Source: Tautonia plasticadhaerens (GTDB taxonomy: Bacteria; Planctomycetota; Planctomycetia; Isosphaerales; Isosphaeraceae). Taken from it: 64,000 bases of DNA. Location: NCBI RefSeq assembly GCF_007752535.1, contig NZ_CP036426.1:1798001-1862000 (forward strand). Direction: 5' to 3'. The position numbers and the translations under genes were made by a program. Positions 1 through 64,000 of the stretch are shown here, piece by piece. The notes below the pieces were generated by a model. That model made no database searches, was not told the DNA's origin, and saw only the letters and a program-made list of their open reading frames with translations. The stretch's first letter is position 1, and each line of letters starts with the position of its first letter.

Positions 1-313
1 GGGAGCACTGCGCGGCGTTGTTCTGCGAGGCCCAGGCCGAGAGGTTCGGGTCGTAGGCCACCGGCGGCAACCCGGCCGAGGCCCGGTAGGAATTGAGGAT
101 GGCGGCGAATCCGTAGGGGTCGGCGGGAGGGAGTTCGGGCTCCGGCTCGGACTCGGGATCGGGGGACGCCGGAGACGGGACGTGCAGGACGGCGTGGTCG
201 AGGGCGCCGTCCCGGGGCGGTCGGGCCGGCCCGGTAGCGTCCCGGGACAGGGCGAACGAGGGGGCGAGGGTCAGGATCAGGGCGGCCGTGATGGACCTGG
301 TCGGCTTGATCAT
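1..313 (-). CDS. Secreted CAP-domain (SCP/PR-1-like) protein, N-terminal part
   Basis: Partial gene running off the left edge; only the first 104 codons are present. The start is ATG at 313 with GGAGAG upstream. The N-terminus (MIKPTRSITAALILTLAPS) is a Sec signal peptide. A Pro/Glu-rich linker follows (about residues 30-65), and then the segment ILNSYRASAGLPPVAYDPNLS, which matches the opening helix of CAP domains (lines of the form LN.yRa..gl.pl..d..L...A). CAP proteins are extracellular alpha-beta-alpha sandwiches of mostly unknown activity in bacteria and are common in planctomycetes. The catalytic-site-like histidines lie beyond the window edge and cannot be checked. Identification rests on this one motif plus the signal peptide. 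Confidence 0.65.
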   Translation of the reverse strand, partial: MIKPTRSITAALILTLAPSFALSRDATGPARPPRDGALDHAVLHVPSPASPDPESEPEPELPPADPYGFAAILNSYRASAGLPPVAYDPNLSAWASQNNAAQCS

Positions 314-769
314 GGCGTCTGGCTCTCTCCGCGATGGGTTCGTTCTCGACCCCCGAGGCGCGCACGACGATCGGGGCCAGCTCGGGTGGCACTTCCAACC
401 GAGTCGGTGCGGGCGAGGGGTCGTCGGGATCGGGGAGGACGAATCGGATGGGGCGAGGGCGGTCGGTCGGGCCCTTGCCTGCGATCCTTCGGGGTGTGAT
501 CCCTGGTGCTGCGCTCAGCCGATCCAACGCAACGGCCGGACCAAACTGCCGCAACCTGCGAGAAACAGGAGAGGTGGGCGGTTTACGGATCCGGTCGTGC
601 GGGTCCCGACGGATCCCGGGAGCGGGTCCAAGGCTTCGGGGCCGTTCCGTCGGCGCGAGTTACAAGGGGCTCCAGGGAAAAACGTACAAACCAGGGAGTC
701 TCGGGCAGCTTCGCGGCCCGGGTCAAACCGATCAGATGGGATGATCGGGAGGGTGGAATTTGGAGGGGA
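314..769. other. Intergenic region, no gene supported
   Basis: This 456-base gap lies between the start of the CAP gene and the 3' end of the metallopeptidase gene, both on the minus strand. Frames open here on the plus strand are Arg/Gly/Pro-rich and look like GC artefacts. It must carry the promoter of the CAP gene, but I see no convincing -35/-10 pair and no strong hairpin. Confidence 0.4.
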
Positions 770-1669
770 TTACAGGGAGTCGTACGGGGTGGACATGGTG
801 TCTTCGAGGCGGTCGAGGTCACCGGTCTCGAAGCCGAGGCGGAACCATTTGACGCGCTGGTCGGAGGAGCCGTGGGTGAAGGAGTCGGGGACGACGTAGC
901 CCTGGGACTGGCGCTGGAGGGTGTCGTCGCCGATGGCGTTGGCGGCCCGGAGGGCCTCGGCGAGGTCGCCGGGCTCCAAAATGTCCTTGGAACGCTCGGC
1001 GTGGTGGGCCCAGACCCCGGCGAGGAAGTCGGCCTGGAGTTCCAGGCGGACGGACCAGCGGTTGGCCTCGTCCTCGGACCGGGCGGAGCGCTGCCGGGAG
1101 CTGATCTCGTCGGAGATGCCGAGCAGGTTCTGGACGTGGTGGCCGACCTCGTGGGCGACGACGTAGGCCCGGGCGAAGTCCCCCTCGGCGCCGAAGCGGT
1201 CGCTCAATTCCTGGAAGAAGCCGAGGTCGAGGTAGACCTTCTGGTCGAGCGGGCAGTAGAAGGGCCCGACGGCCGAGTCAGCGAAGCCGCAGCCGGAGCG
1301 GGTCCCGCCGGTGAAGAGCTGGAGCGTGGGCTCCCGGTAGGGTTGGCCGATTTCCGACGAGAAGAGGGAGTTCCAGACGTCCTCGGTGTCGGCCAGGACG
1401 ACCGCGACGAACTCCTTCTGCTCCTCCTGGGCGGGGTCGACCGGCGCCCCCGCATTGCCGCCGCCGCCTCCACCACCGCCTCCACCGCCGCCGCCGGGAG
1501 GGGGTGCCTGATCGAGCAGGGCGCGGGGATCGACCCCGAGCAGGATCAGGACGACGACCAGGATGACCGAGCCGGCGCCGCCGCCGATCGCGAGCCCTCG
1601 GGCCGGGGCGCCCCGGCGGTCCTCGATGTTGTCGCTCTGCCGCCGGCCTTGCCATCGCATCGGTCGCAT
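770..1669 (-). CDS. Neutral zinc metallopeptidase (YpfJ family)
   Basis: Membrane-anchored zinc peptidase of the YpfJ/Zn_peptidase_2 family, 299 residues. The start is ATG at 1669, preceded by GGGGAGGGG; the family hallmark MRWQGRRQSDNIEDRR follows at once. One membrane helix lies at about residues 32-55. A linker containing some 13 consecutive glycines comes next, and then the catalytic domain. The HEVGH zinc motif is at about residues 173-177 (HEVGHHVQNLLG), and downstream acidic and Trp-rich segments match the family (LELQADFLAGVWA, with the distal Glu ligand). The substrate is unknown in this family. The poly-Gly run is unusually long and lies in a CCG-repeat tract prone to slippage. The longer frame to 1705 lacks a ribosome-binding site. 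Confidence 0.9.
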   Translation of the reverse strand: MRPMRWQGRRQSDNIEDRRGAPARGLAIGGGAGSVILVVVLILLGVDPRALLDQAPPPGGGGGGGGGGGGGNAGAPVDPAQEEQKEFVAVVLADTEDVWNSLFSSEIGQPYREPTLQLFTGGTRSGCGFADSAVGPFYCPLDQKVYLDLGFFQELSDRFGAEGDFARAYVVAHEVGHHVQNLLGISDEISSRQRSARSEDEANRWSVRLELQADFLAGVWAHHAERSKDILEPGDLAEALRAANAIGDDTLQRQSQGYVVPDSFTHGSSDQRVKWFRLGFETGDLDRLEDTMSTPYDSL

Positions 1670-1828
1670 CCCCTCCCCGGGGCCGACCCGGACCGAGCCG
1701 GGCATCGCTGGCCCGGGGTCCGGGGAGGCAATCGGGACCTTGAACTTAGTGGAGCCGGTGTGCCGGCAGCAAGGGTCGGGCCGGAAATCCGACCGGGATC
1801 GACTCGGCCCGGCCGAGCCCGGGCGGTT

Positions 1829-2413
1829 TCAGAGCCAGCCGAGCGCGTCGAGGGCGGCCAGGTGCTTGCAAAGCTCGGCGGAGAGGTCGGCGATCTGGTA
1901 GGTCCACTCGGCGCAGTCGCACTGGGTGGAGCCGTCGGCGAGCCGGCACGCGTGGTACGGGCCGTCCTCGTGGGGGGGGAGGCGGGTCAATCGCCAGATC
2001 CTCGGGGCCTCCGGCGCGTCGGGCAGGCGTTGGACCCGGTAGGTCTTGCCGTCGACGACGATGAGGATCGCCAGGGGGGTGCCGTCGGGCGTGTGTCCCA
2101 GGGTCAGGACCGTGGCCGGTGGCTCCTCCAGGGCGGCGTCGAGCGCGAGGAGTCCATACCGGGCCCGGAGGCGATCCCAGGAGTTCCGGGCCTCGGCCAG
2201 TGCCCCCCGGAAAGACCAGGTAGTCTCGTGGAAGGGCCCGAGGTGCTCCTCGGCGGCGTCGAGGTCGGCCTCGGCCACGTCGACGATCATCCGGGCACGC
2301 TGGGCCAGTTCGACGGTCTTGAACTCCAGGTCGGGAGGCGGGATGGGCCGAGACCGCGCGCGGCGCCCCGAGGAGGTCCGGGTCGTCGGGGGCTGCCGGA
2401 CGGGCATGGCCAT
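1829..2413 (-). CDS. SWIM zinc-finger protein
   Basis: A 194-residue protein with a C-terminal SWIM-type zinc finger: C165-x-C167-x14-C182-x-H184 (QCDCAEWTYQ ... CKHLAAL), the CxCxnCxH pattern. The region before it (about residues 100-150: a predicted beta-rich stretch with VDGKTYRVQRL) has the layout seen in other small SWIM proteins, in which a beta-sheet presents the finger. Residues 1-30 are Arg/Pro-rich and probably disordered. SWIM domains bind DNA or protein; in bacteria they occur in SNF2 helicases or alone, as here. The start is ATG at 2413, with GGAGCGG upstream; a second ATG follows two codons later. No partner helicase is nearby. Function beyond zinc binding cannot be assigned. 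Confidence 0.8.
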   Translation of the reverse strand: MAMPVRQPPTTRTSSGRRARSRPIPPPDLEFKTVELAQRARMIVDVAEADLDAAEEHLGPFHETTWSFRGALAEARNSWDRLRARYGLLALDAALEEPPATVLTLGHTPDGTPLAILIVVDGKTYRVQRLPDAPEAPRIWRLTRLPPHEDGPYHACRLADGSTQCDCAEWTYQIADLSAELCKHLAALDALGWL

Positions 2414-2544
2414 GACCGTTCCGCTCCGAACCTCTCGTCGACGGCCCTCCCGTCCGACTCAAGCCCCCGGGTCATCGAGGCCCCGCCGATCGGCCGATGG
2501 GGGGGCTCCCGGATCCGGGTCGTCCCGGGCCTGGTCCGGGACGA

Positions 2545-2796
2545 TCAGGCCCCGTCGGTCCCGGGGGCGACGACGAGGTGGAGATACCGCCTCGGGTCGG
2601 ACCCGGCCGGGCCCTGCATCGATCGGACGAGATAGGTGCGGCCCGATCGATCCAGGGTCGCCCGGGGGTGTTGGGGGGGCGAATCGGGCAGGGCCGACGC
2701 CCCCACCAGGCAGACTTCCCGGATCGAGGGCCGTTCGGTGCGTCGGGCCGGTCGGCTCCGGCCGAGGTCGGTTCGCGAGGCGATCGGGGTCGACAT
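2545..2796 (-). CDS. Small protein of unknown function
   Basis: An 83-residue frame starting at ATG 2796 with GGAGGG seven bases upstream, which is why I prefer this start to one 12 codons earlier. The sequence is Arg-rich at the N-terminus and ends with an ordered-looking segment (ATLDRSGRTYLVRS, then RRYLHLVVAP) resembling a beta-hairpin. No signal peptide, membrane segment or known domain is seen. The good ribosome-binding site and the regular beta pattern favour a real gene, but in DNA this GC-rich a frame of this length can arise by chance. Confidence 0.45.
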   Translation of the reverse strand: MSTPIASRTDLGRSRPARRTERPSIREVCLVGASALPDSPPQHPRATLDRSGRTYLVRSMQGPAGSDPRRYLHLVVAPGTDGA

Positions 2797-2876
2797 CGGT
2801 GTCCCTCCGTGCGGCGTCCGCCCCGGTGACACGTCGGGGCGGCCCCGTCAGAACGGGTCTGACCTGTACAATCGGC

Positions 2877-2890
2877 CTCAGTGTACTGAG
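2877..2890. repeat. Short inverted repeat, possible operator
   Basis: CTCAGT-GT-ACTGAG forms 6-base perfect arms around a GT centre. It lies about 80 bases upstream of the small minus-strand gene that starts at 2796, in the 210-base gap before maf. A second TGTAC-containing site (CCTGTACAAT) sits just to its left. It could be a dimeric repressor site, but the arms are short and a single copy is weak evidence. Confidence 0.25.
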
Positions 2891-3006
2891 CACCAGGCCG
2901 GGTGACAAGCGTGCAACGGAGGGTTTGTATCGAATATCCCGGCGTACAGCACTCCGGGGTGCGAGGGGCCGACGCCCGGCCGACCGGCGGGCGCGGCCGG
3001 GGCGGG

Positions 3007-3588
3007 TCAGGGGATGGCGAAGCCGAGATCCCGGAGCAGCGAAGTGAGGGCGATCAGCGGCAGGCCGACGATGGCGGTGTGGTCGGCGCACTCGATCCGG
3101 TCGAAGAGGGCGATCCCCCGGGATTCGAGCTTGTAGGAGCCGGCGCAGTCGAGGGGACGGTCGGCGAGGACGTAGCGCTCGACCTCGGCCCGGGTCAGGG
3201 GTCGGAGATGCAACCGGGCGACGTCGGTGTGGCGGAGCGTCCGGTCGCCGAGGCGGACTGCCATCGCCGTGATCAGCTCATGCGGCCTTCCCGACATCAT
3301 CAGGAGTTGCTCGACCGCCCGATCGGGGGTGCCCGGCTTGCCGAGCACCCGCCCCTCGAAGGAGACGAGCTGGTCGGAGCCGATCACGGCCGCCCCGGCG
3401 GCGGCATCGAGTCGGGCGACGGCGTCGGCCTTCGCTTCGGCGAGGCGCTCAGCCAGCCGGGCCGGGGTCAGGCCGAGCGCCTTGACGGCCTCCTCGTCGA
3501 CGCCGGGGGCCAGGCAGCGAAAGGGCAGGCCGAGGCGTTCGAGCAGGGCGCGGCGGTAGGGGGAGGTGCTCGCCAGGATCAGGTCCAT
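3007..3588 (-). CDS. maf: Maf-family nucleotide pyrophosphatase (YceF type)
   Basis: A 193-residue house-cleaning nucleotide pyrophosphatase that hydrolyses modified NTPs to NMP and PPi. It opens with ILASTSPYRRALLERLGLPF, the Maf signature. A conserved Asp sits in GSDQLVSFEGRVLGKP, and the C-terminal block is CAGSYKLESRGIALFDRIE ... IVGLPLIAL. The spelling STSPYRR and the CAGS-K-E block follow the YceF subfamily (m7GTP pyrophosphatase) rather than the dTTP/UTP YhdE type. Length matches the family. The start is ATG at 3588 with GGAGG seven bases upstream, only 16 bases after the end of the enolase-superfamily gene, so the two are probably cotranscribed. Confidence 0.93.
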   Translation of the reverse strand: MDLILASTSPYRRALLERLGLPFRCLAPGVDEEAVKALGLTPARLAERLAEAKADAVARLDAAAGAAVIGSDQLVSFEGRVLGKPGTPDRAVEQLLMMSGRPHELITAMAVRLGDRTLRHTDVARLHLRPLTRAEVERYVLADRPLDCAGSYKLESRGIALFDRIECADHTAIVGLPLIALTSLLRDLGFAIP

Positions 3589-3604
3589 CGGCGTCCTCCG
3601 GGGG

Positions 3605-4840
3605 TCAATCGGCCGAGACGGTCCAGGCCTCGTCGGCGTACTTCGACGCGAAGACGTCGTCGCGGAGGACGAGCCCGTTGCCGGGGGCGTCGGGCACCCG
3701 GAGCAGGCCGTCTCGGAAGGTGAAGGCGGAGGTGTCGAACAGGTCGGAGGTGCTGGTGTCCCACTCGGCCATCAGGAAGTTCGGGATGCCACGGGCGAGG
3801 GTCGCCTGCATGAACACGCCGAGGTTCGAACCCCAGTTGTGGGGCGCCAGGCGGGCCGGGGTGCCGGACGCCTCGATCCGCCGGGAGAGCTCCCACTGGA
3901 GCGAGAGGCCGAGGGCCCGGATGTCGGGCTGGAGTACGTCGAGCGCCCCGGCGTCGAGGTAGGGGTCGAAGTGGTCGACCTCGCCGGCCGACTCGCCGTC
4001 GGCGACCAGGGTCCCCAGGCCCCGGCGGGCGATCTCGGCCTTGAAGCGGAGGTCGGCCTCGACATCCTCCGGGAACATCTCCTCGGCGAAGAAAAGCTCC
4101 GTCTCGATGGCGTCGAGGAAGCGGAGGGTCTCGTCAAGGTCATAGCCGTTATTGGAGTCGGCCATCAATCGGACGTCGGGGCCGACGAGGCCGCGGATGG
4201 CCTTGATGACCTCGACGTCCCGATCGAAGCCGGCGGATGGCTCCATCCATTTGTAGCCGCGGCCGACCTTGACCTTGAAGGCGCGATGGCCCCGCTCCAT
4301 GCCCTGCTCGACTTCCTCCAGGATCCGGGCGATGCCGCGGCCCTCGTGCTCGGGGATCAGGTCGGCGAAGTAGATGCTGCCGTCGTAGACGGGCATCCAT
4401 TCCGGTCCCCGGCCGCCGATCAGCTCCCAGGCCGGTTTGCCGAGGGCCTTGCCGACGAGGTCGAAGAGGGCGTGATCGGCCCGCCCGATGGGTCCGACGG
4501 CGCCCCGCCCCGAATCCCAGAGCTGGTCGAGGGTCATCCCCACGAGCGACCGGGCCGCCTCCTCGGAGAGGTTGCCGACGCCGATACCCTCGACTCCCTG
4601 GTCGGTGGCGAGCCGGAGGCAATGCTCGGAAGTGGTGTCGCCGTGGACGTCCAGGTGCGAGTTCTTGCCCACGAGCTTCGGCCGGGGGCAGACGTGTCGG
4701 AAGCTGGTGACGGAGGTGATGCGGAACCGGCGGAGTTCGTCCGAGGCACCGTCCCTGCTGGTTCCGGCGCCGGATTGAACTCCGATCGCCGAGGACGCCA
4801 GGCCCAAGCCAAGCGATCGGAGGAAGGTGCGGCGCTGCAT
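3605..4840 (-). CDS. TAT-exported enolase-superfamily (mandelate racemase-like) enzyme
   Basis: A 411-residue protein. The start is ATG at 4840, preceded by GAGGAG. The first residues, MQRRTFLRSLGLGLASSA, form a twin-arginine signal peptide, so the enzyme acts outside the cytoplasm. The barrel domain has the mandelate-racemase-type layout: a KxK pair at K189/K191 (AFKVKVG), metal ligands at D228 (MADSNNGY) and E253/E254 (FFAEEMF) and then in the DGES segment, and a late His in APHNWGS at about residue 330, the position of the general base partner. The reaction is probably racemisation, epimerisation or dehydration of a sugar acid or carboxylate; the substrate cannot be read from sequence. TAT export of an enolase-superfamily enzyme is a recurrent planctomycete trait. 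Confidence 0.85.
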   Translation of the reverse strand: MQRRTFLRSLGLGLASSAIGVQSGAGTSRDGASDELRRFRITSVTSFRHVCPRPKLVGKNSHLDVHGDTTSEHCLRLATDQGVEGIGVGNLSEEAARSLVGMTLDQLWDSGRGAVGPIGRADHALFDLVGKALGKPAWELIGGRGPEWMPVYDGSIYFADLIPEHEGRGIARILEEVEQGMERGHRAFKVKVGRGYKWMEPSAGFDRDVEVIKAIRGLVGPDVRLMADSNNGYDLDETLRFLDAIETELFFAEEMFPEDVEADLRFKAEIARRGLGTLVADGESAGEVDHFDPYLDAGALDVLQPDIRALGLSLQWELSRRIEASGTPARLAPHNWGSNLGVFMQATLARGIPNFLMAEWDTSTSDLFDTSAFTFRDGLLRVPDAPGNGLVLRDDVFASKYADEAWTVSAD

Positions 4841-4994
4841 CGGTCGATCTCCTCGGGCGTCGATCTTGCCTCGCGTCGCCTTGGCGGGGTGCCGGGCGAC
4901 GCGGCCTCGACGATCACTCTGGCGGGCCGAAGGGGTGGGGTCAAGCGGCCGCTCCCCGCCCCTCGGCTCCCCGAGGGTGATCCGAGCCCGCCCG

Positions 4995-6053
4995 TCACGC
5001 CCCGCTTCCTCTAGGCCCTCCCCGAGGGGGAGCGAGATGCGTGACCTTGCAGCTCGGGCCGTCGATGATGGCTTCAAGGCCGGAGCGGAGGTCGTCGATC
5101 AGTTGGCGGAACAGGGGGCCCTGTAGGGGGCCCTCGATCAGCACTCCGATGGAGCAAGAATGCTCGGATCGGGTCCGGATGGTGATGCCGTCGATCTCGA
5201 AGCAGCGGGAGAGGAGGTCTTCGTCCACGTCGTCCGGCGAGGGTTCGCCGACGCGACGGACAATTATGTGCGGGGTCGACCGCGGCAGGAGGTACGAGTC
5301 CCGTTCGGCCCGGCGGAACCGCCTGGAGGACTCGAGGTCCCAGTGCTCGGGGGCGATCCGAACCTCGACCCAATCGCTGCGCTCGGTCAGGCGCTCCCAG
5401 CGGCCGTCGTCGAGGTGGAGGCGGAAGTCATCGAGCGAGCGGCGAACGAGAGGTTGATCGTCCCGGATCTCGAAGAGATTGCCCCCGGAGACGTCGATGG
5501 CGTTCCGGCCCGGGTCGAGGGTGGCCGAATGCTTAAAGATCCAGCCCGGGGGAGTGCCGGAGGTGGGGACTGGGGTGATCCGGTAGGTCTCGGTGTCGAG
5601 GGAGAAGACGGGGGTGGTGCCGGGCCTCCGCTCGTCGAGGTAGCCGAGGCAGCCGACGATGAAAATCCGGCCGTCGACGAGGGTGGCCGAGTGGAAGTCG
5701 GTCGGCGGGAAGACGTCTCGGGGATAGCCGAAGATGGCGGGAACCTCTCCGGGAGCCTCGACGATGACGTGGTTGTAGATGCAAAAGTCGGGGTCGTAGA
5801 AATCCTCGTGCTCGCCGCCGACGCGGATGATCCGGCCGTCGGGCAGCTCGGTGCGGGTGAATCCCATGTCGCCGATGGACCACTCCGGCTCGCCGTCGGG
5901 CTCGGGGCCGGCGTCGAACTCCTTGCGGAGCCGGTATGGCCAGATCCCCTCTCGGAGGATCCAGTCCCAGAGTTCCAGGCGGAACCGCTCCGGGTTCGAT
6001 CGGCCGAACCGGCGGTGCCGCTGGGCGAGGAAGACGTCTCGGGTCGGCTTCAT
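4995..6053 (-). CDS. Kelch-like beta-propeller protein of unknown function
   Basis: A 352-residue soluble protein. I start it at ATG 6053 (MKPTRDVFLAQRHRRFG); the frame extends 34 codons upstream but that part is Pro/Arg-rich and overlaps the preceding Uma2 gene. The central region has kelch-like blades: DGRIIRVGGEHEDF, then HSATLVDGRIFIVGCLGYLD with a downstream paired aromatic segment, then HSATLDPGRNAIDVSGGNLF. The C-terminal third (about residues 230-330) carries a separate alpha/beta segment with HSCSIGVLIEGPLQG. No signal peptide or membrane helix is seen. It sits 22 bases after the Uma2 gene and 154 bases before the enolase-superfamily gene. Enzymatic function is unknown. Confidence 0.65.
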   Translation of the reverse strand: MKPTRDVFLAQRHRRFGRSNPERFRLELWDWILREGIWPYRLRKEFDAGPEPDGEPEWSIGDMGFTRTELPDGRIIRVGGEHEDFYDPDFCIYNHVIVEAPGEVPAIFGYPRDVFPPTDFHSATLVDGRIFIVGCLGYLDERRPGTTPVFSLDTETYRITPVPTSGTPPGWIFKHSATLDPGRNAIDVSGGNLFEIRDDQPLVRRSLDDFRLHLDDGRWERLTERSDWVEVRIAPEHWDLESSRRFRRAERDSYLLPRSTPHIIVRRVGEPSPDDVDEDLLSRCFEIDGITIRTRSEHSCSIGVLIEGPLQGPLFRQLIDDLRSGLEAIIDGPSCKVTHLAPPRGGPRGSGA

Positions 6054-6075
6054 GGTCGAGAGCCCGGGTGGTCGG

Positions 6076-6648
6076 TCAGCGTCGGGGGGGGAACAGCTGA
6101 TCGACCATCGGACGCCAGCCGGGGACGGCGGGTTCGGCGTCGGCGGTCTTGCCACTGGCGAAGGTGATGGGCTCGTCGGGGCGGTCGAGGCGGTAGGAGC
6201 GGATCACCTCGGCGATCGGGTCGACGTCCCAGACGACGAGGGTGCCGGCCTCGAAGTAGTCTGCCCGCTTGGCGGCGTAGGCCCGGTCAGCGGCCGGGCC
6301 GTTGTCTCCCTCGCTGCGGACCTCGACGGCGAACGTGGGGGGGCCTTCGACGAACCTCATCGGGTTCGTTGGCAACGGCCCGGTGTAGAACGCGACGTCA
6401 GGAGAGAAGGATTCCCGACCCGAGGACAACTCGGCAACGGCGAAGCCGATGTTGTCGGTGTAGACGACGCCGGCTCCGGCATCGTCGACGTGGTCGGCGA
6501 GGCGGCGGTAGATCCGGCCCGCGACCACGTTGGGAAGGTGACCGGTCGGCATGAAGTGGATGATCCTCCCGTCGATCAACTCCGCGTTGCCGTCGACGCG
6601 GTGGAGGTCGTCGATGGTTTGTCGGACCTTCTCAGTCGCCTTTCCCAC
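6076..6648 (-). CDS. Uma2-family (DUF820) restriction-endonuclease-fold protein
   Basis: A 190-residue Uma2/DUF820 protein with the PD-(D/E)xK nuclease fold. The active-site elements are visible: SFSPDVAFYTG (the Asp), FAVEVRSEGD (the E-x-K-like strand, here E-V-R), then KRADYFEAGTLVVWDVDP, the most conserved family block. The GTG start at 6648 is preceded by GGAGGCGACGC. These proteins occur in tens of copies in planctomycete and cyanobacterial genomes; their biological role is unresolved. It lies 54 bases after carB and 22 before the kelch-like gene. Confidence 0.9.
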   Translation of the reverse strand: MGKATEKVRQTIDDLHRVDGNAELIDGRIIHFMPTGHLPNVVAGRIYRRLADHVDDAGAGVVYTDNIGFAVAELSSGRESFSPDVAFYTGPLPTNPMRFVEGPPTFAVEVRSEGDNGPAADRAYAAKRADYFEAGTLVVWDVDPIAEVIRSYRLDRPDEPITFASGKTADAEPAVPGWRPMVDQLFPPRR

Positions 6649-6702
6649 GCGTCGCCTCCGTCGCGGAGATTGAGGGGCCGGGCCGCATGGACCGTCCTGA
6701 CC

Positions 6703-9700
6703 TTACCGACTTGATTTTAGCAGGTCCTGCAACGCGTAGACCTCCAGCTCGCCTTCCCGGAGGCGTTCCATGGCGGCGACGGCGGCCCGGGCGCCGGCGA
6801 GGGTGGTGATGCAGGGGACGCCGTGGCTGACGGCGGAGGCCCGGATGCGGCCCTCGTCGGTGCGGGCGCCCTTGCCGCTGGGGGTGTTGACGATCAGGGC
6901 GATGGCGTTGTTGGCGAGGTGGTCCAGGACGTTGGGGCGGCCCTCCTGGATCTTCCGGACGGTGGACACGGCGATCCCGTTCTCGGCGAGGTGGCCGCCG
7001 GTACCGGGGGTGGCCATCAGGTCGAAGCCCAGGTCGATCAGCTTGCGGGCGATCGGCACGACGGCGTCGCGGTCCCTGGGGGCGACGCTGACGAAGACGG
7101 TGCCCGACCCGGGGAGCTTCGTGGAGGCGGCGAGCTGGCTCTTGGCGAAGGCGGAGGGGAAATCCGTGTCGATCCCCATGACCTCGCCGGTCGAGCGCAT
7201 CTCGGGGCCGAGCACGATGTCGACGCCGGGGAACTTGATGAAGGGGAAGACGGATTCCTTGACCGAGACGTAGGAGGGCTCGACCTCGGCGGTGATCCCC
7301 TGGTCGGCCAGGGACCGGCCGACCATCACCCGGGCGGCGGCCTTGGCGAGGTTCAGGCCGGTGGCCTTGGAGACGAAGGGGACGGTGCGGCTGGCCCGGG
7401 GGTTGACCTCCAGCACGTAGACCTCGCCGCCCTTGACGGCGAACTGGATGTTCATGAGCCCCCGGACTTCGAGGGCCTCGGCCAGGGCGTAGGTCTGGCG
7501 CTTCAGCTCGGCGATGACGGGGCCGGGGAGGCTGAAGGGGGGGATGGCGCAGGCCGAGTCCCCGGAGTGGATCCCCGCCTCCTCGATGTGTTCCATCACG
7601 CCGCCGATGATGGTCCGCTCGCCGTCGCAGACGGCGTCCACGTCGACCTCGGTCGCGTCCTCGAGGAACTTGTCGATGAGGACGGGGTGGTCGGGGCTGG
7701 CCTCGACGGCGAAGGTCATGTAGCGGTCGAGGCTGGGCTCGTCGTAGACGATCTCCATCGCCCGGCCGCCGAGGACGAAGCTGGGGCGGACGACGACGGG
7801 GTAGCCGATCTTCCCGGCGATCCGCCGCGCCTGGGCCTCGCTGGTGGCGGTGTCGTTGGGGGGCTGCCGCAGGCCGAGGGCCTCGATGACGGCGCGGAAG
7901 CGGTCGCGGTCCTCGGCCTGGTCGATGCGGTCGGGGGTGGTGCCGATGATCGGCACCCCGGCGGCCTCGAGCGCCTTGGCGAGGTTCAGGGGGGTCTGCC
8001 CGCCGAACTGGACGATCACGCCGGTCGGCTCCACGCGCTCGACGACGTTGAGCACGTCCTCGACCGTCAGCGGCTCGAAGAAGAGGCGGTCGGAGGTGTC
8101 GTAGTCGGTGGAGACGGTCTCGGGGTTGGAGTTGACCATGACGACCTCGAAGCCGTCTTCGCGGAGGGCGTAGGCGGCCTGGCAGCAGCAATAGTCGAAC
8201 TCGATCCCCTGGCCGATCCGGTTCGGGCCGCCGCCGAGGATCATGACCCGGGGCCTGTCGCCGACCCGGGACTCGTCCTCGTCCTCGTAGGTGGAGTAGT
8301 AATAGGGCGTATACGCCTCGAATTCGGCGGCGCAGGTGTCGACCAGCTTGAAGACGGCCTCGATGCCCCGGCGCTTGCGGTCGCGTCGGACCTCGCCCTC
8401 GGGGGCGTTCCAGAGGTGGCCGAGCTGGCGGTCGGAGAAGCCGGCGCGCTTGGCCTCCCGAATCAGGTCATCGGGGGCGGATTCGAGCGACCCGGCGGCC
8501 CGGAGACGGCCCTCGATCTCGACCAGCTCGGCGATGTTGTCGAGGAACCAGGGGTCGATGTGGGTCAGGTCGTGGATCCGGTCGACGGAGAAGCCCGAGA
8601 GCAGGGCGTCCCGGATCGACCAGATGCGCTCGGAGTTCGGGGTGGCGAGCTTGGCGGTGATCTCCTCCTCCGAGGGGCGGGAGGGGGAGTACCAGCGATC
8701 CTTGGGGTCGCAGCCGAGGCCGAAACGGCCGACCTCCAGGCCTCGGAGGGCCTTCTGGAGCGATTCCTTGAAGGTCCGGCCGATGGCCATGACCTCGCCG
8801 ACGGACTTCATCTGGGTGGTGAGGACGGGGTCGGCGTCGGGGAACTTCTCGAAGGCCCAGCGGGGGATCTTGGTGACGACGTAGTCGATCGTCGGCTCGA
8901 AGCAGGCGGGGGTCTCCCGGGTGATGTCGTTGCGGATCTCGTCCAGGCGATAGCCGACGGCGAGCTTGGCGGCGATCTTGGCGATCGGGAACCCGGTGGC
9001 CTTGGAGGCGAGGGCGCTGGACCGGCTCACGCGCGGGTTCATCTCGATGACGACCATCCGGCCGTCCTCGGGATTGATGGCGAACTGGACGTTGGAGCCG
9101 CCGGTCTCGACGCCGATCTTGCGGAGGATGGCGAGCGAGGCGTCGCGCATCCGCTGGTATTCCTTGTCGGTCAGCGTCTGGGCGGGGGCGACGGTGATGG
9201 AGTCTCCGGTGTGGACGCCCATCGGGTCGAAGTTCTCGATGGAGCAGACGATGACGGCGTTGTCGGCGCAGTCCCGCATCACCTCCATCTCGTACTCCTT
9301 CCAGCCGAGGATGCTCTCCTCGATCAGGACGGAATGGACGGGGCTCAGTTCGAGCGCATAGGTGACCATGCGATCGAATTCGTCTTTGTTGAAGGCGAAG
9401 CCGCCCCCGGAGCCCCCCATGGTGAAGCTGGGGCGGAGGACGCAGGGGAGGCCGACCTCGTCCCGGATGGCCCGGGCCTCGTCGAGGGAGTGGGCGAGGC
9501 CGGACCGGGCGGACTGGAGGCCGATCTCGTCCATGCAGCGCTTGAAGAGGGCGCGGTCCTCGGCGAGGCGGATCGCCTCGGCCTCGGCGCCGATGAGGCG
9601 GCAGCCGAGGCGTTCGAGGGCGCCGGACTCGGCCAGGGCGAGGCCGACGTTCAGGCCGGTCTGGCCGCCGAGGGTGGGCAGCAGGGCGTCGGGGCGCTCC

Positions 9701-9939
9701 TTGGCGATGATCCGCTCGACGACCTCGGGGACGATCGGCTCGATGTAGGTGCGGTCGGCCATGCCCGGGTCGGTCATGATCGTCGCCGGGTTGGAGTTCA
9801 CCAGGACGACCTCGAACCCCTCCTCCCGGAGGGCCTTGCAGGCCTGGGAGCCGGAGTAGTCGAATTCGCAGGCCTGGCCGATGACGATCGGGCCGGCGCC
9901 GATGATGAGGATCTTCTTGATGTCCTTGCGCTTGGGCAC
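6703..9939 (-). CDS. carB: Carbamoyl-phosphate synthase large subunit
   Basis: Full-length, 1,078 residues, cytoplasmic. It makes carbamoyl phosphate from bicarbonate, ammonia (from CarA glutaminase) and two ATP, for arginine and pyrimidine synthesis. The N-terminus [20 protein letters not shown] begins the first ATP-grasp half. The second half repeats the pattern ([19 protein letters not shown]). ATP-grasp signatures [14 protein letters not shown] and [14 protein letters not shown], and [18 protein letters not shown] / [18 protein letters not shown], are intact. The C-terminal about 130 residues form the MGS-like allosteric domain ([19 protein letters not shown] ... VNTPSGKG). The start is GTG at 9939. 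carA is not in the window. The gene heads an apparent run of minus-strand genes (Uma2, kelch, enolase-superfamily, maf). Confidence 0.98.
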
Positions 9940-10102
9940 GGGCGGTCACTCGCTTCGCTGCGGGGGGGGCGGCGGGGGGAGGGTCGGGCCGGCATCGGGG
10001 CGCGCGTCGGGCCGCCCCTCCCCGTTCCGATCCCGCCCGGCCGGGGTGGCGCGGCCCGAAAAATTTCCCGATTCTAGCCGGGATCCGCCCCGGCCGACAA
10101 GC

Positions 10103-10132
10103 TTGGCGGCCGGGGCTCGCCCCGGATAGAAT
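10103..10132 (+). promoter_or_regulatory. Predicted sigma70-type promoter for a leaderless mRNA
   Basis: TTGGCG at 10103-10108 and TAGAAT at 10127-10132, with an 18-base spacer. A start point seven bases after the -10 falls on the ATG at 10139, and there is no Shine-Dalgarno sequence before that ATG (ATCACGACATG). The mRNA would therefore be leaderless. Confidence 0.4.
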
Positions 10133-10138
10133 CACGAC

Positions 10139-10921
10139 ATGCGACCCGACTTCCCCGGCATGGACCCCTGGCTCGAGCACCCGGCACTCTGGCCGGATGT
10201 GCACAACAGCCTCATCGCGGCGATCCGCGACGCGATCTCCGAGCAGTTGCCCGACCGCTATTTCGTCGCGCTGGAGGAGCGGATGGTGATTTCCGTCCCC
10301 TGGGAAGCGACGAAGGTCTTCCGGCCCGATCTGATCGTCGCCTCGGATCGCCCGGCGGAGCCCGGGCCGATCGGGGAGGCGCCAAAGGCCGGGGGCGAAG
10401 TGCTCGTGCTCGACATCGAATTCCCGGCCGACCCGATCACCGAGACGTATCTGGAGATCCGGGAGGTCGAGGGGGCGAGCCTCATCACGTCGATCGAGGT
10501 CCTCTCGCCCTCGAACAAGGTGCATGGGGACACCCGCAAGGAGTACCTGGCGAAGCGACACAAGCTGTTGCTGACCTGGACGAATCTGGTCGAGATCGAC
10601 CTGCTTCGGGTCGGGGAGCCGATGCCGATGCCGACCCGGGAGGACGTGCGATCGGCCGCCTACCGGATCCTCCTCCGCCGAGCATGGGCCCATCCCAGCG
10701 GCAGGCTGTATGCGTTCGGCGTCCGCGTGCCGATCCCCGACGTGTCGATCCCGCTGCTCCGGGAGGACGCGGAGCCGATCGTCCGGCTGAACGACCTGCT
10801 CCACGCGTTGCAGGATCGGGCGAGGTACTCCAAGCGGGTGAATTACGACCGCCTGCCGTCCCCCCCGCTGGGCGAGGCGGATGCGGCGTGGGCCCGCGAG
10901 GTCATCGCCCGAGCCGTGTGA
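10139..10921 (+). CDS. DUF4058 family protein
   Basis: A 260-residue DUF4058 protein, recognised from its N-terminal signature FPGMDPWLEHPALWPDVHN and the central SIEVLSPSNKVHGD...YLAKRHKLL block. The latter resembles a degenerate PD-(D/E)xK core (I-E-V-L-S-P-S-N-K). The family is abundant in planctomycetes and cyanobacteria, like Uma2, and has no proven function; a nuclease-like fold is an inference. No signal peptide. The ATG has no ribosome-binding site and sits where transcription should start. The gene converges on the DUF433-fusion gene across a 35-base gap that holds a hairpin. Confidence 0.88.
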   Translation: MRPDFPGMDPWLEHPALWPDVHNSLIAAIRDAISEQLPDRYFVALEERMVISVPWEATKVFRPDLIVASDRPAEPGPIGEAPKAGGEVLVLDIEFPADPITETYLEIREVEGASLITSIEVLSPSNKVHGDTRKEYLAKRHKLLLTWTNLVEIDLLRVGEPMPMPTREDVRSAAYRILLRRAWAHPSGRLYAFGVRVPIPDVSIPLLREDAEPIVRLNDLLHALQDRARYSKRVNYDRLPSPPLGEADAAWAREVIARAV

Positions 10922-10928
10922 GCCGGGT

Positions 10929-10945
10929 CCGCCTCCGGGAGGCGG
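10929..10945. terminator. Hairpin between convergent genes, probable bidirectional terminator
   Basis: CCGCCTC-CGG-GAGGCGG, a perfect 7-bp stem with a 3-base loop, placed in the 35-base gap between the ends of the convergent DUF4058 and DUF433-fusion genes. There is no T-run on either side, so efficiency is uncertain. Confidence 0.5.
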
Positions 10946-10956
10946 GACGACGGGGA

Positions 10957-11772
10957 TCAGTCGACGCCCGGGTCGTGCCCTTCCTCGTCCTCGATGACGA
11001 AGAGATCCTCGGGGTAGGGGGGTTCGAGGGGGCCCCGGAAGCCGTCGGCCTCGCATGCGGTGCAGGCGGCGAGGTCGGAGTAGGTGAGGCCGGGGTGCCG
11101 CTCGATGATCTCGTCGTCGGGCATGCCCCCGTCCCGGAGATCGAGTAGCTCGTCGACGACCAGGCCGAGGCGGTCGACGACCGGCCATCGGGCGTCGATC
11201 GAGGGGACCATGGCAATCCGGGTACGCCACTCCCCGGCGGCCGATTCGACCGGCTCCGCCTCGTCGTCGGGGTCGGCCCATTCGGCGAAGGGGGCAGGCG
11301 GTTCGGGGGTGATGGCGGGGGAGGGGGGCCGGTCCTCGGCCGGAGCCAGGGGGGGAGGTGCCGGGGCCTGTGACTCGGCCTCGGGCGGGGACGAGGGGGG
11401 AGTGGCCGTGGAATGCTCGGCGATGCGCCGGGCCAGGTCGTAGGTCCGCTGGGAGGATCGGAAGGAGCGGAGCATGGCCCGGAGGTAGGCCTCGGCGCCC
11501 TTGACGCCGAGGTCGACCGCCCGGAAACCCCTGCGGACGGCGCCGAAGGCCCAGAGGACGTGGCCGGCCATCGCCTTTTCGAGATCTCCCCGGGGACCGA
11601 GGATCTCGATCATCCGCTCGCAGAGGAGCTGGAAGCCCGGGTCGTCCATCGAGCCGAGGGGCTCGAGGAGGAAGGGGGAAAGGTCGGTGATCGTGCGGCC
11701 GGATCGGGGGCGGTTCCGGGATTTCGGGGCGTCGCCGGCAGAGTCGCTCGGCCGTCGTCGGGGTCGGGGCAT
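10957..11772 (-). CDS. Helical protein with C-terminal DUF433-like domain
   Basis: A 271-residue protein with three parts. Residues about 35-125 form a helical domain (FQLLCERMIEILGPRGDLEK ... AEAYLRAMLRSFRSSQRTYD). Residues about 130-180 are a Pro/Glu/Ala-rich linker. The C-terminal part, about 185-250, matches the DUF433 helix-turn-helix fold: WPVVDRLGLVVDELLDLRDG then GMPDDEIIERHPGLTYSDL, the typical 'G.s.eeIle.yP.Lt..dl' core, followed by an ACTACEAD cysteine pair. DUF433 proteins are usually about 75-residue antitoxin-like proteins, so this fused form is unusual. I chose ATG 11772 (MPRPRRRPSD); the frame extends 61 codons upstream but that part is disordered-looking. No toxin-like partner is adjacent. 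Confidence 0.6.
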   Translation of the reverse strand: MPRPRRRPSDSAGDAPKSRNRPRSGRTITDLSPFLLEPLGSMDDPGFQLLCERMIEILGPRGDLEKAMAGHVLWAFGAVRRGFRAVDLGVKGAEAYLRAMLRSFRSSQRTYDLARRIAEHSTATPPSSPPEAESQAPAPPPLAPAEDRPPSPAITPEPPAPFAEWADPDDEAEPVESAAGEWRTRIAMVPSIDARWPVVDRLGLVVDELLDLRDGGMPDDEIIERHPGLTYSDLAACTACEADGFRGPLEPPYPEDLFVIEDEEGHDPGVD

Positions 11773-12030
11773 GGGTGCTCGTCCAGCAGGAGGGCATGGG
11801 CGGTCGATCGGCGATCGTCGCGCCGAGGCCGATCCGCGTCGTCGCGGGGGCCCGGCCGGGGATCCCTCCCGGTCGCGAGCGATCCACCCCCCGCCGACTC
11901 GGGCGGGGGAATCGCCGTCGACGATATCATCGGGGAAATCGGCGATTTCAGTCACAAAATCGGCGCGATCGACCGCATCGTCGCGAATATTATCCCCCCG
12001 GAGCCCGGAGCCCGGAGCCCTGGGGTCGGG

Positions 12031-12909
12031 TCAGGTCGGAGTCGGGGAGACTCGGGCCCGTTTGGGGGTGACGTGGGGAACCTCCCCGCCTTCGAGGGGG
12101 TCGCCGGGCCGGATGGAGGCGAGGCGGGATTCGGCCCGGGAGGCGTACTCCGGGGAGAGCTCGAACCCGAGGTATCGGCGGTTGAGCTTCCGGGAGGCGG
12201 CCAGGGTGGTGCCGCTGCCGGCGAAGGGGTCGAGGACGAGGTCGCCCTCGTCGGAACAGGCCCGGATGATCCGGCCGAGGATCTGCTCGGGCATCTGGCA
12301 GCCGTGCCAGCCGGCCCGCTCCTTGAAGGTGCCGCAGACCCGGGGGACGTACCAGGTGTCGGTGGCGGGCTGGAAGCCGTCGGGCACGTCCTGGGGCCGG
12401 AGGATCCAGGTGTCGTCGGGCAATCGGCCCCGGGGGTTGGCGCGGCGGTCGGCGTAGACGAGCTGTCGGGCCGAGGGGACCCGGACGGCCTGGTCGTTGA
12501 AGGTGAAGCGCTTCGGGTCCTTGACGAAGTAGAACAGGTGGGCGTGGCTGCGGGCGAACTTCCGGGAGCAGTGGACGCCGAAGGTGTAGTACCAGATGAC
12601 CCAGTTCCGCAGGTGGAGGCCCAGCTCCCGGTGGAAGAGGACCTTCAGCTCGGCGGCGAACTCGTCGCCGATCGCCAGCCAGAAGGAGCCGGCGGGCTTG
12701 AGCAGGCGGACCGCCTCCCGACCCCAGGCGAGGGACCACTCCAGGTATTCGTCGGCCTTGCGGGCATCCTTGTAGACGTCGTACTCGTAGCCGATGTTGA
12801 ACGGCGGGTCGGCGAAGGCGAGGTCGACGACCCCGGCGGGCAGGGATCGCATCCCCTCGACGCAGTCTCCGGGGACGAGGAGGTCGGCCGGGGTGCCGGT
12901 GCGGGGCAT
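12031..12909 (-). CDS. Orphan beta-class DNA methyltransferase (N6-adenine or N4-cytosine)
   Basis: A 292-residue amino-methyltransferase. Motif IV, DPPF, is at residues 34-37 ([18 protein letters not shown]). The target-recognition region lies in the middle, and motif I, DPFAGSGT, at 227-234, followed by [20 protein letters not shown]. The order IV-TRD-I defines the beta class. DPPF fits either N6-adenine or N4-cytosine transfer, and adenine is the commoner outcome for DPPF/DPPY beta enzymes. No restriction endonuclease gene is adjacent: the neighbours are the DUF433-fusion gene and the B12 protein. It is therefore a solitary methyltransferase, possibly regulatory or a remnant of a restriction-modification system. 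The ATG start at 12909 is preceded by GAGAGAAGA. Confidence 0.88.
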
Positions 12910-13048
12910 GGGTGTCTTCTCTCGATGGCGGGAGGGCTCGCCCCGGGGGACGGGCCGGGGCGAGGCGGCCGTCGGGCGTCGGGCCGTCGGGACCCCGCTT
13001 CGAGTCTACCCGGCGATCGTCCGGCCGGGGCGGCACCCGACGTCCGGC

Positions 13049-13753
13049 TCAGGAGGGTTGGGGGGGTCGATCGCGTCGGGAGGAGCCGGGGGAGGGACGC
13101 TTCAGCAACCGGGGGAGTTCGCGGTGCAGATCCCGGAGGTCGTTGGTGACGTAGTCCGCCCCCACCCGGGCAGCGGGGTCGGGCAGCTCGGCCAGCCCCC
13201 GGCCGCCGGCGACGACGAGGAGCGAGGGGCGTCGGGCCCGGGCGCCCTCGATCAGGGCGGAGGCGTCGTCGACGTGCTCGGGCAGCGAGACCGAGAGGGC
13301 GAGCACGTCGGCGTCGACCTCGGCCACGAAGTCGCCGACGCTCTCGGGGGGGGCGCCCTCTCCCAGCAGGTGGACGTCGAGCCCGGCGGCCCGGAGGATG
13401 TCGGCCGCCATCAGGAGCCCGAGGACGTGCCGCTCGTTCGGGGCGCAGCAGGCGACGGCCGTGCTGTGGACGGCCTCGGGGGAAGCCCAGAGGCGGGGGC
13501 CGTGCCGGAGGATCAGGTCCCGGGTGACCTCGCTGATGTAATGCTCATGGGCGACGCTGATCCGGTCTTCCTGCCACTGCTGCCCGGTGTGCACCAGCGC
13601 GGGGACCAGGACCTCGGCATAAAGGGCGGCGACGTCTCCCTCCCGATCGAGCAGGAACCGCTCGACGAGCTTGATGGCGCCGTGGCGGTCGAGCTGGAGG
13701 AGGCGATCGAAGTACGAGAGGTGGAGGGGCGGTTGCGCCTCGACGGGACTCAT
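13049..13753 (-). CDS. Stand-alone cobalamin-binding protein with CarH-type photoreceptor signature
   Basis: A 234-residue cytoplasmic protein consisting of a helical B12-binding cap (about residues 10-90) and a Rossmann-like B12-binding domain (about 95-215). In the cap, W60 is followed after nine residues by E70-H71 (WQEDRISVAHEH), exactly the Wx9EH motif that caps the upper face of adenosylcobalamin in CarH/LitR light sensors. The B12 domain opens with E107-x-H109-x-x-G112 (NERHVLG), the base-off/His-on motif of that family. No MerR DNA-binding domain is present, so any light or B12 signal must be passed to a partner. The ATG at 13753 is preferred to a GTG one codon earlier. The next gene upstream in the same direction encodes a six-helix membrane protein. 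Confidence 0.85.
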   Translation of the reverse strand: MSPVEAQPPLHLSYFDRLLQLDRHGAIKLVERFLLDREGDVAALYAEVLVPALVHTGQQWQEDRISVAHEHYISEVTRDLILRHGPRLWASPEAVHSTAVACCAPNERHVLGLLMAADILRAAGLDVHLLGEGAPPESVGDFVAEVDADVLALSVSLPEHVDDASALIEGARARRPSLLVVAGGRGLAELPDPAARVGADYVTNDLRDLHRELPRLLKRPSPGSSRRDRPPQPS

Positions 13754-13896
13754 CACGATGCCCCCCCGGGCCGGTTACGAAGTCTCGGAGTCGAGGGCCT
13801 GGGCCCGGCGGCCGGGCCCTCGGGTCGCCTCGGATCACCCCCCATCGTATTGCCGGGCGGCCGGAGATCAAGCGACCCGGGAGGGCCGAAGGCGAA

Positions 13897-14754
13897 TCAC
13901 CGGGGGAAGTCGTCCCGGAATCCGGCGGCGTCCCGATCCGCATCGAAGTCGGAGGAGTGGGCGGCGCCGGCGGGTTCCTCCTCCCGGGAGAGGTCCCTGG
14001 CCGTCCTCCGGCAGGAGATCCCCGCGAGGACGCAGAGGGTGGCCACCTGCCCACCGGCGATCACCCGGAGGAAGGTGACGCCGAGGTTCATCAGCGCCTC
14101 CCCGACGTTCGGCATCGGCCCGGCGACGAGCGGCCAGCCGGCCCCCCATCGGGTCTGGGTGACGAGGTAGAGGATCGACAGCGCCAGGCCGGCGGCCGAG
14201 AACTGGCGGGCCGTCCGGCCGGCGTCCGGGGCGGCCTTCACGCCGAGGTGCGAGGCGACCTCGGCCGCCAGGTCGGCGAAGAGGTAGAACTCGATCCAGC
14301 CGAAGATCATCACCAGGTTGTGGGCCAGCCAGGGGTGGCCGAGGTTGGCGGCCTGGACTCCCATGACGGCCGCCTGGGAAATCCCCCAGTGGATCGAGTC
14401 GAACAGGTTCAGCAGCACCAGCAGGCCCGCCCGGCGTTGCCAGTGTGAGTCGGTCCATCGGCCCCAGAGCAGGTAGGAGCCGAGCAGGGCGCCGGCGGTG
14501 ATCGGCAGCTCGATGCCCCAGGTGCACCAGGGCTGTTGCAGGGCCACCCAGAGGCGCTGATCCCCGGTGAGGAAGGCCCAGAGCGTCGTCGCCCCGATCA
14601 CGCTGAGCAGGGCCAGGGCCGCGCCGGCGACCCAGAACCCGGCGGTGCAGATCCAGTAGCGCGGTGCGGTCGAATCGTGCTCGGAGTCCATCGGTCGGTT
14701 GTCCGTCGCGTCGGAGGGCGTCGGTCGGGCGTCCGGGGGGAGGGCGGGATCCAT
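13897..14754 (-). CDS. Six-helix integral membrane protein of unknown function
   Basis: A 285-residue protein with about six predicted membrane helices: near residues 35-62 (FWVAGAALALLSVIGATTLW), 75-100, 110-130, 145-168, 185-205 and 225-250. His and Trp residues recur at helix ends (DSIHWGIS, LAHNLVMIFGWIEFY), which could suggest a cofactor or proton path, but no family is recognised. The C-terminal tail is charged and cytoplasmic-looking. The first 21 residues are low-complexity, and ATG 14691 (MDSEHDS) is an equally possible start; neither has a clear ribosome-binding site. It lies between the B12 protein and a small beta-sandwich protein, all on the minus strand. Confidence 0.65.
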   Translation of the reverse strand: MDPALPPDARPTPSDATDNRPMDSEHDSTAPRYWICTAGFWVAGAALALLSVIGATTLWAFLTGDQRLWVALQQPWCTWGIELPITAGALLGSYLLWGRWTDSHWQRRAGLLVLLNLFDSIHWGISQAAVMGVQAANLGHPWLAHNLVMIFGWIEFYLFADLAAEVASHLGVKAAPDAGRTARQFSAAGLALSILYLVTQTRWGAGWPLVAGPMPNVGEALMNLGVTFLRVIAGGQVATLCVLAGISCRRTARDLSREEEPAGAAHSSDFDADRDAAGFRDDFPR

Positions 14755-14778
14755 GATCGCGGTTGGCGGCGACGATCG

Positions 14779-15192
14779 TCAACCGGGGGAGGGCCGGTCG
14801 TCCTCAAAGACCAGCGCGATCGAGCCCCAGGGGCGGCCGACTTCCGCCCCGGCCGACCGGGCGGGGTCGACCTCCAGTTCCAGCAGGTTCCTCAGGTCGA
14901 GCAGGGGGCCGACTTCCGCCTGGAAGGCCCCGGGGCGGTCGTCGGGGGGCCGGGGAAGCTCGACGCCGTTGAGCCGGACCCTGAGCAGCCCGGGGACGGC
15001 CTCGGCCCGGATCGAGCACGAGGGATCGCCGTCGAGCCGGGCCGGCCGGCCGAATCGGCGGCGGAGCCGAAGCGGGCCGCCGGGCCGGGGGAGCCGGTCG
15101 GCGGGCAGCGTCAGGCGGGAGGGCTCGGCGTCGGGGGCCCCGGGGTCGATCAGCTCCCAGGGCCCTCGGAGTCGGATCAGGTGCTCGGCCAT
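14779..15192 (-). CDS. Small beta-sandwich (glycosidase sugar-binding-like) protein
   Basis: A 137-residue protein, ATG at 15192 (MAEHLIRLRGPWEL). The pattern 'IRLRGPWEL ... LPADRLPRPGGPLRLRRRFG ... LLRVRLNGVELP ... LLELEVD' resembles the N-terminal jelly-roll sugar-binding domain of GH2-type glycosidases: a 'W' strand, an 'R-x-F' strand, the V-x-L-N-G-x-x-L turn and an N-x-L-x-[IV]-x-V strand. No catalytic domain is attached and no signal peptide is present. It may be a free domain or an intracellular homologue. The start lacks a good ribosome-binding site. The longer frame running to 15999 overlaps fabH in antisense and is not credible. Confidence 0.55.
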   Translation of the reverse strand: MAEHLIRLRGPWELIDPGAPDAEPSRLTLPADRLPRPGGPLRLRRRFGRPARLDGDPSCSIRAEAVPGLLRVRLNGVELPRPPDDRPGAFQAEVGPLLDLRNLLELEVDPARSAGAEVGRPWGSIALVFEDDRPSPG

Positions 15193-15517
15193 CGGCGGGG
15201 GACCGGGGGGAGGCGCTTTGGTATGGTCAGGTCCGTCATGGTCGAGTATAGTCGCAACCCATCCCGATCGTCTGGAGGTCGCCCGCCCCGAGCCCGTCGC
15301 CCCTCTTCGCGTCCCCCGCCGGTCCCGGGCCCGAGCGTCGCCGAGACGGGCGCGCGTCCGGGGCCCCGCGCCGGTCGGCGCGGGGGAGGCGGCATAATGG
15401 GCCGACCGATGGCCAGCCGATCCAATCCGATCCGGCAGGGCGAGGGCCGACCCCGATGCCCCCTCGATCGGCCGGCCCGGCCTTCCCCTCGAATCCTTCC
15501 GATCGACGCCGTCGCCC
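15193..15517. other. Divergent intergenic region
   Basis: This 325-base gap separates the minus-strand beta-sandwich gene from fabH. It contains one plausible plus-strand promoter (15224-15252). No other gene, hairpin or repeat is evident; its right half is extremely GC-rich and would form a leader of about 260 bases for fabH. Confidence 0.4.
15224..15252 (+). promoter_or_regulatory. Possible promoter for fabH
   Basis: TGGTCA (15224-15229), a 17-base spacer, then TATAGT (15247-15252). Each hexamer matches the consensus at four or five positions. It would give a long fabH leader, so a nearer, less recognisable promoter is also possible. Confidence 0.3.
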
Positions 15518-16537
15518 ATGAGCACAGGCCAAGCGCACATCGACGCCCCGATCCGATCGCTGAGCGGGGTGCAAATCCTGGGCAGCGGCCGATACGTGCC
15601 CGAGCGGGTGGTCACCAACCAGGACCTCCACGAATCGCACGGGTTCGACCACGACTGGATCGTCAACCGCACCGGCATCCACGAGCGGCGGTTCGCCCAG
15701 CCCCACCAGGCGACCAGCGACCTGTGCATCGCCGCCGCCGAGCGTTGCCTGGCCGACGCGGGGTGCGAGCCGGGGGACGTGGACCTGCTCGTCATCGGCA
15801 CGATGACCCCGGACATGGCCTTCCCGTCGACCGGATGCCTGGTGCAGGACCGGATGAAGCTCCGCTGCCCGGCCTTCGACCTGCAAGCGGCCTGCGCCGG
15901 CTTCATGTACGCCATGATCACCGCCGCCCAGTTCGTCGCCGCCGGCACCAGCAGGCGGGCGCTGGCGATCGGCGGGGACTGCAACAGCCGGGTCATCAAC
16001 CCCGGCGACCAGAAGAGCTTCCCCCTCTTCGGCGACGGCGCGGGCGCCGTGCTGATCGGGCCGGGCAGCCCGGAGCAGGGGCTGCTCGCCTACCAGCTCG
16101 GCTCCGACGGCTCGGGGGGCGACCTGCTCAGCCGCCCCGCCTGCGGCAGCCGACTGCCCCCCTCCCCCGAGGCGATCTCCCAGGGCCTGCACTACCTGAC
16201 CATGGACGGCCGGGCCGTCTTCAAGTGGGCCGTCCGGATGCTGGCCGACTCCTCCTCGGCCGTGCTCGAACACGCCGGGTTCGCCGTCGACGACGTCCGG
16301 TGGTTCGTCCCCCACCAGGCGAACATCCGGATCATCCACGCCGCCAGCGACGTGCTCGGGTTCAAGCGCGAGAACGTCTTCAAGAACCTGGAGAAGTACG
16401 GCAACACCTCCGGCGGCTCGATCCCGATCGCCCTGGACGAACTCCGGCGCGACGAGCAGATCCGGCGGGGGGACCTGGTGCTGCTCTCCGGCTTCGGCGC
16501 CGGGCTGGCCTGGGGCACCGCCCTGTTGCGCTGGTGA
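15518..16537 (+). CDS. fabH: 3-oxoacyl-ACP synthase III (KAS III)
   Basis: A 339-residue KAS III that condenses acetyl-CoA with malonyl-ACP to start fatty-acid synthesis. The catalytic triad is intact: Cys126 in DLQAACAGF, His266 in VPHQANIRI, Asn296 in KYGNTSGGS. The N-terminus (LGSGRYVPERVVTNQDL, then NRTGIHERRFA) and the C-terminus (GDLVLLSGFGAGLAWGTALLRW) match FabH throughout. A 25-residue insertion-like segment near residues 195-220 is slightly longer than in enterobacterial FabH. No acpP, fabD or plsX is adjacent, unlike classical fab clusters. A related KAS III-like enzyme of another pathway cannot be excluded, but the triad and ends favour FabH. Confidence 0.93.
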   Translation: MSTGQAHIDAPIRSLSGVQILGSGRYVPERVVTNQDLHESHGFDHDWIVNRTGIHERRFAQPHQATSDLCIAAAERCLADAGCEPGDVDLLVIGTMTPDMAFPSTGCLVQDRMKLRCPAFDLQAACAGFMYAMITAAQFVAAGTSRRALAIGGDCNSRVINPGDQKSFPLFGDGAGAVLIGPGSPEQGLLAYQLGSDGSGGDLLSRPACGSRLPPSPEAISQGLHYLTMDGRAVFKWAVRMLADSSSAVLEHAGFAVDDVRWFVPHQANIRIIHAASDVLGFKRENVFKNLEKYGNTSGGSIPIALDELRRDEQIRRGDLVLLSGFGAGLAWGTALLRW

Positions 16538-16559
16538 ACCCCGGACCGGGCAACCGGCC

Positions 16560-17309
16560 CGTCCGGGGGGGCTTTCGCATCGACGTGCGTCCGTCCATCC
16601 CGTACTCGTCGATCTCGCCGAACTCGTACGGCATCGAGATGGCGTTCTCCTTCTTCGAGACCGTTCCGTCGAGGTCCGCGTCGAGGCTCGACTTCCGCTC
16701 GAGCACCTGACGGAGGTCCGCCCCGACGGCGGCCCTGAGGTCTTCGATCGTGACCGTCCCGTCCCGATCCGCGTCGAAGGACGCCGCGAATTCGACGTCG
16801 GCGGCGCCGGGGTCGCGCCCGCCCCCGGCCGCCGCCCTCTCCCTCGCCGACATCCCGGCATCGGGCCTCGATGACGAGCACCTCGAACTCATCCAGGGTC
16901 AGCTTGCCGTCCTCGGCCGCCTCGGAGTCGTGGGAGTACTCGGCCATCTCCGCCGGGAGTTCAGTCCCGTCCTCGTCCGAGGCGAGCTGCTCGAAGAACT
17001 CCGACGCCACGAACCGGCTGGCGGGGCGGTGACATTCCCGCACTCGCCGGAGGGCGCCGTCGACTGGTGCTGGGGCTTGCCCAGGCCGGCCGCCTTCGGG
17101 GCGGTCGCGAACCACCTGTAGTCCCCATTGCCGGCCTCGTCGAGGTCGGGGAACGCTCTCGCCAACTCGGCGGCGAGCGAACCAGCGGCCCGGAGTTCTT
17201 CGAGCAGCTCGCCTCGGACGAGGATCTCCTCCGACCTGTCGGCCGCCTGGGCTGGCATCCCCGCCAGGAGGCTCTCCAGCAGCGCCGGAACGGACCTTGG
17301 AGGGATCAT
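16560..17309 (-). pseudogene. Frameshifted EF-hand protein gene
   Basis: Three minus-strand frames carry successive parts of one EF-hand protein. Frame 1 starts at ATG 17309 (MIPPRSVPALLESLLAG) and reads sensibly to about 17025 (GNGDYRWFATAPKAAGLGK). There it must shift to frame 2 (RFVASEFFEQLASDEDGTEL ... EDGKLTLDEFEVLVIEAR). Near 16855 it must shift again to frame 3, which holds two clear EF-hand loops: FDADRDGTVTIEDL and LDADLDGTVSKKE. The end runs into fabH in antisense without a sensible stop. Two independent frameshifts plus a lost terminus make this a decayed gene, though indel errors at the short C/G runs are possible. A 34-bp inverted repeat lies inside it. Confidence 0.65.
16970..17224. 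repeat. Perfect 34-bp inverted repeat flanking 187 bp
   Basis: The left arm, 16970-17003, begins TCCTCGTCCGAGGCGAGCTG. The right arm, 17191-17224, is its exact reverse complement over all 34 bases; beyond the arms identity stops at once. The 187-bp interior has no internal repeat. Both arms lie within the frameshifted EF-hand gene and encode different peptides on the same strand (ELLEEL in one, EFFEQLASDED in the other). Such a pair could mark an inversion, an inverted duplication during decay, or a recombinase site. No recombinase gene is adjacent. Confidence 0.8.
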
Positions 17310-17419
17310 ATTCGGAAGTTCTGCCCTTCGGTCTGGAGCCTGGAGGTGATCGGCTCTCCCCCTCGGATCAGTTGCAACGTCACCGCGTCGCCCTTACGCG
17401 GCCGCGCATACGACCACGG
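17306..17419 (-). pseudogene. Remnant of a PDZ-like domain C-terminus
   Basis: On the minus strand a frame reads RKGDAVTLQLIRGGEPITSR and continues to FRI-stop. It resembles the last strands of a PDZ domain in DegP/HtrA-like or secretion proteins (the G-D-x-V-x-L-x-x-x-R-x-G core). The TGA overlaps the ATG of the EF-hand frame in an ATGA arrangement, as in a translationally coupled pair. Upstream, the frame runs into the 17416-17450 hairpin and loses sense, so only a fragment remains. This is suggestive rather than firm, because it is short. Confidence 0.35.
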
Positions 17420-17450
17420 CCCCCCCGGCGATGGGTGCCGGGGGGGCCGT
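17416..17450. terminator. Strong GC hairpin, probable bidirectional terminator
   Basis: A perfect 14-bp stem: ACGG-C7-GGC (17416-17429), loop GATGGGT, then GCC-G7-CCGT (17437-17450). It stands 45 bases beyond the stop of the large LEPR-XLL gene (minus strand). A T-run is absent, as in most hairpins of this genome. Confidence 0.65.
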
Positions 17451-17494
17451 CGTGGGTTACTTGGACGGTCTTTCGAGTCGGTCGGTCCTCGGGA

Positions 17495-19237
17495 TCAGAG
17501 CCGGACGAGGACGCTGTCGACCCGCCTGGGGGCCTGGGCCTGGAGGCCGCCGACGGAGGGCAGATACCCGGCGAGGCGTCGGGCGAAGAACCCGGCGCCC
17601 CGGACCAGCGGGGTGCCGTCCGGCGTGGCGTCGATGTCGTCGCTGGGGCTGAGGTAGAGGTTGCCCCGGAGTCGGCCGACGATGGTGCCGTTGCCGGCGA
17701 GGTCGTTGCCGTTGCCGTAGACGCCGTCGACCGAACGGTAGGAGGAGGCGATCACCGAGTCGACCAGGTCGCCTCGCTGGGAGTATCGACCGACCCGACT
17801 GGGCTGCCGGACGGGGTCGAGCCCCTGTCGGAAGGCGATGTAGTCGTACCCGGCGGCGATCAGGCTGTTGCGGTGGTCGCCCACGACGTTCGTGTCGCCG
17901 ATCGAGTCGTCCGCGGCGATCGTCACGTTGGTGGTGGCGGCGCCGGGGCGGGTCACGTAATTGATGGTGCCGGGGCCTCGGAGCTGGACGGCGGCCGGGT
18001 CGGGCGGGATCTGCCGGACGAGGTTGGCGGGGCCGAACTCGGACCGGCCGATCCGTCGGGCGGCGATCACGCCGCCGAGCAGCCCGGCCGAGGGGTAGCC
18101 GCGCTCGCCCAGGGGGATGCCCGCCTCCAGCAGCGAGCCGGAGGAGCCGACCGGGTTGCCCAGCCCCCGGAGGAACTTCAGGCGGCCGATCTGGCCGTTG
18201 GTGGCGTCGATGGCCACGGCGTCGGCGTTGCCGCCGAAGTAGGCGTGGCCGACGCGGTCCATGCCGCTGAACCGGTTGACGAACGGCTGCCCGGTCCGGC
18301 TGAGCGTCAGGTTGCGGGCCGAGCCGACCACCTTCATCCCGTCGACGCCGAAGGCCTGGATCGCCGTCCTCCCCGTGTAGGAGAGGGGGGAGATCTGCGC
18401 GTCGATGAACGACGGGACCGGGTTGGCCGTCACGGAGCCCAGCTCCAGGTCCTGGATCTGGCCGTTGACGAGGAACCGGACGGTGGGGGTGGTCTGGGGC
18501 ACGCCGGGCAGGGCGCCGGTCGAGCCGTCGACCGAGGTGTTGAAGATCCGGTCGATCCGGATGCTGGGCCGGGCCCGCAGCGGGGTCGACGGGTCGCCGA
18601 TGATCAGGTCGACGGGCTGGTCGAGGACCGGGTCGCTGAAGGTCTCGATGGCGTTGAAATTCAGGGTCCGGACGCCGCCGAGCAGCTCGATCCGGGGGGT
18701 GCCGGTCGGGATCTCCCCGGTCTCCCTCAGGACGAAGCCGTTGAGGATGATGGAGGCGACGCCGTCGGCCGCGATCAGGCGGTTGAAGCCGACGAGGCCG
18801 TCGTTGAAGGTCGTCGAGCCGGAGTTGGTCTGAGCGGTGACGTAGGTCCGGTTCAGGTCGGTGCCGACGAGCTGGATCGTGTCGATCTCGGAGTCGAGCA
18901 GACCGTCGTTGGGGGTCACGTCGGTGACGATGACCACGCCGGGCCCGTGCACGGTGAAGGAGTACTCCGTGCCGTTGGGCAGGCGTCCGGTGAGGATCTT
19001 GCCGTCGTTGTCCAGCAGTGTCTGGGCGAAGGGGCTGTCGCCGATCGGGTGGGCCCGCTGGACGGGCGGGTAGTCGTGCTCGACCCTCCGATACAGGAGG
19101 CTCGGGATCAGGTCGTCGTAGTCCTGGGCGGCGCCCCCCGAGAGGAGCTGGCGCGATTCCAGGGTCTCGAGCTTCAGTTTGGGCTGGACCCGATCGGGTC
19201 GGTTCCGGGTCGCCTGCCGCCGCGTCTCTCGATTCAT
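17495..19237 (-). CDS. Large secreted protein with LEPR-XLL-like planctomycete export motif
   Basis: A 580-residue protein. The start is ATG at 19237 with AGGAGGG nine bases upstream; a longer frame to 19339 lacks such a site. Residues 17-29, KLKLETLESRQLLS, match the LEPR-XLL motif typical of the N-termini of large planctomycete surface or exported proteins. The rest is beta-rich and repetitive: G-D-x-N/D turns (DNDGKILTGRLPNGTEYSF, TPNDGLLDSEIDTIQLVG, GNGNDLAGNGTIVGRLRGNL), consistent with a parallel-beta or beta-sandwich surface protein. There is no catalytic motif. The C-terminus is basic (ARRLAGYLPSVGG ... RRVDSVLVRL). It is followed by a strong hairpin and divergent from the small lipoprotein gene across 438 bases. 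Confidence 0.75.
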   Translation of the reverse strand: MNRETRRQATRNRPDRVQPKLKLETLESRQLLSGGAAQDYDDLIPSLLYRRVEHDYPPVQRAHPIGDSPFAQTLLDNDGKILTGRLPNGTEYSFTVHGPGVVIVTDVTPNDGLLDSEIDTIQLVGTDLNRTYVTAQTNSGSTTFNDGLVGFNRLIAADGVASIILNGFVLRETGEIPTGTPRIELLGGVRTLNFNAIETFSDPVLDQPVDLIIGDPSTPLRARPSIRIDRIFNTSVDGSTGALPGVPQTTPTVRFLVNGQIQDLELGSVTANPVPSFIDAQISPLSYTGRTAIQAFGVDGMKVVGSARNLTLSRTGQPFVNRFSGMDRVGHAYFGGNADAVAIDATNGQIGRLKFLRGLGNPVGSSGSLLEAGIPLGERGYPSAGLLGGVIAARRIGRSEFGPANLVRQIPPDPAAVQLRGPGTINYVTRPGAATTNVTIAADDSIGDTNVVGDHRNSLIAAGYDYIAFRQGLDPVRQPSRVGRYSQRGDLVDSVIASSYRSVDGVYGNGNDLAGNGTIVGRLRGNLYLSPSDDIDATPDGTPLVRGAGFFARRLAGYLPSVGGLQAQAPRRVDSVLVRL

Positions 19238-19675
19238 GGAAGATTCCCTCCTCGACTGCCGCATCAACGATTCGCTCGATGGCCGCCGTACGGGTCCACC
19301 CCGATCGAACCTCTCCGGCCCGCGGCGATGGCGCGGCACCTGAGGCGGCAGACCTCGGTGTCTGATCCAGAGGTTCGGCCTCCGGCTCGACCCGACTCCA
19401 TCCCCGGGGGGCCGGAATCGTCGCCGGGCGTCCGCATGGATCGGGCGTCCCGGTTCGAGCCGGAGGGGGGGTCCCGACGGTCGGTCCCGATGGCGCGGAC
19501 GGGCCGGTCGTGCCCGGGGGAGGCGCCGGGGATCGGGCCGGATCTCCCCCCGGGGGCCGATCGGCGCGCTATGCTCTCAGGTTGGCCCGAGACGGCCCGG
19601 CCCGACGGCCGGGGCGGGGCGGGCCCGGTCGAACGGTCGACCCCCATCGAGCCCGGACCCGGAAGGAGTCGGAAC
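19238..19675. other. Divergent intergenic region, no gene supported
   Basis: This 438-base gap lies between the starts of the LEPR-XLL gene (minus) and the lipoprotein gene (plus), so it should hold two promoters. A TATGCT near 19570 could be a -10 for the lipoprotein gene, but no good -35 accompanies it. Frames here are Arg/Pro-rich and not credible. Confidence 0.35.
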
Positions 19676-20053
19676 ATGCGCAACGGAGGGCGTCTCTTCG
19701 CTCGGCCCCGCCGCTCGGCGGGATGGTTGGTCGTGGTCGCCGTGGGCCTGGCCGCGGTCGGCTGCGCCCAGAAGCGTCAGGGCCTGCTGGGGGGCACCCC
19801 CTCGACGGCCCGGCCGAAGTCGCCCGGCCTGTTCTCGGCGCGGCCGGAACCGGGGCTCCGCGTCCGGGCCCCGTTCACCGACGTGGACCTGATGGGCCGG
19901 GGCGACGAGGGATCGGCGGCCGGGGAGGAGTCGGGGGCCGTCGCCGGGCTCCCGGAGGAGGACACCAGGCTGTCCTCCAAGTCTCCCCGGGTCGGGCTGT
20001 TCCGCGACTCCTCGTCGGGCCGTTCCCTTGACGTGGAACTCCCGGTAGACTGA
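19676..20053 (+). CDS. Small lipoprotein of unknown function
   Basis: A 125-residue lipoprotein. The start is ATG at 19676 with AAGGAG eight bases upstream. Residues about 14-31 are an export signal ending in the lipobox VGLAAVGC, so Cys31 would be lipidated and anchor the protein in a membrane. The mature part is Gly/Ser/Glu-rich with no recognised domain (PFTDVDLMGRGDEG, SLDVELPVD at the end). It lies 98 bases before the DUF2760-Hsp70 pair, on the same strand. The frame is open far upstream, but only this start has a ribosome-binding site and signal peptide. Confidence 0.7.
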   Translation: MRNGGRLFARPRRSAGWLVVVAVGLAAVGCAQKRQGLLGGTPSTARPKSPGLFSARPEPGLRVRAPFTDVDLMGRGDEGSAAGEESGAVAGLPEEDTRLSSKSPRVGLFRDSSSGRSLDVELPVD

Positions 20054-20151
20054 TCGGGCGTCCGGGCGACCGGCGGGGGGGGACGCCTGCGCGGCGGGAC
20101 CCCACGAGGTCCGGGCCGATGAGCGAGGTCGAGTGTCGGGGGAGGGCTCGG

Positions 20152-20631
20152 TTGAATCGCTTCATGTTGTCGCTTCGCGCCTTCTGGGACGCCCTGACGG
20201 ACCGGGAGCGCGCCGAGCGGATCCAGATTGCCCTGGGGCCTCCATCGGCGGAGGGGCCCGACCTCCGCATCCTCGCCCTGATGCAGCGCGACGGCCGCCT
20301 GATCGACTTCCTCCAGGAGGAGATCGACGGGTACTCGGATGATCAGGTCGGTGCGGCGGTGCGGGACATCCACCGGGGCTGCCGCAAGGCGATGGCCGAG
20401 TACCTGACGGTCGAGAAGGTCTTGCCGCAGGACGAGGGGGCCCCGGTGTCGGTCGAGCCGGACTTCGACCCGGCGGCGGTCCGCCTGCTGGGGAACGTCT
20501 CGGGTGCCGGGCCCTTCCGGGGGACGCTGAAGCACCACGGCTGGCGGGTCTCTTCCGCCCGCCTCCCCGCGACCCCCTCGACCCGGGACGGGTCGACCGT
20601 GCTCGCCCCGGCCGAGGTCGAGCTGTCCTGA
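20152..20631 (+). CDS. DUF2760 family protein
   Basis: About 159 residues. I favour the TTG start at 20152, which has GGGGAGGG eight bases upstream and gives the family-like N-terminus MNRFMLSLRAFWDALTDRE; an ATG at 20119 is the alternative. The core matches DUF2760: LRILALMQRDGRLIDFLQEE, then YSDDQVGAAVRDIHRGCRKA and the late GTLKHHGWRV. DUF2760 genes typically stand immediately upstream of Hsp70-like genes in many bacteria, as here (24-base gap), so it is probably a partner of the following chaperone. Its biochemical role is not known. Confidence 0.85.
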   Translation: MNRFMLSLRAFWDALTDRERAERIQIALGPPSAEGPDLRILALMQRDGRLIDFLQEEIDGYSDDQVGAAVRDIHRGCRKAMAEYLTVEKVLPQDEGAPVSVEPDFDPAAVRLLGNVSGAGPFRGTLKHHGWRVSSARLPATPSTRDGSTVLAPAEVELS

Positions 20632-20654
20632 CCCGAGCTGAGGGGAACGCCCCC

Positions 20655-22469
20655 ATGTCCCGATTCGTCGTCGGCATCGACCTGGGAACGACGAACAGCG
20701 CCTTGGCCTACGTCGACTCGACCGAGGCGACGGAGGACCGCCCCGCGCCCGTCCGGTCGCTGGCGATCCCGCAGCTGGTGGCGGCCAACGACGTGGCCGA
20801 CCGTCCGGTCCTGCCGTCGTTCCTGTACCTGCCATCGGAGAAGGAGTTCCCCCCCGGGGCGATCGACCTACCCTGGACGAAGAAGGCGGGGCGGATCGTC
20901 GGCACGTTTGCCCGGGAGCACGGGGCGAAGGTGCCGGCCCGACTGGTGGGCTCGGCCAAGAGCTGGCTGAGCTACGAGGGGGTGGACCGGGGCGCGGCGA
21001 TCCTGCCAAGGAACGCGCCGGATGAGGTGGCGAAGCTCTCGCCGGTCGAGGCGTCGGCGGCATACCTGGGATACCTCCGGGACGCCTGGGACGCTCGGAT
21101 CGCGGGGAAGTCGGCCGAGGACAGGCTCGAACACCAGCAGATCTACCTGACCGTGCCCGCGTCGTTCGACGCCGAGGCCCGGGAGTTGACGGTGGAGGCG
21201 GCGAAGTCGGTCGGCCTGGAGAAGGTCACCCTGCTGGAAGAGCCGCAGGCGGCGTTCTACTCCTGGCTCTCGGAGCCGGGGGACGACTGGAGGAAGCGGG
21301 TCAAGGTCGGCGACCTGATCCTCGTCTGCGACGTCGGAGGCGGGACGACCGACTTCACGCTGATCGGCGTGGCCGAGCGGGACGGCGACCTGGAGCTGAA
21401 CCGCCTGGCCGTCGGCGAGCACATCCTGCTCGGCGGCGACAACATGGACCTGGCGTTGGCGCACGCGGTCGCGGCGACGATCCCGGGGGGGATGGAAGGG
21501 CTGGATCCCACGCAGCGGGTCGGCCTGACCTACGCCTGCCGGGCCGCCAAGGAATCGCTCTTCACCGACCCGAAGGCCGATTCGGCGTCGGTGTCGGTGC
21601 TGGGGAGGGGCTCGAAGGTGATCGGCGGGGCGATCAAGGCCCAGTTGACCCGGGAGACGCTCCATCGGGTCCTGCTCGACGGCTTCTTCCCGGAGTGCGA
21701 GGTGACCGACCAGCCCGCCCGCGGGCGTCGGATCGGCCTGACCGAGATCGGCTTGCCGTACGCGGCCGACCCGGCGATCACCCGGCACCTGGCCCGCTTC
21801 CTGGGCCGGCAGGGCCACGCGCTCCCCTCGACCGGGGAGGTGGCGCGGCCGACCGCCGTGCTCTTCAACGGCGGCGTCTTCCGGGCCGAGGGCCTGAGGG
21901 CCCGCGTGGCCGAGACGCTCTCGGCCTGGGGGGGCGGCCCGATCACCGTGCTCTCATCGGCCGAGCTGGACCTGGCCGTGGCCCGGGGGGCGGCCTACTA
22001 CGGGATGGTCCGCCGGGGCAAGGGGATTCGGATCCGGGGCGGCGTGCCCCGGTCCTATTACGTCGGCATCGAGACCTCCGCCCCGGCCGTGCCCGGGGTC
22101 CCCACGCCGATCAAGGCGCTCTGCGTCGTGCCCTTCGGCATGGAGGAGGGGACCGAGGCCGACGTGCCCGGGTCTCGGCTCGGCCTGGTCGTTGGGGAGT
22201 CTGCCGAGTTCCGGTTCCTGGCGTCGACCGTGAGGCGGGAAGACGCCATCGGCGCCGTACTGGACCGCTGGTCGCCCGACGAATTGCAGGAACTCTCCCC
22301 GCTGGTCACCTCGCTCGGCGATCAGGAGGGTGAGCAGGGGGATGTGGTCCCGGTCACCCTGCAGAGCATCGTCACCGAGGTCGGCACGCTGGAACTCTGG
22401 TGCGAGGGGACGCGGTCCCCGGGTCGCTACAAACTGGAATTCAACGTCCGAGACCCGCTCGAGGATTGA
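20655..22469 (+). CDS. Hsp70-family chaperone (DnaK-like, DUF2760-associated)
   Basis: A 604-residue Hsp70-type ATPase. Phosphate-1 loop: VVGIDLGTTNSALAYVD. Phosphate-2: LVCDVGGGTTDFTLIGV. Adenosine motif: TAVLFNGGVFRAEGLR. A conserved EEPQAAFY segment links them. The C-terminal substrate domain is short and beta-rich, ending ELWCEGTRSPGRYKLEFNVR, without the DnaK lid or an EEVD-like tail. This places it in the divergent group that pairs with DUF2760 rather than in housekeeping DnaK; no dnaJ or grpE is nearby. In other genomes the pair is often followed by a second Hsp70-like gene (DUF3731 type), which is missing here. ATG at 20655 is preceded by GAGGGG. Confidence 0.92.
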   Translation: MSRFVVGIDLGTTNSALAYVDSTEATEDRPAPVRSLAIPQLVAANDVADRPVLPSFLYLPSEKEFPPGAIDLPWTKKAGRIVGTFAREHGAKVPARLVGSAKSWLSYEGVDRGAAILPRNAPDEVAKLSPVEASAAYLGYLRDAWDARIAGKSAEDRLEHQQIYLTVPASFDAEARELTVEAAKSVGLEKVTLLEEPQAAFYSWLSEPGDDWRKRVKVGDLILVCDVGGGTTDFTLIGVAERDGDLELNRLAVGEHILLGGDNMDLALAHAVAATIPGGMEGLDPTQRVGLTYACRAAKESLFTDPKADSASVSVLGRGSKVIGGAIKAQLTRETLHRVLLDGFFPECEVTDQPARGRRIGLTEIGLPYAADPAITRHLARFLGRQGHALPSTGEVARPTAVLFNGGVFRAEGLRARVAETLSAWGGGPITVLSSAELDLAVARGAAYYGMVRRGKGIRIRGGVPRSYYVGIETSAPAVPGVPTPIKALCVVPFGMEEGTEADVPGSRLGLVVGESAEFRFLASTVRREDAIGAVLDRWSPDELQELSPLVTSLGDQEGEQGDVVPVTLQSIVTEVGTLELWCEGTRSPGRYKLEFNVRDPLED

Positions 22470-22580
22470 CCCCCGGGCCGGGCACGGGGGACGATCGGCG
22501 GAGGGGACCGACGGGGACCTCACCCCACCCCGCCTCGACGACCCGCCCCCTGCCGCAGGTCACCCTGGAATCGAACACCG

Positions 22581-23486
22581 ATGGCGCCCGAAGACCACCT
22601 GCTCACCGAGGCGCGCAACCCGGCCTCGGATCGGATCGACATGCTCGACGCGGCGGGGATCGTCCGCCTGATGAACGTCGAGGACGCCAAGGTGGTCGCG
22701 GCCGTCCGGGCGGAGGAGGCGGCCATCGCCCGGGCGGTCGAAGTGGTCGCCGAACGGTTCCGGGCCGGAGGTCGCCTGATCTACGCCGGGGCCGGGACCT
22801 CGGGCAGGCTCGGGGTGCTCGACGCCTCGGAATGCCCACCGACCTTCAGCACCCCCCCCGGGATGGTCGTCGGCCTCATCGCCGGGGGCCCGACCGCGCT
22901 GACCCGGGCCGTCGAGGGGGCCGAGGACGACCCGACTCAGGGAGCGTCCGACCTGGACGGGCTGGGAGTGACAGGGAAGGACGTGGTGGTCGGCATCGCC
23001 ACCTCGGGGCGGACGCCCTACGTCCTGGGGGCGGTCGAACGGGCCCGGGCCATCGGCTCGACGACGGTCGGCATCGCCTGCAACAAGCCGAGCCTGCTGG
23101 GTGACCGGGTCGACATCGAGATCGCCCCGCGGGTCGGGCCGGAGATCATCGCCGGGTCGACCCGATTGAAGTCGGGCACGGCGACGAAGATGGTCCTGAA
23201 CATGATCACGACCGGGGCCATGGTCCTCATCGGCAAGACCTTCGGCAATCGGATGGTCGACCTCCAGCCGACGAACCAGAAGCTCCGGATCCGGACTCGA
23301 CGGATCCTCCGGGAGCTGGCGGGGGTCGATGACGATCGGGCACGGGAGCTCCTGGACCAGGCCGGGGGCCGCTTGAAACCCGCCCTGGTGATGGCGATGG
23401 CGGGTGTCGACCTGGCCTCGGCGGATCGTCTGCTCGACGACTCGGCGGGGCAGGTCCGGGGCGCCGTCGAGGCGGCCCTCCGATGA
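22581..23486 (+). CDS. murQ: N-acetylmuramic acid 6-phosphate etherase
   Basis: A 301-residue MurQ. It removes the D-lactyl ether from MurNAc-6-phosphate to give GlcNAc-6-phosphate and lactate in the cytoplasm. The N-terminus LLTEARNPASDRIDMLDAAG is the family signature. The SIS domain holds IYAGAGTSGRLGVLDASECP with the catalytic Glu at about residue 84; the second Glu lies in VEGAEDDP near residue 115. The SIS core continues with VVVGIATSGRTPYVLGAV and the C-terminal helical lid. The gene overlaps the MurK-like kinase gene by 4 bases (ATGA), so the two are translationally coupled. It forms a three-gene MurNAc salvage operon with the next two genes. Confidence 0.96.
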   Translation: MAPEDHLLTEARNPASDRIDMLDAAGIVRLMNVEDAKVVAAVRAEEAAIARAVEVVAERFRAGGRLIYAGAGTSGRLGVLDASECPPTFSTPPGMVVGLIAGGPTALTRAVEGAEDDPTQGASDLDGLGVTGKDVVVGIATSGRTPYVLGAVERARAIGSTTVGIACNKPSLLGDRVDIEIAPRVGPEIIAGSTRLKSGTATKMVLNMITTGAMVLIGKTFGNRMVDLQPTNQKLRIRTRRILRELAGVDDDRARELLDQAGGRLKPALVMAMAGVDLASADRLLDDSAGQVRGAVEAALR

Positions 23487-24415
23487 GCGATCCGCTGGTC
23501 ATCGGGGTCGACGGCGGCGGCACCTCGACCGAGGCCTGGCTGGCCGACGCCGGGGGGACGGTCCTCGGCCGGGGGACCGCCGGCCCTTCGAACGCGAAGG
23601 CGGTCGGCGACGACCGGGCGAGGCGGGCCCTGTCCGAGGCGATCGACTCCGCCCGGGCCGATGCGGGGATCGGCGATCGGCCGGTCGCGGTCGCCTGCCT
23701 CGGCCTCGCGGGGTTCGACCGGCCGGACGACCGGGCCCGGCTCGCCTCCTGGTGCGAGCAGGGCGGCTGGGCGGGCCGGCTGGTCCCGGCCAATGACGGC
23801 GACCTCGTGCTGGCGGCGGGGACCCCGGAGGGGTTCGGGATCGCCCTGATCGCCGGCACCGGCTCCATCGCGGTCGGGAAGGCCCCGGGGGGGCGGTCGG
23901 CCCGAGCCGGGGGCTGGGGTCCGCTCATCGGCGACGAGGGGAGCGCCTATTCCGTCGCCCTGGCGGGGCTCCGGCTCGTGGCCCGGCGATTCGACGGCCG
24001 ATCGGATCGGCCGGCCGAGGACTCGCTGACCGGGGGACTCTGCGAGGCGCTGGGGGTGCCGTCCCCCGGGGAGATCGTCTCGGTGCTCTACGGCCCGGCC
24101 TGGGACCGTGCCCGGATCGCCGGCCTCGCCCGGATCGTGGTCGCGTGCGCGGACGGGGACATCGAGGTCCGCGACCACATCTTCGGCCCCGCCGCCGAGG
24201 AGCTGGCCGACCTGGTCGTCGCGGTCCGGGAGTCGACCGGATGGGACGACGCGCCGAATCCCCCCCCGTTGGCGGTGGCGGGGGGATTCCTGCTCGCGGC
24301 CGAGGGGCTGCGGGTGGAGGTCCTGAAGCTCCTCGGCGACTGGATCGGGCCGGTCGGCCTGGTGGAGGAGCCGGTCGCCGGGGCGGTCATGCTGGCGAGG
24401 AGGGCACTGGGATGA
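23483..24415 (+). CDS. BadF/BadG-type amino-sugar kinase (MurK-like)
   Basis: A 310-residue ASKHA kinase of the BadF/BadG/BcrA/BcrD group. Phosphate-1: VIGVDGGGTSTEAWLADA. Phosphate-2: GFGIALIAGTGSIAVG. Then GGWGPLIGDEGSAY, typical of N-acetylglucosamine kinases and of the dual MurNAc/GlcNAc kinase MurK. Coupled to murQ (ATGA overlap at its start) and to the NamZ gene (ATGA overlap at its end), it most likely phosphorylates MurNAc at O6, supplying MurQ. Sequence alone does not separate MurNAc from GlcNAc specificity, so no symbol is given. Confidence 0.85.
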   Translation: MSDPLVIGVDGGGTSTEAWLADAGGTVLGRGTAGPSNAKAVGDDRARRALSEAIDSARADAGIGDRPVAVACLGLAGFDRPDDRARLASWCEQGGWAGRLVPANDGDLVLAAGTPEGFGIALIAGTGSIAVGKAPGGRSARAGGWGPLIGDEGSAYSVALAGLRLVARRFDGRSDRPAEDSLTGGLCEALGVPSPGEIVSVLYGPAWDRARIAGLARIVVACADGDIEVRDHIFGPAAEELADLVVAVRESTGWDDAPNPPPLAVAGGFLLAAEGLRVEVLKLLGDWIGPVGLVEEPVAGAVMLARRALG

Positions 24416-25641
24416 TCGGCGAAAGCCCTCGGGTGGCGACCGGCCTGGATTCCCTGGTCGAGGGGCGATTCGCGCGGCTTCGAGGGCGGAAGGTCGGCCT
24501 GATCGCCAACCAGAGCGCCGTCGACCGGCGCTATCGTCACGCGATCGACCTCCTGCACGATGCACCGGGGGTCGAACTGGCCCGGCTGTTCGGGCCCGAA
24601 CACGGCCTGCGGGGAGAGGCGCAGGACATGGAAGGGGTGGGATCGGGGTCGGATCGCCGGACCGGCCTGCCGGTCGTCAGCCTCTACGGGGAGGGACCGG
24701 AAAGTCTCTCCCCCGGTCGAGAGGACCTGGCCGGGCTCGACCTGATCGTCTTCGACGTGCAGGATGTCGGGGCGCGTTACTACACCTTTGCGGCCTCGAT
24801 GTTCTACGCGATGGAGGCGGCCTCCCGGGCGGGGTGCGGGTTCCTCGTGCTCGACCGACCCAATCCGCTCGGGGGGGCGGTAGTCGAGGGGCCGACCGTC
24901 GGGTCGGGGTTCGAGAGCTTCGTGGGCGCCTACCCGATGCCGATCCGGCACGGCATGACGATCGGGGAACTGGCCCGATTGTACCGGGACGAGCGGAGGC
25001 TCGACCTCGACCTGGACGTCGCCCCCTGCTCGGGGTGGACCCGGGACCAGCTCTGGGATGAGACGGGGTTGGCCTGGATCCCCCCCTCGCCGAACATGCC
25101 GACGGCCGGGACGGCCGTCGTCTACCCGGGGGCCTGCCTGATCGAGGGGACCAACCTCTCCGAGGGCAGGGGGACGACCCGGCCCTTCGAATTCTGGGGG
25201 GCCCCCTGGCTGGAGGAGGCGTCCTACCAGATGGTCGAAGAGATGTCGGGCCAGCCGGGGGCCGGGTTCCGGCCGATCGCCTTTCGGCCGAAATTCCAGA
25301 AGCTCGCGGGCGAGACGTGCTTCGGGGTCCAGCCGGTCGTGGAGGACCCCCGCGCGTTCTCCGGCCTGGAGACCTACCTGAAGCTGTTGCTGCTCGCCGT
25401 CCGGGCCGATCCGGGCCGATTCTCCTGGCGGACCGAGCCGTACGAGTTCATCCGGTCGCCGATCGCGATCGACTTGCTGTTCGGCTCCGCCCTGGAGCGG
25501 GAGGCGATCGAGCAGGCGGCCCGGGAGCCGGATCTCGACCTCGAACAATGGTGCCTTGCGTTGAAGGCCCGATGGGGGGAGGATTCGCGTTCCTTCGTCG
25601 AGCGGCGAGGCCCGGCGCTCCTGTACGAGGGATCGAACTGA
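24412..25641 (+). CDS. DUF1343 / NamZ-like exo-beta-N-acetylmuramidase
   Basis: A 409-residue protein of the DUF1343 (NamZ) family, whose characterised members release terminal MurNAc from the non-reducing end of peptidoglycan fragments. Signatures: GRKVGLIANQSAVDRRYRH, ARLFGPEHGLRGEAQDMEGV, LIVFDVQDVGARYYTFAASM, VLDRPNPLGG, SPNMPTAGTAVVYPGACLIE and GTNLSEGRGTTRPFE. The start is ATG 24412, overlapping the kinase stop. No signal peptide is visible, unlike secreted NamZ enzymes, so it could act inside the cell on imported fragments. It completes the set NamZ-kinase-MurQ. Confidence 0.93.
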   Translation: MIGESPRVATGLDSLVEGRFARLRGRKVGLIANQSAVDRRYRHAIDLLHDAPGVELARLFGPEHGLRGEAQDMEGVGSGSDRRTGLPVVSLYGEGPESLSPGREDLAGLDLIVFDVQDVGARYYTFAASMFYAMEAASRAGCGFLVLDRPNPLGGAVVEGPTVGSGFESFVGAYPMPIRHGMTIGELARLYRDERRLDLDLDVAPCSGWTRDQLWDETGLAWIPPSPNMPTAGTAVVYPGACLIEGTNLSEGRGTTRPFEFWGAPWLEEASYQMVEEMSGQPGAGFRPIAFRPKFQKLAGETCFGVQPVVEDPRAFSGLETYLKLLLLAVRADPGRFSWRTEPYEFIRSPIAIDLLFGSALEREAIEQAAREPDLDLEQWCLALKARWGEDSRSFVERRGPALLYEGSN

Positions 25642-25694
25642 CGAATCGGCCGGCCCTTCGGCCCGTCCCGGTGCTGAAGTCGAATGTTTTTCCC

Positions 25695-25706
25695 CGCACC
25701 GGTGCG
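25695..25706. repeat. 12-bp perfect palindrome upstream of the desaturase gene
   Basis: CGCACCGGTGCG, fully palindromic, preceded by a TTTTT-CCC tract. It is located 160 bases before the desaturase ATG in a 224-base gap. It could be an operator or a weak terminator of the MurNAc operon; it is too short for certainty. Confidence 0.25.
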
Positions 25707-25865
25707 AGAACGGCGAGTCATGCCGTCCTATGCACCCGACGGGATTCCGCCAGGAACACCGTAACCCCCCGCCTTCTGGCCTTGGACCAGGTGCTCCGGT
25801 CTTCCCGACCTTCCTGGCCGCGGTCATCCCCCCCAGGTTCCCCGAAAGGCAGACGAAGAAACGTC

Positions 25866-26819
25866 ATGACGAATGAGACCCTGGCACAGCCCAAGCCCCG
25901 GGTGACCCGCCTCGCCTGGCCGCCGCTGCTCTGGATCGGGGCCCTGCACGCGGGGGCGTTGCTCGCGTTCAATCCGGCCTATTTCACGTGGCAGGCCCTG
26001 GCCGTCTGCGTCTTCCTGCACTGGGTTTCCGGCGGGATCGGGATCTGCATGACCTACCACCGCCTGCTGACGCACCGCAGCTTCGCGGTGCGTCCGAGGT
26101 GGCTGGAGTACGCGCTGACGATCGTGGGCTGCACCGCCTCGGAGGGGGGGGCGATCCACTGGGTGGCCGACCATCGTCGGCACCACGCCCACTCCGACGA
26201 GGAGACGGACGTGCATAGCCCGGTGCATGGAGGGTTCGGCTGGGCGCACATGTTCTGGTGGATGACGCCGGACATCACTTCGGTGCACACGCCGGCCTAC
26301 CACGCCCGGTGGGCGCCGGACCTGGTGAAGGACCCGGTCCACGTCTGGCTCGACCGGTACTTCATCGTCTTCCCGCTGCTGCTGGGGGCGGCGCTCTACG
26401 CGATCGGCGGGATGCCGTTCCTGGTCTGGGGCTTCTTCGTCCGGTCGGTGCTGGTCCTGCACACCACCTGGCTGGTGAATTCGGCCACGCACGTCTGGGG
26501 CTACCGGTCCCACGAGACGAGGGACTCCTCGACCAATCTCTGGTGGGTGGCGCTGTTGACCTACGGCGAGGGGTGGCACAACAACCACCACGCCTTCCAG
26601 ACATCGGCCCGGCACGGGCTCCGGTGGTGGGAGGTCGACATGACCTACATCGCCATCAAGGCGATGTCGTGGGTCGGCCTGTCGCACGCGATCAAGCTGC
26701 CGAAGATCCGGGCGACGGCCGGGGCGACGGGCGAGGCGTCGCTGTCCCGGGCCCGGTCGGCCTCGAAGAAGCCGAGGCGCCGTCGCAAGCCCAAGTCGGT
26801 CGTCGGCGCGGCCAAGTGA
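25866..26819 (+). CDS. Membrane fatty-acid (acyl-CoA delta-9 type) desaturase
   Basis: A 317-residue di-iron membrane desaturase. The three histidine boxes are intact: HRLLTH (65-70), HRRHH (103-107) and HNNHH (238-242). Four hydrophobic segments lie in two pairs (about residues 20-60, 78-98, 165-185, 186-207). The HxxxxH and HxxHH spacing and EGWHNNHHAFQTSARHG match stearoyl-CoA/acyl-lipid delta-9 desaturases, which place a cis double bond in membrane fatty acids. A Lys/Arg-rich tail (SKKPRRRRKPK) is atypical and presumably cytoplasmic. The start is ATG 25866 with a weak ribosome-binding site (AGACGAAG). An 8-bp hairpin follows the stop. Confidence 0.92.
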   Translation: MTNETLAQPKPRVTRLAWPPLLWIGALHAGALLAFNPAYFTWQALAVCVFLHWVSGGIGICMTYHRLLTHRSFAVRPRWLEYALTIVGCTASEGGAIHWVADHRRHHAHSDEETDVHSPVHGGFGWAHMFWWMTPDITSVHTPAYHARWAPDLVKDPVHVWLDRYFIVFPLLLGAALYAIGGMPFLVWGFFVRSVLVLHTTWLVNSATHVWGYRSHETRDSSTNLWWVALLTYGEGWHNNHHAFQTSARHGLRWWEVDMTYIAIKAMSWVGLSHAIKLPKIRATAGATGEASLSRARSASKKPRRRRKPKSVVGAAK

Positions 26820-26832
26820 ACGCGAGCCGACC

Positions 26833-26851
26833 GTCCGCACCCGGTGCGGAC
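26833..26851 (+). terminator. Hairpin terminator after the desaturase gene
   Basis: GTCCGCAC-CCG-GTGCGGAC, a perfect 8-bp stem with a 3-base loop, starting 14 bases after the desaturase stop. No T-run follows. It separates this gene from the tRNA promoter. Confidence 0.55.
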
Positions 26852-26894
26852 CTGACTCCGCGATGATCGTCGAGCGCCCCGAGGCCCGATCCCC

Positions 26895-26923
26895 TTGCAC
26901 GGGACCGGGCCCGGGGCCATGAT
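26895..26923 (+). promoter_or_regulatory. Possible promoter of the tRNA-Ile2 gene
   Basis: TTGCAC (26895-26900), a 17-base spacer and CATGAT (26918-26923). The expected start near 26930 lies about ten bases before the tRNA 5' end at 26941, a normal distance for a short RNase P-processed leader. Confidence 0.4.
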
Positions 26924-26940
26924 GGTCTTGCCTCGAACTT

Positions 26941-27282
26941 GCGGCCCTAGCTCAACGGTTAGAGCAGGGGACTCATCAACGAAATGGTGGCGCCGGGGGG
27001 CGACCCCCGGACGCGAACCGGGTGAATTGCGGGAACCCTAACCCGGGCGAGGGCATCCGTCCTCGACCGGCACGGCGATCCGCAGCCAAGCCTGGTCGGG
27101 CTCAGGTGGCCAGGACGGTTCAGAGACTAGCGGGGTGAGTCCCAACAATAACCCCCGCCTCGAGCGCCCGGCCTCCAAGGCGACCGTCCCCGGTCGTCGG
27201 GGAGGATGAGATAGTCCGAGCCCCGCGGAAACGCGGGGGCCCTCGAATCCCTTGGTTGCAGGTTCGAATCCTGCGGGCCGCA
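26941..27282 (+). tRNA. tRNA-Ile2(CAU), interrupted by a group I intron
   Basis: Exons 26941-26976 and 27246-27282 join into a 73-nt tRNA without an encoded CCA. The acceptor arms GCGGCCC/GGGCCGC pair perfectly, with discriminator A. The D-arm is GCTC...GAGC. The anticodon arm AGGGGA-CUCAUAA-UCCCUU has anticodon CAU, and the T-arm is GCAGG-TTCGAAT-CCTGC. G1-C72 and a Y11:R24 D-stem exclude an initiator. The body TTAGAGCAGG.GACTCATAAT..CTTGGT closely follows tRNA-Ile2, whose C34 is changed to lysidine by TilS to read AUA, so this is tRNA-Ile(AUA) rather than elongator Met. The intron follows the anticodon, after U36. Confidence 0.9.
26977..27245 (+). ncRNA. Group I self-splicing intron in the anticodon loop (269 nt)
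   Basis: All core elements can be read. P1: exon CAU pairs with the internal guide GUG at 26987-26989, giving the U.G splice pair. P2: CCGGGGG-GCGA-CCCCCGG (26993-27010), a GNRA loop. P element AATTGCGGGAA (27025-27035) and Q element CCGCAGCCAAG (from 27080), forming P4 via TGCGG/CCGCA. R element CAGAGACTAG (27121-27130) and S element GATAGTCC (27210-27217), giving P7 (GACTA/TAGTC). P9: CCCCGCG-GAAA-CGCGGGG near 27221-27238, again a GNRA loop. The intron ends with G27245. No homing endonuclease is encoded. The site and layout match the Azoarcus tRNA-Ile(CAU) intron (IC3 type), which is shorter (about 205 nt). Confidence 0.9.
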
Positions 27283-27360
27283 TTCCCCGACCGACCCCGA
27301 TCGTCCCCGGGCGAGCCTCCCCGGTCATCCGCCCCGGTCCCCCCACAAGGCTCCGGAACA

Positions 27361-29418
27361 ATGGCCGGCTATCCGATCGCCTCGACGTCCGCCGAGGACT
27401 CCAGGGCCGGGACCGCCCCGGGGCGTCCCCCGGCCGCCCCCGCCACGGTGGCCGCCCCGCTCCGCCGGACCCGGTGGTATCACGGGATCCTGCTCTTGCT
27501 CATGCTGGGGGCTCATGCCGTCGGCTGCGTCGGATTTCAGGGCGGGTGGTCGCAGGTCGTAAGCCCGTGGCCCCCGGCGATGCACGACCACCCGATGCAT
27601 TACCACAACGCGGTCGTGACCCGGTCGTTCCTGAACCAGAACGGGACGACGGCGGGGTATGACCCGTATTTCATGTCCGGGTACGCCAAGAGCATCATCT
27701 CCGACCCCTCCGGGACGATGATCGAGGCCTGGGTCGCGGCCTTCGGCGGGGACAACCCGGCGAGGGCGTACAAGCTACTCGTCCTGCTGGCCATGGGCTC
27801 GCTGCCCTTGCTCGTGGCGATGGCGATCCGGATCTGGGGGGGGCGGGGCGACGCCCTCTGCTGCGGGACCGCGCTCTTCCTCGTCTACCTGTGGACCGAC
27901 TTCCCGCTGGCGTACGCGGGGCTCGGGATGGTGTCGTTCCTGCTCGTCATCCCCCTGGGGATGGTCGTGCTCGCCCTGGTGGAGCGCTACCTCGCCCGGG
28001 GGGGATTCGGCCGGTGGCTGGCGGCGACGCTGGGGGCGATCCTGGTGTTCTTCGTCCACCCGTTGTGCGCGCTGACCGTCGGGCCGGCGGTCCTGGCGAC
28101 GTACGGGTGGATGGTCCGGGCCCGGGGGAGGCTCGAACCGAAGCCGGGATGGTCGAGGCACGTCGGCCTCTGGCTGATGCCGCCGATCGTGCTGGCGGCC
28201 AACTGGTTCTGGTGGCTGCCGGCGGTCACGCTCTGGGAGACGAGGCTCTCCCGGGGGCTGGGGTTCTACCACACCGAGGGGGTCCTGCCCCGGCTCGGGC
28301 AGATCCTGGGGCTCTCCGAGCCGTCCCAGGGGCCGATCCAGGCGGTATTGCTGGCCGGGGCGTTGATCGGGTTGGCCAGCTCGGGGCCGAGGAGGCGGTC
28401 GGCGGCGGTGGCGCTGGGGACGTTCGTCGGTGCGGGGTTCTTCTGGGGCTACCTGGCCGGGGCCTTCCGCGCGTTCGACGCGTTCGAGCCGGGGAGGAAC
28501 ACGTACGCCGCCTACACCGGGGCGGCGGCGGCGGCCGGGCTCGGCTGGGGGGCCCTGCGGGCGCGACTCCGGCCGATGCCGTCGAGGCTGGACCGCTGGG
28601 TGGCGCTCGGCCTGCTGCTCGTCGGGATCCGGCTCTTCCTGCCGTCGCTCCTCCAGGGGGCCCGCATCCACACGGGCAGGGACCCCATCCCCCGGATCGA
28701 ATGGGCGGGGGGGGGCATGCCCCGGATCCTTCCCGGCCCTGCCACCGGGACCCCACCGGACCTGGCCAGCGAGCCGGGGGAGGACCAGCGGTGGCTGGTG
28801 GACGCGATCGAGGCGAACTTCGATCCCGGCGACCGGATCCTCTACGAGGAGGGTGGACGCTCTTCGGAGGAACTTGTCGAGCCGTTCGGCGGCCGGAGGT
28901 TCGGCGGCCTGTTGCCGAGCCTGGCCGGGGTGGAGGTGATCGGGGGGCCGTTCCTGCACGTCCCGATCCGGGAGAACTTCACCCAGTTCGGCATGGGGCA
29001 GCTCTTCGGGATTGCCGACTGGGGCCGTGAGGACTTCGAGCGCTTCGCCGAGCTCTACGGGCCGGAGGGGATTGTTTGCTGGTCCCCCCGGGCCCGGACG
29101 TTCTGCCGGGAGAACCCCGACCTGTGCGAGATCCTGGAGGAACGGGGGTCGATCCTGATCGCCCGGGTCCGGGGGTTCGAGGGGGACGCGATCCGGGGGC
29201 GGGCGACGGTGGAGGCGGAGGCGGGTCGGCTGAAGGTCGAACCGGAGTCCGCTGATGTTGACGGGATGATCGTGCTGCGGTATCACTCCGTCCCGGGGCT
29301 CCGGAGTGATCCTCCGGGGCTGCTGCGGGCGGTCGAGCTGCCCGGCGACCCGGTCCCCTTCATCGGCCTGGCCCGTCCCGACGGGCCGGTGACGATCGAG
29401 TGGGACTCCCCGCCTTGA
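27361..29418 (+). CDS. Polytopic membrane protein, probable GT-C-type glycosyltransferase
   Basis: A 685-residue protein, ATG at 27361 (MAGYPIASTSAED); the frame opens earlier inside the tRNA. After a disordered N-terminus of about 40 residues come roughly ten to eleven membrane helices (about residues 40-440), then a soluble domain of about 240 residues. The first periplasmic loop has the HDHPMHYHNAVVTRSFLNQN segment and a YDPYFMSGYAKSI stretch. Such Asp/His-containing loop-1 motifs are typical of GT-C lipid-linked-sugar transferases and the 6-pyruvoyl-TPS-like membrane family. The C-terminal domain (ADWGREDFERFAELYGPEGI) is like those of PMT/GT39-related planctomycete proteins. Sugar and acceptor are unknown. 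It precedes a GT87-like gene by 106 bases. Confidence 0.6.
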   Translation: MAGYPIASTSAEDSRAGTAPGRPPAAPATVAAPLRRTRWYHGILLLLMLGAHAVGCVGFQGGWSQVVSPWPPAMHDHPMHYHNAVVTRSFLNQNGTTAGYDPYFMSGYAKSIISDPSGTMIEAWVAAFGGDNPARAYKLLVLLAMGSLPLLVAMAIRIWGGRGDALCCGTALFLVYLWTDFPLAYAGLGMVSFLLVIPLGMVVLALVERYLARGGFGRWLAATLGAILVFFVHPLCALTVGPAVLATYGWMVRARGRLEPKPGWSRHVGLWLMPPIVLAANWFWWLPAVTLWETRLSRGLGFYHTEGVLPRLGQILGLSEPSQGPIQAVLLAGALIGLASSGPRRRSAAVALGTFVGAGFFWGYLAGAFRAFDAFEPGRNTYAAYTGAAAAAGLGWGALRARLRPMPSRLDRWVALGLLLVGIRLFLPSLLQGARIHTGRDPIPRIEWAGGGMPRILPGPATGTPPDLASEPGEDQRWLVDAIEANFDPGDRILYEEGGRSSEELVEPFGGRRFGGLLPSLAGVEVIGGPFLHVPIRENFTQFGMGQLFGIADWGREDFERFAELYGPEGIVCWSPRARTFCRENPDLCEILEERGSILIARVRGFEGDAIRGRATVEAEAGRLKVEPESADVDGMIVLRYHSVPGLRSDPPGLLRAVELPGDPVPFIGLARPDGPVTIEWDSPP

Positions 29419-29524
29419 GCCGTCCCGGGATGGGATCGGCCGGAGGCGGGATCTCCCCGGACGCCTCGACGAGGGCGGGACCGAACCGCCGAGCCCCTGG
29501 CCATCTCCAAGGAAGGAGTCTGCC

Positions 29525-30922
29525 GTGCCGCCCGCGCCAGCGTCAACGTCGGGGGACTGCCACCCCGACACCGGTCGCAACGGCCGACGAGCCGTCTGGA
29601 TCACTTTGGCGATCACCGTCCTCGTCGCCTCGGGCATCTACTCGCTCAAGGCGGCCGAGGAGCGGAGCGCCATCATCCGCTGGCTGCACCAGGTGGAGGA
29701 GCTGCAGGAGGGGGTGAACATCTGGGATCGGTACATGTTCCCGAATCCCCCCATCTTCCCGCTGACGCTCTACCCGCTGACCTCGATGCCCCCGGTGGTG
29801 GCGTCGATGGTCTGGTATTACGTCAAGGTCGGGCTGACGGCACTCTCGGTGGTCTTCTGCTTCCGGATGGCCCGGGACTCGGACGACGTCAGGCCGGTGC
29901 CGGCCTGGGCGCAGTTCCTGGTGATGCTGCTGAGCTTCCGGCCGATCCTCAGCGACCTGCACCACGGCAATAACAACCTGGTGATCCTCTTCCTGATCGT
30001 CTCATCGCTGTATGCCTGGCGGAAGGGGTACGACGTGCTGGCGGGGCTGGCGTTGGCGCTGGCGATCTCCTACAAGGTAACGCCGGCGCTGTTCGTCCCG
30101 TACTTCATGTACAAGCGGTCGTGGCGGACGGTCGGCTCGACGTTCCTGGGCCTGGGCCTGTTCCTGGTGATCGTGCCGAGCCTGATCCTGGGCCCGGAGT
30201 TCAACGGCCAGTGCCTGCACATGTGGTGGCACCGGATGCTCCGGCCGTTCGTGATGGATCACGAGGTGGGCGACCACGAGATCAACCAGTCGATGGCCGG
30301 GGTGATCAGCCGGTTCTTCACCGAGCAGCAGACGGGGGAGGGGCGGTACGTCCCCCTGTTCGCGGGGAAGAACTTCGCGGCCCTGAACCCCGACGCGGTG
30401 GTCTACGCCATCAAGGCGATGGCCCTGGGCATGGTGGGACTGCTCGCCTTCCTCTGCCGGACCGACCCGAAGCGGAGGGACGACCCCCGGCTCTTCGGCG
30501 AGTTCAGCCTGGTCGTTTTGACGATGCTGATCGTCTCGGAGCGGAGCTGGAAGCACCACTACGTGACGGTGCTGCTGCCCTACACGTACCTGATCTTCCG
30601 GCTCTGGGCGTACCCGATCTCCCGACGGTTCTGGAACGTGCTGGGGACGCTGATCGGCCTCTCCTCCCTGCTCATGCTGAGCACCTCCAGCGAGGTCGGT
30701 GGCCTGTTCGCGGGCGGCGAGGGGCACAAGCTCGCCCTCTTCTACGGGATGTTCTTCTGGTCAGGAATGGCGCTGTACGTCGGCACGGCGATCGTCCTGC
30801 GACGCGAGCAGGGCCAGGCACCCGTCGCGACGCCGCCGGATCCCTCGGGGATGGAGCAAGGACTCCTGAGGCCCCACGTCCGGGAGCTGCGTCGCCGCCT
30901 CTTCCGGGCGGAATCCCGCTGA
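29525..30922 (+). CDS. GT87-family (DUF2029) membrane glycosyltransferase
   Basis: A 465-residue membrane protein starting with GTG at 29525, preceded by AAGGAAGGAG. About ten membrane helices follow. The first loop carries FPNPPIFPLTLYPLTSMPP, the [YF].NPP.Fp.....l hallmark of GT87 enzymes, the polyprenyl-phosphate-sugar-dependent mannosyl- or arabinosyltransferases. A second hallmark, FRPILSDLHHGNNNLVILFL with the Q/H-G-N-x-N loop, and WKHHYVTVLLPYTY near residue 340, also match the family. It probably adds a hexose or pentose to an envelope glycan or lipid outside the membrane. It is in the same orientation as the preceding GT-C-like gene. Confidence 0.85.
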   Translation: MPPAPASTSGDCHPDTGRNGRRAVWITLAITVLVASGIYSLKAAEERSAIIRWLHQVEELQEGVNIWDRYMFPNPPIFPLTLYPLTSMPPVVASMVWYYVKVGLTALSVVFCFRMARDSDDVRPVPAWAQFLVMLLSFRPILSDLHHGNNNLVILFLIVSSLYAWRKGYDVLAGLALALAISYKVTPALFVPYFMYKRSWRTVGSTFLGLGLFLVIVPSLILGPEFNGQCLHMWWHRMLRPFVMDHEVGDHEINQSMAGVISRFFTEQQTGEGRYVPLFAGKNFAALNPDAVVYAIKAMALGMVGLLAFLCRTDPKRRDDPRLFGEFSLVVLTMLIVSERSWKHHYVTVLLPYTYLIFRLWAYPISRRFWNVLGTLIGLSSLLMLSTSSEVGGLFAGGEGHKLALFYGMFFWSGMALYVGTAIVLRREQGQAPVATPPDPSGMEQGLLRPHVRELRRRLFRAESR

Positions 30923-31003
30923 TCGGATGCCGTCGGATGCGTCGACGGGGCCCAATGTTCTCCGGCCCCGGGGTGAAATCGGCCCGCCGGGGGGCGGATC
31001 GAT

Positions 31004-31031
31004 TTGACTCCGGGGCCCGCTTCGCTATGAT
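31004..31031 (+). promoter_or_regulatory. Strong promoter abutting the first tRNA-fMet gene
   Basis: TTGACT (31004-31009), a 16-base spacer, TATGAT (31026-31031); each hexamer is one change from consensus. Transcription is expected about 31037-31039, the mature 5' end of the tRNA itself (31037). The primary transcript may thus need little or no 5' trimming by RNase P. Confidence 0.65.
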
Positions 31032-31036
31032 GTCTT

Positions 31037-31109
31037 TGCGGCGTGGAGCAGCGGTTAGCTCGCCAGGCTCATAACCTGGAGGTCGTAGGTTCGATTCCTA
31101 CCGCCGCAA
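31037..31109 (+). tRNA. Initiator tRNA-fMet(CAU), copy 1
   Basis: A 73-nt tRNA without CCA. Acceptor TGCGGCG/CGCCGCA, D-arm GAGC-AGCGGTTA-GCTC, anticodon arm CCAGG-CTCATAA-CCTGG, variable AGGTC, T-arm GTAGG-TTCGATT-CCTAC, discriminator A. The A11:U24 pair in the D-stem is the initiator-type arrangement. The 1:72 position is U.A, a weak Watson-Crick pair rather than the classical mismatch. The three anticodon-stem pairs next to the loop are AGG:CCU, not GGG:CCC. A second copy with the same body lies 232 bases downstream. Confidence 0.92.
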
Positions 31110-31341
31110 TTTCTCACATCAACTCTCTTCCTTCAGATCGGGCTCCCTCCTCCCCGGCCCGCTCAAAACTCATCTCGGTTCTCAACCCTATGTCCTCGAC
31201 GAACCTGTCGGCTCGGACATGTGCATTCATTCTCGGGCCGCACTGACTCGCGAGCGATTCGGTTCGGGCCGATTCCGCATTCTTCGGCATGGTCGAACAT
31301 GTTGGGGTTGCTCCCGCACAGCATTCTGTTAACCTCTCCTT

Positions 31342-31414
31342 CGCGCCGTGGAGCAGCGGTTAGCTCGCCAGGCTCATAACCTGGAGGTCGTAGGTTCGAT
31401 TCCTACCGGCGCAA
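31342..31414 (+). tRNA. Initiator tRNA-fMet(CAU), copy 2
   Basis: Identical to copy 1 from the D-arm through the T-arm, but with a different acceptor: CGCGCCG/CGGCGCA. This puts C1 opposite A72, the classical unpaired 1:72 that lets formyltransferase act, and makes it a canonical initiator. Discriminator A, no encoded CCA. No clear promoter is seen directly upstream; the 232-base spacer between the copies holds no gene, so it may have its own weak promoter or be cotranscribed. Confidence 0.93.
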
Positions 31415-31558
31415 CTCCTCTCCGAAGCCTTCGCCGAGGGTCGAGGTCATTCGACCCGCCTCGGCGATGATCGTTTTTGGCCCCGGTCGGTCCCCCACCG
31501 TCCGCGACGCACCTTCTGGGCGAGCCCCACCGAGGGATCGGGGAGGGGGAGGCGATCG

Positions 31559-34303
31559 ATGAGGATGGCACTCCTCGGGACGGCCGCCGTCGTGGGCCTC
31601 GGGGCGATCGGCCCGGGTCGGGCGACCGCTGCGGCGATCGATCCCGGTCCCGGCATCCAGGATGTCCCCATCTCGGCCCGATGGCTGGGGCAGGTCGGGA
31701 CGGACCGGGTCGGCCGGTCGGCCGAGCCCGGGCCGAACGGCGTCCAGGACATGGTCATCGAGATCTCGGGACTCCCCGAGGACGCGGAGGTCGAACGCGT
31801 CGTCGTCCGGGGTCAGGGTCGGGACGAGTGGAACTACGAGGGCCCGGGTGGCCACTGGGCGGCCGACCTGGAGCGGGGACCCGCATCCGGTCAGGCCCGG
31901 ATCTCGGTCGAGCCGAGCCACGTCGAGACGGGCCGGGCCTTCGCCGTGGCCCTCGAGCTGTCCGGGGGGCGTCGCGGGTCGGCGACGGTGCAGGGGGGGC
32001 CGGCCGACCCGATGGCCCGGATGCCGGAAGTCCGGCTTGCCGCCCGATGGGCCGGCCCGGCGGGGGTCGATCGGGCCGGCCCCGGACCCTCGGTCGGGCC
32101 CGACGGTCTCGAGGACGTGAGGATCGACCTGGCCCGCCTCGCCCCCGACCCGGAGGTGACGGGGGGGACGATCCGGGTCGAGCGCGGCCCGAGCTGGTCC
32201 TTCGGCCCGAACCCCGAAGGCCTGAACGACGCGACGCTGGTCCGGCCCGCCGAGGACCGGACCCGGGCGTCGCTCATCCTGGCCCCGGTCGACGGGATCG
32301 AAGGGAAACGGGGACTGGTCGAACTGTCTTATAACAACGGGACGAAGGATCGCGTCGCCTTCGAGATCGGCTCGGTGCCGGTCGGCCGCCGGATGCCCCG
32401 ACCGGCGTTGCCGATCGCCTCCGAGTCGTCGGCGGGGGCGCGATGGCTGGGCCAGGACGAGCAGGGGACGGTCCGGGTCGAGGTGGCCGTGGGCCCGACG
32501 CGTCGCCCGAGGGGGGCGGTGCTCAGCGACGGGGTGAGCGGGGCCTGGGCCTTCGATGGATCCGGCGGGGAACCCTTGCCGTTCGTCGGGGACCGGACGA
32601 GGCCGCTCGGCCTGGCCGAGGGCCCTCGGGCCGGGACCTTGCTCCTCACATTCTCGCCGTATCGGCCCCTGGACGGGGAGGAACTGACCCTCCGGTTGAT
32701 CGACGAGGACGGGGCTTCGTCGATCGTCCGCGTCGCCGGGGGACCGTGTGACCCGCTCCGCCGGTTCCAGGCCCCCCGGGCCCGACGGATCCGGGTCGGG
32801 GAGGGGCAGGACCTCGGGGCGATGGCCCGGCAGGGCGGGACGATCGTCCTCGCCCCGGGGACCCATCGACTCGACCGGCCCCTGGACCTGATGGAGCCGA
32901 CGACGCTTCTCGGCGAGCCCGATGCCGAACTCCGGTTCCGGCAACGCGCCGAGGACGCCCCCTGGGGCGAGGCGGTCGCCATCCGGGGGGCCGGCAGGAC
33001 GTCGATCTCGGGGATCCGGATCCGGTTCGACGGGCCGGTGCGTTGGGACCCGAAGGCCCACTGGGGAGGGGCGGTGGTCGGGGTCCCGAACCTGGGCACG
33101 CGCCCGGGGGGGCCGGTCCACGTCGAAATCCGGGACCTCGACCTGGAGGCACCCCCGGCGTCGAGCGACTGGGAGCGGGCCCCCAACACGATCCGCCTGA
33201 TCGACACGGATTCCGGCGCGATCGAGCGTTGCGCGTTCAAGGGCGGGGAGATCACCCTCTTCAACGGGCCCTGGCGGATCTCGGGCAACCGGCATCGGGG
33301 GACGCAGCCCGGCACGTTCTCCGGCTCCTTCCTGTCGGGCCGGTCGACCAGGGACCTGGAGATCCTCGACAACGAGATCCGCCCGGAGCCGGGATCGGGC
33401 AAGCTGTATCGATTCCTCGCGCTGGCCGACCGGGGGGTCGGCGTGACGATCCGGGGCAACATGGTGATCGGGGTCGGGCCGATGGACGACGACGAGCGGC
33501 CCCACCCGAACGCGCCCGAGGTGTTGCTCACGGAGTCGTACCTGATGCGTTTCGAAGGGCGGCACGCGGGGCAGTCCGACGACGGCCGGGTGCTGGCGAT
33601 CCCGGAGCCCCAGGGGGAGCACCCGAGCGTCGGCGAGGTCGCCTCGGTCCTCTCCGGCCCCCAGGCGGGGCGGTGGTCGAAGGTCGTCCAGGTCCTCGAC
33701 CGGAATGCCTTCCTGCTGGATCCTCCCCTGCCGGTCGGTGAGTTCGACGTGGCGATCACCCCCGGGTTCGTCGACACGGTGATCGAGGGGAACACGATCG
33801 ACTGCCGGGGGAGCACCGAGGCGCACAACGTCGTGCTGACGGGGAACCACTACGGCACCCGGATGGCGGAGAACCGGCTGTTCGGCGGGGCGAACGCCTT
33901 CCGCCTGTCGGGCTACGTGAGCACGCAGCCCTTCGGCTACGGATGGTCGCACACGCCCCAGTTCGGCCTGGAGGTGGCGTCTAACTCGGTCGTCGACACC
34001 GCCCTGGGGGGCCTGATCGCCGTGCATCACGGGCCGGGGATGAAGTCGAACCGGGGTCGGGTCTATCTCACGGCTTCGGTTTCGGATAATACGTTCCGGT
34101 GGACCGGGGGCGATCGGCCCTCGGCCGGGGAGCCCCCGGTCGCGATGACGATCGGCCAGCTGCCGTCGCTCGACCCCGGAGAGCTGTCGGTGACGACCGG
34201 CCGGAATACCGCCCTCGACGGACGAGGGGAGTCGCTCCGGGAGCCGATGCGGATCCGGGTCGGCACCGTCAACGGCCGGACCTACGGGCCCTCCGGCGAC
34301 TGA
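31559..34303 (+). CDS. Secreted right-handed beta-helix protein with three N-terminal repeats
   Basis: A 914-residue protein with a signal peptide at residues 1-26 (MRMALLGTAAVVGLGAIGPG). Three related beta-sandwich-like modules start at about residues 36, 157 and 286, marked by ISARWLGQ, RLAARWAGP and AGARWLGQ. They share a layout of an R-W strand, a Pro/Gly-rich turn, a V.DV.IDL.GL strand and a W-F/Y strand. From about residue 400 the sequence has the parallel-beta-helix rhythm (TLLGEPDAELRF, ISGIRIRFDG, RISGNRHRGT, LEILDNEIRP, VTIRGNMVIG, VIEGNTIDCRG, MAENRLFGGAN). It probably binds or cleaves a polysaccharide outside the cell; no catalytic residues can be assigned. A sialidase-like gene follows 58 bases later. 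Confidence 0.75.
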   Translation: MRMALLGTAAVVGLGAIGPGRATAAAIDPGPGIQDVPISARWLGQVGTDRVGRSAEPGPNGVQDMVIEISGLPEDAEVERVVVRGQGRDEWNYEGPGGHWAADLERGPASGQARISVEPSHVETGRAFAVALELSGGRRGSATVQGGPADPMARMPEVRLAARWAGPAGVDRAGPGPSVGPDGLEDVRIDLARLAPDPEVTGGTIRVERGPSWSFGPNPEGLNDATLVRPAEDRTRASLILAPVDGIEGKRGLVELSYNNGTKDRVAFEIGSVPVGRRMPRPALPIASESSAGARWLGQDEQGTVRVEVAVGPTRRPRGAVLSDGVSGAWAFDGSGGEPLPFVGDRTRPLGLAEGPRAGTLLLTFSPYRPLDGEELTLRLIDEDGASSIVRVAGGPCDPLRRFQAPRARRIRVGEGQDLGAMARQGGTIVLAPGTHRLDRPLDLMEPTTLLGEPDAELRFRQRAEDAPWGEAVAIRGAGRTSISGIRIRFDGPVRWDPKAHWGGAVVGVPNLGTRPGGPVHVEIRDLDLEAPPASSDWERAPNTIRLIDTDSGAIERCAFKGGEITLFNGPWRISGNRHRGTQPGTFSGSFLSGRSTRDLEILDNEIRPEPGSGKLYRFLALADRGVGVTIRGNMVIGVGPMDDDERPHPNAPEVLLTESYLMRFEGRHAGQSDDGRVLAIPEPQGEHPSVGEVASVLSGPQAGRWSKVVQVLDRNAFLLDPPLPVGEFDVAITPGFVDTVIEGNTIDCRGSTEAHNVVLTGNHYGTRMAENRLFGGANAFRLSGYVSTQPFGYGWSHTPQFGLEVASNSVVDTALGGLIAVHHGPGMKSNRGRVYLTASVSDNTFRWTGGDRPSAGEPPVAMTIGQLPSLDPGELSVTTGRNTALDGRGESLREPMRIRVGTVNGRTYGPSGD

Positions 34304-34361
34304 TCGGCGGCCCCAGGTCGGGACCCCGGGCGGGACGCAACTCCAGGCAAGGCACCCCGAA

Positions 34362-35549
34362 ATGACCCGATCGCACCTCGCGGCATTGCTGCTGCTGACC
34401 TTGATCGCCCCGCAGGCCCCGGCGGGGGAGCCTGCCCCGGTGTTCCGGGAACTCTTCCCGCCCGAGGCGAAACACAACCACGCCTCCTGCCTGGTCGAAT
34501 GCCCGGACGGCAGCCTGCTGGCGGCCTGGTATCGGGGTTCAGGGGAGCGGAAGGCTGACGACGTGCAGATCTTCGGCGCCAGACTCTCGCCGGGCTCCGA
34601 GTCCTGGGGGTCCCGGTTCCTGATGGACGACACCCCCGGCTATCCCGACTGCAACCCGGCCCTGTTCGTGCCCCCCGACGGCTCGCTCTGGCTGTTCTAC
34701 CCGACGATCCTCGACCACCGGTGGGAAGGGGCATTGCTGAAGTACCGGGTCGCCGACCGGGCCGAGGGGGAGGGGCCTCCGCGATGGTCTCGGGGAGGTG
34801 TCTTGCACGTCACGCCGACGGGGTTCGCCGAGGCCTACCGGGCCGCGATCGGCGAGGCGTCTGAGACGCTCGAGGAGGTGAAGCCGGAACTGGTCGAGCA
34901 GATGACGCGGAGGGCCGACGACGAACTCTACCAGCGACTCGGCTGGATGCCCCGGGTGCGGCCAATCGTGCTGCCCTCGGGGCGATGGCTGCTGCCGCTG
35001 TATACCGACACCTTCTCGGCCTCGATCGTCGCCCTGAGCGACGACCGGGGGGAGACCTGGCGGTGCAGCACCCCGATGATCGGCTTCGGCAACATCCAGC
35101 CGAGCCTCGTCCGCAGGGATGACGGGACGATCGTGGCTTACATGAGGGACAACGGGCCGGACCCGTCGATCTGCGTGAGCACCTCGGGGGACGACGGGGA
35201 GACGTGGTCGCCGGTCGTCCGCTCCGGGCTGCCGAACCCGGGGGCGGGGGTGGACGCGATCCGGCTGCAAAGCGGCCGGTGGGCCCTGGCGTTCAACGAC
35301 ACTTCCCGGGATCGGCATTCCCTGGCCGTCGCCCTCTCCGAGGATGAGGGCCGGACGTGGCCCCATCGGAGGCACCTCGTCGTCGATCCCGATCGAAAGC
35401 AATCCTTCCACTATCCGTCGATCCTCCAGGCGCGAGACGGGTCGATCCACGTCAGCTACACGCACGGCGGCAGGCCTGAGGGCTCGACGATCACCCACGC
35501 CCAATTCGACGAGGCCTGGGTGCTCGAAGGCGACGCGGGCGGGGACTGA
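34362..35549 (+). CDS. Secreted sialidase-like (BNR/Asp-box) glycosidase
   Basis: A 395-residue protein with a signal peptide (MTRSHLAALLLLTLIAPQAPAG). It belongs to the exo-alpha-sialidase-like six-bladed propeller family: three Asp boxes are visible (SDDRGETWR, SGDDGETWS, SEDEGRTWP), spaced about 50-60 residues apart. Before them is the conserved opening FPPEAKHNHASCLVECPDGS ... LLAAWYRGSGERKADDVQIF, with Arg and Asp residues in sialidase positions, and in the middle PSGRWLLPLYTDTF. These planctomycete members probably act on sugars other than sialic acid, so the substrate is open. It lies between the beta-helix gene and the permease gene. Confidence 0.85.
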   Translation: MTRSHLAALLLLTLIAPQAPAGEPAPVFRELFPPEAKHNHASCLVECPDGSLLAAWYRGSGERKADDVQIFGARLSPGSESWGSRFLMDDTPGYPDCNPALFVPPDGSLWLFYPTILDHRWEGALLKYRVADRAEGEGPPRWSRGGVLHVTPTGFAEAYRAAIGEASETLEEVKPELVEQMTRRADDELYQRLGWMPRVRPIVLPSGRWLLPLYTDTFSASIVALSDDRGETWRCSTPMIGFGNIQPSLVRRDDGTIVAYMRDNGPDPSICVSTSGDDGETWSPVVRSGLPNPGAGVDAIRLQSGRWALAFNDTSRDRHSLAVALSEDEGRTWPHRRHLVVDPDRKQSFHYPSILQARDGSIHVSYTHGGRPEGSTITHAQFDEAWVLEGDAGGD

Positions 35550-35610
35550 TCGCCCGCAGGTACCGCCCCCGATCGGACCCGCCCCGCGATCCCGGAGGAG
35601 AAGTGACCTC

Positions 35611-37293
35611 GTGGATGCCGCCGAGCCGAGCCCCCGACGACCCGGGTACGAGTGGGCCACCCGGGGAGACGTCAACGCGTTCTTCGGCCTGATGCTGGAC
35701 AACGTCAGCGGCCTGATCATCACCACGTCGCTCCTGGCCTACGCGTTCGGCATCCCGGCCGAGTTCGTCGTCAGGAGGATGATCCCGGGGACGGCGCTCG
35801 GCGTGGTCGTTGGCGACCTGATCTTCACCGCCATGGCCTTCCGACTGGCCCGAGGCCGGGGCCGGACCGACGTGACGGCCATGCCGCTGGGATTGGACAC
35901 ACCGAGCATCTTCGGCACGTCGCTCCTGATCGTCGGGCCGGCGTTCGTCGCCGCGAAGGACCGGGGCCTGGCGGTCCCGGACGCCGCCGAGCACGCCTGG
36001 TTCGTCGGCATCAGCATGCTGCTGGCCTCGGGGCTGTTCAAGATCCTCTGCGCACCTTTCAGCGGCTGGATCCGGAGGGTCGTGCCGAGGGCGGGGTTGC
36101 TGGGATCGCTCGCGGCGATCGCGCTGGTGGTGATCAGCTTCCTGCCGCTGCTGTCGATCATGTCCGACCCGATCCCGGGCCTGGCCGCCCTGGCGGTGAT
36201 CCTCGCCACCCTGACGGCCCGATGGCGGTTGCCGGCGGGGGTGCCGGGGGCGCTGGGGGCGGTCATCGTCGGCTGCGCGGTCTATTACGGGATGAGGTTG
36301 GTCGAACAGCTGACCGGCCTGCCGGGGCTCTCGGGGGGCTCGGGGGAGCGCCTGCCGATGGTCATGGCGCTGGGGCTGCCGCTGCCGATGGGCGACTGGT
36401 TCGCCTGGTTGGGGGGGAACTGGGCCGAGGTGCTCAATTCCCTGGCGATCGCCCTGCCGCTGGCCCTGGCGACGGTCGTCGGCGGGATCGATTGCACCGA
36501 GAGCGCCGCGGCGGCCGGGGACGATTACCCGACCGGGCAGATCATCTTCGCCGAGGGGATCGCGACGCTCGTGGCCGGGGCCTTCGGCGGGGTCATCCAG
36601 ACGACCCCCTACATCGGCCACCCGGCCTACAAGGCGATGGGGGGGAGATCGGCCTACACGCTGGCGACCGCGTTGTTCATCGGTGCGGCGGGGATGCTCG
36701 GCTTCTTCGTCTGGATCTTCCGGCTCTTGCCGGAGGTGGTGGTCTCGCCGATCCTGATCTTCATCGGCCTGGAGATCACGGCGCAGTCATTCATCGCCAC
36801 GCCCCGGCGCCACTACCCGGCGCTGGCATTGGCCGTGGTCCCGGCCCTGGCGTACCTGCTGAATATCCAACTCGATGGGGTGCTCTTCGACCCGGCCCTG
36901 GCCGGTGCCGGGGTGCGGTTCTCCGACCTGGCCGAGTCGACGCGGAAGTCGGCCGGGACGATCACGATGCTCGCCGGCGGATTCATCCTCACCAGCCTGC
37001 TCTGGGCCACGGCGCTGGCCCGCTTGATCGACGGCCGATTCCGGTCGGCGTCGATCACGTTCCTGATCGCCGGCGTGCTCGCCCTGTTCGGGGTGATCCA
37101 TTCGCCGCTGCCCGAGGAGCGGGTGATGCTCCCCGGCCGGGCGATCGACGCGATGAAGGGTCTGGGGCGGTACGAGGCGTCCCGGCTGCAGACGCCCTAC
37201 CACTGGGCGGCGGGCTATTCGGGGATCGCGCTGGTGCTGCTGGCGGTCGGCCGATTCGGGACGCCACCCGGGCCGGGCGACCACCAAGATTGA
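35611..37293 (+). CDS. NCS2-type permease (nucleobase/xanthine-uracil-like)
   Basis: A 560-residue transporter of the NCS2 (NAT/AzgA-like) fold with about 12-14 membrane helices. The start is GTG at 35611, with CCCGGAGGAG about ten bases before it. Family features: FGLMLDNVSGLIITTSLLAY in helix 1, the TAMPLGLDTPSIFGTSLLI segment containing the helix-3 region, VVGGIDCTESAAAAGDDYPT in the transport loop (the E-S/A-x motif region) and GGVIQTTPYIGHPAYKAMGG. The ligand is unknown; planctomycete members lack a clear nucleobase assignment. The gene just upstream is sialidase-like and the one downstream is PTS Enzyme I, 185 bases away. Confidence 0.75.
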   Translation: MDAAEPSPRRPGYEWATRGDVNAFFGLMLDNVSGLIITTSLLAYAFGIPAEFVVRRMIPGTALGVVVGDLIFTAMAFRLARGRGRTDVTAMPLGLDTPSIFGTSLLIVGPAFVAAKDRGLAVPDAAEHAWFVGISMLLASGLFKILCAPFSGWIRRVVPRAGLLGSLAAIALVVISFLPLLSIMSDPIPGLAALAVILATLTARWRLPAGVPGALGAVIVGCAVYYGMRLVEQLTGLPGLSGGSGERLPMVMALGLPLPMGDWFAWLGGNWAEVLNSLAIALPLALATVVGGIDCTESAAAAGDDYPTGQIIFAEGIATLVAGAFGGVIQTTPYIGHPAYKAMGGRSAYTLATALFIGAAGMLGFFVWIFRLLPEVVVSPILIFIGLEITAQSFIATPRRHYPALALAVVPALAYLLNIQLDGVLFDPALAGAGVRFSDLAESTRKSAGTITMLAGGFILTSLLWATALARLIDGRFRSASITFLIAGVLALFGVIHSPLPEERVMLPGRAIDAMKGLGRYEASRLQTPYHWAAGYSGIALVLLAVGRFGTPPGPGDHQD

Positions 37294-37478
37294 GCCCCCC
37301 GCCCTCGGCCGATTCCGGGAGGATCCCTCGCCCCTCGGGGGAGATTCGGGCACAATGGGCGGTGAGGTTCGGTCTGGAGGGATGGGGCTGGCGCCAGTCC
37401 TCGGGCCCCATCCGCGATCGGCCGGCGACGGGCCCCGGCCCGGGTCGGTCTCACTTCCGGCCGGGACGGCGTGTCAGG

Positions 37479-39257
37479 ATGGCCGGTGAGACGATGTATA
37501 AAGGAATCGCGGTCAGCCCCGGAGTTGTAGTCGGCGTGGCCTACTGCCTGGACGGCTCACTCGGCCAGTCCGAGTCGCAGTACCTGGCCGAGGATGCGTC
37601 CGTCCCCGAGGAACTCGTCCGCTTCGACGAGGCGCTCCGGACCGCGGCGGGGGAGCTCGACGGGATCATCGCCAAGGTGGCCCAGCAACTCGGCGACGGC
37701 GAGGCGGACATCTTCCGCTCCCACCTGCAGATGCTGCGGGACCCCTCGCTGCTCTCGAAGGTCCACGACGGCATCCGGAACTCCCGGCTGACCGCCTCGT
37801 CGGCCCTCCAGTCGGTGTTGAAGGAATACGCCTCGATCTTCGCCAGGGCCGGCCAGGAGCTGTTCCAGGAGCGGATGGCGGACCTGCGGGACGTCTTCGC
37901 CCGGATCACCGCCCACCTGGGCGTCACCGGCCTGGGCGGCCCCTCCCCGGACACGCTCGGCGACGGCGAGCCGATCGTCCTGGTCACGCACGAGATCCTG
38001 CCGAGCCAGGCGATCAGCCTGGGCGAGATGCCCATCTCGGGGATCGTCACCGAAGTCGGCGGCGGGACCAGCCACGCCGCGATCCTCTCCCGGAGCCGGG
38101 GCATCCCCGCCGTCTCCGGCGCCGCCGGGATCATCGCCGAGGCGAGGACCGGCGACACGATCGTGGTCGACGGCCGGGACGGCATCGTCGTCGTCCGCCC
38201 CGACCCGGAGACGATGGCCGCCTACCGGAAGATGCAGCGCGACTTCTTCGAGCTGAAGGACCGGCTGGTCATCAACCGGGACCAGCCCGCCTGCCTCTCC
38301 GACGGGACGCTCGTCGAGCTGCTGGCGAACGTGAATACCGTCGCCGACGCGGCCACCGCCTCCCTCGTGGGGGCCACCGGGGTGGGCCTGTACCGGACCG
38401 AGTATCTCTTCCTGACGCACCCCGACGTGCCCGACGAGGAGGAGCAGTACGACAATTACCGGCGCGTCATCGAGGCCGCCCCCGACCGGACGGCGACGAT
38501 CCGGACCCTGGACCTCGGCGGCGACAAGACCGTCGCCTACCTCGGTCGGCAGCACGAGGCCAACCCGTTCATGGGGTGGCGGTCGATCCGCCTGTCGTTC
38601 GAGCACCCGAAGTTCTTCGAGGTCCAGATCCGGGCCATCCTGCGGGCCGCCCGGCACGGGAAGGTCAGCATCCTCTTCCCGATGATCACGACGCTGGAGG
38701 AACTCCGCCACGTCAATCGGCTGGTCGACGAGGCCCGGCGCAACCTGAAGCGGGCGGGAGTCCCCTTCAACGAGGACGTGAAGACGGGCGTCATGATCGA
38801 GGTGCCGGCCGCGGCGATGTGCATCGACGCGATCCTCCAGGAGACGGATTTCATCTCGATCGGCTCCAACGACCTGATCCAGTACCTCGTGGCCGCCGAC
38901 CGGGACAACCCGAAGGTCGCCCACCTCTGCGACCCGCTCAGCCCGGCCGTGCTCCGGATGCTCCGCAGCGTCTTCGACGCCTGCCGGCGCACCGGGACCC
39001 CGGTGACGCTCTGCGGGGAGATGGCCGGCCAGCCCCGGTCGGTGCTCGTGCTGCTCGGGCTCGGCCTGAGGCGGTTCAGCATGAGCCCGGCCTTCGTGCC
39101 GACGATCAAGGCCCTGCTCCGCTCCGTCTCCACCCCCCAGGCCGAGCGGTTCTCCCACCAGGTCCTCCAGCTCAAGACCCGGGAGGAGATCCGCCGCTAC
39201 CTCACCGAACGCCTCCACGAGATCTCCCGGGATCTCGAGCTATTCGACTTCACCTGA
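37479..39257 (+). CDS. ptsI: PTS phosphoenolpyruvate-protein phosphotransferase, Enzyme I
   Basis: A 592-residue Enzyme I. It takes phosphate from PEP onto His199 (TEVGGGTSHAAILSRSRGIP), then to HPr. The N-terminal HPr-binding helical domain (about 30-150) and the PEP-binding barrel (about 265-570) are both present. Barrel motifs: GLYRTEYLFLTHPDVPDEEE, TLDLGGDKTV, GWRSIRLSFEHPKFF, ISIGSNDLIQYLVAADRDNP, VTLCGEMAGQP. The ATG at 37479 or 37494 (GGTGAG upstream of the second) may serve as start. No HPr, HPr kinase or sugar-specific EII is in the window, so a regulatory rather than transport role is plausible, as in other PTS-poor bacteria. Confidence 0.95.
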   Translation: MAGETMYKGIAVSPGVVVGVAYCLDGSLGQSESQYLAEDASVPEELVRFDEALRTAAGELDGIIAKVAQQLGDGEADIFRSHLQMLRDPSLLSKVHDGIRNSRLTASSALQSVLKEYASIFARAGQELFQERMADLRDVFARITAHLGVTGLGGPSPDTLGDGEPIVLVTHEILPSQAISLGEMPISGIVTEVGGGTSHAAILSRSRGIPAVSGAAGIIAEARTGDTIVVDGRDGIVVVRPDPETMAAYRKMQRDFFELKDRLVINRDQPACLSDGTLVELLANVNTVADAATASLVGATGVGLYRTEYLFLTHPDVPDEEEQYDNYRRVIEAAPDRTATIRTLDLGGDKTVAYLGRQHEANPFMGWRSIRLSFEHPKFFEVQIRAILRAARHGKVSILFPMITTLEELRHVNRLVDEARRNLKRAGVPFNEDVKTGVMIEVPAAAMCIDAILQETDFISIGSNDLIQYLVAADRDNPKVAHLCDPLSPAVLRMLRSVFDACRRTGTPVTLCGEMAGQPRSVLVLLGLGLRRFSMSPAFVPTIKALLRSVSTPQAERFSHQVLQLKTREEIRRYLTERLHEISRDLELFDFT

Positions 39258-39457
39258 GTCGGCCGGGACGGGCCTCGGCCCCGATTGTCTCGCCCCCCGT
39301 CGCCTGATACCCTGGGCGATCCGGGCGATCGACCACCTCGATCCCGGGACCGACCGGGACGGCTCGGCTGGAGTGCCGGCCTCGTCCCGGCCCTCGGACC
39401 GGGAGGCCCGCCGACGCCTCACCCCTCGCCGCATTGACAGGGAACGGGTCGCCTCCG

Positions 39458-40741
39458 ATGGCCAAGCGTCCGAGCGTAAGAGAGATCATCGCCGCGGTTC
39501 GGTCGCCCGGCCCGCCGGCTCCCCCCCCGGCGGGGTCGCCCGACGAGCCGACCGACGGGCCTCGTCCATCGGCCTCCCCCGGCTCGACGCCCGTCGAGCG
39601 AATCGGGTCCGCGGCCGAGCAGCCACCTCCCCCTCCCGTCCCGCTTGATGGGCGGCCGATGTCGCTGAAAGAGAAGCTTGCCGCCGCCAGGAGCCGACCC
39701 GACGGGGCATCCGGGGACGAGTCGAGCAACTCCCGGCCGGGACCGGCACCGACCAGGACCGAACCCGGGTCGACCGCGGGCACCCCGGGCGCCGCCGCGC
39801 CGGCCCCGACGTCGGCCCAGGGCCCGGGCGGGCGACCGCTCTCCGTCTCGGAGAAGCTCGCCGCCGCCCGGAGCCGGCCCCCCTCGGCCCCGAGCCCGAA
39901 GGCCGGGCCGGTGACCGCCCCCCGGGAGGTCCGCGAGCCTGCTCCCCCAACGGGCGCGGGCCCGGGCGAATCGGCCGGGGACCCGGGGCGGCCGATGTCC
40001 GTGAAGGAGAAGCTGGCCGCCGCTCGGGCGAGAACCTCGGAGGCCGAGGGGGCGGCCGAGTCCCGGCAGACGCCCGGGCCCACCGGCGAGCCGGGGGCCC
40101 CTCCCGACCCGGGAGCCTCGTCCCTTCCGGCCCGCTCGAATCCGACGCTGGAACTCGCCGATCGCCTCAGGGCCTCGGCGGTCACTCGAGCGGTGGCGGA
40201 TCCAGTGAGGGCGGCCCCGTTCCGATCGGGGGAGGGTCGGGGACAGGGCGGATTCTCCGAATTCATCCCGGCGGTCGGCGTCTGGGGGGCGCTGGCGGTG
40301 GTGGGAGGGGCGATCGCCGCGACGTTCGCCGTCCTGGCCCTCACCGAAGGGGCGGAGGAGCCCACGGGGGAGGTGATCGTCGGCCCTCCCGACGGGATCG
40401 AGGCGGGCGTCGTCAGCGAGGCCTTCGTCGACGTCGGGGGCTTCTGGCTCGTCCGATCTCCGGCGTTCGACGGGATCGACTCGATCGTCGCCCTCCGGGC
40501 GGCCTGTCCGATCCGTGAGTGCGATGTCGTCTGGGATCCGGGAGGCGGCCGGTTCGAATGCCCCTGCGACGGGAGCACCTTCACGATCGCCGGGCTCGTC
40601 TCGGGGGGGCCGAGCCCCCGGGCCCTGGAGCGTTGTCGCATCTCGAAGGGAGAGGATGGGCTGATCCGGGTCGATCCGGGTCGGACCTACCGGGAAGAGC
40701 GGGGACAGTGGGCCGACCCGGAGAGCGTGGTGCTCCCGTGA
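39458..40741 (+). CDS. Membrane-anchored Rieske-fold protein lacking both His ligands
   Basis: A 427-residue protein. The start is ATG at 39458 (MAKRPSVREIIAAVR). A cytoplasmic, Pro-rich N-terminus of about 265 residues holds four copies of an R-P-[M]-S-x-x-E-x-[IL]-A-A-[AV]-R motif: RPSVREIIAAVR at the start and three KLAAAR copies beginning near 39655, 39836 and 39990. A single membrane helix follows (about residues 268-298). The C-terminal domain has the Rieske outline: C350-PIRE-C355, C368-P-C370-DGSTF, then GGPSPRALERC. In canonical Rieske proteins the first box is C-x-H and the second C-P-C-H; here I352 and D371 replace the histidines. All four cysteines remain. A [2Fe-2S] Rieske cluster with the normal ligands cannot form. 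Confidence 0.75.
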   Translation: MAKRPSVREIIAAVRSPGPPAPPPAGSPDEPTDGPRPSASPGSTPVERIGSAAEQPPPPPVPLDGRPMSLKEKLAAARSRPDGASGDESSNSRPGPAPTRTEPGSTAGTPGAAAPAPTSAQGPGGRPLSVSEKLAAARSRPPSAPSPKAGPVTAPREVREPAPPTGAGPGESAGDPGRPMSVKEKLAAARARTSEAEGAAESRQTPGPTGEPGAPPDPGASSLPARSNPTLELADRLRASAVTRAVADPVRAAPFRSGEGRGQGGFSEFIPAVGVWGALAVVGGAIAATFAVLALTEGAEEPTGEVIVGPPDGIEAGVVSEAFVDVGGFWLVRSPAFDGIDSIVALRAACPIRECDVVWDPGGGRFECPCDGSTFTIAGLVSGGPSPRALERCRISKGEDGLIRVDPGRTYREERGQWADPESVVLP

Positions 40742-40759
40742 GCCGACGCCCCCGGGTGG

Positions 40760-40788
40760 TTGCGCGCCCGACTCGATTCTGTTAGGAT
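40760..40788 (+). promoter_or_regulatory. Possible promoter of the cupredoxin gene
   Basis: TTGCGC (40760-40765), a 17-base spacer, TAGGAT (40783-40788), 60 bases before the ATG at 40849. Matches are partial (three or four of six each), but the spacing is ideal. Confidence 0.3.
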
Positions 40789-40848
40789 CCGGGGGACGGA
40801 TCCCTCCGGATCCCCCCACTCGATCCCCAATCGCGAGGATAGACCCTC

Positions 40849-41619
40849 ATGCGAATTTTCAACGCGTCGATGCTTTGCCTCTCGGCCCTCTGCCTCGCCC
40901 TGGCGACCCAGTCGACCGCCCTGGGCCAGTATGGCACGATCAAAGGCCAGGTCGTCTGGGGGGGCGCGCAGGTCCCCGAACTCCCCCCGAAGGTGAAGGC
41001 GGGCGAGAACGTCAAGGACGCCCAGGTCTGCGCGACCGAGCCGGTCCCGGACGAGAGCCTCGTGGTCGACCCGGACTCCAAAGGGGTGAAGTACTGCCTG
41101 GTCTACCTCGTCCGCCCCAAGGGGGACAATCCGGACAAGGCCGAGCAGCTCCTGGCCGACGAGCCCCAGGTGGTGATCGACCAGCAGGGCTGCAAGTTCG
41201 TGCCGCACCTGGTGGCGATGCACGAGAAGCAGCAAGCGTTGTTCAAGTCGAGCGACCCGGTCGCCCATAACGTTCGGCTCCAGGGATTCACCAACTCGGT
41301 GAACTTCATGCTCCCGGCCAAGGGCGAGCTGCCCCGGCCGCTGTCGGCCGAGCGACGGCCGATGCCGATGGCCTGCGATATCCACCCCTGGATGCAGGGC
41401 TATGTCATGGTCTTCGACCACCCCTTCTTCGCCGTGACCGACGAGCAGGGGAACTTCGAGATCGACGGGGTCCCGGCCGGCGAGCAGAGCGTGGTGGTCT
41501 GGCACGAGAAGGTCGGGTACGTGACCGAAGGACTGGCCCGGGGGCAGTCCGTGACCGTCGAGGACGGCAAGGACGCCTCGCTCGGCCCGGTGACCCTCGA
41601 CCCGAGCAAGGTCCGTTGA
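40849..41619 (+). CDS. Secreted cupredoxin-like protein
   Basis: A 256-residue exported protein: signal peptide at residues 1-26 (MRIFNASMLCLSALCLALAT), then a beta-rich domain with a type-1 copper site. His140 (DPVAHNVRL) and the box C176-D-I-H179-P-W-M182 supply the His-Cys-His-Met set of plastocyanin- or azurin-like sites. The C-terminal strand region FAVTDEQGNFEIDGVPAGEQ resembles a carboxypeptidase-regulatory-like/CNA-B fold. It is probably a periplasmic electron carrier or copper-binding protein. The previous gene encodes a Rieske-like protein, so the two may be linked functionally, although that partner lacks His ligands. Confidence 0.82.
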   Translation: MRIFNASMLCLSALCLALATQSTALGQYGTIKGQVVWGGAQVPELPPKVKAGENVKDAQVCATEPVPDESLVVDPDSKGVKYCLVYLVRPKGDNPDKAEQLLADEPQVVIDQQGCKFVPHLVAMHEKQQALFKSSDPVAHNVRLQGFTNSVNFMLPAKGELPRPLSAERRPMPMACDIHPWMQGYVMVFDHPFFAVTDEQGNFEIDGVPAGEQSVVVWHEKVGYVTEGLARGQSVTVEDGKDASLGPVTLDPSKVR

Positions 41620-41663
41620 ACCCCTGAGAGGCGGCCATCCGGAGCGTCTCGTACCGATCCCGG

Positions 41664-41682
41664 CTCGGCCCAGCGGGCCGAG
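41664..41682 (+). terminator. Hairpin terminator after the cupredoxin gene
   Basis: CTCGGCCC-AGC-GGGCCGAG, a perfect 8-bp stem 45 bases after the stop codon. No T-run follows. Confidence 0.5.
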
Positions 41683-41766
41683 GCGGGGTCGGCCCGGTCC
41701 GGCTCGCGTGCCGATCCGGGCAGCGGTGCTGCCGTTTTCCTTGGCGGCCCCGAATCGTGCGGGGGC

Positions 41767-41796
41767 TTGTCGGGCGGTGCCTGACGCTCCTATCCT
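41767..41796 (+). promoter_or_regulatory. Possible promoter for the long plus-strand envelope cluster
   Basis: TTGTCG (41767-41772), an 18-base spacer, TATCCT (41791-41796); four of six match in each. It gives a leader of about 240 bases before ATG 42046. Confidence 0.3.
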
Positions 41797-42045
41797 TAGG
41801 GAGGGCGTCGGCACGAGGATTGCCTTCCGGCCCTTCCGCCGCTCCCTGATGCCTCGAAGACTCCAGGACGGTCTGGCCCGGGGTAAGGCTCACCTCGCTA
41901 ACCCCCGGCAGCCGGGGTCGGTTCCGATCGCGAGCACGGCCCGGGTCAACCGGTTCGGAGGACGGGGGCGCTCGCCCCGGGTCCCTTCCCGGTCTCCCCG
42001 GCCACGGCCCGAGGGGCGGCCGGCCGATCTATGGAAGGAGCGCCG

Positions 42046-45000
42046 ATGTCCCAGCACCCGAGACCGACCGGACGCCGCTCAATCGTCCGGGGGAATCGCG
42101 TCGCGGTCGCCTTGCTCCTCTCCCTCCTCCGGCCCGGGGTCGAGGCCGGGGCCCAGCCCAACGTCGCCCGCCCGCCATCGGCGATCTACCCCGAGACGAG
42201 CAGCGCCGCCGAGTCACTGCTGAAGACCGCCGCCTCGCACGTCCGCGAGGGGCAGTGGGATTCGGCCGTCGAGCTCTACCAGCGGGCGATCTCGCAATTC
42301 CCCGAGGCCCTGACGGCGCTCGGCCCCGACGAGGCGAGCGACGCCGCCGGGGCCGACCCGGACGAGACGCTGGAGGTGTTCGTCAACGTCAGCGACTACG
42401 CCCAGCGGCGGATGGCCCAGCTGCCCCCAGAGGCGTTGCGGACGTACCGCGATCGCGTCGACGACCAGGCCCGACTGCTGTTCGAGCAGGGCCGGGATGG
42501 CCTGGATCCGGGGCCGCTCCGCCGGGTGGTCGAGGCGTACTTCTGCAGCGGTTGGGGGGACGACGCCGCCGAACTGCTGGCGGACCTGGCCTTCCAGGAG
42601 GGCCGATTCGACGAGGCGGCCGGGCTGTACCGGCGACTCTTGCCCCCCTCGGACGACGCACCCCTGGCCTGGATCTACCCGGACCCGAGCGTCGATGTCG
42701 CCCGGGTCGCCGCCAAGGCGATCCTCTGCGACGAGGCGGCCGGCCTGGGCGACGGCCCCGGGGCGGTCCGGCGGTACGCCGAGTCGTATCCCGGGGCGGA
42801 GGGGCAGCTCGCGGGACGGGAGGGGACGTATGCCGAGATCCTCGCCCTCGCGATGCGGGAGGACGCCCTCCGCGCCTCGGAGGGGCTCGATTCCCGATGG
42901 CCCACCTTCGCCGGGGACCCGACGCGGACCAAGGTGCTCCCCGAGCCGGTCGACCCCGGCGAGCTGGTCTGGTCGATCCCGTTCCGGGCCAGCTTCGACA
43001 CCTCGTCGAACCTCAACGCCTCCCCCCCACGCTTCGGCCTCGACCCGGGGACCCCCCAGGACGATTCCCCCTCGTTCTTCCCGGTGCTCTACGGGGACGA
43101 GCTGCTGCTGACCGACGGCAACGAGATCCAATCCTACGCGCTGGAAGGGAGCCCGGATGGGCGTCCCGTGCCCCCCCCCGCGTGGCGGGCGAACATCCCC
43201 CCCGGCTCCCCCTCGGCGGCCCGGCCGACCTTCGGCGTCGAGCGGCACACGCTGACGGTCTACGGCGACCGCGTCTACGCCCGGCTCGGCCCGTCCGGGG
43301 CCGAGTTCCAGATGAGGAACAATGTCTCGGCGCCAGCGACGGCGATCGTCGCCATCGACCGCCGGAGGCCCGAGACGCCGGCCTGGATCCGGACCGCCGA
43401 CGAGGTGATCGCCCCCCCCGAGCAGCCCAACGCGGCGGTCCTGCGGGGCCAGGTCGCCTTCGGCGGCGCCCCGCTGGCCGACGACCAGGGCGTGTATGTG
43501 GCGATGCTCAAGCCGGGGACCCAGACCCTGACCTGGGTCGCCTGCCTCGACCCGGCCTCGGGCCGGACGAAGTGGGTCCGGTTCATCTGCTCGGGCACCT
43601 CGCCGGGCTTCACCCGGGGGATGGGGGTCCGCAACCGGGGGATGATCGTCAACCCGGAGCTGGGCCACCGGTTGCTGTCAATCGGCGGATCGACGCTCTA
43701 TTACCAGACCGACCTGGGGGCCCTGGCGTCGATCGACGCCCGGTCGGGCCGGATCAACTGGCTGTCTTCATATCCCCGGCTGCTCGACGCCCCGAGGGGG
43801 GGGATGGAGGCCGTCAATCACAACCCTGCGGTGGTGCATGAGGACCTGGTGATTATTTCACCGGAGGACTCGGACCGCCTCTTCGCCTTCGATCGCGACA
43901 CGGGCCGGCTCGCCTGGCAGGTCGACCCCGGCGGGAGGGTCTCCCACCTGCTCGGGGTCGCCGACGGGAAGGTCGTGGCGACCGGCAACCACGTCTGGAC
44001 GATCGACGCCCGTTCCGGGACCCTCCGCTCGCGGTGGCCCGACGGCCAGACCCTCCTGGAAGGTTACGGGCGAGGCCTCCTGGCCGACGGGGAGATCTAC
44101 TGGCCGACCCGGGATCGGCTCTTCATGCTCGACCAACAGACCGGCCGGCCGACCGACCGGCCGCCGATCGAGCTGCGGGCCGTCTTCGGGTGCGGGGGCG
44201 GGAACCTCGTCGCCGGCGACGGCTACCTCGTGATCGCCGAGAAGGAGCACCTGAGGGTCTTCTGCAAGCCCTCGCGGATGATCCGGTACTACGAGGACCG
44301 GATCGCCGCAGACCCCGACGACGCGAGCAATTACTTCCGGCTCGCGAGGACCGCCTCGGCCCTTGGGGACGACCTCCTGGCGCTTGAAAGCCTCGACCGG
44401 TCGATCGAGCGGGCCGTCCCCGGCGACCGGATCGACGGTCGGCGGCTGGCCGAGGCCGCCGGGGCGCAGCGATACGAAATCCTGATGAGGCTGGCCGACC
44501 GACGACTCCAGTCGGGGGACGCGAGCGGCGCCATCGACCGCTTCGAGCAGGCGTCGGGCTCCGCCCCCGGCCTCCGGGAGCGGCTCTCGGCCCGACTCGC
44601 CCTCGCCGACGCGACCGCTGCGTCGGGCGACCACCCGGGGGCGGTCGACGTCCTGCAGGGCCTACTGGACCGCCCCGAGGTCCGCGAGATCGACCTGCCT
44701 GCCGACGGGGGCCGGAGCCTCCACGCGGAGTTGGTGATCGTCGACCGGCTCCGGGAGCTGATCCGGGCCTCGGGCTCGGAAGTCTACGCCCGACACGAGG
44801 AGGCGGCGGCGGAGCTGCTCCGCCGGGGGCTCGACGCCCGGGATTCCCGGCTCCTGGCGGAAGTCTCCCGGATCTACCCCGTCTCGGCCAGCGCCCCCGA
44901 GGCGCTCGCGGCCATCGGGGAGCTGGAGGAAGGGGACGAGAACTGGGATCAGGCGGCCGGGGCCTATCACCGGCTCGTCGTCTCCCCGGGCGAGGACCGG

Positions 45001-46509
45001 CACCGGGCGATCGGGTTGCTGGGCCTGGCACGATGCTACCAGGCCATGGCACTGGCTCCGGAGGCACGGGAGGCGTATGGGCTGGCCGCCTCGCGATACG
45101 GCGCCCTGGAGATCGAGCTCGCCGGCCGGGTCCGTCGGGTCGACTCCTTTGTCTCCGAACGCATCGAGACCGGTCCTGACGGCGGGGATCGGGCCGTACC
45201 GCCGCTTCGAGTGGCCGGCCGTCGCGACTGGCCGAGGGACTTCGAGCCGCTCGCGATCGCCGCGTCCGGCGGACGCCCCGGGCCCGACGGGGACCGACCG
45301 GACCTCCTGATCGGCGGCCTGAAGCTCAGGGCGGTCGAGGAGGGGTCGGGCCGGGTGGCCTGGGAGATCACCCTCGGCGAGCGTCCCGAGTGGTCGGCGG
45401 TCGTGGGAGGCCGGCTGGTCGTCGCCTCTTCCGGGCGGATCGTGGGGATCGACCATGGGGACGGCACGGTCCTGTGGGAAGTCACCCCCGGGGAGGGGGA
45501 GCTGGCCTTCGGGCCGGTCGACCCGACACCGGGGGGGAAACTCGCCCCGAGGGCGGGCCACTCAGGGGCGAGCCTGGGGGAGTTCCGCGCCTATGGCGAC
45601 CGCATCTACTTTCTAAGAGGGGATCGCGACCTCGTCTGCCTCGACCCGATCTCCGGGAGGCCGCAGTGGACCTACCGGGCCTCCTCGGTCTCGATCGACC
45701 CCCACCTGGGGCTCGGGCTGGCTCGGGTCGTGATCCAGCTCCGGATGCCCAACGCCGTCGCCGTGCTCGACGCCCGGGACGGGCGGACTCTGGGTCAATT
45801 CCCCCGGGACGACTCGACCGCCCCCTGGCGACGTGACCCCTTCCCCGTGGCGCTGGACCGGGTCGCCCTGGTGCCCGACGGCGACTCGGTCGAGCTGCTG
45901 GATCTCGACACCGGCCGGACGGTCTGGGAGTCGAGCGAGGAGTCGGTGCTGCCGTCGTCCCCCCGGCCATCCCCGGCCGACCCGATGGTGCTGGGGGACG
46001 CCGAGCGCCTTCTGGTCGTCCGGGGGGAGGTGATCCAGCGGCTGGAGCCGACGACCGGCGAGGTCCTCTGGTCGACCCCCCTGGGGCGGACCCGGCCCGA
46101 CCGCCGAGCCGAGGCGACCGCCCTGGGCCACGAGGCGCTCTTCTCGATCGGCGCGATGGGCTCAGGCCTCTCGGTCTCGGCGATCGCGATGGGGGGCGGG
46201 GAGCGGACCTGGACGGTCGACCTGCCCGGCGACGTGAACGAGACCTGGGGGATCGGCCTAACGGCCGACTGCGTGCTCGCCTACCGGCTCGACGACGGCA
46301 CCCCCGGCTCCGGCCCGGACGAGCCGGTTGTCCTGAACCTGCTGCGACGGGATGACGGCCGGCGGGTGCAACGGCTGGTGGTCGACGCCGTGGGGCCGAC
46401 TCGCCTCGTCGGCATCGACCCCCGGGGCGTGGTCGTCACGGGGTCCGGAGGCGTCCGGCAGTTGTCGAGCCCGGAACTCGCCGGGATCCCCGGGGCGGGG
46501 GGACGCTGA
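42046..46509 (+). CDS. Giant exported TPR / PQQ-propeller (BamB-like) protein
   Basis: A 1,487-residue protein. The start is ATG at 42046 with GGAAGGAG five bases upstream; an ATG 15 bases earlier lacks this. A signal peptide spans about residues 1-37 (RVAVALLLSLLRPGVEAGAQ). Order: TPR-like helices at about 55-260 (VREGQWDSAVELYQRAISQF), a first PQQ-like propeller at about 300-730 (WVACLDPASGRTKWV, ASIDARSGRINWLSSYPRLL, FAFDRDTGRLAWQVDPGG), a second TPR block at about 740-1050, and a second propeller at about 1070-1485 (DGTVLWEVTPGE, CLDPISGRPQWTYRA, LLDLDTGRTVWESSEES, LEPTTGEVLWSTPLGR). It probably acts as a periplasmic or outer-membrane scaffold. It precedes the MoxR gene by 133 bases on the same strand. 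Confidence 0.88.
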   Translation: MSQHPRPTGRRSIVRGNRVAVALLLSLLRPGVEAGAQPNVARPPSAIYPETSSAAESLLKTAASHVREGQWDSAVELYQRAISQFPEALTALGPDEASDAAGADPDETLEVFVNVSDYAQRRMAQLPPEALRTYRDRVDDQARLLFEQGRDGLDPGPLRRVVEAYFCSGWGDDAAELLADLAFQEGRFDEAAGLYRRLLPPSDDAPLAWIYPDPSVDVARVAAKAILCDEAAGLGDGPGAVRRYAESYPGAEGQLAGREGTYAEILALAMREDALRASEGLDSRWPTFAGDPTRTKVLPEPVDPGELVWSIPFRASFDTSSNLNASPPRFGLDPGTPQDDSPSFFPVLYGDELLLTDGNEIQSYALEGSPDGRPVPPPAWRANIPPGSPSAARPTFGVERHTLTVYGDRVYARLGPSGAEFQMRNNVSAPATAIVAIDRRRPETPAWIRTADEVIAPPEQPNAAVLRGQVAFGGAPLADDQGVYVAMLKPGTQTLTWVACLDPASGRTKWVRFICSGTSPGFTRGMGVRNRGMIVNPELGHRLLSIGGSTLYYQTDLGALASIDARSGRINWLSSYPRLLDAPRGGMEAVNHNPAVVHEDLVIISPEDSDRLFAFDRDTGRLAWQVDPGGRVSHLLGVADGKVVATGNHVWTIDARSGTLRSRWPDGQTLLEGYGRGLLADGEIYWPTRDRLFMLDQQTGRPTDRPPIELRAVFGCGGGNLVAGDGYLVIAEKEHLRVFCKPSRMIRYYEDRIAADPDDASNYFRLARTASALGDDLLALESLDRSIERAVPGDRIDGRRLAEAAGAQRYEILMRLADRRLQSGDASGAIDRFEQASGSAPGLRERLSARLALADATAASGDHPGAVDVLQGLLDRPEVREIDLPADGGRSLHAELVIVDRLRELIRASGSEVYARHEEAAAELLRRGLDARDSRLLAEVSRIYPVSASAPEALAAIGELEEGDENWDQAAGAYHRLVVSPGEDRHRAIGLLGLARCYQAMALAPEAREAYGLAASRYGALEIELAGRVRRVDSFVSERIETGPDGGDRAVPPLRVAGRRDWPRDFEPLAIAASGGRPGPDGDRPDLLIGGLKLRAVEEGSGRVAWEITLGERPEWSAVVGGRLVVASSGRIVGIDHGDGTVLWEVTPGEGELAFGPVDPTPGGKLAPRAGHSGASLGEFRAYGDRIYFLRGDRDLVCLDPISGRPQWTYRASSVSIDPHLGLGLARVVIQLRMPNAVAVLDARDGRTLGQFPRDDSTAPWRRDPFPVALDRVALVPDGDSVELLDLDTGRTVWESSEESVLPSSPRPSPADPMVLGDAERLLVVRGEVIQRLEPTTGEVLWSTPLGRTRPDRRAEATALGHEALFSIGAMGSGLSVSAIAMGGGERTWTVDLPGDVNETWGIGLTADCVLAYRLDDGTPGSGPDEPVVLNLLRRDDGRRVQRLVVDAVGPTRLVGIDPRGVVVTGSGGVRQLSSPELAGIPGAGGR

Positions 46510-46642
46510 CCAGGGACGGCACCGGCCCGAGACGGCCGGCGCCGAAGATGTTACGATCACCGCCACCCGGGTCGCCCCGGCGCCCGACGCGATGAGCCGA
46601 GGGGGATGACCCCCGGCCCCACCCCGATCGACGGAGGCCTCC

Positions 46643-47722
46643 GTGTCCGACCCCGAGAACCCCACGCCGTTGCAGCACGAGGACCTCGCCGCCGTCGAGC
46701 GCCTGACCCAGGCGTTCGTCGGCCTCCGGGCCGAGATGGGCAAGATCATCGTCGGCCAGCAGGACGTGCTCGAGGAGCTGCTCATCGCCATCTTCGCCCG
46801 GGGGCACTGCCTGCTGATCGGCGTGCCCGGCCTGGCGAAGACCCTCATGATCCATACCTTGGCCGACGCGTTGAACCTGAGCTTCAACCGGATCCAGTTC
46901 ACCCCCGACCTGATGCCGTCGGACATCACCGGCACCGAGGTCATCCAGGAGGACAAGGCGACCGGCGTCCGCCAGTTCAAGTTCCTCCGCGGGCCGATCT
47001 TCTCGAACCTGATCCTGGCCGACGAGATCAACCGGACCCCCCCCAAGACCCAGGCCGCGCTGCTGGAGGCGATGCAGGAGCGACAGGCCACCGTCGGCGG
47101 GGAGCGGCACCGGCTGCCCGACCCGTTCTTTGTGCTGGCCACCCAGAACCCGATCGAGCAGGAGGGGACCTACCCCCTGCCCGAGGCCCAGCTCGACCGC
47201 TTCATGCTCAACATCCTGGTCGACTACCCGACCGAGGACGAGGAGCTGGAAGTGGTCCGGGTGACGACCTCGGCCAAGCCGCCGTCGGTGGAGAAGGTGC
47301 TCTCGGGGGACGATATCCTGGAGCTGCAGCAGGTCGTCCGCAAGGTGCCGGTGGCCGAGCACGTCGGCCGGTATGCCGTCCGGCTGGCCCGGATGACCCG
47401 CCCCGGCCAGGCCGAGGCGCCGCAGTTCGTCCGGGACTTCGTGAGCTGGGGGGCCGGGCCGAGGGCCAGCCAGTACCTCGTGCTCGCGGCCAAGGCCCGG
47501 GCCGTGCTGCAGGGCCGCCCCTACGTGGCGGTGGAGGATATCAGGTCGGTGGCCGGGCCGGTGCTCCGCCATCGCATCGTCACCAACTTCAACGCCGAAG
47601 CCGAGGGGCTGAGGCCGGACGACCTCATCACCCGGCTGATCCAGTCGCTACCGGCCGACCCGAGCGAGGCAATCGAAGGTGGTCGAGTACCAAAGCTATT
47701 TAAATCCGCAGACGCTGGCTAA
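46643..47722 (+). CDS. MoxR-family AAA+ ATPase
   Basis: A 359-residue cytoplasmic ATPase of the MoxR (AAA_3) family. Walker A is at about 60-67 (GVPGLAKT), Walker B at about 123-130 (LILADEIN), and the sensor and MoxR motif [20 protein letters not shown] follows. The C-terminal lid is [18 protein letters not shown]. MoxR proteins act with DUF58 and von Willebrand proteins as chaperones for assembling or activating periplasmic or membrane complexes; that set follows directly. The start is GTG at 46643 with GGAGG before it. The gene overlaps the DUF58 gene by 44 bases, so the two are coupled. Confidence 0.96.
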
Positions 47723-48599
47723 CGTCGAGGGGCTGGGCCTCCAGGCCCGGCTCATCGTCGAGGGCTACGTCGCCGGGATGCACAAGAGCCCCTACCACGG
47801 GTTCTCGGTGGAGTTCTCGCAGCACCGCGAGTACGCCCCCGGCGACGACGTCCGCCACATCGACTGGAAGGTCTGGTCGAAGACCGACAAGTACTACCTC
47901 AAGCAGTACGAGGAGGAGACCAACCTCCTGACGTACGTGATGCTCGACGCCAGCGCCTCGATGGGCTACGCCTCCGAGGAGAACGTGTCGAAGCTGAAGT
48001 ACGGCCAGTTCATCGCCGCGGCCCTCTCGTACCTGGTGCTCTCGCAGCAGGACTCGGTCGGCCTGGCGGTCTTCGACGACAAGATCCGGCGGTTCCTCAA
48101 GCCCTCGGGCCAGCCGTCCCACCTGAAGGAGCTGATCCGGGTGATGGACTCCGAGCCGGCCCGGGAGCGGACCGGGCTGGGGCCGATCCTGCACGAGATG
48201 GCGGAGCGGATCGGCCGCCGGGGGATCGTCGTCCTCATCAGCGACCTGCTCGACGGCGAGCCGGCCGACCTGATCTCCGGCCTGAAGCACTTCCGGCATC
48301 GGGGGCACGAGGTCGTCCTCTTCCACGTCCTCGACCCGGCCGAGGTCGAATTCCCCTTCCGCCAGGTCACGAAGTTCAAGGGCATCGAGATCCCCGAAGA
48401 GCTGCTCACCGACCCGACCGCGCTGCGGGAGGGCTACCTCGCCGAGATGGCTACCTTCACCGAGGCCGTCCGCACCGGCTGCCGACTGGCCGATATCGAC
48501 TACGTGCCGCTGCGGACCGACCAGGCGCTCGACGCCGCCCTGACCGGCTACCTCGCCACCCGATTGGCCCGCACCCGGAAGGGCCCCCGACGCGCCTGA
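47679..48599 (+). CDS. DUF58 domain protein (MoxR partner)
   Basis: A 306-residue cytoplasmic protein with a DUF58/vWA-like fold. The DUF58 signature is [20 protein letters not shown] then [10 protein letters not shown]. The metal-site-like motif LDASASMGY and the later [10 protein letters not shown], with a C-terminal [20 protein letters not shown], match the family. No membrane helices are seen. The GTG start at 47679 is inside the moxR 3' end (44-base overlap), typical for MoxR-DUF58 pairs. It lies 142 bases upstream of the BatA-like gene. Confidence 0.92.
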
Positions 48600-48741
48600 C
48601 GGGGCCGATCCGGCCTGTCCGCGGGCCGCCCGGGGCCGTAGGATTGGGGTGCTGGACCGCCGATCACCCCGACCCGTTCCGGCCAGGGCCGACGCCCTCC
48701 GCCCTCGACCGACCGCCAACCCCCGATTCGGGACGATCGTC

Positions 48742-50976
48742 GTGACGAGCCCCACGCTGCTGGCCATCGGATTCGCCAACCCCCTGCTGCTCTGGGGGCT
48801 CGCCGCCGCCACGCTGCCGATCCTGCTGCACTTGCTGAACCGGCGGAGGTATCGCGAGGAATCCTGGGCGGCGATGCGGTTCCTGCTGGCCGCGGTCCGC
48901 AAGAACCAGAAGCGGATCCGGCTGGAGCACTGGCTCTTGCTGCTGGTCCGGACGCTCTTGGTCGCCTGCCTCGTGCTCGCACTGGCGCAGCCCTTCCTGG
49001 AGTCGACCGGGGCGGTCCCCCTGCTGGCCGGCCGCCGGACCCACCGGGTGATCGTGCTCGACGGGACGATGAGCATGGCCTACGCCCCGGCGGGCACCTC
49101 GCGATTCTCCCGGGCCGTCGAGTATGCGGACGCTTACGTCCAGGGGGCCCGCAACGGGGACGCGATCAGCGTCCTGATGCTGGGCGACCCTCCGCGGGTC
49201 GTCATCGGCGCACCCTCGCCGAATCACGCCGAGGTGCGGCAGGAGATCGAGCAACTCCGGCCGACCCACGGCACGGGCGATGTCGACGCCACCCTGGCCA
49301 AGGTCCGGGAGGTGCTCGACTCGTCCGACCTCCCCCAGTCGGAGGTCCTGTTCCTCACCGACCTCCAGGGGATGACCTGGCGGGTCGGGGAGGAGGACGA
49401 CTCGGCGTTGAAGCGGGCCGTGGACGAGCTGGAGCGTGACCGGGCCAACTGCGTCGTCGTCGACCTGGGGGACGCCGGCCGGTCGAACCGGGCGGTGGTG
49501 GACCTGGCGCTCGACACGCCGATCGTCGTCCGGGGGGGCCCCTCGGCCGTGATCACGGCCCGCCTGGCCAATTTCGGGCCCGAGGTCGAGTCGGGGGTCC
49601 GGGCCCAACTGGTCGTGGACGGGAAGCTCGGCCCCGAGCGGAGGGTCGACCTGCCCCCGGGGCAGGAGGTCCCGGTCGCCTTCTCCTATCGCTTCGAGGA
49701 TCCCGGAGACCACGTCGTCGAGATCCGGCTCGACGAGGACCGGCTCGCCGTCGACGACTCCCGGAGGCTCGCCGTCCCGGTCCGGGATCACCTGGAAGCC
49801 CTGCTCGTCAACGGCGACTACAACCCCGAGCCGTTCCAGTCCGAGACCGACTACCTCGCGCAGGCGCTCAGCCCCTCGGAGGGTTCGGACCAAACGCCGT
49901 CGCCGATCCGGGTCGACGTCGTGACCGAGTCGCAGCTCTCCCGGCGCGACCTGGGACGCTACGACGTGATCATGCTCTGCAACGTCGCCCGGATCAGCCG
50001 GGGGGAGGTGGGGGCGATCGACCGCTTCCTGCGGCAGGGGGGCGGCGTGGTCTACTTCGCCGGGGACCGGGTCCAGGTCGACGAGGCCAACGCGGCGATC
50101 TTCGCGGGCATCCCCGGCTCGGAGCAATCCGAGGGGACTGGCTTCCTGCCGGCCCGGCTCGGGGAGGTGGTCGACGCCGGGGGTGAGTCCGCCGAGCAAC
50201 TCGCCCGGGCGCCCGAGTTCGATCCCCTGGGCTTCGCGCACCCGATCGTCTCGATCTATCAGGGGGCCCCGGCGCAGGTCGTCGCCGGCCTGACCGGCGT
50301 GAAGACCTGGCGGTCGTTCGACCTGCTCCTGCCGGAAGGCTCCAACGCGAGGCGGGCGCTGGCCTTCACGGACGGACGCCCCGCCGTGCTCACCATGCCC
50401 CGGCATCGCGGCTTCGTCGTCCAGGTCGCCACGACGGCCGACGACGACTGGACCACCTGGCCCTTGCACCCGAGCTACCCCCCGGTGGTCGAGCAGATGG
50501 CCCTGTTCGCCGCCTCGGGGAGGATGTCGCAACGGAACGTCCCGGTCGGCCAGCCGCTCGACCAGGCGATCCCGGACGACGCCCCGGGCGCCTCGGCGAC
50601 GGTCATCCGCCCCGACGGCCGGGAGGAGCCCGGGCAGTTGGCGGACGAGGGGGACGACGGTCCCCGGTTCCGGTTCGAGGGGACCGACCTCTCCGGCATC
50701 TACACCGCCCGGCTGGGTCCGGCGCCGACCCGGGAGTTGACCTTCGCCGCCAACCCCGACCCGGCCGAGAGCGACCCCGCCCGGGCCGACGACGCGACCC
50801 TCTCGGCCCTGTTCCCCCGCTGGACCTTCTCCCGGTGGGACGGCGGACCCGTCGACCGGACGGCCGCGGCCTCCGTGGGGAGGAGGGGGGAGCTGCACCG
50901 CGCCCTGCTGCTGGGGGTGCTCGGGCTGGTGCTCGGCGAGTCGACCCTGGCCTGGTGGATCGGCCGACGACGCTGA
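48742..50976 (+). CDS. BatA-like membrane protein with VWA domain
   Basis: A 744-residue protein. The start is GTG at 48742, giving the family N-terminus MTSPTLLAIGFANPLLLWGL; 31 codons upstream in frame are Arg/Pro-rich. Two N-terminal membrane helices (about 8-25 and 55-75, with HLLNRRRYREESWAAMRFLL between) form the BatA-type N-domain. A vWA-like domain (about 95-240) has a D-x-T/S-x-S variant in VIVLDGTMSMAYAP. A central beta-rich part and a GATase/DUF4350-like segment (YDVIMLCNVARIS ... FLRQGGGVVYFAGD) follow, and a final helix near residues 720-738 re-anchors it (LLLGVLGLVLGESTLAWWIG). It probably lies mostly outside the cytoplasm. Confidence 0.88.
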   Translation: MTSPTLLAIGFANPLLLWGLAAATLPILLHLLNRRRYREESWAAMRFLLAAVRKNQKRIRLEHWLLLLVRTLLVACLVLALAQPFLESTGAVPLLAGRRTHRVIVLDGTMSMAYAPAGTSRFSRAVEYADAYVQGARNGDAISVLMLGDPPRVVIGAPSPNHAEVRQEIEQLRPTHGTGDVDATLAKVREVLDSSDLPQSEVLFLTDLQGMTWRVGEEDDSALKRAVDELERDRANCVVVDLGDAGRSNRAVVDLALDTPIVVRGGPSAVITARLANFGPEVESGVRAQLVVDGKLGPERRVDLPPGQEVPVAFSYRFEDPGDHVVEIRLDEDRLAVDDSRRLAVPVRDHLEALLVNGDYNPEPFQSETDYLAQALSPSEGSDQTPSPIRVDVVTESQLSRRDLGRYDVIMLCNVARISRGEVGAIDRFLRQGGGVVYFAGDRVQVDEANAAIFAGIPGSEQSEGTGFLPARLGEVVDAGGESAEQLARAPEFDPLGFAHPIVSIYQGAPAQVVAGLTGVKTWRSFDLLLPEGSNARRALAFTDGRPAVLTMPRHRGFVVQVATTADDDWTTWPLHPSYPPVVEQMALFAASGRMSQRNVPVGQPLDQAIPDDAPGASATVIRPDGREEPGQLADEGDDGPRFRFEGTDLSGIYTARLGPAPTRELTFAANPDPAESDPARADDATLSALFPRWTFSRWDGGPVDRTAAASVGRRGELHRALLLGVLGLVLGESTLAWWIGRRR

Positions 50977-51025
50977 TCGTTCGCCCCGGAACCGACAGGA
51001 TCCGCCCCACCAGGGCGGCCGGACG

Positions 51026-53449
51026 ATGGAATCGCTGCTCCGAAACCTGGCACTGCAGATGGGGGCCTCCCCCGCCTCCCCCGGCGAGGAGCTCACCCCG
51101 TACCTGCGATTCGAACGGCCGTGGTCCCAGGGGGCGCTGCTACTGGTGCTGCTGGTGGGCACGTTCCTGATCGTCCGCCTCTATCTGGGGGAGCGGGGCG
51201 GGTCGCTCTTCTACCGTCTGGGGCTCGCCTCGCTCCGGGTCGGCCTGCTCGTGCTGACGATGTTCCTGATCGCAGAGGCGGTGCTGGTCGTCGAGCGGGT
51301 GGATCTCCCCTACCTCGTCCTGATGGCCGACGACTCGGCCAGCATGGTCCGCGAGGACCAGTACGCCGACGAGGCGGCCGGGGCACGTGCCAGGGAACTC
51401 GCCGGGGAGACCGACCAGCCCGACGCCAGCCGGTTCGCCCTGGTCCGGTCCTGGCTCGCCCGGGATGATGCCTCCCTGCTGAGGTCGCTCCAGGAACAGC
51501 ACCGGGTCCGGCTCTACCTGGTCTCCGGGTCGGCCCGGGAGCTGGCCGAGGTCACCGACCCGGAGGACATCGGCCCTGCGCTTGAGGCGATGGGCGAGGT
51601 CCAGGCCCAGGGTGAGCAGTCCCGCCTCGGCGTCGGGGTCCGGCAGGTGCTGACCGAGCTGAGGGGGGCGCCGCCGTCGGCGATCATCCTGCTCACCGAC
51701 GGCCAGACGACCCGGGGGGAGGCCCTCTCCGACGTCGCCCCGCTGGCCGCCCGCAAGGGGGTGCCGATTTTCACGATCGGCGTCGGCGACGACACGCCTC
51801 CCCGGGACCTCGCCCTGTCGGATCTGGTCGTCGACGACGTCGTCTTCGTGGGGGACACCGTCCGGTTCGAGGCCAAGCTGTCCTCCCGAGGGTTCGAAGG
51901 GAGGCCGATCTCGGTCCGCTTGATCGAGGCCCCGCCCGACTCGGGCGACTCGGCCGTCGACCGGGGCCGCGAAGTGGCCGCCGTGCAGGTCGACGCCCCC
52001 CCCGACGGCCAGGCCGTGCCCTTCGAGCTGGTCCACCGGCCCGAGGAGATCGGCCGGTTCGATTACGTAGTCGTCGCCGAGGAGCAGCCCCGAGAGGACC
52101 GATCGGAGAACAACCGGCTCCGGCGGACGATCGCCGTCCGGGAGGACAAGATCAAGGTCCTGCTCGTCGACGGCCAGCCGCGCTACGAGTTCCGCTACCT
52201 CAAGACGTTCCTGGAACGTCGGCCGGAGTCGATCGACCTCGACGTGGTCCTCCAGACCGCCGACCCCGAATACAGCGCCCAGGACGCCGCCGCCCTGCCC
52301 ACCTTCCCGACCTCGACCGAGGGGGAGGAGGGCCTGTTCTCCTACGACGTGATCATCCTCGGGGACGCCGACCCGCTCTACTTCAGCGCCTCTCAGCTCC
52401 AATCGCTCGCCGACTTCGTGACGGAGCAGGGGGGCGGGCTGGTCCTCGCGGCCGGGGAATTCTTCAACCCGGTCTCCTATCAGGGGACCCCCCTGGAGCC
52501 GATCATCCCCGTGCAGCTCTCCGGCGCCCGGAACCCGATCCTCGGCGGCGAGTCGATCGAGCCGTTCCAGATGCGGCTGACCGGCGAGGGCCGCTCCAGC
52601 CCCCTCTTCCGCCTGGCGGACGACGAGGCGTCGAGCCTCCAGGTCTGGAACAACCTCCCGCCGCACTACTGGTACGTCGAAGCCCCCCGGACGCAGCCGG
52701 CCGCCTTCGTGCTGGCCGAGCATCCGGCCGCCACCGGGGCCGACGGGCCGGTGCCCCTGGTCGCGTACCAGTTCGTCGGGGCCGGCAAGGCGCTGTTTAT
52801 GGGGATCGACGACACCTGGCGGTGGCGGATCGGGGTCGCAGACCGCTACTTCGGCCGGTTCTGGATCCAGACTCTCCGCTTCATGGCCCGGTCCCGGCTC
52901 AACCGGGACCGGCCGGCCGAGCTGGCGACCGACCGGTCGAGTTATCAGTCCGATCAACCGGTGCTGATACGCGTCCGGTTCCTCAGCGCCGGGCTGGCGC
53001 CGAGGTCGGGCGAAGTCGCCGTCGAGGTCGAGCGGTCGGGCCGGGATCCCGAGCGGGTGGTCCTCCGTTCGACCGGGGACTCCGCCGAGGCCTTCGAAGC
53101 GATCCTGCCGAACCCGGCGCCGGGGGACTATCGGATCCGGCTTCTACCCCCCCCGATCCTCGAGGGCGAGGTGCCGACGGCCGAGTTCCGCGTCGAGCCG
53201 CCGGCCGACGAGCGCGACAAGGTGCAGCTCAACCGCGCCGAGCTGGTCCGGGCCTCCTCCATCTCCGGGGGCGAATACCGCTCGGTCCTCGACGAGGGGG
53301 ATCTGCTCGACGCCCTGCCCCCGGCGAGGAAGATCCCGCTGGACACCGACCCCCCGATCCCGCTCTGGAACGACTGGCGGGTGCTCTCGCTGTTCCTCGG
53401 GCTGCTGACCACGGAGTGGGTCTTGCGCAAGCGGAAGCAGATGGTCTGA
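51026..53449 (+). CDS. Membrane VWA / GATase-like protein
   Basis: An 807-residue membrane protein. Two N-terminal helices at about 35-55 and 65-85 precede a vWA domain (about 90-250) with an intact metal site start, LMADDSASMVRED, and the D-G-Q-T loop (ILLTDGQTTRGEALSD). The middle is beta-rich (CARDB-like, about 265-370), followed by a GATase-1/DUF4350-like domain: IKVLLVDGQPRYEFRYLKTF, YDVIILGDADPLYFSASQLQ, FVTEQGGGLVLAAGEF. The region GKALFMGIDDTWRWR then the C-terminal helix (about 785-800) match planctomycete proteins in MoxR clusters. It lies 49 bases after the BatA-like gene. Confidence 0.88.
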   Translation: MESLLRNLALQMGASPASPGEELTPYLRFERPWSQGALLLVLLVGTFLIVRLYLGERGGSLFYRLGLASLRVGLLVLTMFLIAEAVLVVERVDLPYLVLMADDSASMVREDQYADEAAGARARELAGETDQPDASRFALVRSWLARDDASLLRSLQEQHRVRLYLVSGSARELAEVTDPEDIGPALEAMGEVQAQGEQSRLGVGVRQVLTELRGAPPSAIILLTDGQTTRGEALSDVAPLAARKGVPIFTIGVGDDTPPRDLALSDLVVDDVVFVGDTVRFEAKLSSRGFEGRPISVRLIEAPPDSGDSAVDRGREVAAVQVDAPPDGQAVPFELVHRPEEIGRFDYVVVAEEQPREDRSENNRLRRTIAVREDKIKVLLVDGQPRYEFRYLKTFLERRPESIDLDVVLQTADPEYSAQDAAALPTFPTSTEGEEGLFSYDVIILGDADPLYFSASQLQSLADFVTEQGGGLVLAAGEFFNPVSYQGTPLEPIIPVQLSGARNPILGGESIEPFQMRLTGEGRSSPLFRLADDEASSLQVWNNLPPHYWYVEAPRTQPAAFVLAEHPAATGADGPVPLVAYQFVGAGKALFMGIDDTWRWRIGVADRYFGRFWIQTLRFMARSRLNRDRPAELATDRSSYQSDQPVLIRVRFLSAGLAPRSGEVAVEVERSGRDPERVVLRSTGDSAEAFEAILPNPAPGDYRIRLLPPPILEGEVPTAEFRVEPPADERDKVQLNRAELVRASSISGGEYRSVLDEGDLLDALPPARKIPLDTDPPIPLWNDWRVLSLFLGLLTTEWVLRKRKQMV

Positions 53450-53517
53450 GTCACTCTTCCCGAGCCCCCGGGGTCCGCCCCATCCCTTTCCCTCATCGAG
53501 TCGGGAGCGGCACCGTC

Positions 53518-56500
53518 ATGACTGGAACGCTCGATCGCCGGATCGCCGGGCTCCGAGGCCGCCTCCGCCGACTGCTCGCCCTCCGGGGGCTCTGCTGGGT
53601 CGCCTTCGCCGCCGTCATGGCCTTCATCGCGATCACCTGGATCGACTGGTTCGTCCCCCTAGCCTGGGACGTCCGGCTCGCGGCGCTGGTGATCGCCGGA
53701 GTCGTCCTCGCCCTGGTGGCCTGGCGGGAGCTGATCCGCCCGCTGACGGTCCCGTTCGACGACCTGAGGCTCGCCCTCCTCATCGAGCGCCGCTGGCCGC
53801 ACCTCAACGAGCGCCTCTCCAGCACCATCGCCTTCCTCAAGGCCAGGGGGGCCGCCGACGGGGAGGACGGCCGGTACGGCTCCGAGGCGCTCCGGGAGCT
53901 GACCATCTCCCAGGCGCTGACGGAAGTCGAGTCGCTCGACTTCTCCCGGGTGGTCGACCCCCGGCCGCTCCGGCTGGCGGGCCTGCTAGCGGCCTGGGCG
54001 GTGGCGATGCTGGTCGCCGAGTCGGTGGCGGCCCCCGAGTTCCAGTCGATCGCGGTCCGGCGGTTCCTGCTCGGCGAGGTCGCCTGGCCGAAGCGGACGG
54101 AGCTGTCGATCGCCGAGGTCCCGGTGAAGATCGCCCGGGGGATGTCCTACGAGCTGACCGCCCGGGCCGAGGTCGGTCGGGAACTCCCGGTGGTGCCGCC
54201 CCGGGCCTGGTTCGAGGTCCTGAGCCACGTCGCGCCGCCGCTGAAGCTCCTGGAGGGGAGCCTACAGGGACGGCCACCCGGCTCCGCCCGGGTGACCTAC
54301 AGGTTCGAGGACGGCGAGACCGTCAACGCCCCGCTCCGGCCCGACGAGGATGGAGCCTTCCACGGCCGCCTCGACGTGGTCAACCGCCCCTTCCGGTTCT
54401 ACGTGGCGGCGGGGGACGACTCGACCGATTGGATTGACGTGGCCGTGGTCCCCCCGCCGACGCTCGACGAGGTGCAGGTCCGGGTGGTCCCGCCCCCCTA
54501 TACCCGGCCCTTCGCCTCCGAGGAGGAGCGTGAGGCCGCCGTCGAGACGCTCGCCCCCGACCAGACCCAGATCCGGGCCCTCGAAGGGTCGCAGGTCCGC
54601 TTCTCCGCCCGGGCGAACAAGCCGCTCACCTCGGCCGAGCTGATGAACGAGGACGCCTCGACGGGCCTGCCGGTCGCGCTGCTCGGCGACCGGTCCCGCC
54701 TCGACGCGACGATCGAGGCCGCCGGGGCCGGCTCGTTCTGGTTCACGTTGAAGGACCTGGACGGGTTCACCAACCCCGAGGCCACCCGATATGAGCTGCG
54801 ATCGATCGTCGACACTCCGCCCCTGTCCCTGATCGTCGAGCCCCAGTTCGACGTCTCGGTCCCCGCCTCGGCCACCGTCCCGATCCGGATCCGGGCCGAG
54901 GACGATTACGGCCTCCAGCTCGTCCGGCTGCTGTTCACCGCCACCGCCCCGGAGTCGGCCGAGTCGGAAGACCACGTCGTCCCGCTCTGGACCGCCGAGG
55001 CCTCGATCGACGCCGGGCGGTCCCAGGAGCAGGAGGTCGAACATCGCCTCGAACTCGCGTCGATGGCCCTCCAGCCCGGCGCGATGATCACGGCCTATGC
55101 CGAGGCCCGGGACTTCTTCTCCGGCCCCGACGACCCCGGGCCGCACCTGTCCCGCAGCCGACCCCTGCGGATCCGGGTCATCTCCGACGAGGAGTTCCGC
55201 ACCCAGCTCGACGACCGCCGCCGCGAGATCCGGGACGAGATCGAGCGGATCGCCGAGATGCAGAAGCTCGCCATGCCCCCCGTCCGGGAGGCGATCACCG
55301 AGTTGGACGCGACCGGCTCCGTCGAGCCGAAGACGGGGGACGAACTCCGAGAGGCGTCCGTCATGCAACGCCAGGTCGGCGGTCGGCTCGACGAGTCGGG
55401 CAATGGTCTCTCCGACCGACTCCAACGGTTCCTCGACGAGATGGAGAACGCGAACGTCGACGACCCCGAGGTGTCCGACCAGATGCGTCAGATGAAGGCC
55501 GTCGTCGACCGCCTCCGGGCCGAGCACATCCGTCCCGCGGAGCAGGGCATCTCGCGGGCCCTCCGGGGCCTCGATCCCCGGGAGCAGCAACAGCCCCCGC
55601 GTCAGGACCAAGGCGAGCCCGCCCGGGAGGAGCACGCCGAGGCCGCCAATGCCGAGGCACAGCCCGACACGCCGTCCCCGGCCGGCGAGACCGGGGAAGG
55701 CACCGCCCCCGGCCAATCCCAACCCCAGCCCGAGGGTCAACCCTCGACCGACCGACCGATCGACCCGGAACAGGCTGAGGCCCGGCAGTCGCTCGACGAA
55801 TCCCGGGAGAGCCAGCAGGCGATCGCCCGGGAGCTGGATGCGATGCTCCAGGGGCTCAGCGAGTTCGAGACGCTCCGGGGCGTGACCCGGGAGGCCGAGC
55901 GCCTTCTCAACGACCAGGACGCGATCACCAAGGAGACCGAGCAGCGAGCCACCGACCCGGAACTGATGGGCAAGCGGCCCGAGGATCTCGACGCCGAACA
56001 GCAGGCCGACCTCCAGAACCTCTCCGACCGTCAGCGCGACGTCTCCGACGAATTGCAAGATCTGACCGCCCGAATGGACGAACTGAACGAGGGGCTCGCC
56101 GAGACCGACCCGCTCGCCGCCGAGGCGCTCGAGGACGCGCTGGAGAACATCCGGAACCAGGGCGCCTCCGGCAAGCTGGGACAGGCCGCCGAGCGGGTCT
56201 CCGAGAACCAGATGGGCCCCGCCGGTCAGGCCCAGGACGAGGGTCGAGAGGCCATCCAGGATCTCGTCGACACCCTGAAGAACCGCCGGGAGAACGACCT
56301 CGAACGCCTGGTCAAGCAGCTCAAGGAGACTCGGGACGAGCTCGCCCAGGCCCAGCTCAAGCAGGCCGAACTCTTGAAGAAGACCATGCAGGCCCAGCAA
56401 GGGGGCCAGCAGGGACAACAGGGACAACAGGGAGGCCAGCAGGGGCAGCAGGGACAGCAAGGGGGCCAGCAGGGACAGCAAGGGGGCCAGCAAGGCCAGC

Positions 56501-57441
56501 AGGGTGATCAGGAACGGCTCCAGCAACTCGCCAAGGAACAGGAGCAGTTGGAGCAGGAGCTCCGTCGTCAGCTCCAGAAGCTCCGGAAGCTCCGGGCCGA
56601 TCAGGCCGCCAGGGCCGGCTCCCGGGCCGCAGGCCGGATGGCCAATGCCGGCCAGGAACTCGACGAGGGCGACGGCGAGGAAGCCCGGCAGAACGAGGAG
56701 GACGCCCTGAAAGACCTGGAACAGGCGATCGCGGAGACCGACCAGGCGATCCAGGAGGCCCAGGATCGCCTTCTCATGGAGCAATTCGCCAAGATCCGGG
56801 ACCAGCTCCGGGCGTACAATGATCGACAGAAGCGGCTGATCGAGGAGACCGTCGCCTTCGACCGGCGTCGGGAGGCCGGGGGCGGTCGGCTCTCCCGGGC
56901 CGACAGCTTCGACGTCCGGAACCTCGGCCGGGCCCAGTCCGGCCTGAAGGAGGAGACCGAATCGCTGACCGAGCGACTCGACGGCGCCCCCGTCTTCAAG
57001 CTGTCCCTCGAACGCGCCGCCGCCCGGATGGTCGAGGCCGCCGAGGGACTCGCCGGGGTCGAGACGGGCCGGGACACCCAGCGGGCCGAGGAGGCCGCCT
57101 CCCAATGGCTCGAACGCCTCGTGGCCTCCCTCGACCCCCCGGATGAGGACGAAGAACAAGGCGACCAGCAGCAGCAGCAGGGCGGCCAGCAGGGCCAGCC
57201 CGGCCAGCAGGGCAACCCCGGCGACGGCATCCCCGCCGAGGCCCAGATCCGGATGCTCAAGGCCATGCAGGAAGATATCAATATTCGTACCCAGGAACTC
57301 GACGAGCTGAAGGACGCCGACGGACCGCTCTCCGAGGCCCAGGAACGCGAGTTCGTCCGCCTCGAGGAAGACCAGCACACCATCGCCGACCTGCTCCGAG
57401 ACCTGATCCAACCCAAGCGCCCCGATGGCCTGGAGGAATGA
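53518..57441 (+). CDS. Giant membrane-anchored coiled-coil, Gln/Gly-rich protein
   Basis: A 1,307-residue protein starting at ATG 53518 (GGGAGCGG upstream). Two N-terminal helices at about 22-42 and 52-72 anchor it; a third lies at about 158-175. The first 560 residues are beta-rich with sandwich-like repeats (LSIAEVPVKIARGMSYELTA, LDEVQVRVVPPPYTRPF). The C-terminal 750 residues are predicted coiled coils rich in Glu, Arg, Gln and Ala (RRREIRDEIERIAEMQKLAM, DLERLVKQLKETRDELAQAQ). Two Gln/Gly tracts occur, at residues 960-996 and about 1215-1240. The overall layout resembles DUF4175-type planctomycete and proteobacterial proteins found after MoxR-vWA genes. A physical tether or envelope scaffold is likely; enzymatic activity is not. 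Confidence 0.82.
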   Translation: MTGTLDRRIAGLRGRLRRLLALRGLCWVAFAAVMAFIAITWIDWFVPLAWDVRLAALVIAGVVLALVAWRELIRPLTVPFDDLRLALLIERRWPHLNERLSSTIAFLKARGAADGEDGRYGSEALRELTISQALTEVESLDFSRVVDPRPLRLAGLLAAWAVAMLVAESVAAPEFQSIAVRRFLLGEVAWPKRTELSIAEVPVKIARGMSYELTARAEVGRELPVVPPRAWFEVLSHVAPPLKLLEGSLQGRPPGSARVTYRFEDGETVNAPLRPDEDGAFHGRLDVVNRPFRFYVAAGDDSTDWIDVAVVPPPTLDEVQVRVVPPPYTRPFASEEEREAAVETLAPDQTQIRALEGSQVRFSARANKPLTSAELMNEDASTGLPVALLGDRSRLDATIEAAGAGSFWFTLKDLDGFTNPEATRYELRSIVDTPPLSLIVEPQFDVSVPASATVPIRIRAEDDYGLQLVRLLFTATAPESAESEDHVVPLWTAEASIDAGRSQEQEVEHRLELASMALQPGAMITAYAEARDFFSGPDDPGPHLSRSRPLRIRVISDEEFRTQLDDRRREIRDEIERIAEMQKLAMPPVREAITELDATGSVEPKTGDELREASVMQRQVGGRLDESGNGLSDRLQRFLDEMENANVDDPEVSDQMRQMKAVVDRLRAEHIRPAEQGISRALRGLDPREQQQPPRQDQGEPAREEHAEAANAEAQPDTPSPAGETGEGTAPGQSQPQPEGQPSTDRPIDPEQAEARQSLDESRESQQAIARELDAMLQGLSEFETLRGVTREAERLLNDQDAITKETEQRATDPELMGKRPEDLDAEQQADLQNLSDRQRDVSDELQDLTARMDELNEGLAETDPLAAEALEDALENIRNQGASGKLGQAAERVSENQMGPAGQAQDEGREAIQDLVDTLKNRRENDLERLVKQLKETRDELAQAQLKQAELLKKTMQAQQGGQQGQQGQQGGQQGQQGQQGGQQGQQGGQQGQQGDQERLQQLAKEQEQLEQELRRQLQKLRKLRADQAARAGSRAAGRMANAGQELDEGDGEEARQNEEDALKDLEQAIAETDQAIQEAQDRLLMEQFAKIRDQLRAYNDRQKRLIEETVAFDRRREAGGGRLSRADSFDVRNLGRAQSGLKEETESLTERLDGAPVFKLSLERAAARMVEAAEGLAGVETGRDTQRAEEAASQWLERLVASLDPPDEDEEQGDQQQQQGGQQGQPGQQGNPGDGIPAEAQIRMLKAMQEDINIRTQELDELKDADGPLSEAQEREFVRLEEDQHTIADLLRDLIQPKRPDGLEE
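56395..56505 (+). repeat. Gln-Gln-Gly codon repeat tract
   Basis: A run of QQG and QQGG units, encoded by CAG-CAA/CAG-GGN codons at residues 960-996 of the giant coiled-coil protein. The DNA is an imperfect tandem array of about 9- and 12-base units (CAGCAAGGGGGC, CAGCAGGGACAA). It is prone to slippage but the frame is preserved. A second, shorter copy lies near 57165-57215. Confidence 0.8.
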
Positions 57442-57444
57442 CCC

Positions 57445-58332
57445 ATGCCCGCGACCCGATCCCTCTTCCCGGCGCTGGCCCTCGTCCTCGCCTCGGCGTT
57501 GCCGGCCGCCTCCCAGGACGACCCCCTCGACAAGCTCCTGGAGGAGATCCAGGGCGGCACCAAGCCCTCGGCGGGCGCCGAAGTCCCCGAGGACGAGCCG
57601 GGGGGCGAAGGGCAGGTGGAGAAGGAGGCCCCGGCGGGACTCGGAGACAAGGAGCAGGACGTTGATGAGCTGCTCCAGGGGATCCTCGGGCCCCGGACCG
57701 ACCGCCCCGACGCCGCCGGCCCCGCCCCGACCGACCTCGGCCCGGGAGCGACGCCCGACTCCCCCGACCAGCTCCGGGACGACGCCCGGTCCGTCCTCGA
57801 CCGGGAGGATCAGGACTTCGACGACTATCTCCGGAAACTCCTCGGCCGCATCGATCCCCCCAAGGACCAGGACGGGCCTCCGCAAGACGAGCAGGGCGGG
57901 CCCCTCTCCGAGGCGATGAAGAAGATGCGAGAGGTCGAGAAGCGGCTCGCCGAGCTCGACACCGGGGAACAGACCCGGGAGCAGCAGCAGGAGATCGTGA
58001 AGGAATTCGACGAACTGCTCCGGCGGATCCGACAGATCCAGCAGCAGCAGCAACGCCAGCAACAGAAGACCGAGATGGCCGGCCAGCCCCAGCAACAGCC
58101 GCAGCAGGGCCAGGACCCCAGCGGCGAGAGCAACAACGAGCAGACCGGATCCCCACCCCGGACCCCCGAGCAGAACCCCGCCCTGGTCAACGCCAAGGAC
58201 ACCTGGGGACACCTGCAGGACTCGCTCCGGGACGTGATGGGCAACGTCAGCCGGATGATGCCCCTGGAGGGCAAGCGCGACCTGATCAATAACTACTTCC
58301 TCTCCGTCGCCAAGAAGAGCATCGAGCGTTGA
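57445..58332 (+). CDS. Secreted Gln-rich protein of unknown function
   Basis: A 295-residue exported protein. The start is ATG 57445, four bases after the stop of the preceding gene, with GGAGG inside its 3' end. Signal peptide: residues 1-23 (PATRSLFPALALVLASALPA). The mature protein is acidic and Pro/Gln-rich with several coiled-coil helices (SEAMKKMREVEKRLAELDTG, REQQQEIVKEFDELLRRIRQ) and a QQQQQRQQQ run. The C-terminal block WGHLQDSLRDVMGNVSRMMP then KRDLINNYFLSVAKKS is well ordered and likely the conserved part. The position and similar composition suggest it partners the preceding coiled-coil protein. Confidence 0.8.
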   Translation: MPATRSLFPALALVLASALPAASQDDPLDKLLEEIQGGTKPSAGAEVPEDEPGGEGQVEKEAPAGLGDKEQDVDELLQGILGPRTDRPDAAGPAPTDLGPGATPDSPDQLRDDARSVLDREDQDFDDYLRKLLGRIDPPKDQDGPPQDEQGGPLSEAMKKMREVEKRLAELDTGEQTREQQQEIVKEFDELLRRIRQIQQQQQRQQQKTEMAGQPQQQPQQGQDPSGESNNEQTGSPPRTPEQNPALVNAKDTWGHLQDSLRDVMGNVSRMMPLEGKRDLINNYFLSVAKKSIER

Positions 58333-58372
58333 GTCGCCCCCGGCCCGGCCGGATCGATCGAGGAGATCCCCC

Positions 58373-59467
58373 ATGTCCCGACCCGACGGGATTGCCGCAA
58401 TCGCCTCCCGACGCCGCGTCCTCCGGCTCGGCCTGATGGGCGCCGGGCTCGCCGTCGCCGGCCCGATCGGGGCCGCGTCCGCTCGCCAGGAAGACGGGTT
58501 CCGGGAAGGGAGGACCGGGGAGGTCCCCGAAGGGAACTCCGCCCTGGTCGATGCCCGGGCCCTCGGCGCGATCGACAGCGGCCTGTCCTGGCTCGGGGCC
58601 AACCAGGCCGCCGACGGCTCCTACGGGAGCGGATCCTACCGGGCGGCGATCGCCAGCCTCGCCGGGCTCGCCTTCATGGGGAACGGCTCCTCCCCCGGCC
58701 GGGGCCCATACGGCCGGAACATCGACGAGGCCCTGGGCTACGTCATCTCCTGCGCCGACGCCTCCGGCTTCGTCTCCAGCCCGCCGCCGTCGAACAACCC
58801 GATGTACGGCCACGGCTTCGCCACGCTCTTCCTGGCCGAGGCCTACGGCATGTCCCGGAGGGCCGAACTCAGGCCGGTCCTGGAACGGGCCGTCCGGCTG
58901 ATCATCGACACCCAGAACGAGGAAGGGGGCTGGCGGTACCAGCCGGTCCGGGACGACGCCGACCTTTCGGTGACCATCTGCCAGATCAACGCCCTGCGGG
59001 CCGCCCGCAACGCCGGGCTGTTCATCCCCAAGGAGACGGTCGACGCCTGCATCGACTACGTCAAGCAGGCCCAGAACCCCGATGGCGGCTTCCGCTACAT
59101 GCTCCGGGGGGGCTCGAGCGCCTTCCCCCGCTCGGCCGCCGGGGTGGTGGCGCTCTACAGCGCCGCCGTCTATGATGGCTCGGCCGTCGACGAAGGGATC
59201 GACTACCTCAAGCAGCACCGCCCCGACGATCGCTTCCTCCGCCGACTCCCGCATTATTTCTACGGCCACTACTACGCCGCCCAGGCGATGTGGATCCGGG
59301 GTGGCGACGACTGGAACCGCTGGTATCCCGCCATCCGGGACGAACTGCTCAACGACCAGGAACCCGACGGCTCGTGGGCCGACGGCTTCGGACCGGCCTA
59401 CGGGACGGCCATGGCCCTGATCATCCTCCAGTTCCCCTTCAGCTGCCTGCCGATCTTCCAGCGTTAG
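58373..59467 (+). CDS. TAT-exported protein with squalene-cyclase-like toroid
   Basis: A 364-residue protein with a TAT-type signal: SRRRVLRLGLMGAGLAVAGP. The remainder consists of prenyltransferase/squalene-cyclase repeats: GLSWLGANQAADGSYGSGSY, LIIDTQNEEGGWRYQP and DYVKQAQNPDGGFRYMLRGG, then LNDQEPDGSWADGF. The QW-type pattern (Q-x2-D/E-G-G-W/F) is clear in four to five copies. The DxDD motif of true squalene-hopene cyclases is absent, so it is a binding or scaffold fold rather than a cyclase. Such proteins occur regularly at this place in planctomycete MoxR clusters. Confidence 0.88.
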   Translation: MSRPDGIAAIASRRRVLRLGLMGAGLAVAGPIGAASARQEDGFREGRTGEVPEGNSALVDARALGAIDSGLSWLGANQAADGSYGSGSYRAAIASLAGLAFMGNGSSPGRGPYGRNIDEALGYVISCADASGFVSSPPPSNNPMYGHGFATLFLAEAYGMSRRAELRPVLERAVRLIIDTQNEEGGWRYQPVRDDADLSVTICQINALRAARNAGLFIPKETVDACIDYVKQAQNPDGGFRYMLRGGSSAFPRSAAGVVALYSAAVYDGSAVDEGIDYLKQHRPDDRFLRRLPHYFYGHYYAAQAMWIRGGDDWNRWYPAIRDELLNDQEPDGSWADGFGPAYGTAMALIILQFPFSCLPIFQR

Positions 59468-59499
59468 GCCAGGCCAGCCGAACCCGGGGCCGATCGCCG

Positions 59500-60804
59500 A
59501 TGACGACCCGACCCGAACGCTCCGACCCGATCCGGATCCCGATTGCCATCGCCGCATTGCTCCTCGGGCCGCTCCTGCAAGTGGCCGGCGGGCAGGACGA
59601 CCCCGGCCCCCTTGCGTCGGACCCCAGGTTCGAGGCCACGTTGACCGAGGGCCCGGCCGTCACCGGCCGGATCCGGTCCCTCTCCCCTTCCGGCGGCGTG
59701 ACGCTGGTCGTCGAGGAGGGGGAGGAGCGGGAGATCGACGCCGGGACGCTCGTCAAGCTCTCCCGAGAAGGGCTGCACCCGATCGAGGACGGGGCGGATG
59801 CCGCCGTCCTCGTGTTCCCCGGGTTCGAGCGAATTCGGGGGATCATCGACTCGGCCGATGAGCGAGCGATCGCCATCCGGTCGCCGATCCTGGGCGAGTT
59901 GGAGGTGCCGCTCGAGGCGGTGCTGGGGTTCACCACCGGCCCTTCGAGCGACCCCTCCGCCACGAATCGGACGATCCGGGCCCTGATCGAGGCGACCCGG
60001 ACCTCCGACCTCCTGCTGCTGGAGAACGGGGACCGCCGCGAGATCACCTTCTCGGCGATGACGACGGACGAGATCTCCTACCGCGATGCCGACCGGGCGT
60101 TGAGGCTCCCGAGGCGGACGGTCCGGGCGATCGGGCTCGACCCCGGCCTCGTCCAATATCCCGAGCCGGATCCCCCGGCACTCGACCTCTTGCTGACCGA
60201 CGGCAGCCGGATCCGGCTCCTCGAATCGAGGTCCGAGGGCGGTCGACTCGCGGGGCGGACGGCGTTCGGGGCCGAGGTCGACCTCTCCCTCGGTCACGTC
60301 TCGGAGCTGTACGCGCTGAGCGACTCGATCGTCTACCTCTCCGACCAGCAGGCGGCGCGGGAGGTGACGATCCCCTACGTCGGCCCGAGGCGTCCGGTCG
60401 CCCCCAACGGCTCGGTGATCGGGGGCCCCCTGGTCGTCGGCGGCCGGACCTACGTCCGGGGGCTGGGGACGCAGAGCCGATCGCTGCTGGCCTACCGGCT
60501 GGGACCCGACGACCGCCGGTTCCAGGCCCGGGTGGCGATGGACGACGCCGCCGGGCCGAGGGGGAACGTCGTCTTCCGGGTCCTCGTCGACGGCGAGGAA
60601 CGATTCGCCTCGCCGCCGATGCCCGCGGGGGCCGAGCCGATCCCGATCGACGTCGACCTCTCCGGCGGCCGGTTCCTCATCCTCGCCACCGACTTCGGCC
60701 GGGGGGGAGGGGTCCGGGATTATGCCGCCTGGATCGAGGCCCGCCTGATCCGCTCAAAACCCTCCCCGGGGGAGGAACCCGAACCCGAGTCCGTTGGCAA
60801 CTGA
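59500..60804 (+). CDS. Exported protein with C-terminal NPCBM-like carbohydrate-binding domain
   Basis: A 434-residue protein, ATG at 59500. Signal peptide or N-terminal helix at about residues 11-31 (IPIAIAALLLGPLLQVAGGQ). The middle holds two beta modules with 'G.V.sl..gGvtL...g' and 'DLLLLENGDRREI' strands, typical of planctomycete secreted proteins with repeated ENGD-like turns. The C-terminal about 150 residues match NPCBM/NEW2: TYVRGLGTQSRSLLAYRLGP, RFQARVAMDDAAG, VVFRVLVDGEERF. NPCBM binds glycans on glycosidases; here no catalytic domain is present. The gene follows the toroid gene by 33 bases. Confidence 0.82.
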   Translation: MTTRPERSDPIRIPIAIAALLLGPLLQVAGGQDDPGPLASDPRFEATLTEGPAVTGRIRSLSPSGGVTLVVEEGEEREIDAGTLVKLSREGLHPIEDGADAAVLVFPGFERIRGIIDSADERAIAIRSPILGELEVPLEAVLGFTTGPSSDPSATNRTIRALIEATRTSDLLLLENGDRREITFSAMTTDEISYRDADRALRLPRRTVRAIGLDPGLVQYPEPDPPALDLLLTDGSRIRLLESRSEGGRLAGRTAFGAEVDLSLGHVSELYALSDSIVYLSDQQAAREVTIPYVGPRRPVAPNGSVIGGPLVVGGRTYVRGLGTQSRSLLAYRLGPDDRRFQARVAMDDAAGPRGNVVFRVLVDGEERFASPPMPAGAEPIPIDVDLSGGRFLILATDFGRGGGVRDYAAWIEARLIRSKPSPGEEPEPESVGN

Positions 60805-60823
60805 CCCGGTCGTCGAGTATCTT
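60794..60823 (+). promoter_or_regulatory. Predicted promoter for a leaderless histidine-kinase mRNA
   Basis: TTGGCA (60794-60799), an 18-base spacer, TATCTT (60818-60823), lying across the end of the preceding gene. The expected start, seven bases downstream, is 60830-60831, the A of the ATG. No Shine-Dalgarno precedes the ATG (TTCCCTAGTATG). Confidence 0.45.
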
Positions 60824-60830
60824 CCCTAGT

Positions 60831-61529
60831 ATGGCAGACATCCCCCCGAGCCTCTACGGCCCCGACCGGGAACGGCAACTCGCGCACCTGGCGTCGAGCG
60901 TGGGCCACCACATCATCAACGCCTTCAGCGCGGTGGTGAGTAACGCCGAGATCCTCAAGCTCTCCGCCCCCCCGGAGGGCGATCCCGAGCTGGCCGAGAC
61001 CGTCGACGTGATCGTCAACGTCTCGGTCAAGGCGTCCGGGGTCGCCCGCCGGATGATCGACTTCACCCGGCCCTCGACCAAGCCCCTGGAAGGGGCGGTC
61101 GATCTGCCCTCGGTCATCCGGGCGTCGGTCTCGGAGCTGGCCGAGGCCCATCCCAGGGTCTCCTGGTCGGTCGACTGCCAGGCGTTGACCCCGATGAAGG
61201 GGGACGCGGGCCAGCTACACTCGATGTTCGCGTATCTCATCCTCAACGGGATCGAGGCGTTGCCCCCCCGGGGAGGACGCATTTCCATCCGGGGTTTGGT
61301 CGAGGAGCCCGACTGGACCACGCTCCTGATCGAGGATGAGGGTAGGGGGATGGACGCGATGATCCAGGAGCAGGCACTGGAGCCGTTCTTCTCCACCAAG
61401 CCCGGCCGCCTCGGCATCGGCCTCTGCCTGGCCAACAGCATCTGGCGGAGGCACGGGGGGACGCTCGCCATCCGCAGCCAGCCCGGCCAGGGGACGATCC
61501 TCCGGATGACCTACGGGGCGATCCGCTGA
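60831..61529 (+). CDS. Soluble sensor histidine kinase
   Basis: A 232-residue cytoplasmic kinase without sensor or membrane segments. Phosphoacceptor box: LASSVGHHIINAFSAV (His26, with Asn30 in the usual +4 position). ATPase domain: N box LILNGIEAL, G1 IEDEGRGMD, F box LEPFFSTKPG, G2 LGIGLCLANSIWRRHGG, then a typical end QGTILRMTYG. The catalytic set is complete. It must receive its signal from a partner. The response regulator nearby (62547-63116) is transcribed from the opposite strand and carries an ANTAR domain, a plausible but unproven target. Confidence 0.93.
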   Translation: MADIPPSLYGPDRERQLAHLASSVGHHIINAFSAVVSNAEILKLSAPPEGDPELAETVDVIVNVSVKASGVARRMIDFTRPSTKPLEGAVDLPSVIRASVSELAEAHPRVSWSVDCQALTPMKGDAGQLHSMFAYLILNGIEALPPRGGRISIRGLVEEPDWTTLLIEDEGRGMDAMIQEQALEPFFSTKPGRLGIGLCLANSIWRRHGGTLAIRSQPGQGTILRMTYGAIR

Positions 61530-61593
61530 GCTGACCCGAGGCCCGCCCCGCGGGAGAGGCCCGGGCCGTCCGGGCACGGGGACGGCACGGCGA

Positions 61594-62424
61594 TCATGGT
61601 CGAGGGGCGAGCGAGGCCGGGAACAGGAAGTTCACCGCCCGGATCAGCCCCCCCCCTGGGGAGTGCTCCAACCGGGCGGTCGCCCCGATCATCTCCAGCC
61701 GTTCCATGCACAGGGCCAACCGAGATCCCGGGTCGCTGCCGACCTCTTCCAGGCAGACGACGCGGTTGAAGAGTGGGTCCTCCCGGAGGTTCGTCAGGTC
61801 GGCGATCAACTCCTCCGCGGAAGAGGACAGCGTCATCCGGATCCGATCCGATTCCGATCCCGACGGGTCCGGGGTGACGGCGATCGAGACGGAATCCCCG
61901 GCCCCAGCGGCATCGATGGCCATCGAGCCGAATTCCAGGAGCAGCTCTATGCACAGCTGCCGGTCGGTCCGGATTGACGGGATCGGGCCCTCCACCGAGC
62001 AACCCCACGCGACCCCACGACCGAAGGCCTCTGCCATCAACCGGCGGTCGACCTCGGCGAGCAGCTCGTCGGTCCGCTCGGGACGGAGCCGGGGCGTCGG
62101 CAACGCCTCGGCCTGGTCGATGTATTCGAGGTAACGCCGGGTGAGCTGCGTCACGTCCTCGGACATCGCGACCGAGGTGGCCAGGTGGGGGGAGGCCGGG
62201 GCCTTCGGGTCCATCGCGTCGAGCAGCGGGCCCAGGGCCTCCCGGATCGCGGCCATCGGAGCCTCGAGGTTCTCGCCGATGGCGGCGACGATCGCCCTCA
62301 GCTCGGGGACCTCACGGGCCGTGGTCGGCGCCCATCCCGTCGGGAGATGTGCCGGGTCAGGACATCCTTGCATGACTCTGGCCTGCAGGTCGGGGACGAT
62401 TCGGGCGAGGGGCCGGGGGCGCAT
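61594..62424 (-). CDS. Degenerate histidine-kinase-like protein
   Basis: A 276-residue protein with the layout of a kinase but without its active sites. An N-terminal helical hairpin (REVPELRAIVAAIGENLEAP) sits where a phosphoacceptor helix would be, but the His is missing (GENLEAP replaces hE..NPL). The C-terminal part (about 115-275) follows a HATPase fold; the N box is LLLEFGSMAID, and GSRLALCMERLEMIGATARL stands in the G2 position, with no G1 box. It probably binds a kinase or regulator rather than phosphorylating. It shares its orientation with the ANTAR regulator (123-base gap). An earlier or later ATG start (for example MQGCPDP) is possible. Confidence 0.65.
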   Translation of the reverse strand: MRPRPLARIVPDLQARVMQGCPDPAHLPTGWAPTTAREVPELRAIVAAIGENLEAPMAAIREALGPLLDAMDPKAPASPHLATSVAMSEDVTQLTRRYLEYIDQAEALPTPRLRPERTDELLAEVDRRLMAEAFGRGVAWGCSVEGPIPSIRTDRQLCIELLLEFGSMAIDAAGAGDSVSIAVTPDPSGSESDRIRMTLSSSAEELIADLTNLREDPLFNRVVCLEEVGSDPGSRLALCMERLEMIGATARLEHSPGGGLIRAVNFLFPASLAPRP

Positions 62425-62546
62425 TCCGTCGACCCCGTCGCATCCCGGCGAGGGTCATCCACGCTCGCCGATCGACATGAGGCTACAATCGACCCGCCGC
62501 CCCTGTCAACGGACCGGGCGGGGCCGAGGGGCCCGGGGGGACCGGT

Positions 62547-63116
62547 TTAAATCAGCTCATGGGCATGCACGATCGTCTCCGCCAGCTTCGCCATGGGGAT
62601 CCTCCGGTCCTGGCTCTCCCTCTGGAGGAAACGGAAGGCCTCCGATTCCGTGAGGTTGCGGCGGGACATGATGATCCCCTTGGCCTTCTCGATCATCTTG
62701 CGGTCCCGGAGCGTGGCCTCCAACTCCTCGCTGCGCTTCTTGTAGGATTCCAGCTCCCGGGACTTGGCGACGGCCATCTGAATGGCGGCGTTCAGGGCCG
62801 GGCCCGTCACCGGCTTGAGCAGATACTGGATGGCCCCTTCCTGGATCGCGGCTTCCACCAGTTCGGGCTGGCCGTGGGCCGTCAGGATGATCACCGGCGT
62901 ACCCGGATCCTGGGCGATCTGCCTCGCCGCCGAGAGGCCGTCGAGGCCGGGCATCTCGATGTCGAGGATCGCCACGTCGGGGAGCGTCCGCCGGCACATC
63001 TCGATCGCCCGTTGCCCGTCCTCGGCGACTGCGGCGACGTTGTACCCCATCTTGTTGAGGATCTGCTGGAGGCTCGCCCCCACTTTCCGATCATCGTCGG
63101 CGATGAGCACCTTCAT
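62547..63116 (-). CDS. ANTAR-domain response regulator (transcription antiterminator)
   Basis: A 189-residue regulator. Receiver: D7, D8, phosphoacceptor D52 (VAILDIEMPGLDG), T79 and K101 (LLKPVTG). A coiled linker (about 115-135) leads to an ANTAR domain (about 135-187): RKMIEKAKGIIMSRRNLTES then EAFRFLQRESQDRRIPMAKL. ANTAR regulators bind paired hairpins in nascent mRNAs and block terminators, as EutV and NasR do. ATG 63116 is preceded by AAGGGAG. Its promoter is well defined. The likely kinase is the soluble one at 60831-61529, with the degenerate kinase-like protein encoded between them. Confidence 0.95.
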   Translation of the reverse strand: MKVLIADDDRKVGASLQQILNKMGYNVAAVAEDGQRAIEMCRRTLPDVAILDIEMPGLDGLSAARQIAQDPGTPVIILTAHGQPELVEAAIQEGAIQYLLKPVTGPALNAAIQMAVAKSRELESYKKRSEELEATLRDRKMIEKAKGIIMSRRNLTESEAFRFLQRESQDRRIPMAKLAETIVHAHELI

Positions 63117-63172
63117 CGCGATTGAGCTCCCTTCGTCGGTCGCCGTCGCTCTCGTGGAACCCGAACAGGCGC

Positions 63173-63201
63173 ATCCTGGGCGGGCAAACCGTAAATGTCA
63201 A
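63173..63201 (-). promoter_or_regulatory. Promoter of the ANTAR regulator gene
   Basis: On the minus strand: perfect TTGACA (63201-63196), a 17-base spacer, then CAGGAT (63178-63173), 57 bases before the ATG at 63116. The -10 is weak, but the exact -35 and ideal spacing make it credible. AT-rich DNA lies just upstream. Confidence 0.5.
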
Positions 63202-63383
63202 TTCGTGTGCCAAAACGTGCGTTTCCGGCAATCATATTATTTCTGCGGTGTCGATGACCACAAGCATCTCATCCGGGGTGGCCGTCATGGACGCCCCCCC
63301 CGGGCCGTGCTAGGGTGTCTCGATCGCCGATCCCCCGGCTTTAAGTCGATCGGGACGTTTCGGTTACCACGAGGACCCGCCGC

Positions 63384-63872
63384 GTGAACGTCCACCGTGC
63401 TCCGCTGCTCGCATTCCAGGATCTTTCGCTCGATGAGTGCTGGGAAAGCCCCGCCCGGACGATCACCCAGGCCGAGATCACCCTGTTCGCCGGGCTGTCC
63501 GGAGACTTCAATCCCTTACACGTCGACCACGAGGCGGCCCGCACCGGGCCATTCGGCCAGCCGGTCGCCCACGGCCTGCTCGGCCTGGCGATCGCGAGTG
63601 GCCTGGGGACCGGGGCGCCGAGGGTCGACACGATGGCCTTCCTGGAGATCGTATCCTGGTCATTTCGGAATCCGATCCTCATCGGCGACACGATCCGGGT
63701 CTTGACCTGGGTACATGCCCTGGAATCCCGGGCCAGGGGACGTCGCGGCGTGGTCACCTGGCACCGGCAAATCCACAATCAACGCGGTGAAGTCGTCCAG
63801 GAGGGGGTGACTCGGACGCTCGTCCGGGGACGGTCGGGGACGGATGGGGACGACGGGGCGACCTCCGGCTGA
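63384..63872 (+). CDS. MaoC-family (R)-specific hydratase-like protein
   Basis: A 162-residue hot-dog-fold protein starting with GTG at 63384. The catalytic signature is FAGLSGDFNPLHVDHEAART (Asp41 and His46), followed by PVAHGLLGLAIASGLGTG. These match (R)-specific enoyl-CoA hydratases of the MaoC type, which hydrate trans-2-enoyl thioesters. The C-terminal strand (VTWHRQIHNQRGEVVQEGVT) is family-like. The substrate chain length cannot be judged. It is divergent from the ANTAR regulator and convergent with the partial gene at the right edge. Confidence 0.9.
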   Translation: MNVHRAPLLAFQDLSLDECWESPARTITQAEITLFAGLSGDFNPLHVDHEAARTGPFGQPVAHGLLGLAIASGLGTGAPRVDTMAFLEIVSWSFRNPILIGDTIRVLTWVHALESRARGRRGVVTWHRQIHNQRGEVVQEGVTRTLVRGRSGTDGDDGATSG

Positions 63873-63881
63873 GACGAGGGA

Positions 63882-64000
63882 TCACGGGCTGGGGAGCCGC
63901 AGCTCGGCGAATTTGCGGACCTGGCCGACGATCGCCGGCTCGGTCGGCAGGCGTTCGATGCTGCTGGCGCCGAAGAATCCGACCACGCCCCGGGTCCTCG
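63882..64000 (-). CDS. C-terminal fragment, probable PEP-hydrolase-like TIM-barrel protein
   Basis: Only the last 38 codons are present, entering from the right edge and ending at TGA 63884-63882. The peptide (RTRGVVGFFGASSIERLPTE, then PAIVGQVRKFAELRLPSP) resembles the C-terminus of the phosphoenolpyruvate hydrolase-like TIM-barrel family, which ends in a G-F.GASS.ERLP.E.ai...v..F segment. This is from memory of the family's ending and needs the full sequence to confirm. Confidence 0.5.
   Translation of the reverse strand, partial: RTRGVVGFFGASSIERLPTEPAIVGQVRKFAELRLPSP

Follow-up and report, generated by a model that had tools for sequence, protein, structure and literature searches.

How does Tautonia plasticadhaerens read the AUA codon? 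The stretch analysed here (the window, 64,000 nucleotides of contig NZ_CP036426.1) contains a tRNA gene with the anticodon CAU whose halves are separated by an insertion. An earlier note, made from the sequence alone, took this insertion to be a group I intron in the gene for tRNA-Ile2, the lysidine-modified tRNA that reads AUA. According to a 2014 review, bacterial tRNA group I introns occur in cyanobacteria and in a few alpha- and beta-proteobacteria, the intron of cyanobacterial tRNA-Leu being an ancestral one at a fixed place in the anticodon loop (PMC4033280). A group I intron is described in the Azoarcus pre-tRNA-Ile (PMC3984707), and the tRNAscan-SE 2.0 paper counts 36 genomes in which the fMet or Ile2 gene is missing due to group I introns, naming Gloeobacter and Synechocystis for fMet and Acidovorax and Burkholderia for Ile2 (PMC8450103). 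We found no report of a planctomycete tRNA intron in the open-access literature searched, which lacks most subscription papers, and words beginning with 'Plancto' are absent from the main texts of these three papers and of PMC11835236. The earlier remark that no such intron had been described for planctomycetes is uncontradicted by that literature; databases of predicted introns may already contain such sequences. The element described here is of a known kind; for this lineage we found no open-access report of one.

The split gene and its putative ribozyme

The interrupted tRNA-Ile2(CAU) gene occupies window positions 26941-27282, with the insertion point after U36 (36/37). RF00028, the Rfam covariance model for group I introns, matches positions 26939-27238 with 50.3 bits (E = 8e-10), barely above its gathering score of 50; homologues from the same family, Isosphaeraceae, reach up to 76 bits. 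Searched over the whole genome, the model returns this intron as its single match, yet the same search missed a second intron, in tRNA-Lys(UUU), described below. ARAGORN run without introns overlooks the gene; given the joined exons, it calls a normal cloverleaf with anticodon CAU, and these exons fold with a z-score of -4.2. With introns allowed the program recovers most split genes and misplaces the intron; its anticodons were ignored, and the exon boundaries of split genes were read by eye and by pattern. No homing endonuclease was found in the Tautonia intron, in which the longest stop-free frame is 68 aa and has no Pfam match, and a scan for a sigma-70 promoter and a terminator found nothing. 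The minimum-energy fold of the precursor (z -3.45) was discarded as evidence, as such a fold cannot form the P3/P7 pseudoknot. Positions 26977-27245 are confirmed as a complete group I intron in tRNA-Ile2(CAU): the earlier note had the coordinates of the 269-nt element exactly, had it placed after the CAU of an otherwise normal tRNA and lacking an endonuclease, and the covariance model check that it proposed bears it out. The elements of the gene are the following.

26941-26976, plus strand: 5' exon of tRNA-Ile2(CAU), through the anticodon C34 A35 U36; the joined exons form a normal CAU tRNA
26977-27245, plus strand: group I intron, 269 nt, last base omega-G 27245; matched by RF00028 and aligned with 40 further introns
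26987-26989, plus strand: internal guide GUG (P1), pairing with exon CAU 26974-26976, the pair at the 5' splice site being U.G; every one of the 41 introns forms all three pairs
26990-27014, plus strand: P2 hairpin, GCGA tetraloop 27000-27003; 7 of 9 pairs changed on both sides in 41 sequences
27018-27024, plus strand: P3 5' strand (3' strand 27165-27171); 99.6% of cells paired, compensatory change in 1 of 7 pairs
27028-27033, plus strand: P4 5' strand (3' strand 27079-27084); 100% of cells paired, 2 of 6 pairs compensatory, in one sequence each
27125-27129, plus strand: P7 5' strand (GACUA), which contributes to the guanosine site and pairs with the 3' strand, UAGUC 27212-27216, in 41 of 41
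27130-27158, plus strand: P7.1 helix GCGGGG/CCCCGC, located between P7 and P3, its loop near-invariant; seen in 40 of the 41 aligned introns
27172-27205, plus strand: P8 hairpin, of varying length among genomes; 3 of 7 pairs compensatory
27218-27244, plus strand: P9.0 (GAG 27218-27220 with CUC 27242-27244) and P9 hairpin, GAAA tetraloop 27228-27231
27246-27282, plus strand: 3' exon of tRNA-Ile2; CCA not encoded

The structure was examined in an alignment of 41 homologous introns with ten exon bases per side, 40 from the family and one (L118) from another planctomycete family; L082/L105 of genome G015, in which the 3' exon is cut off, was left out. With the P7 pseudoknot included, 97.4% of 3140 cells are paired, as compared with merely 36.7-51.5% for slid structures. 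Compensatory changes, on both sides of a pair, are seen in 33 of 77 pairs versus 14.9 in shuffles, and on none of five measures did any of 500 shuffles reach the observed value; the structure was derived from this same alignment of related sequences, so both controls favour it somewhat. RNAalifold, with P7 omitted, gives 32 of 72 pairs. Double changes in P2, P5, P6, P9.0 and P9 are the strongest part of the covariation support: all three P9.0 pairs form in 41 of 41 introns and each shows compensatory change (in 10, 1 and 1 sequences), as do four of the six P9 pairs. The pair 26977-26986, adjoining P1, co-varies as well, the anticodon stem is paired in 99.5% of cells, and P7 shows a single A-U to U-A change, in one sequence. 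The U.G at the 5' splice site and the terminal G are found in all 41 introns, features that are not independent evidence since the search pattern demanded the terminal G and the exon ends. The core by which membership of group I is judged, P3-P8 and P4-P6 with the P7 pseudoknot, is present and backed by covariation. All of the anatomy proposed earlier (the P1 guide GUG, GNRA-capped P2 and P9, P4 and P7) is recovered in the 41-intron alignment, and P7.1 is a feature absent from that proposal.

Placed between the P7 5' strand and the P3 3' strand, P7.1 is lacking in L118, while its loop is nearly unchanged across the family and in metagenome-assembled genomes (MAGs) of other phyla. The alignment contains no compensatory changes in P7.1, the pairs of which vary by G-U alone, so the helix rests on conservation and is unproven by co-variation. 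Subgroup IC3, the Azoarcus type, is defined by a small core without P7.1, and we rejected this assignment since the helix forms in all but one of the aligned introns. The Azoarcus intron is about 205 nt long, shorter than the 269 nt in Tautonia; its P1 is likewise CAU/GUG, and to our knowledge it has no P7.1. The Ile2 introns of Azoarcus, Acidovorax and Burkholderia sit in the same tRNA as that of Isosphaeraceae, which differs in being near-fixed in a family of another phylum; they are likened here by description.

The tRNA, its copy number and the codons it serves

By similarity, the CAU tRNA is probably Ile2 rather than Met. The best 10 of 5916 matching E. coli records are all annotated as tRNA-Ile, and the one inspected has the anticodon CAU, that is, Ile2. 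ARAGORN cannot tell Ile2 and calls this E. coli gene Met, and annotators often label CAU tRNAs as tRNA-Met; among the 15 phage matches listed for the joined exons, 11 are tRNA-Met, two are tRNA-Ile and two have no feature. The Tautonia genome encodes tilS: the model TIGR02432, whose cut-off is 93.6 bits, scores 165.1 bits there (E = 8e-48). In the family, 44 of 45 genomes have a TilS match, and 42 of these exceed the cut-off; control genomes match the model too, all 14 of them at E 0.001 and 10 with scores that exceed the cut-off. The E. coli matches and the presence of tilS agree with the identity that had been assigned to the gene.

The gene is single-copy, as the earlier note had supposed. 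A joined-exon search of the genome finds no second Ile2 gene, and the 64 tRNA hits include no Ile(UAU), of which an intron-split form would escape the tRNA model search. The other CAU genes are two read as initiators (window positions 31036 and 31342) and one elongator Met (C1:3273557). A second intact tRNA-Ile2 had been named as the finding that would weaken the argument for essentiality; none was found in the genome, and the gene would be essential. Elsewhere in the genome (G000:C1:1488002-1490663, minus strand; L038 6003-8664) 27 divergent tRNA genes, for the most part low-scoring, are packed into a dense array; they are extra to the normal set, ARAGORN assigns them to all 20 amino acids, and the array perhaps stems from a mobile element. 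One of them is a degenerate CAU tRNA (L038 7304-7375), called Met by ARAGORN and of uncertain identity.

Codon use was counted in one 64-kb window, in 33 ORFs chosen mechanically by GC content. There AUA makes up 5 of 15865 codons (0.32 per 1000). It is rare yet present in 5 of the 33 ORFs, so tRNA-Ile2 is little used but needed. AAA stands at 1.26 per 1000 and UUA at 0.32 per 1000; UUA is as rare as AUA, yet the Leu(UAA) gene of Tautonia is intact.

A second tRNA gene of this genome, for tRNA-Lys(UUU) (G000:C1:2350888-2351276; L106 1501-1889), is split by a group I intron of 317 nt between U34 and U35 (34/35). No further Lys(UUU) gene was seen; the genome's two remaining Lys genes are CUU. 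Across the family, this intron is present in 36 of 40 genomes with a recognisable 5' half (35 with both exons, and G037, cut by a contig end), and four genomes, all from a single genus (g13), have the gene uninterrupted. The Lys(UUU) intron resembles the Ile2 intron in occurring in the same genomes, in being near-fixed and in that its longest frame (in the Tautonia copy) has no Pfam match; it differs in belonging to a separate clade (support 100/100), in its length of 281-338 nt and in being missing from g13. Both family-wide introns occupy tRNAs for codons that are rare in the 33 window ORFs, AUA and AAA.

Distribution and inheritance

The earlier note had suggested a search of planctomycete Ile2 genes for insertions at the same site. 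The Ile2 36/37 intron is present in 41 of 45 family genomes and, outside the family, in L118. In 40 of the 41 both exons flank it at the identical site, and G015 has the 5' exon and the intron up to a contig end. The intron is almost fixed in the family and is no singleton. The 40 complete family copies range from 252 to 416 nt in length, and the exons are nearly identical across the family. RF00028 matches were found in 43 of 45 family genomes: in G036 (64% complete) and G009 (96%) they lie in tRNA-Lys alone, and G027 (77%) and G044 (74%) have none. In these four genomes we found no Ile2 gene, split or intact, and no Ile2 5' half. The D-loop of the Tautonia gene is one base longer than in relatives; an Ile2 5'-half pattern with the shorter D-loop, applied to five genomes, matched G015 alone. 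An uninterrupted Ile2-like anticodon arm is seen in 0 of 36 family genomes versus 219 of 397 in the class sample, where some three-mismatch matches among the places listed are tRNA-Lys(CUU)-like, so that intact Ile2 of that form numbers at most 219. In a named genome collection, an exact 19-nt core pattern occurs on 35 contigs, with Singulisphaera acidiphila DSM 18658, Singulisphaera sp. GP187, Tautonia sociabilis, Paludisphaera soli and Aquisphaera insulae among the carriers; exons were read solely in the four contigs whose titles name other phyla.

In the class sample as a whole, RF00028 matches occur in 78 of 397 genomes, that is, in 36 of 36 family members and 42 of 361 others, and a phylum-wide search gave 14 of 393; the class-wide searches used strict filters, and their counts are lower bounds. 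Patterns assign the non-family loci to Ile2 33/34 (12), Leu(UAA) 34/35 (10), fMet 33/34 (3), Asn(GUU) 35/36 (2), Arg(CCU) 36/37 (1) and Ile2 36/37 (1, L118). On inspection, five more loci look like Leu 34/35 or Ile2 33/34; they failed the strict pattern. The Leu(UAA) 34/35 introns (L116 and others) lie at what we take to be the position of the cyanobacterial tRNA-Leu intron. The Ile2 33/34 introns of other planctomycete families (L120, L125, L127-L130, L137, L138, L141, L145, L146 and L154), between U33 and C34, are a distinct lineage and one clade on the tree described below; tRNA-Ile2 appears to have been invaded at two sites, 33/34 and 36/37. In another family, a 677-nt group I intron of an initiator tRNA (L119, genome G287) encodes a PD-(D/E)XK endonuclease (PF11645, E = 1e-48). 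Twelve further loci in other Planctomycetia are in rRNA: eleven group I matches in 23S rRNA (L107-L110, L113-L115, L121, L132, L134 and L139) and one within a 16S rRNA gene (L112). One family member, G034, has a weak RF00028 match (L102, E = 0.006), which we read as a Leu(UAA) gene with a 225-nt insertion at 33/34; on the tree it is a long branch.

A tree was built from 60 tRNA introns and rooted at its midpoint. It includes 18 of 41 Ile2 36/37 introns, 9 of the 35 Lys entries (which come from 28 distinct genomes) and every one of the 33 entries in the six remaining classes; left out were the 12 rRNA loci, five loci rejected by the strict patterns (L133, L135, L144, L148 and L153), the unassigned L104, L149 and L151 and the partial L082, L103 and L105. 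The 17 sampled family Ile2 introns are one clade (support 98/99). Under the midpoint root, its sister clade (98/88) consists of four tRNA-Leu(UAA) 33/34 introns, L226, L236, L244 and L253, from MAGs named Myxococcales, Deltaproteobacteria (two contigs of one MAG) and Proteobacteria; they are nearest among the sampled introns, which include no Azoarcus sequence. These four are like the family Ile2 introns in P7.1 sequence, and unlike them in tRNA, insertion point (33/34), phyla and length (241-260 nt). The Leu(UAA) 34/35 introns of other planctomycete families are on a different branch from the Ile2 introns. L118 (genome G056), at the same Ile2 36/37 site and without P7.1, branches outside the family Ile2, the Leu 33/34 and the two Asn introns. 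Judged from the tree, the 36/37 site would either have been taken twice, or have held an ancestor that later moved to Asn and Leu; two label changes for Ile2, Asn and Leu are needed under either history.

Pairwise distances between introns were compared with those between the host TilS proteins, a single-gene proxy for the species tree, in the 26 genomes that had both intron and TilS among the loci fetched. The correlation is r = 0.83, and none of 5000 permutations was as high. Since the intron distances track host TilS, inheritance of the Ile2 intron looks mainly vertical. No stop-free frame longer than 125 aa exists in the 41 Ile2 introns, and no Pfam domain was matched in the three scanned, the Tautonia copy included, which makes present mobility by homing unlikely. 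No plasmid matches the intron and eight phage matches fall in the 3' exon, reaching no more than nine bases into the intron, so an origin in a mobile element is unsupported.

Splicing, alternatives and significance

We consider it very probable that this is a working self-splicing intron in the Ile2 gene, present before the family diversified and passed down mainly vertically. Its anatomy, covariation, co-inheritance with the host and single-copy status are established by computation. The chemistry would be the two-step, guanosine-initiated reaction that is textbook for group I introns. Pairing of the guide GUG with exon CAU would give P1 and place the usual U.G at the 5' splice site; the bond after U36 would be attacked by an external guanosine occupying P7, and the freed 5' exon would attack after omega-G 27245, the anticodon stem and P9.0 keeping the exons aligned. 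The joined tRNA would then be lysidinylated by TilS, which could act only after splicing, and charged with isoleucine by IleRS. The intron would have resided at Ile2 36/37 since before the family diversified, inherited mainly with its host and without a homing endonuclease. In looking ancestral and fixed in the anticodon loop it is like the cyanobacterial tRNA-Leu intron, from which it differs in tRNA and site.

Could the gene instead be a decaying pseudogene, with a degenerate or badly spliced intron and AUA reading taken over by another tRNA? AUA is so rare that the loss might be tolerated, and a degenerate CAU tRNA exists in the array. However, compensatory changes accompany a preserved core in introns from 19 family genera and from one genome outside the family, the exons hardly vary across the family, TilS is nearly universal there and AUA is still used in the window ORFs; we regard decay as scarcely credible. 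That repeated homing or horizontal transfer into a preferred site, and not vertical inheritance, explains the family-wide presence is very unlikely. Group I introns are mobile in principle, L118 carries a different intron at the same site, and the nearest lineage lies in tRNA-Leu of other phyla. Against this stand the correlation with host TilS, the single clade, the lack of long frames and Pfam matches, and the failure to find an empty site in any of 36 family genomes.

A different alternative grants splicing and makes it a control: slow or conditional maturation of tRNA-Ile2 and tRNA-Lys(UUU) would limit translation of genes with AUA and AAA codons under some conditions. The two introns do lie in the only genes found for these rare codons, and both are kept in most of the family. 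However, tRNAs for rare codons may simply tolerate slow splicing; Leu(UAA) is intact in spite of the equal rarity of UUA, as is Lys(UUU) in the g13 genomes; and rarity was measured on mechanically chosen ORFs of one window. Such control seems unlikely. In an extended form, likewise improbable and slightly more so, translation of AUA and AAA throughout the family would pass through two ribozymes kept for their effect, with splicing that responds to guanosine, magnesium or temperature metering the two tRNAs and the P7.1 loop making a lineage-specific tertiary contact or binding a protein.

Returning to a working, mainly vertically inherited intron, a practical consequence concerns annotation. 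A tRNA model search of the Tautonia genome listed neither Ile2 nor Lys(UUU); gene finders blind to introns miss both, so the genomes look short of two needed tRNAs. The class sample, with seven further tRNA intron site types (one of them the lone, weak L102), is a good set for the study of repeated invasion of the anticodon loop, and cultured carriers of the Ile2 intron are available in Singulisphaera acidiphila DSM 18658, Tautonia sociabilis, Paludisphaera soli and Aquisphaera insulae. Being near-fixed and twofold, the occurrence is of more than routine interest. Isosphaeraceae would be a bacterial family that apparently needs a ribozyme to decode AUA and, in most members, AAA as well. Next to the tRNA-Leu of cyanobacteria, it would provide the second example of a tRNA intron in bacteria that has apparently been stable through the history of a large group.
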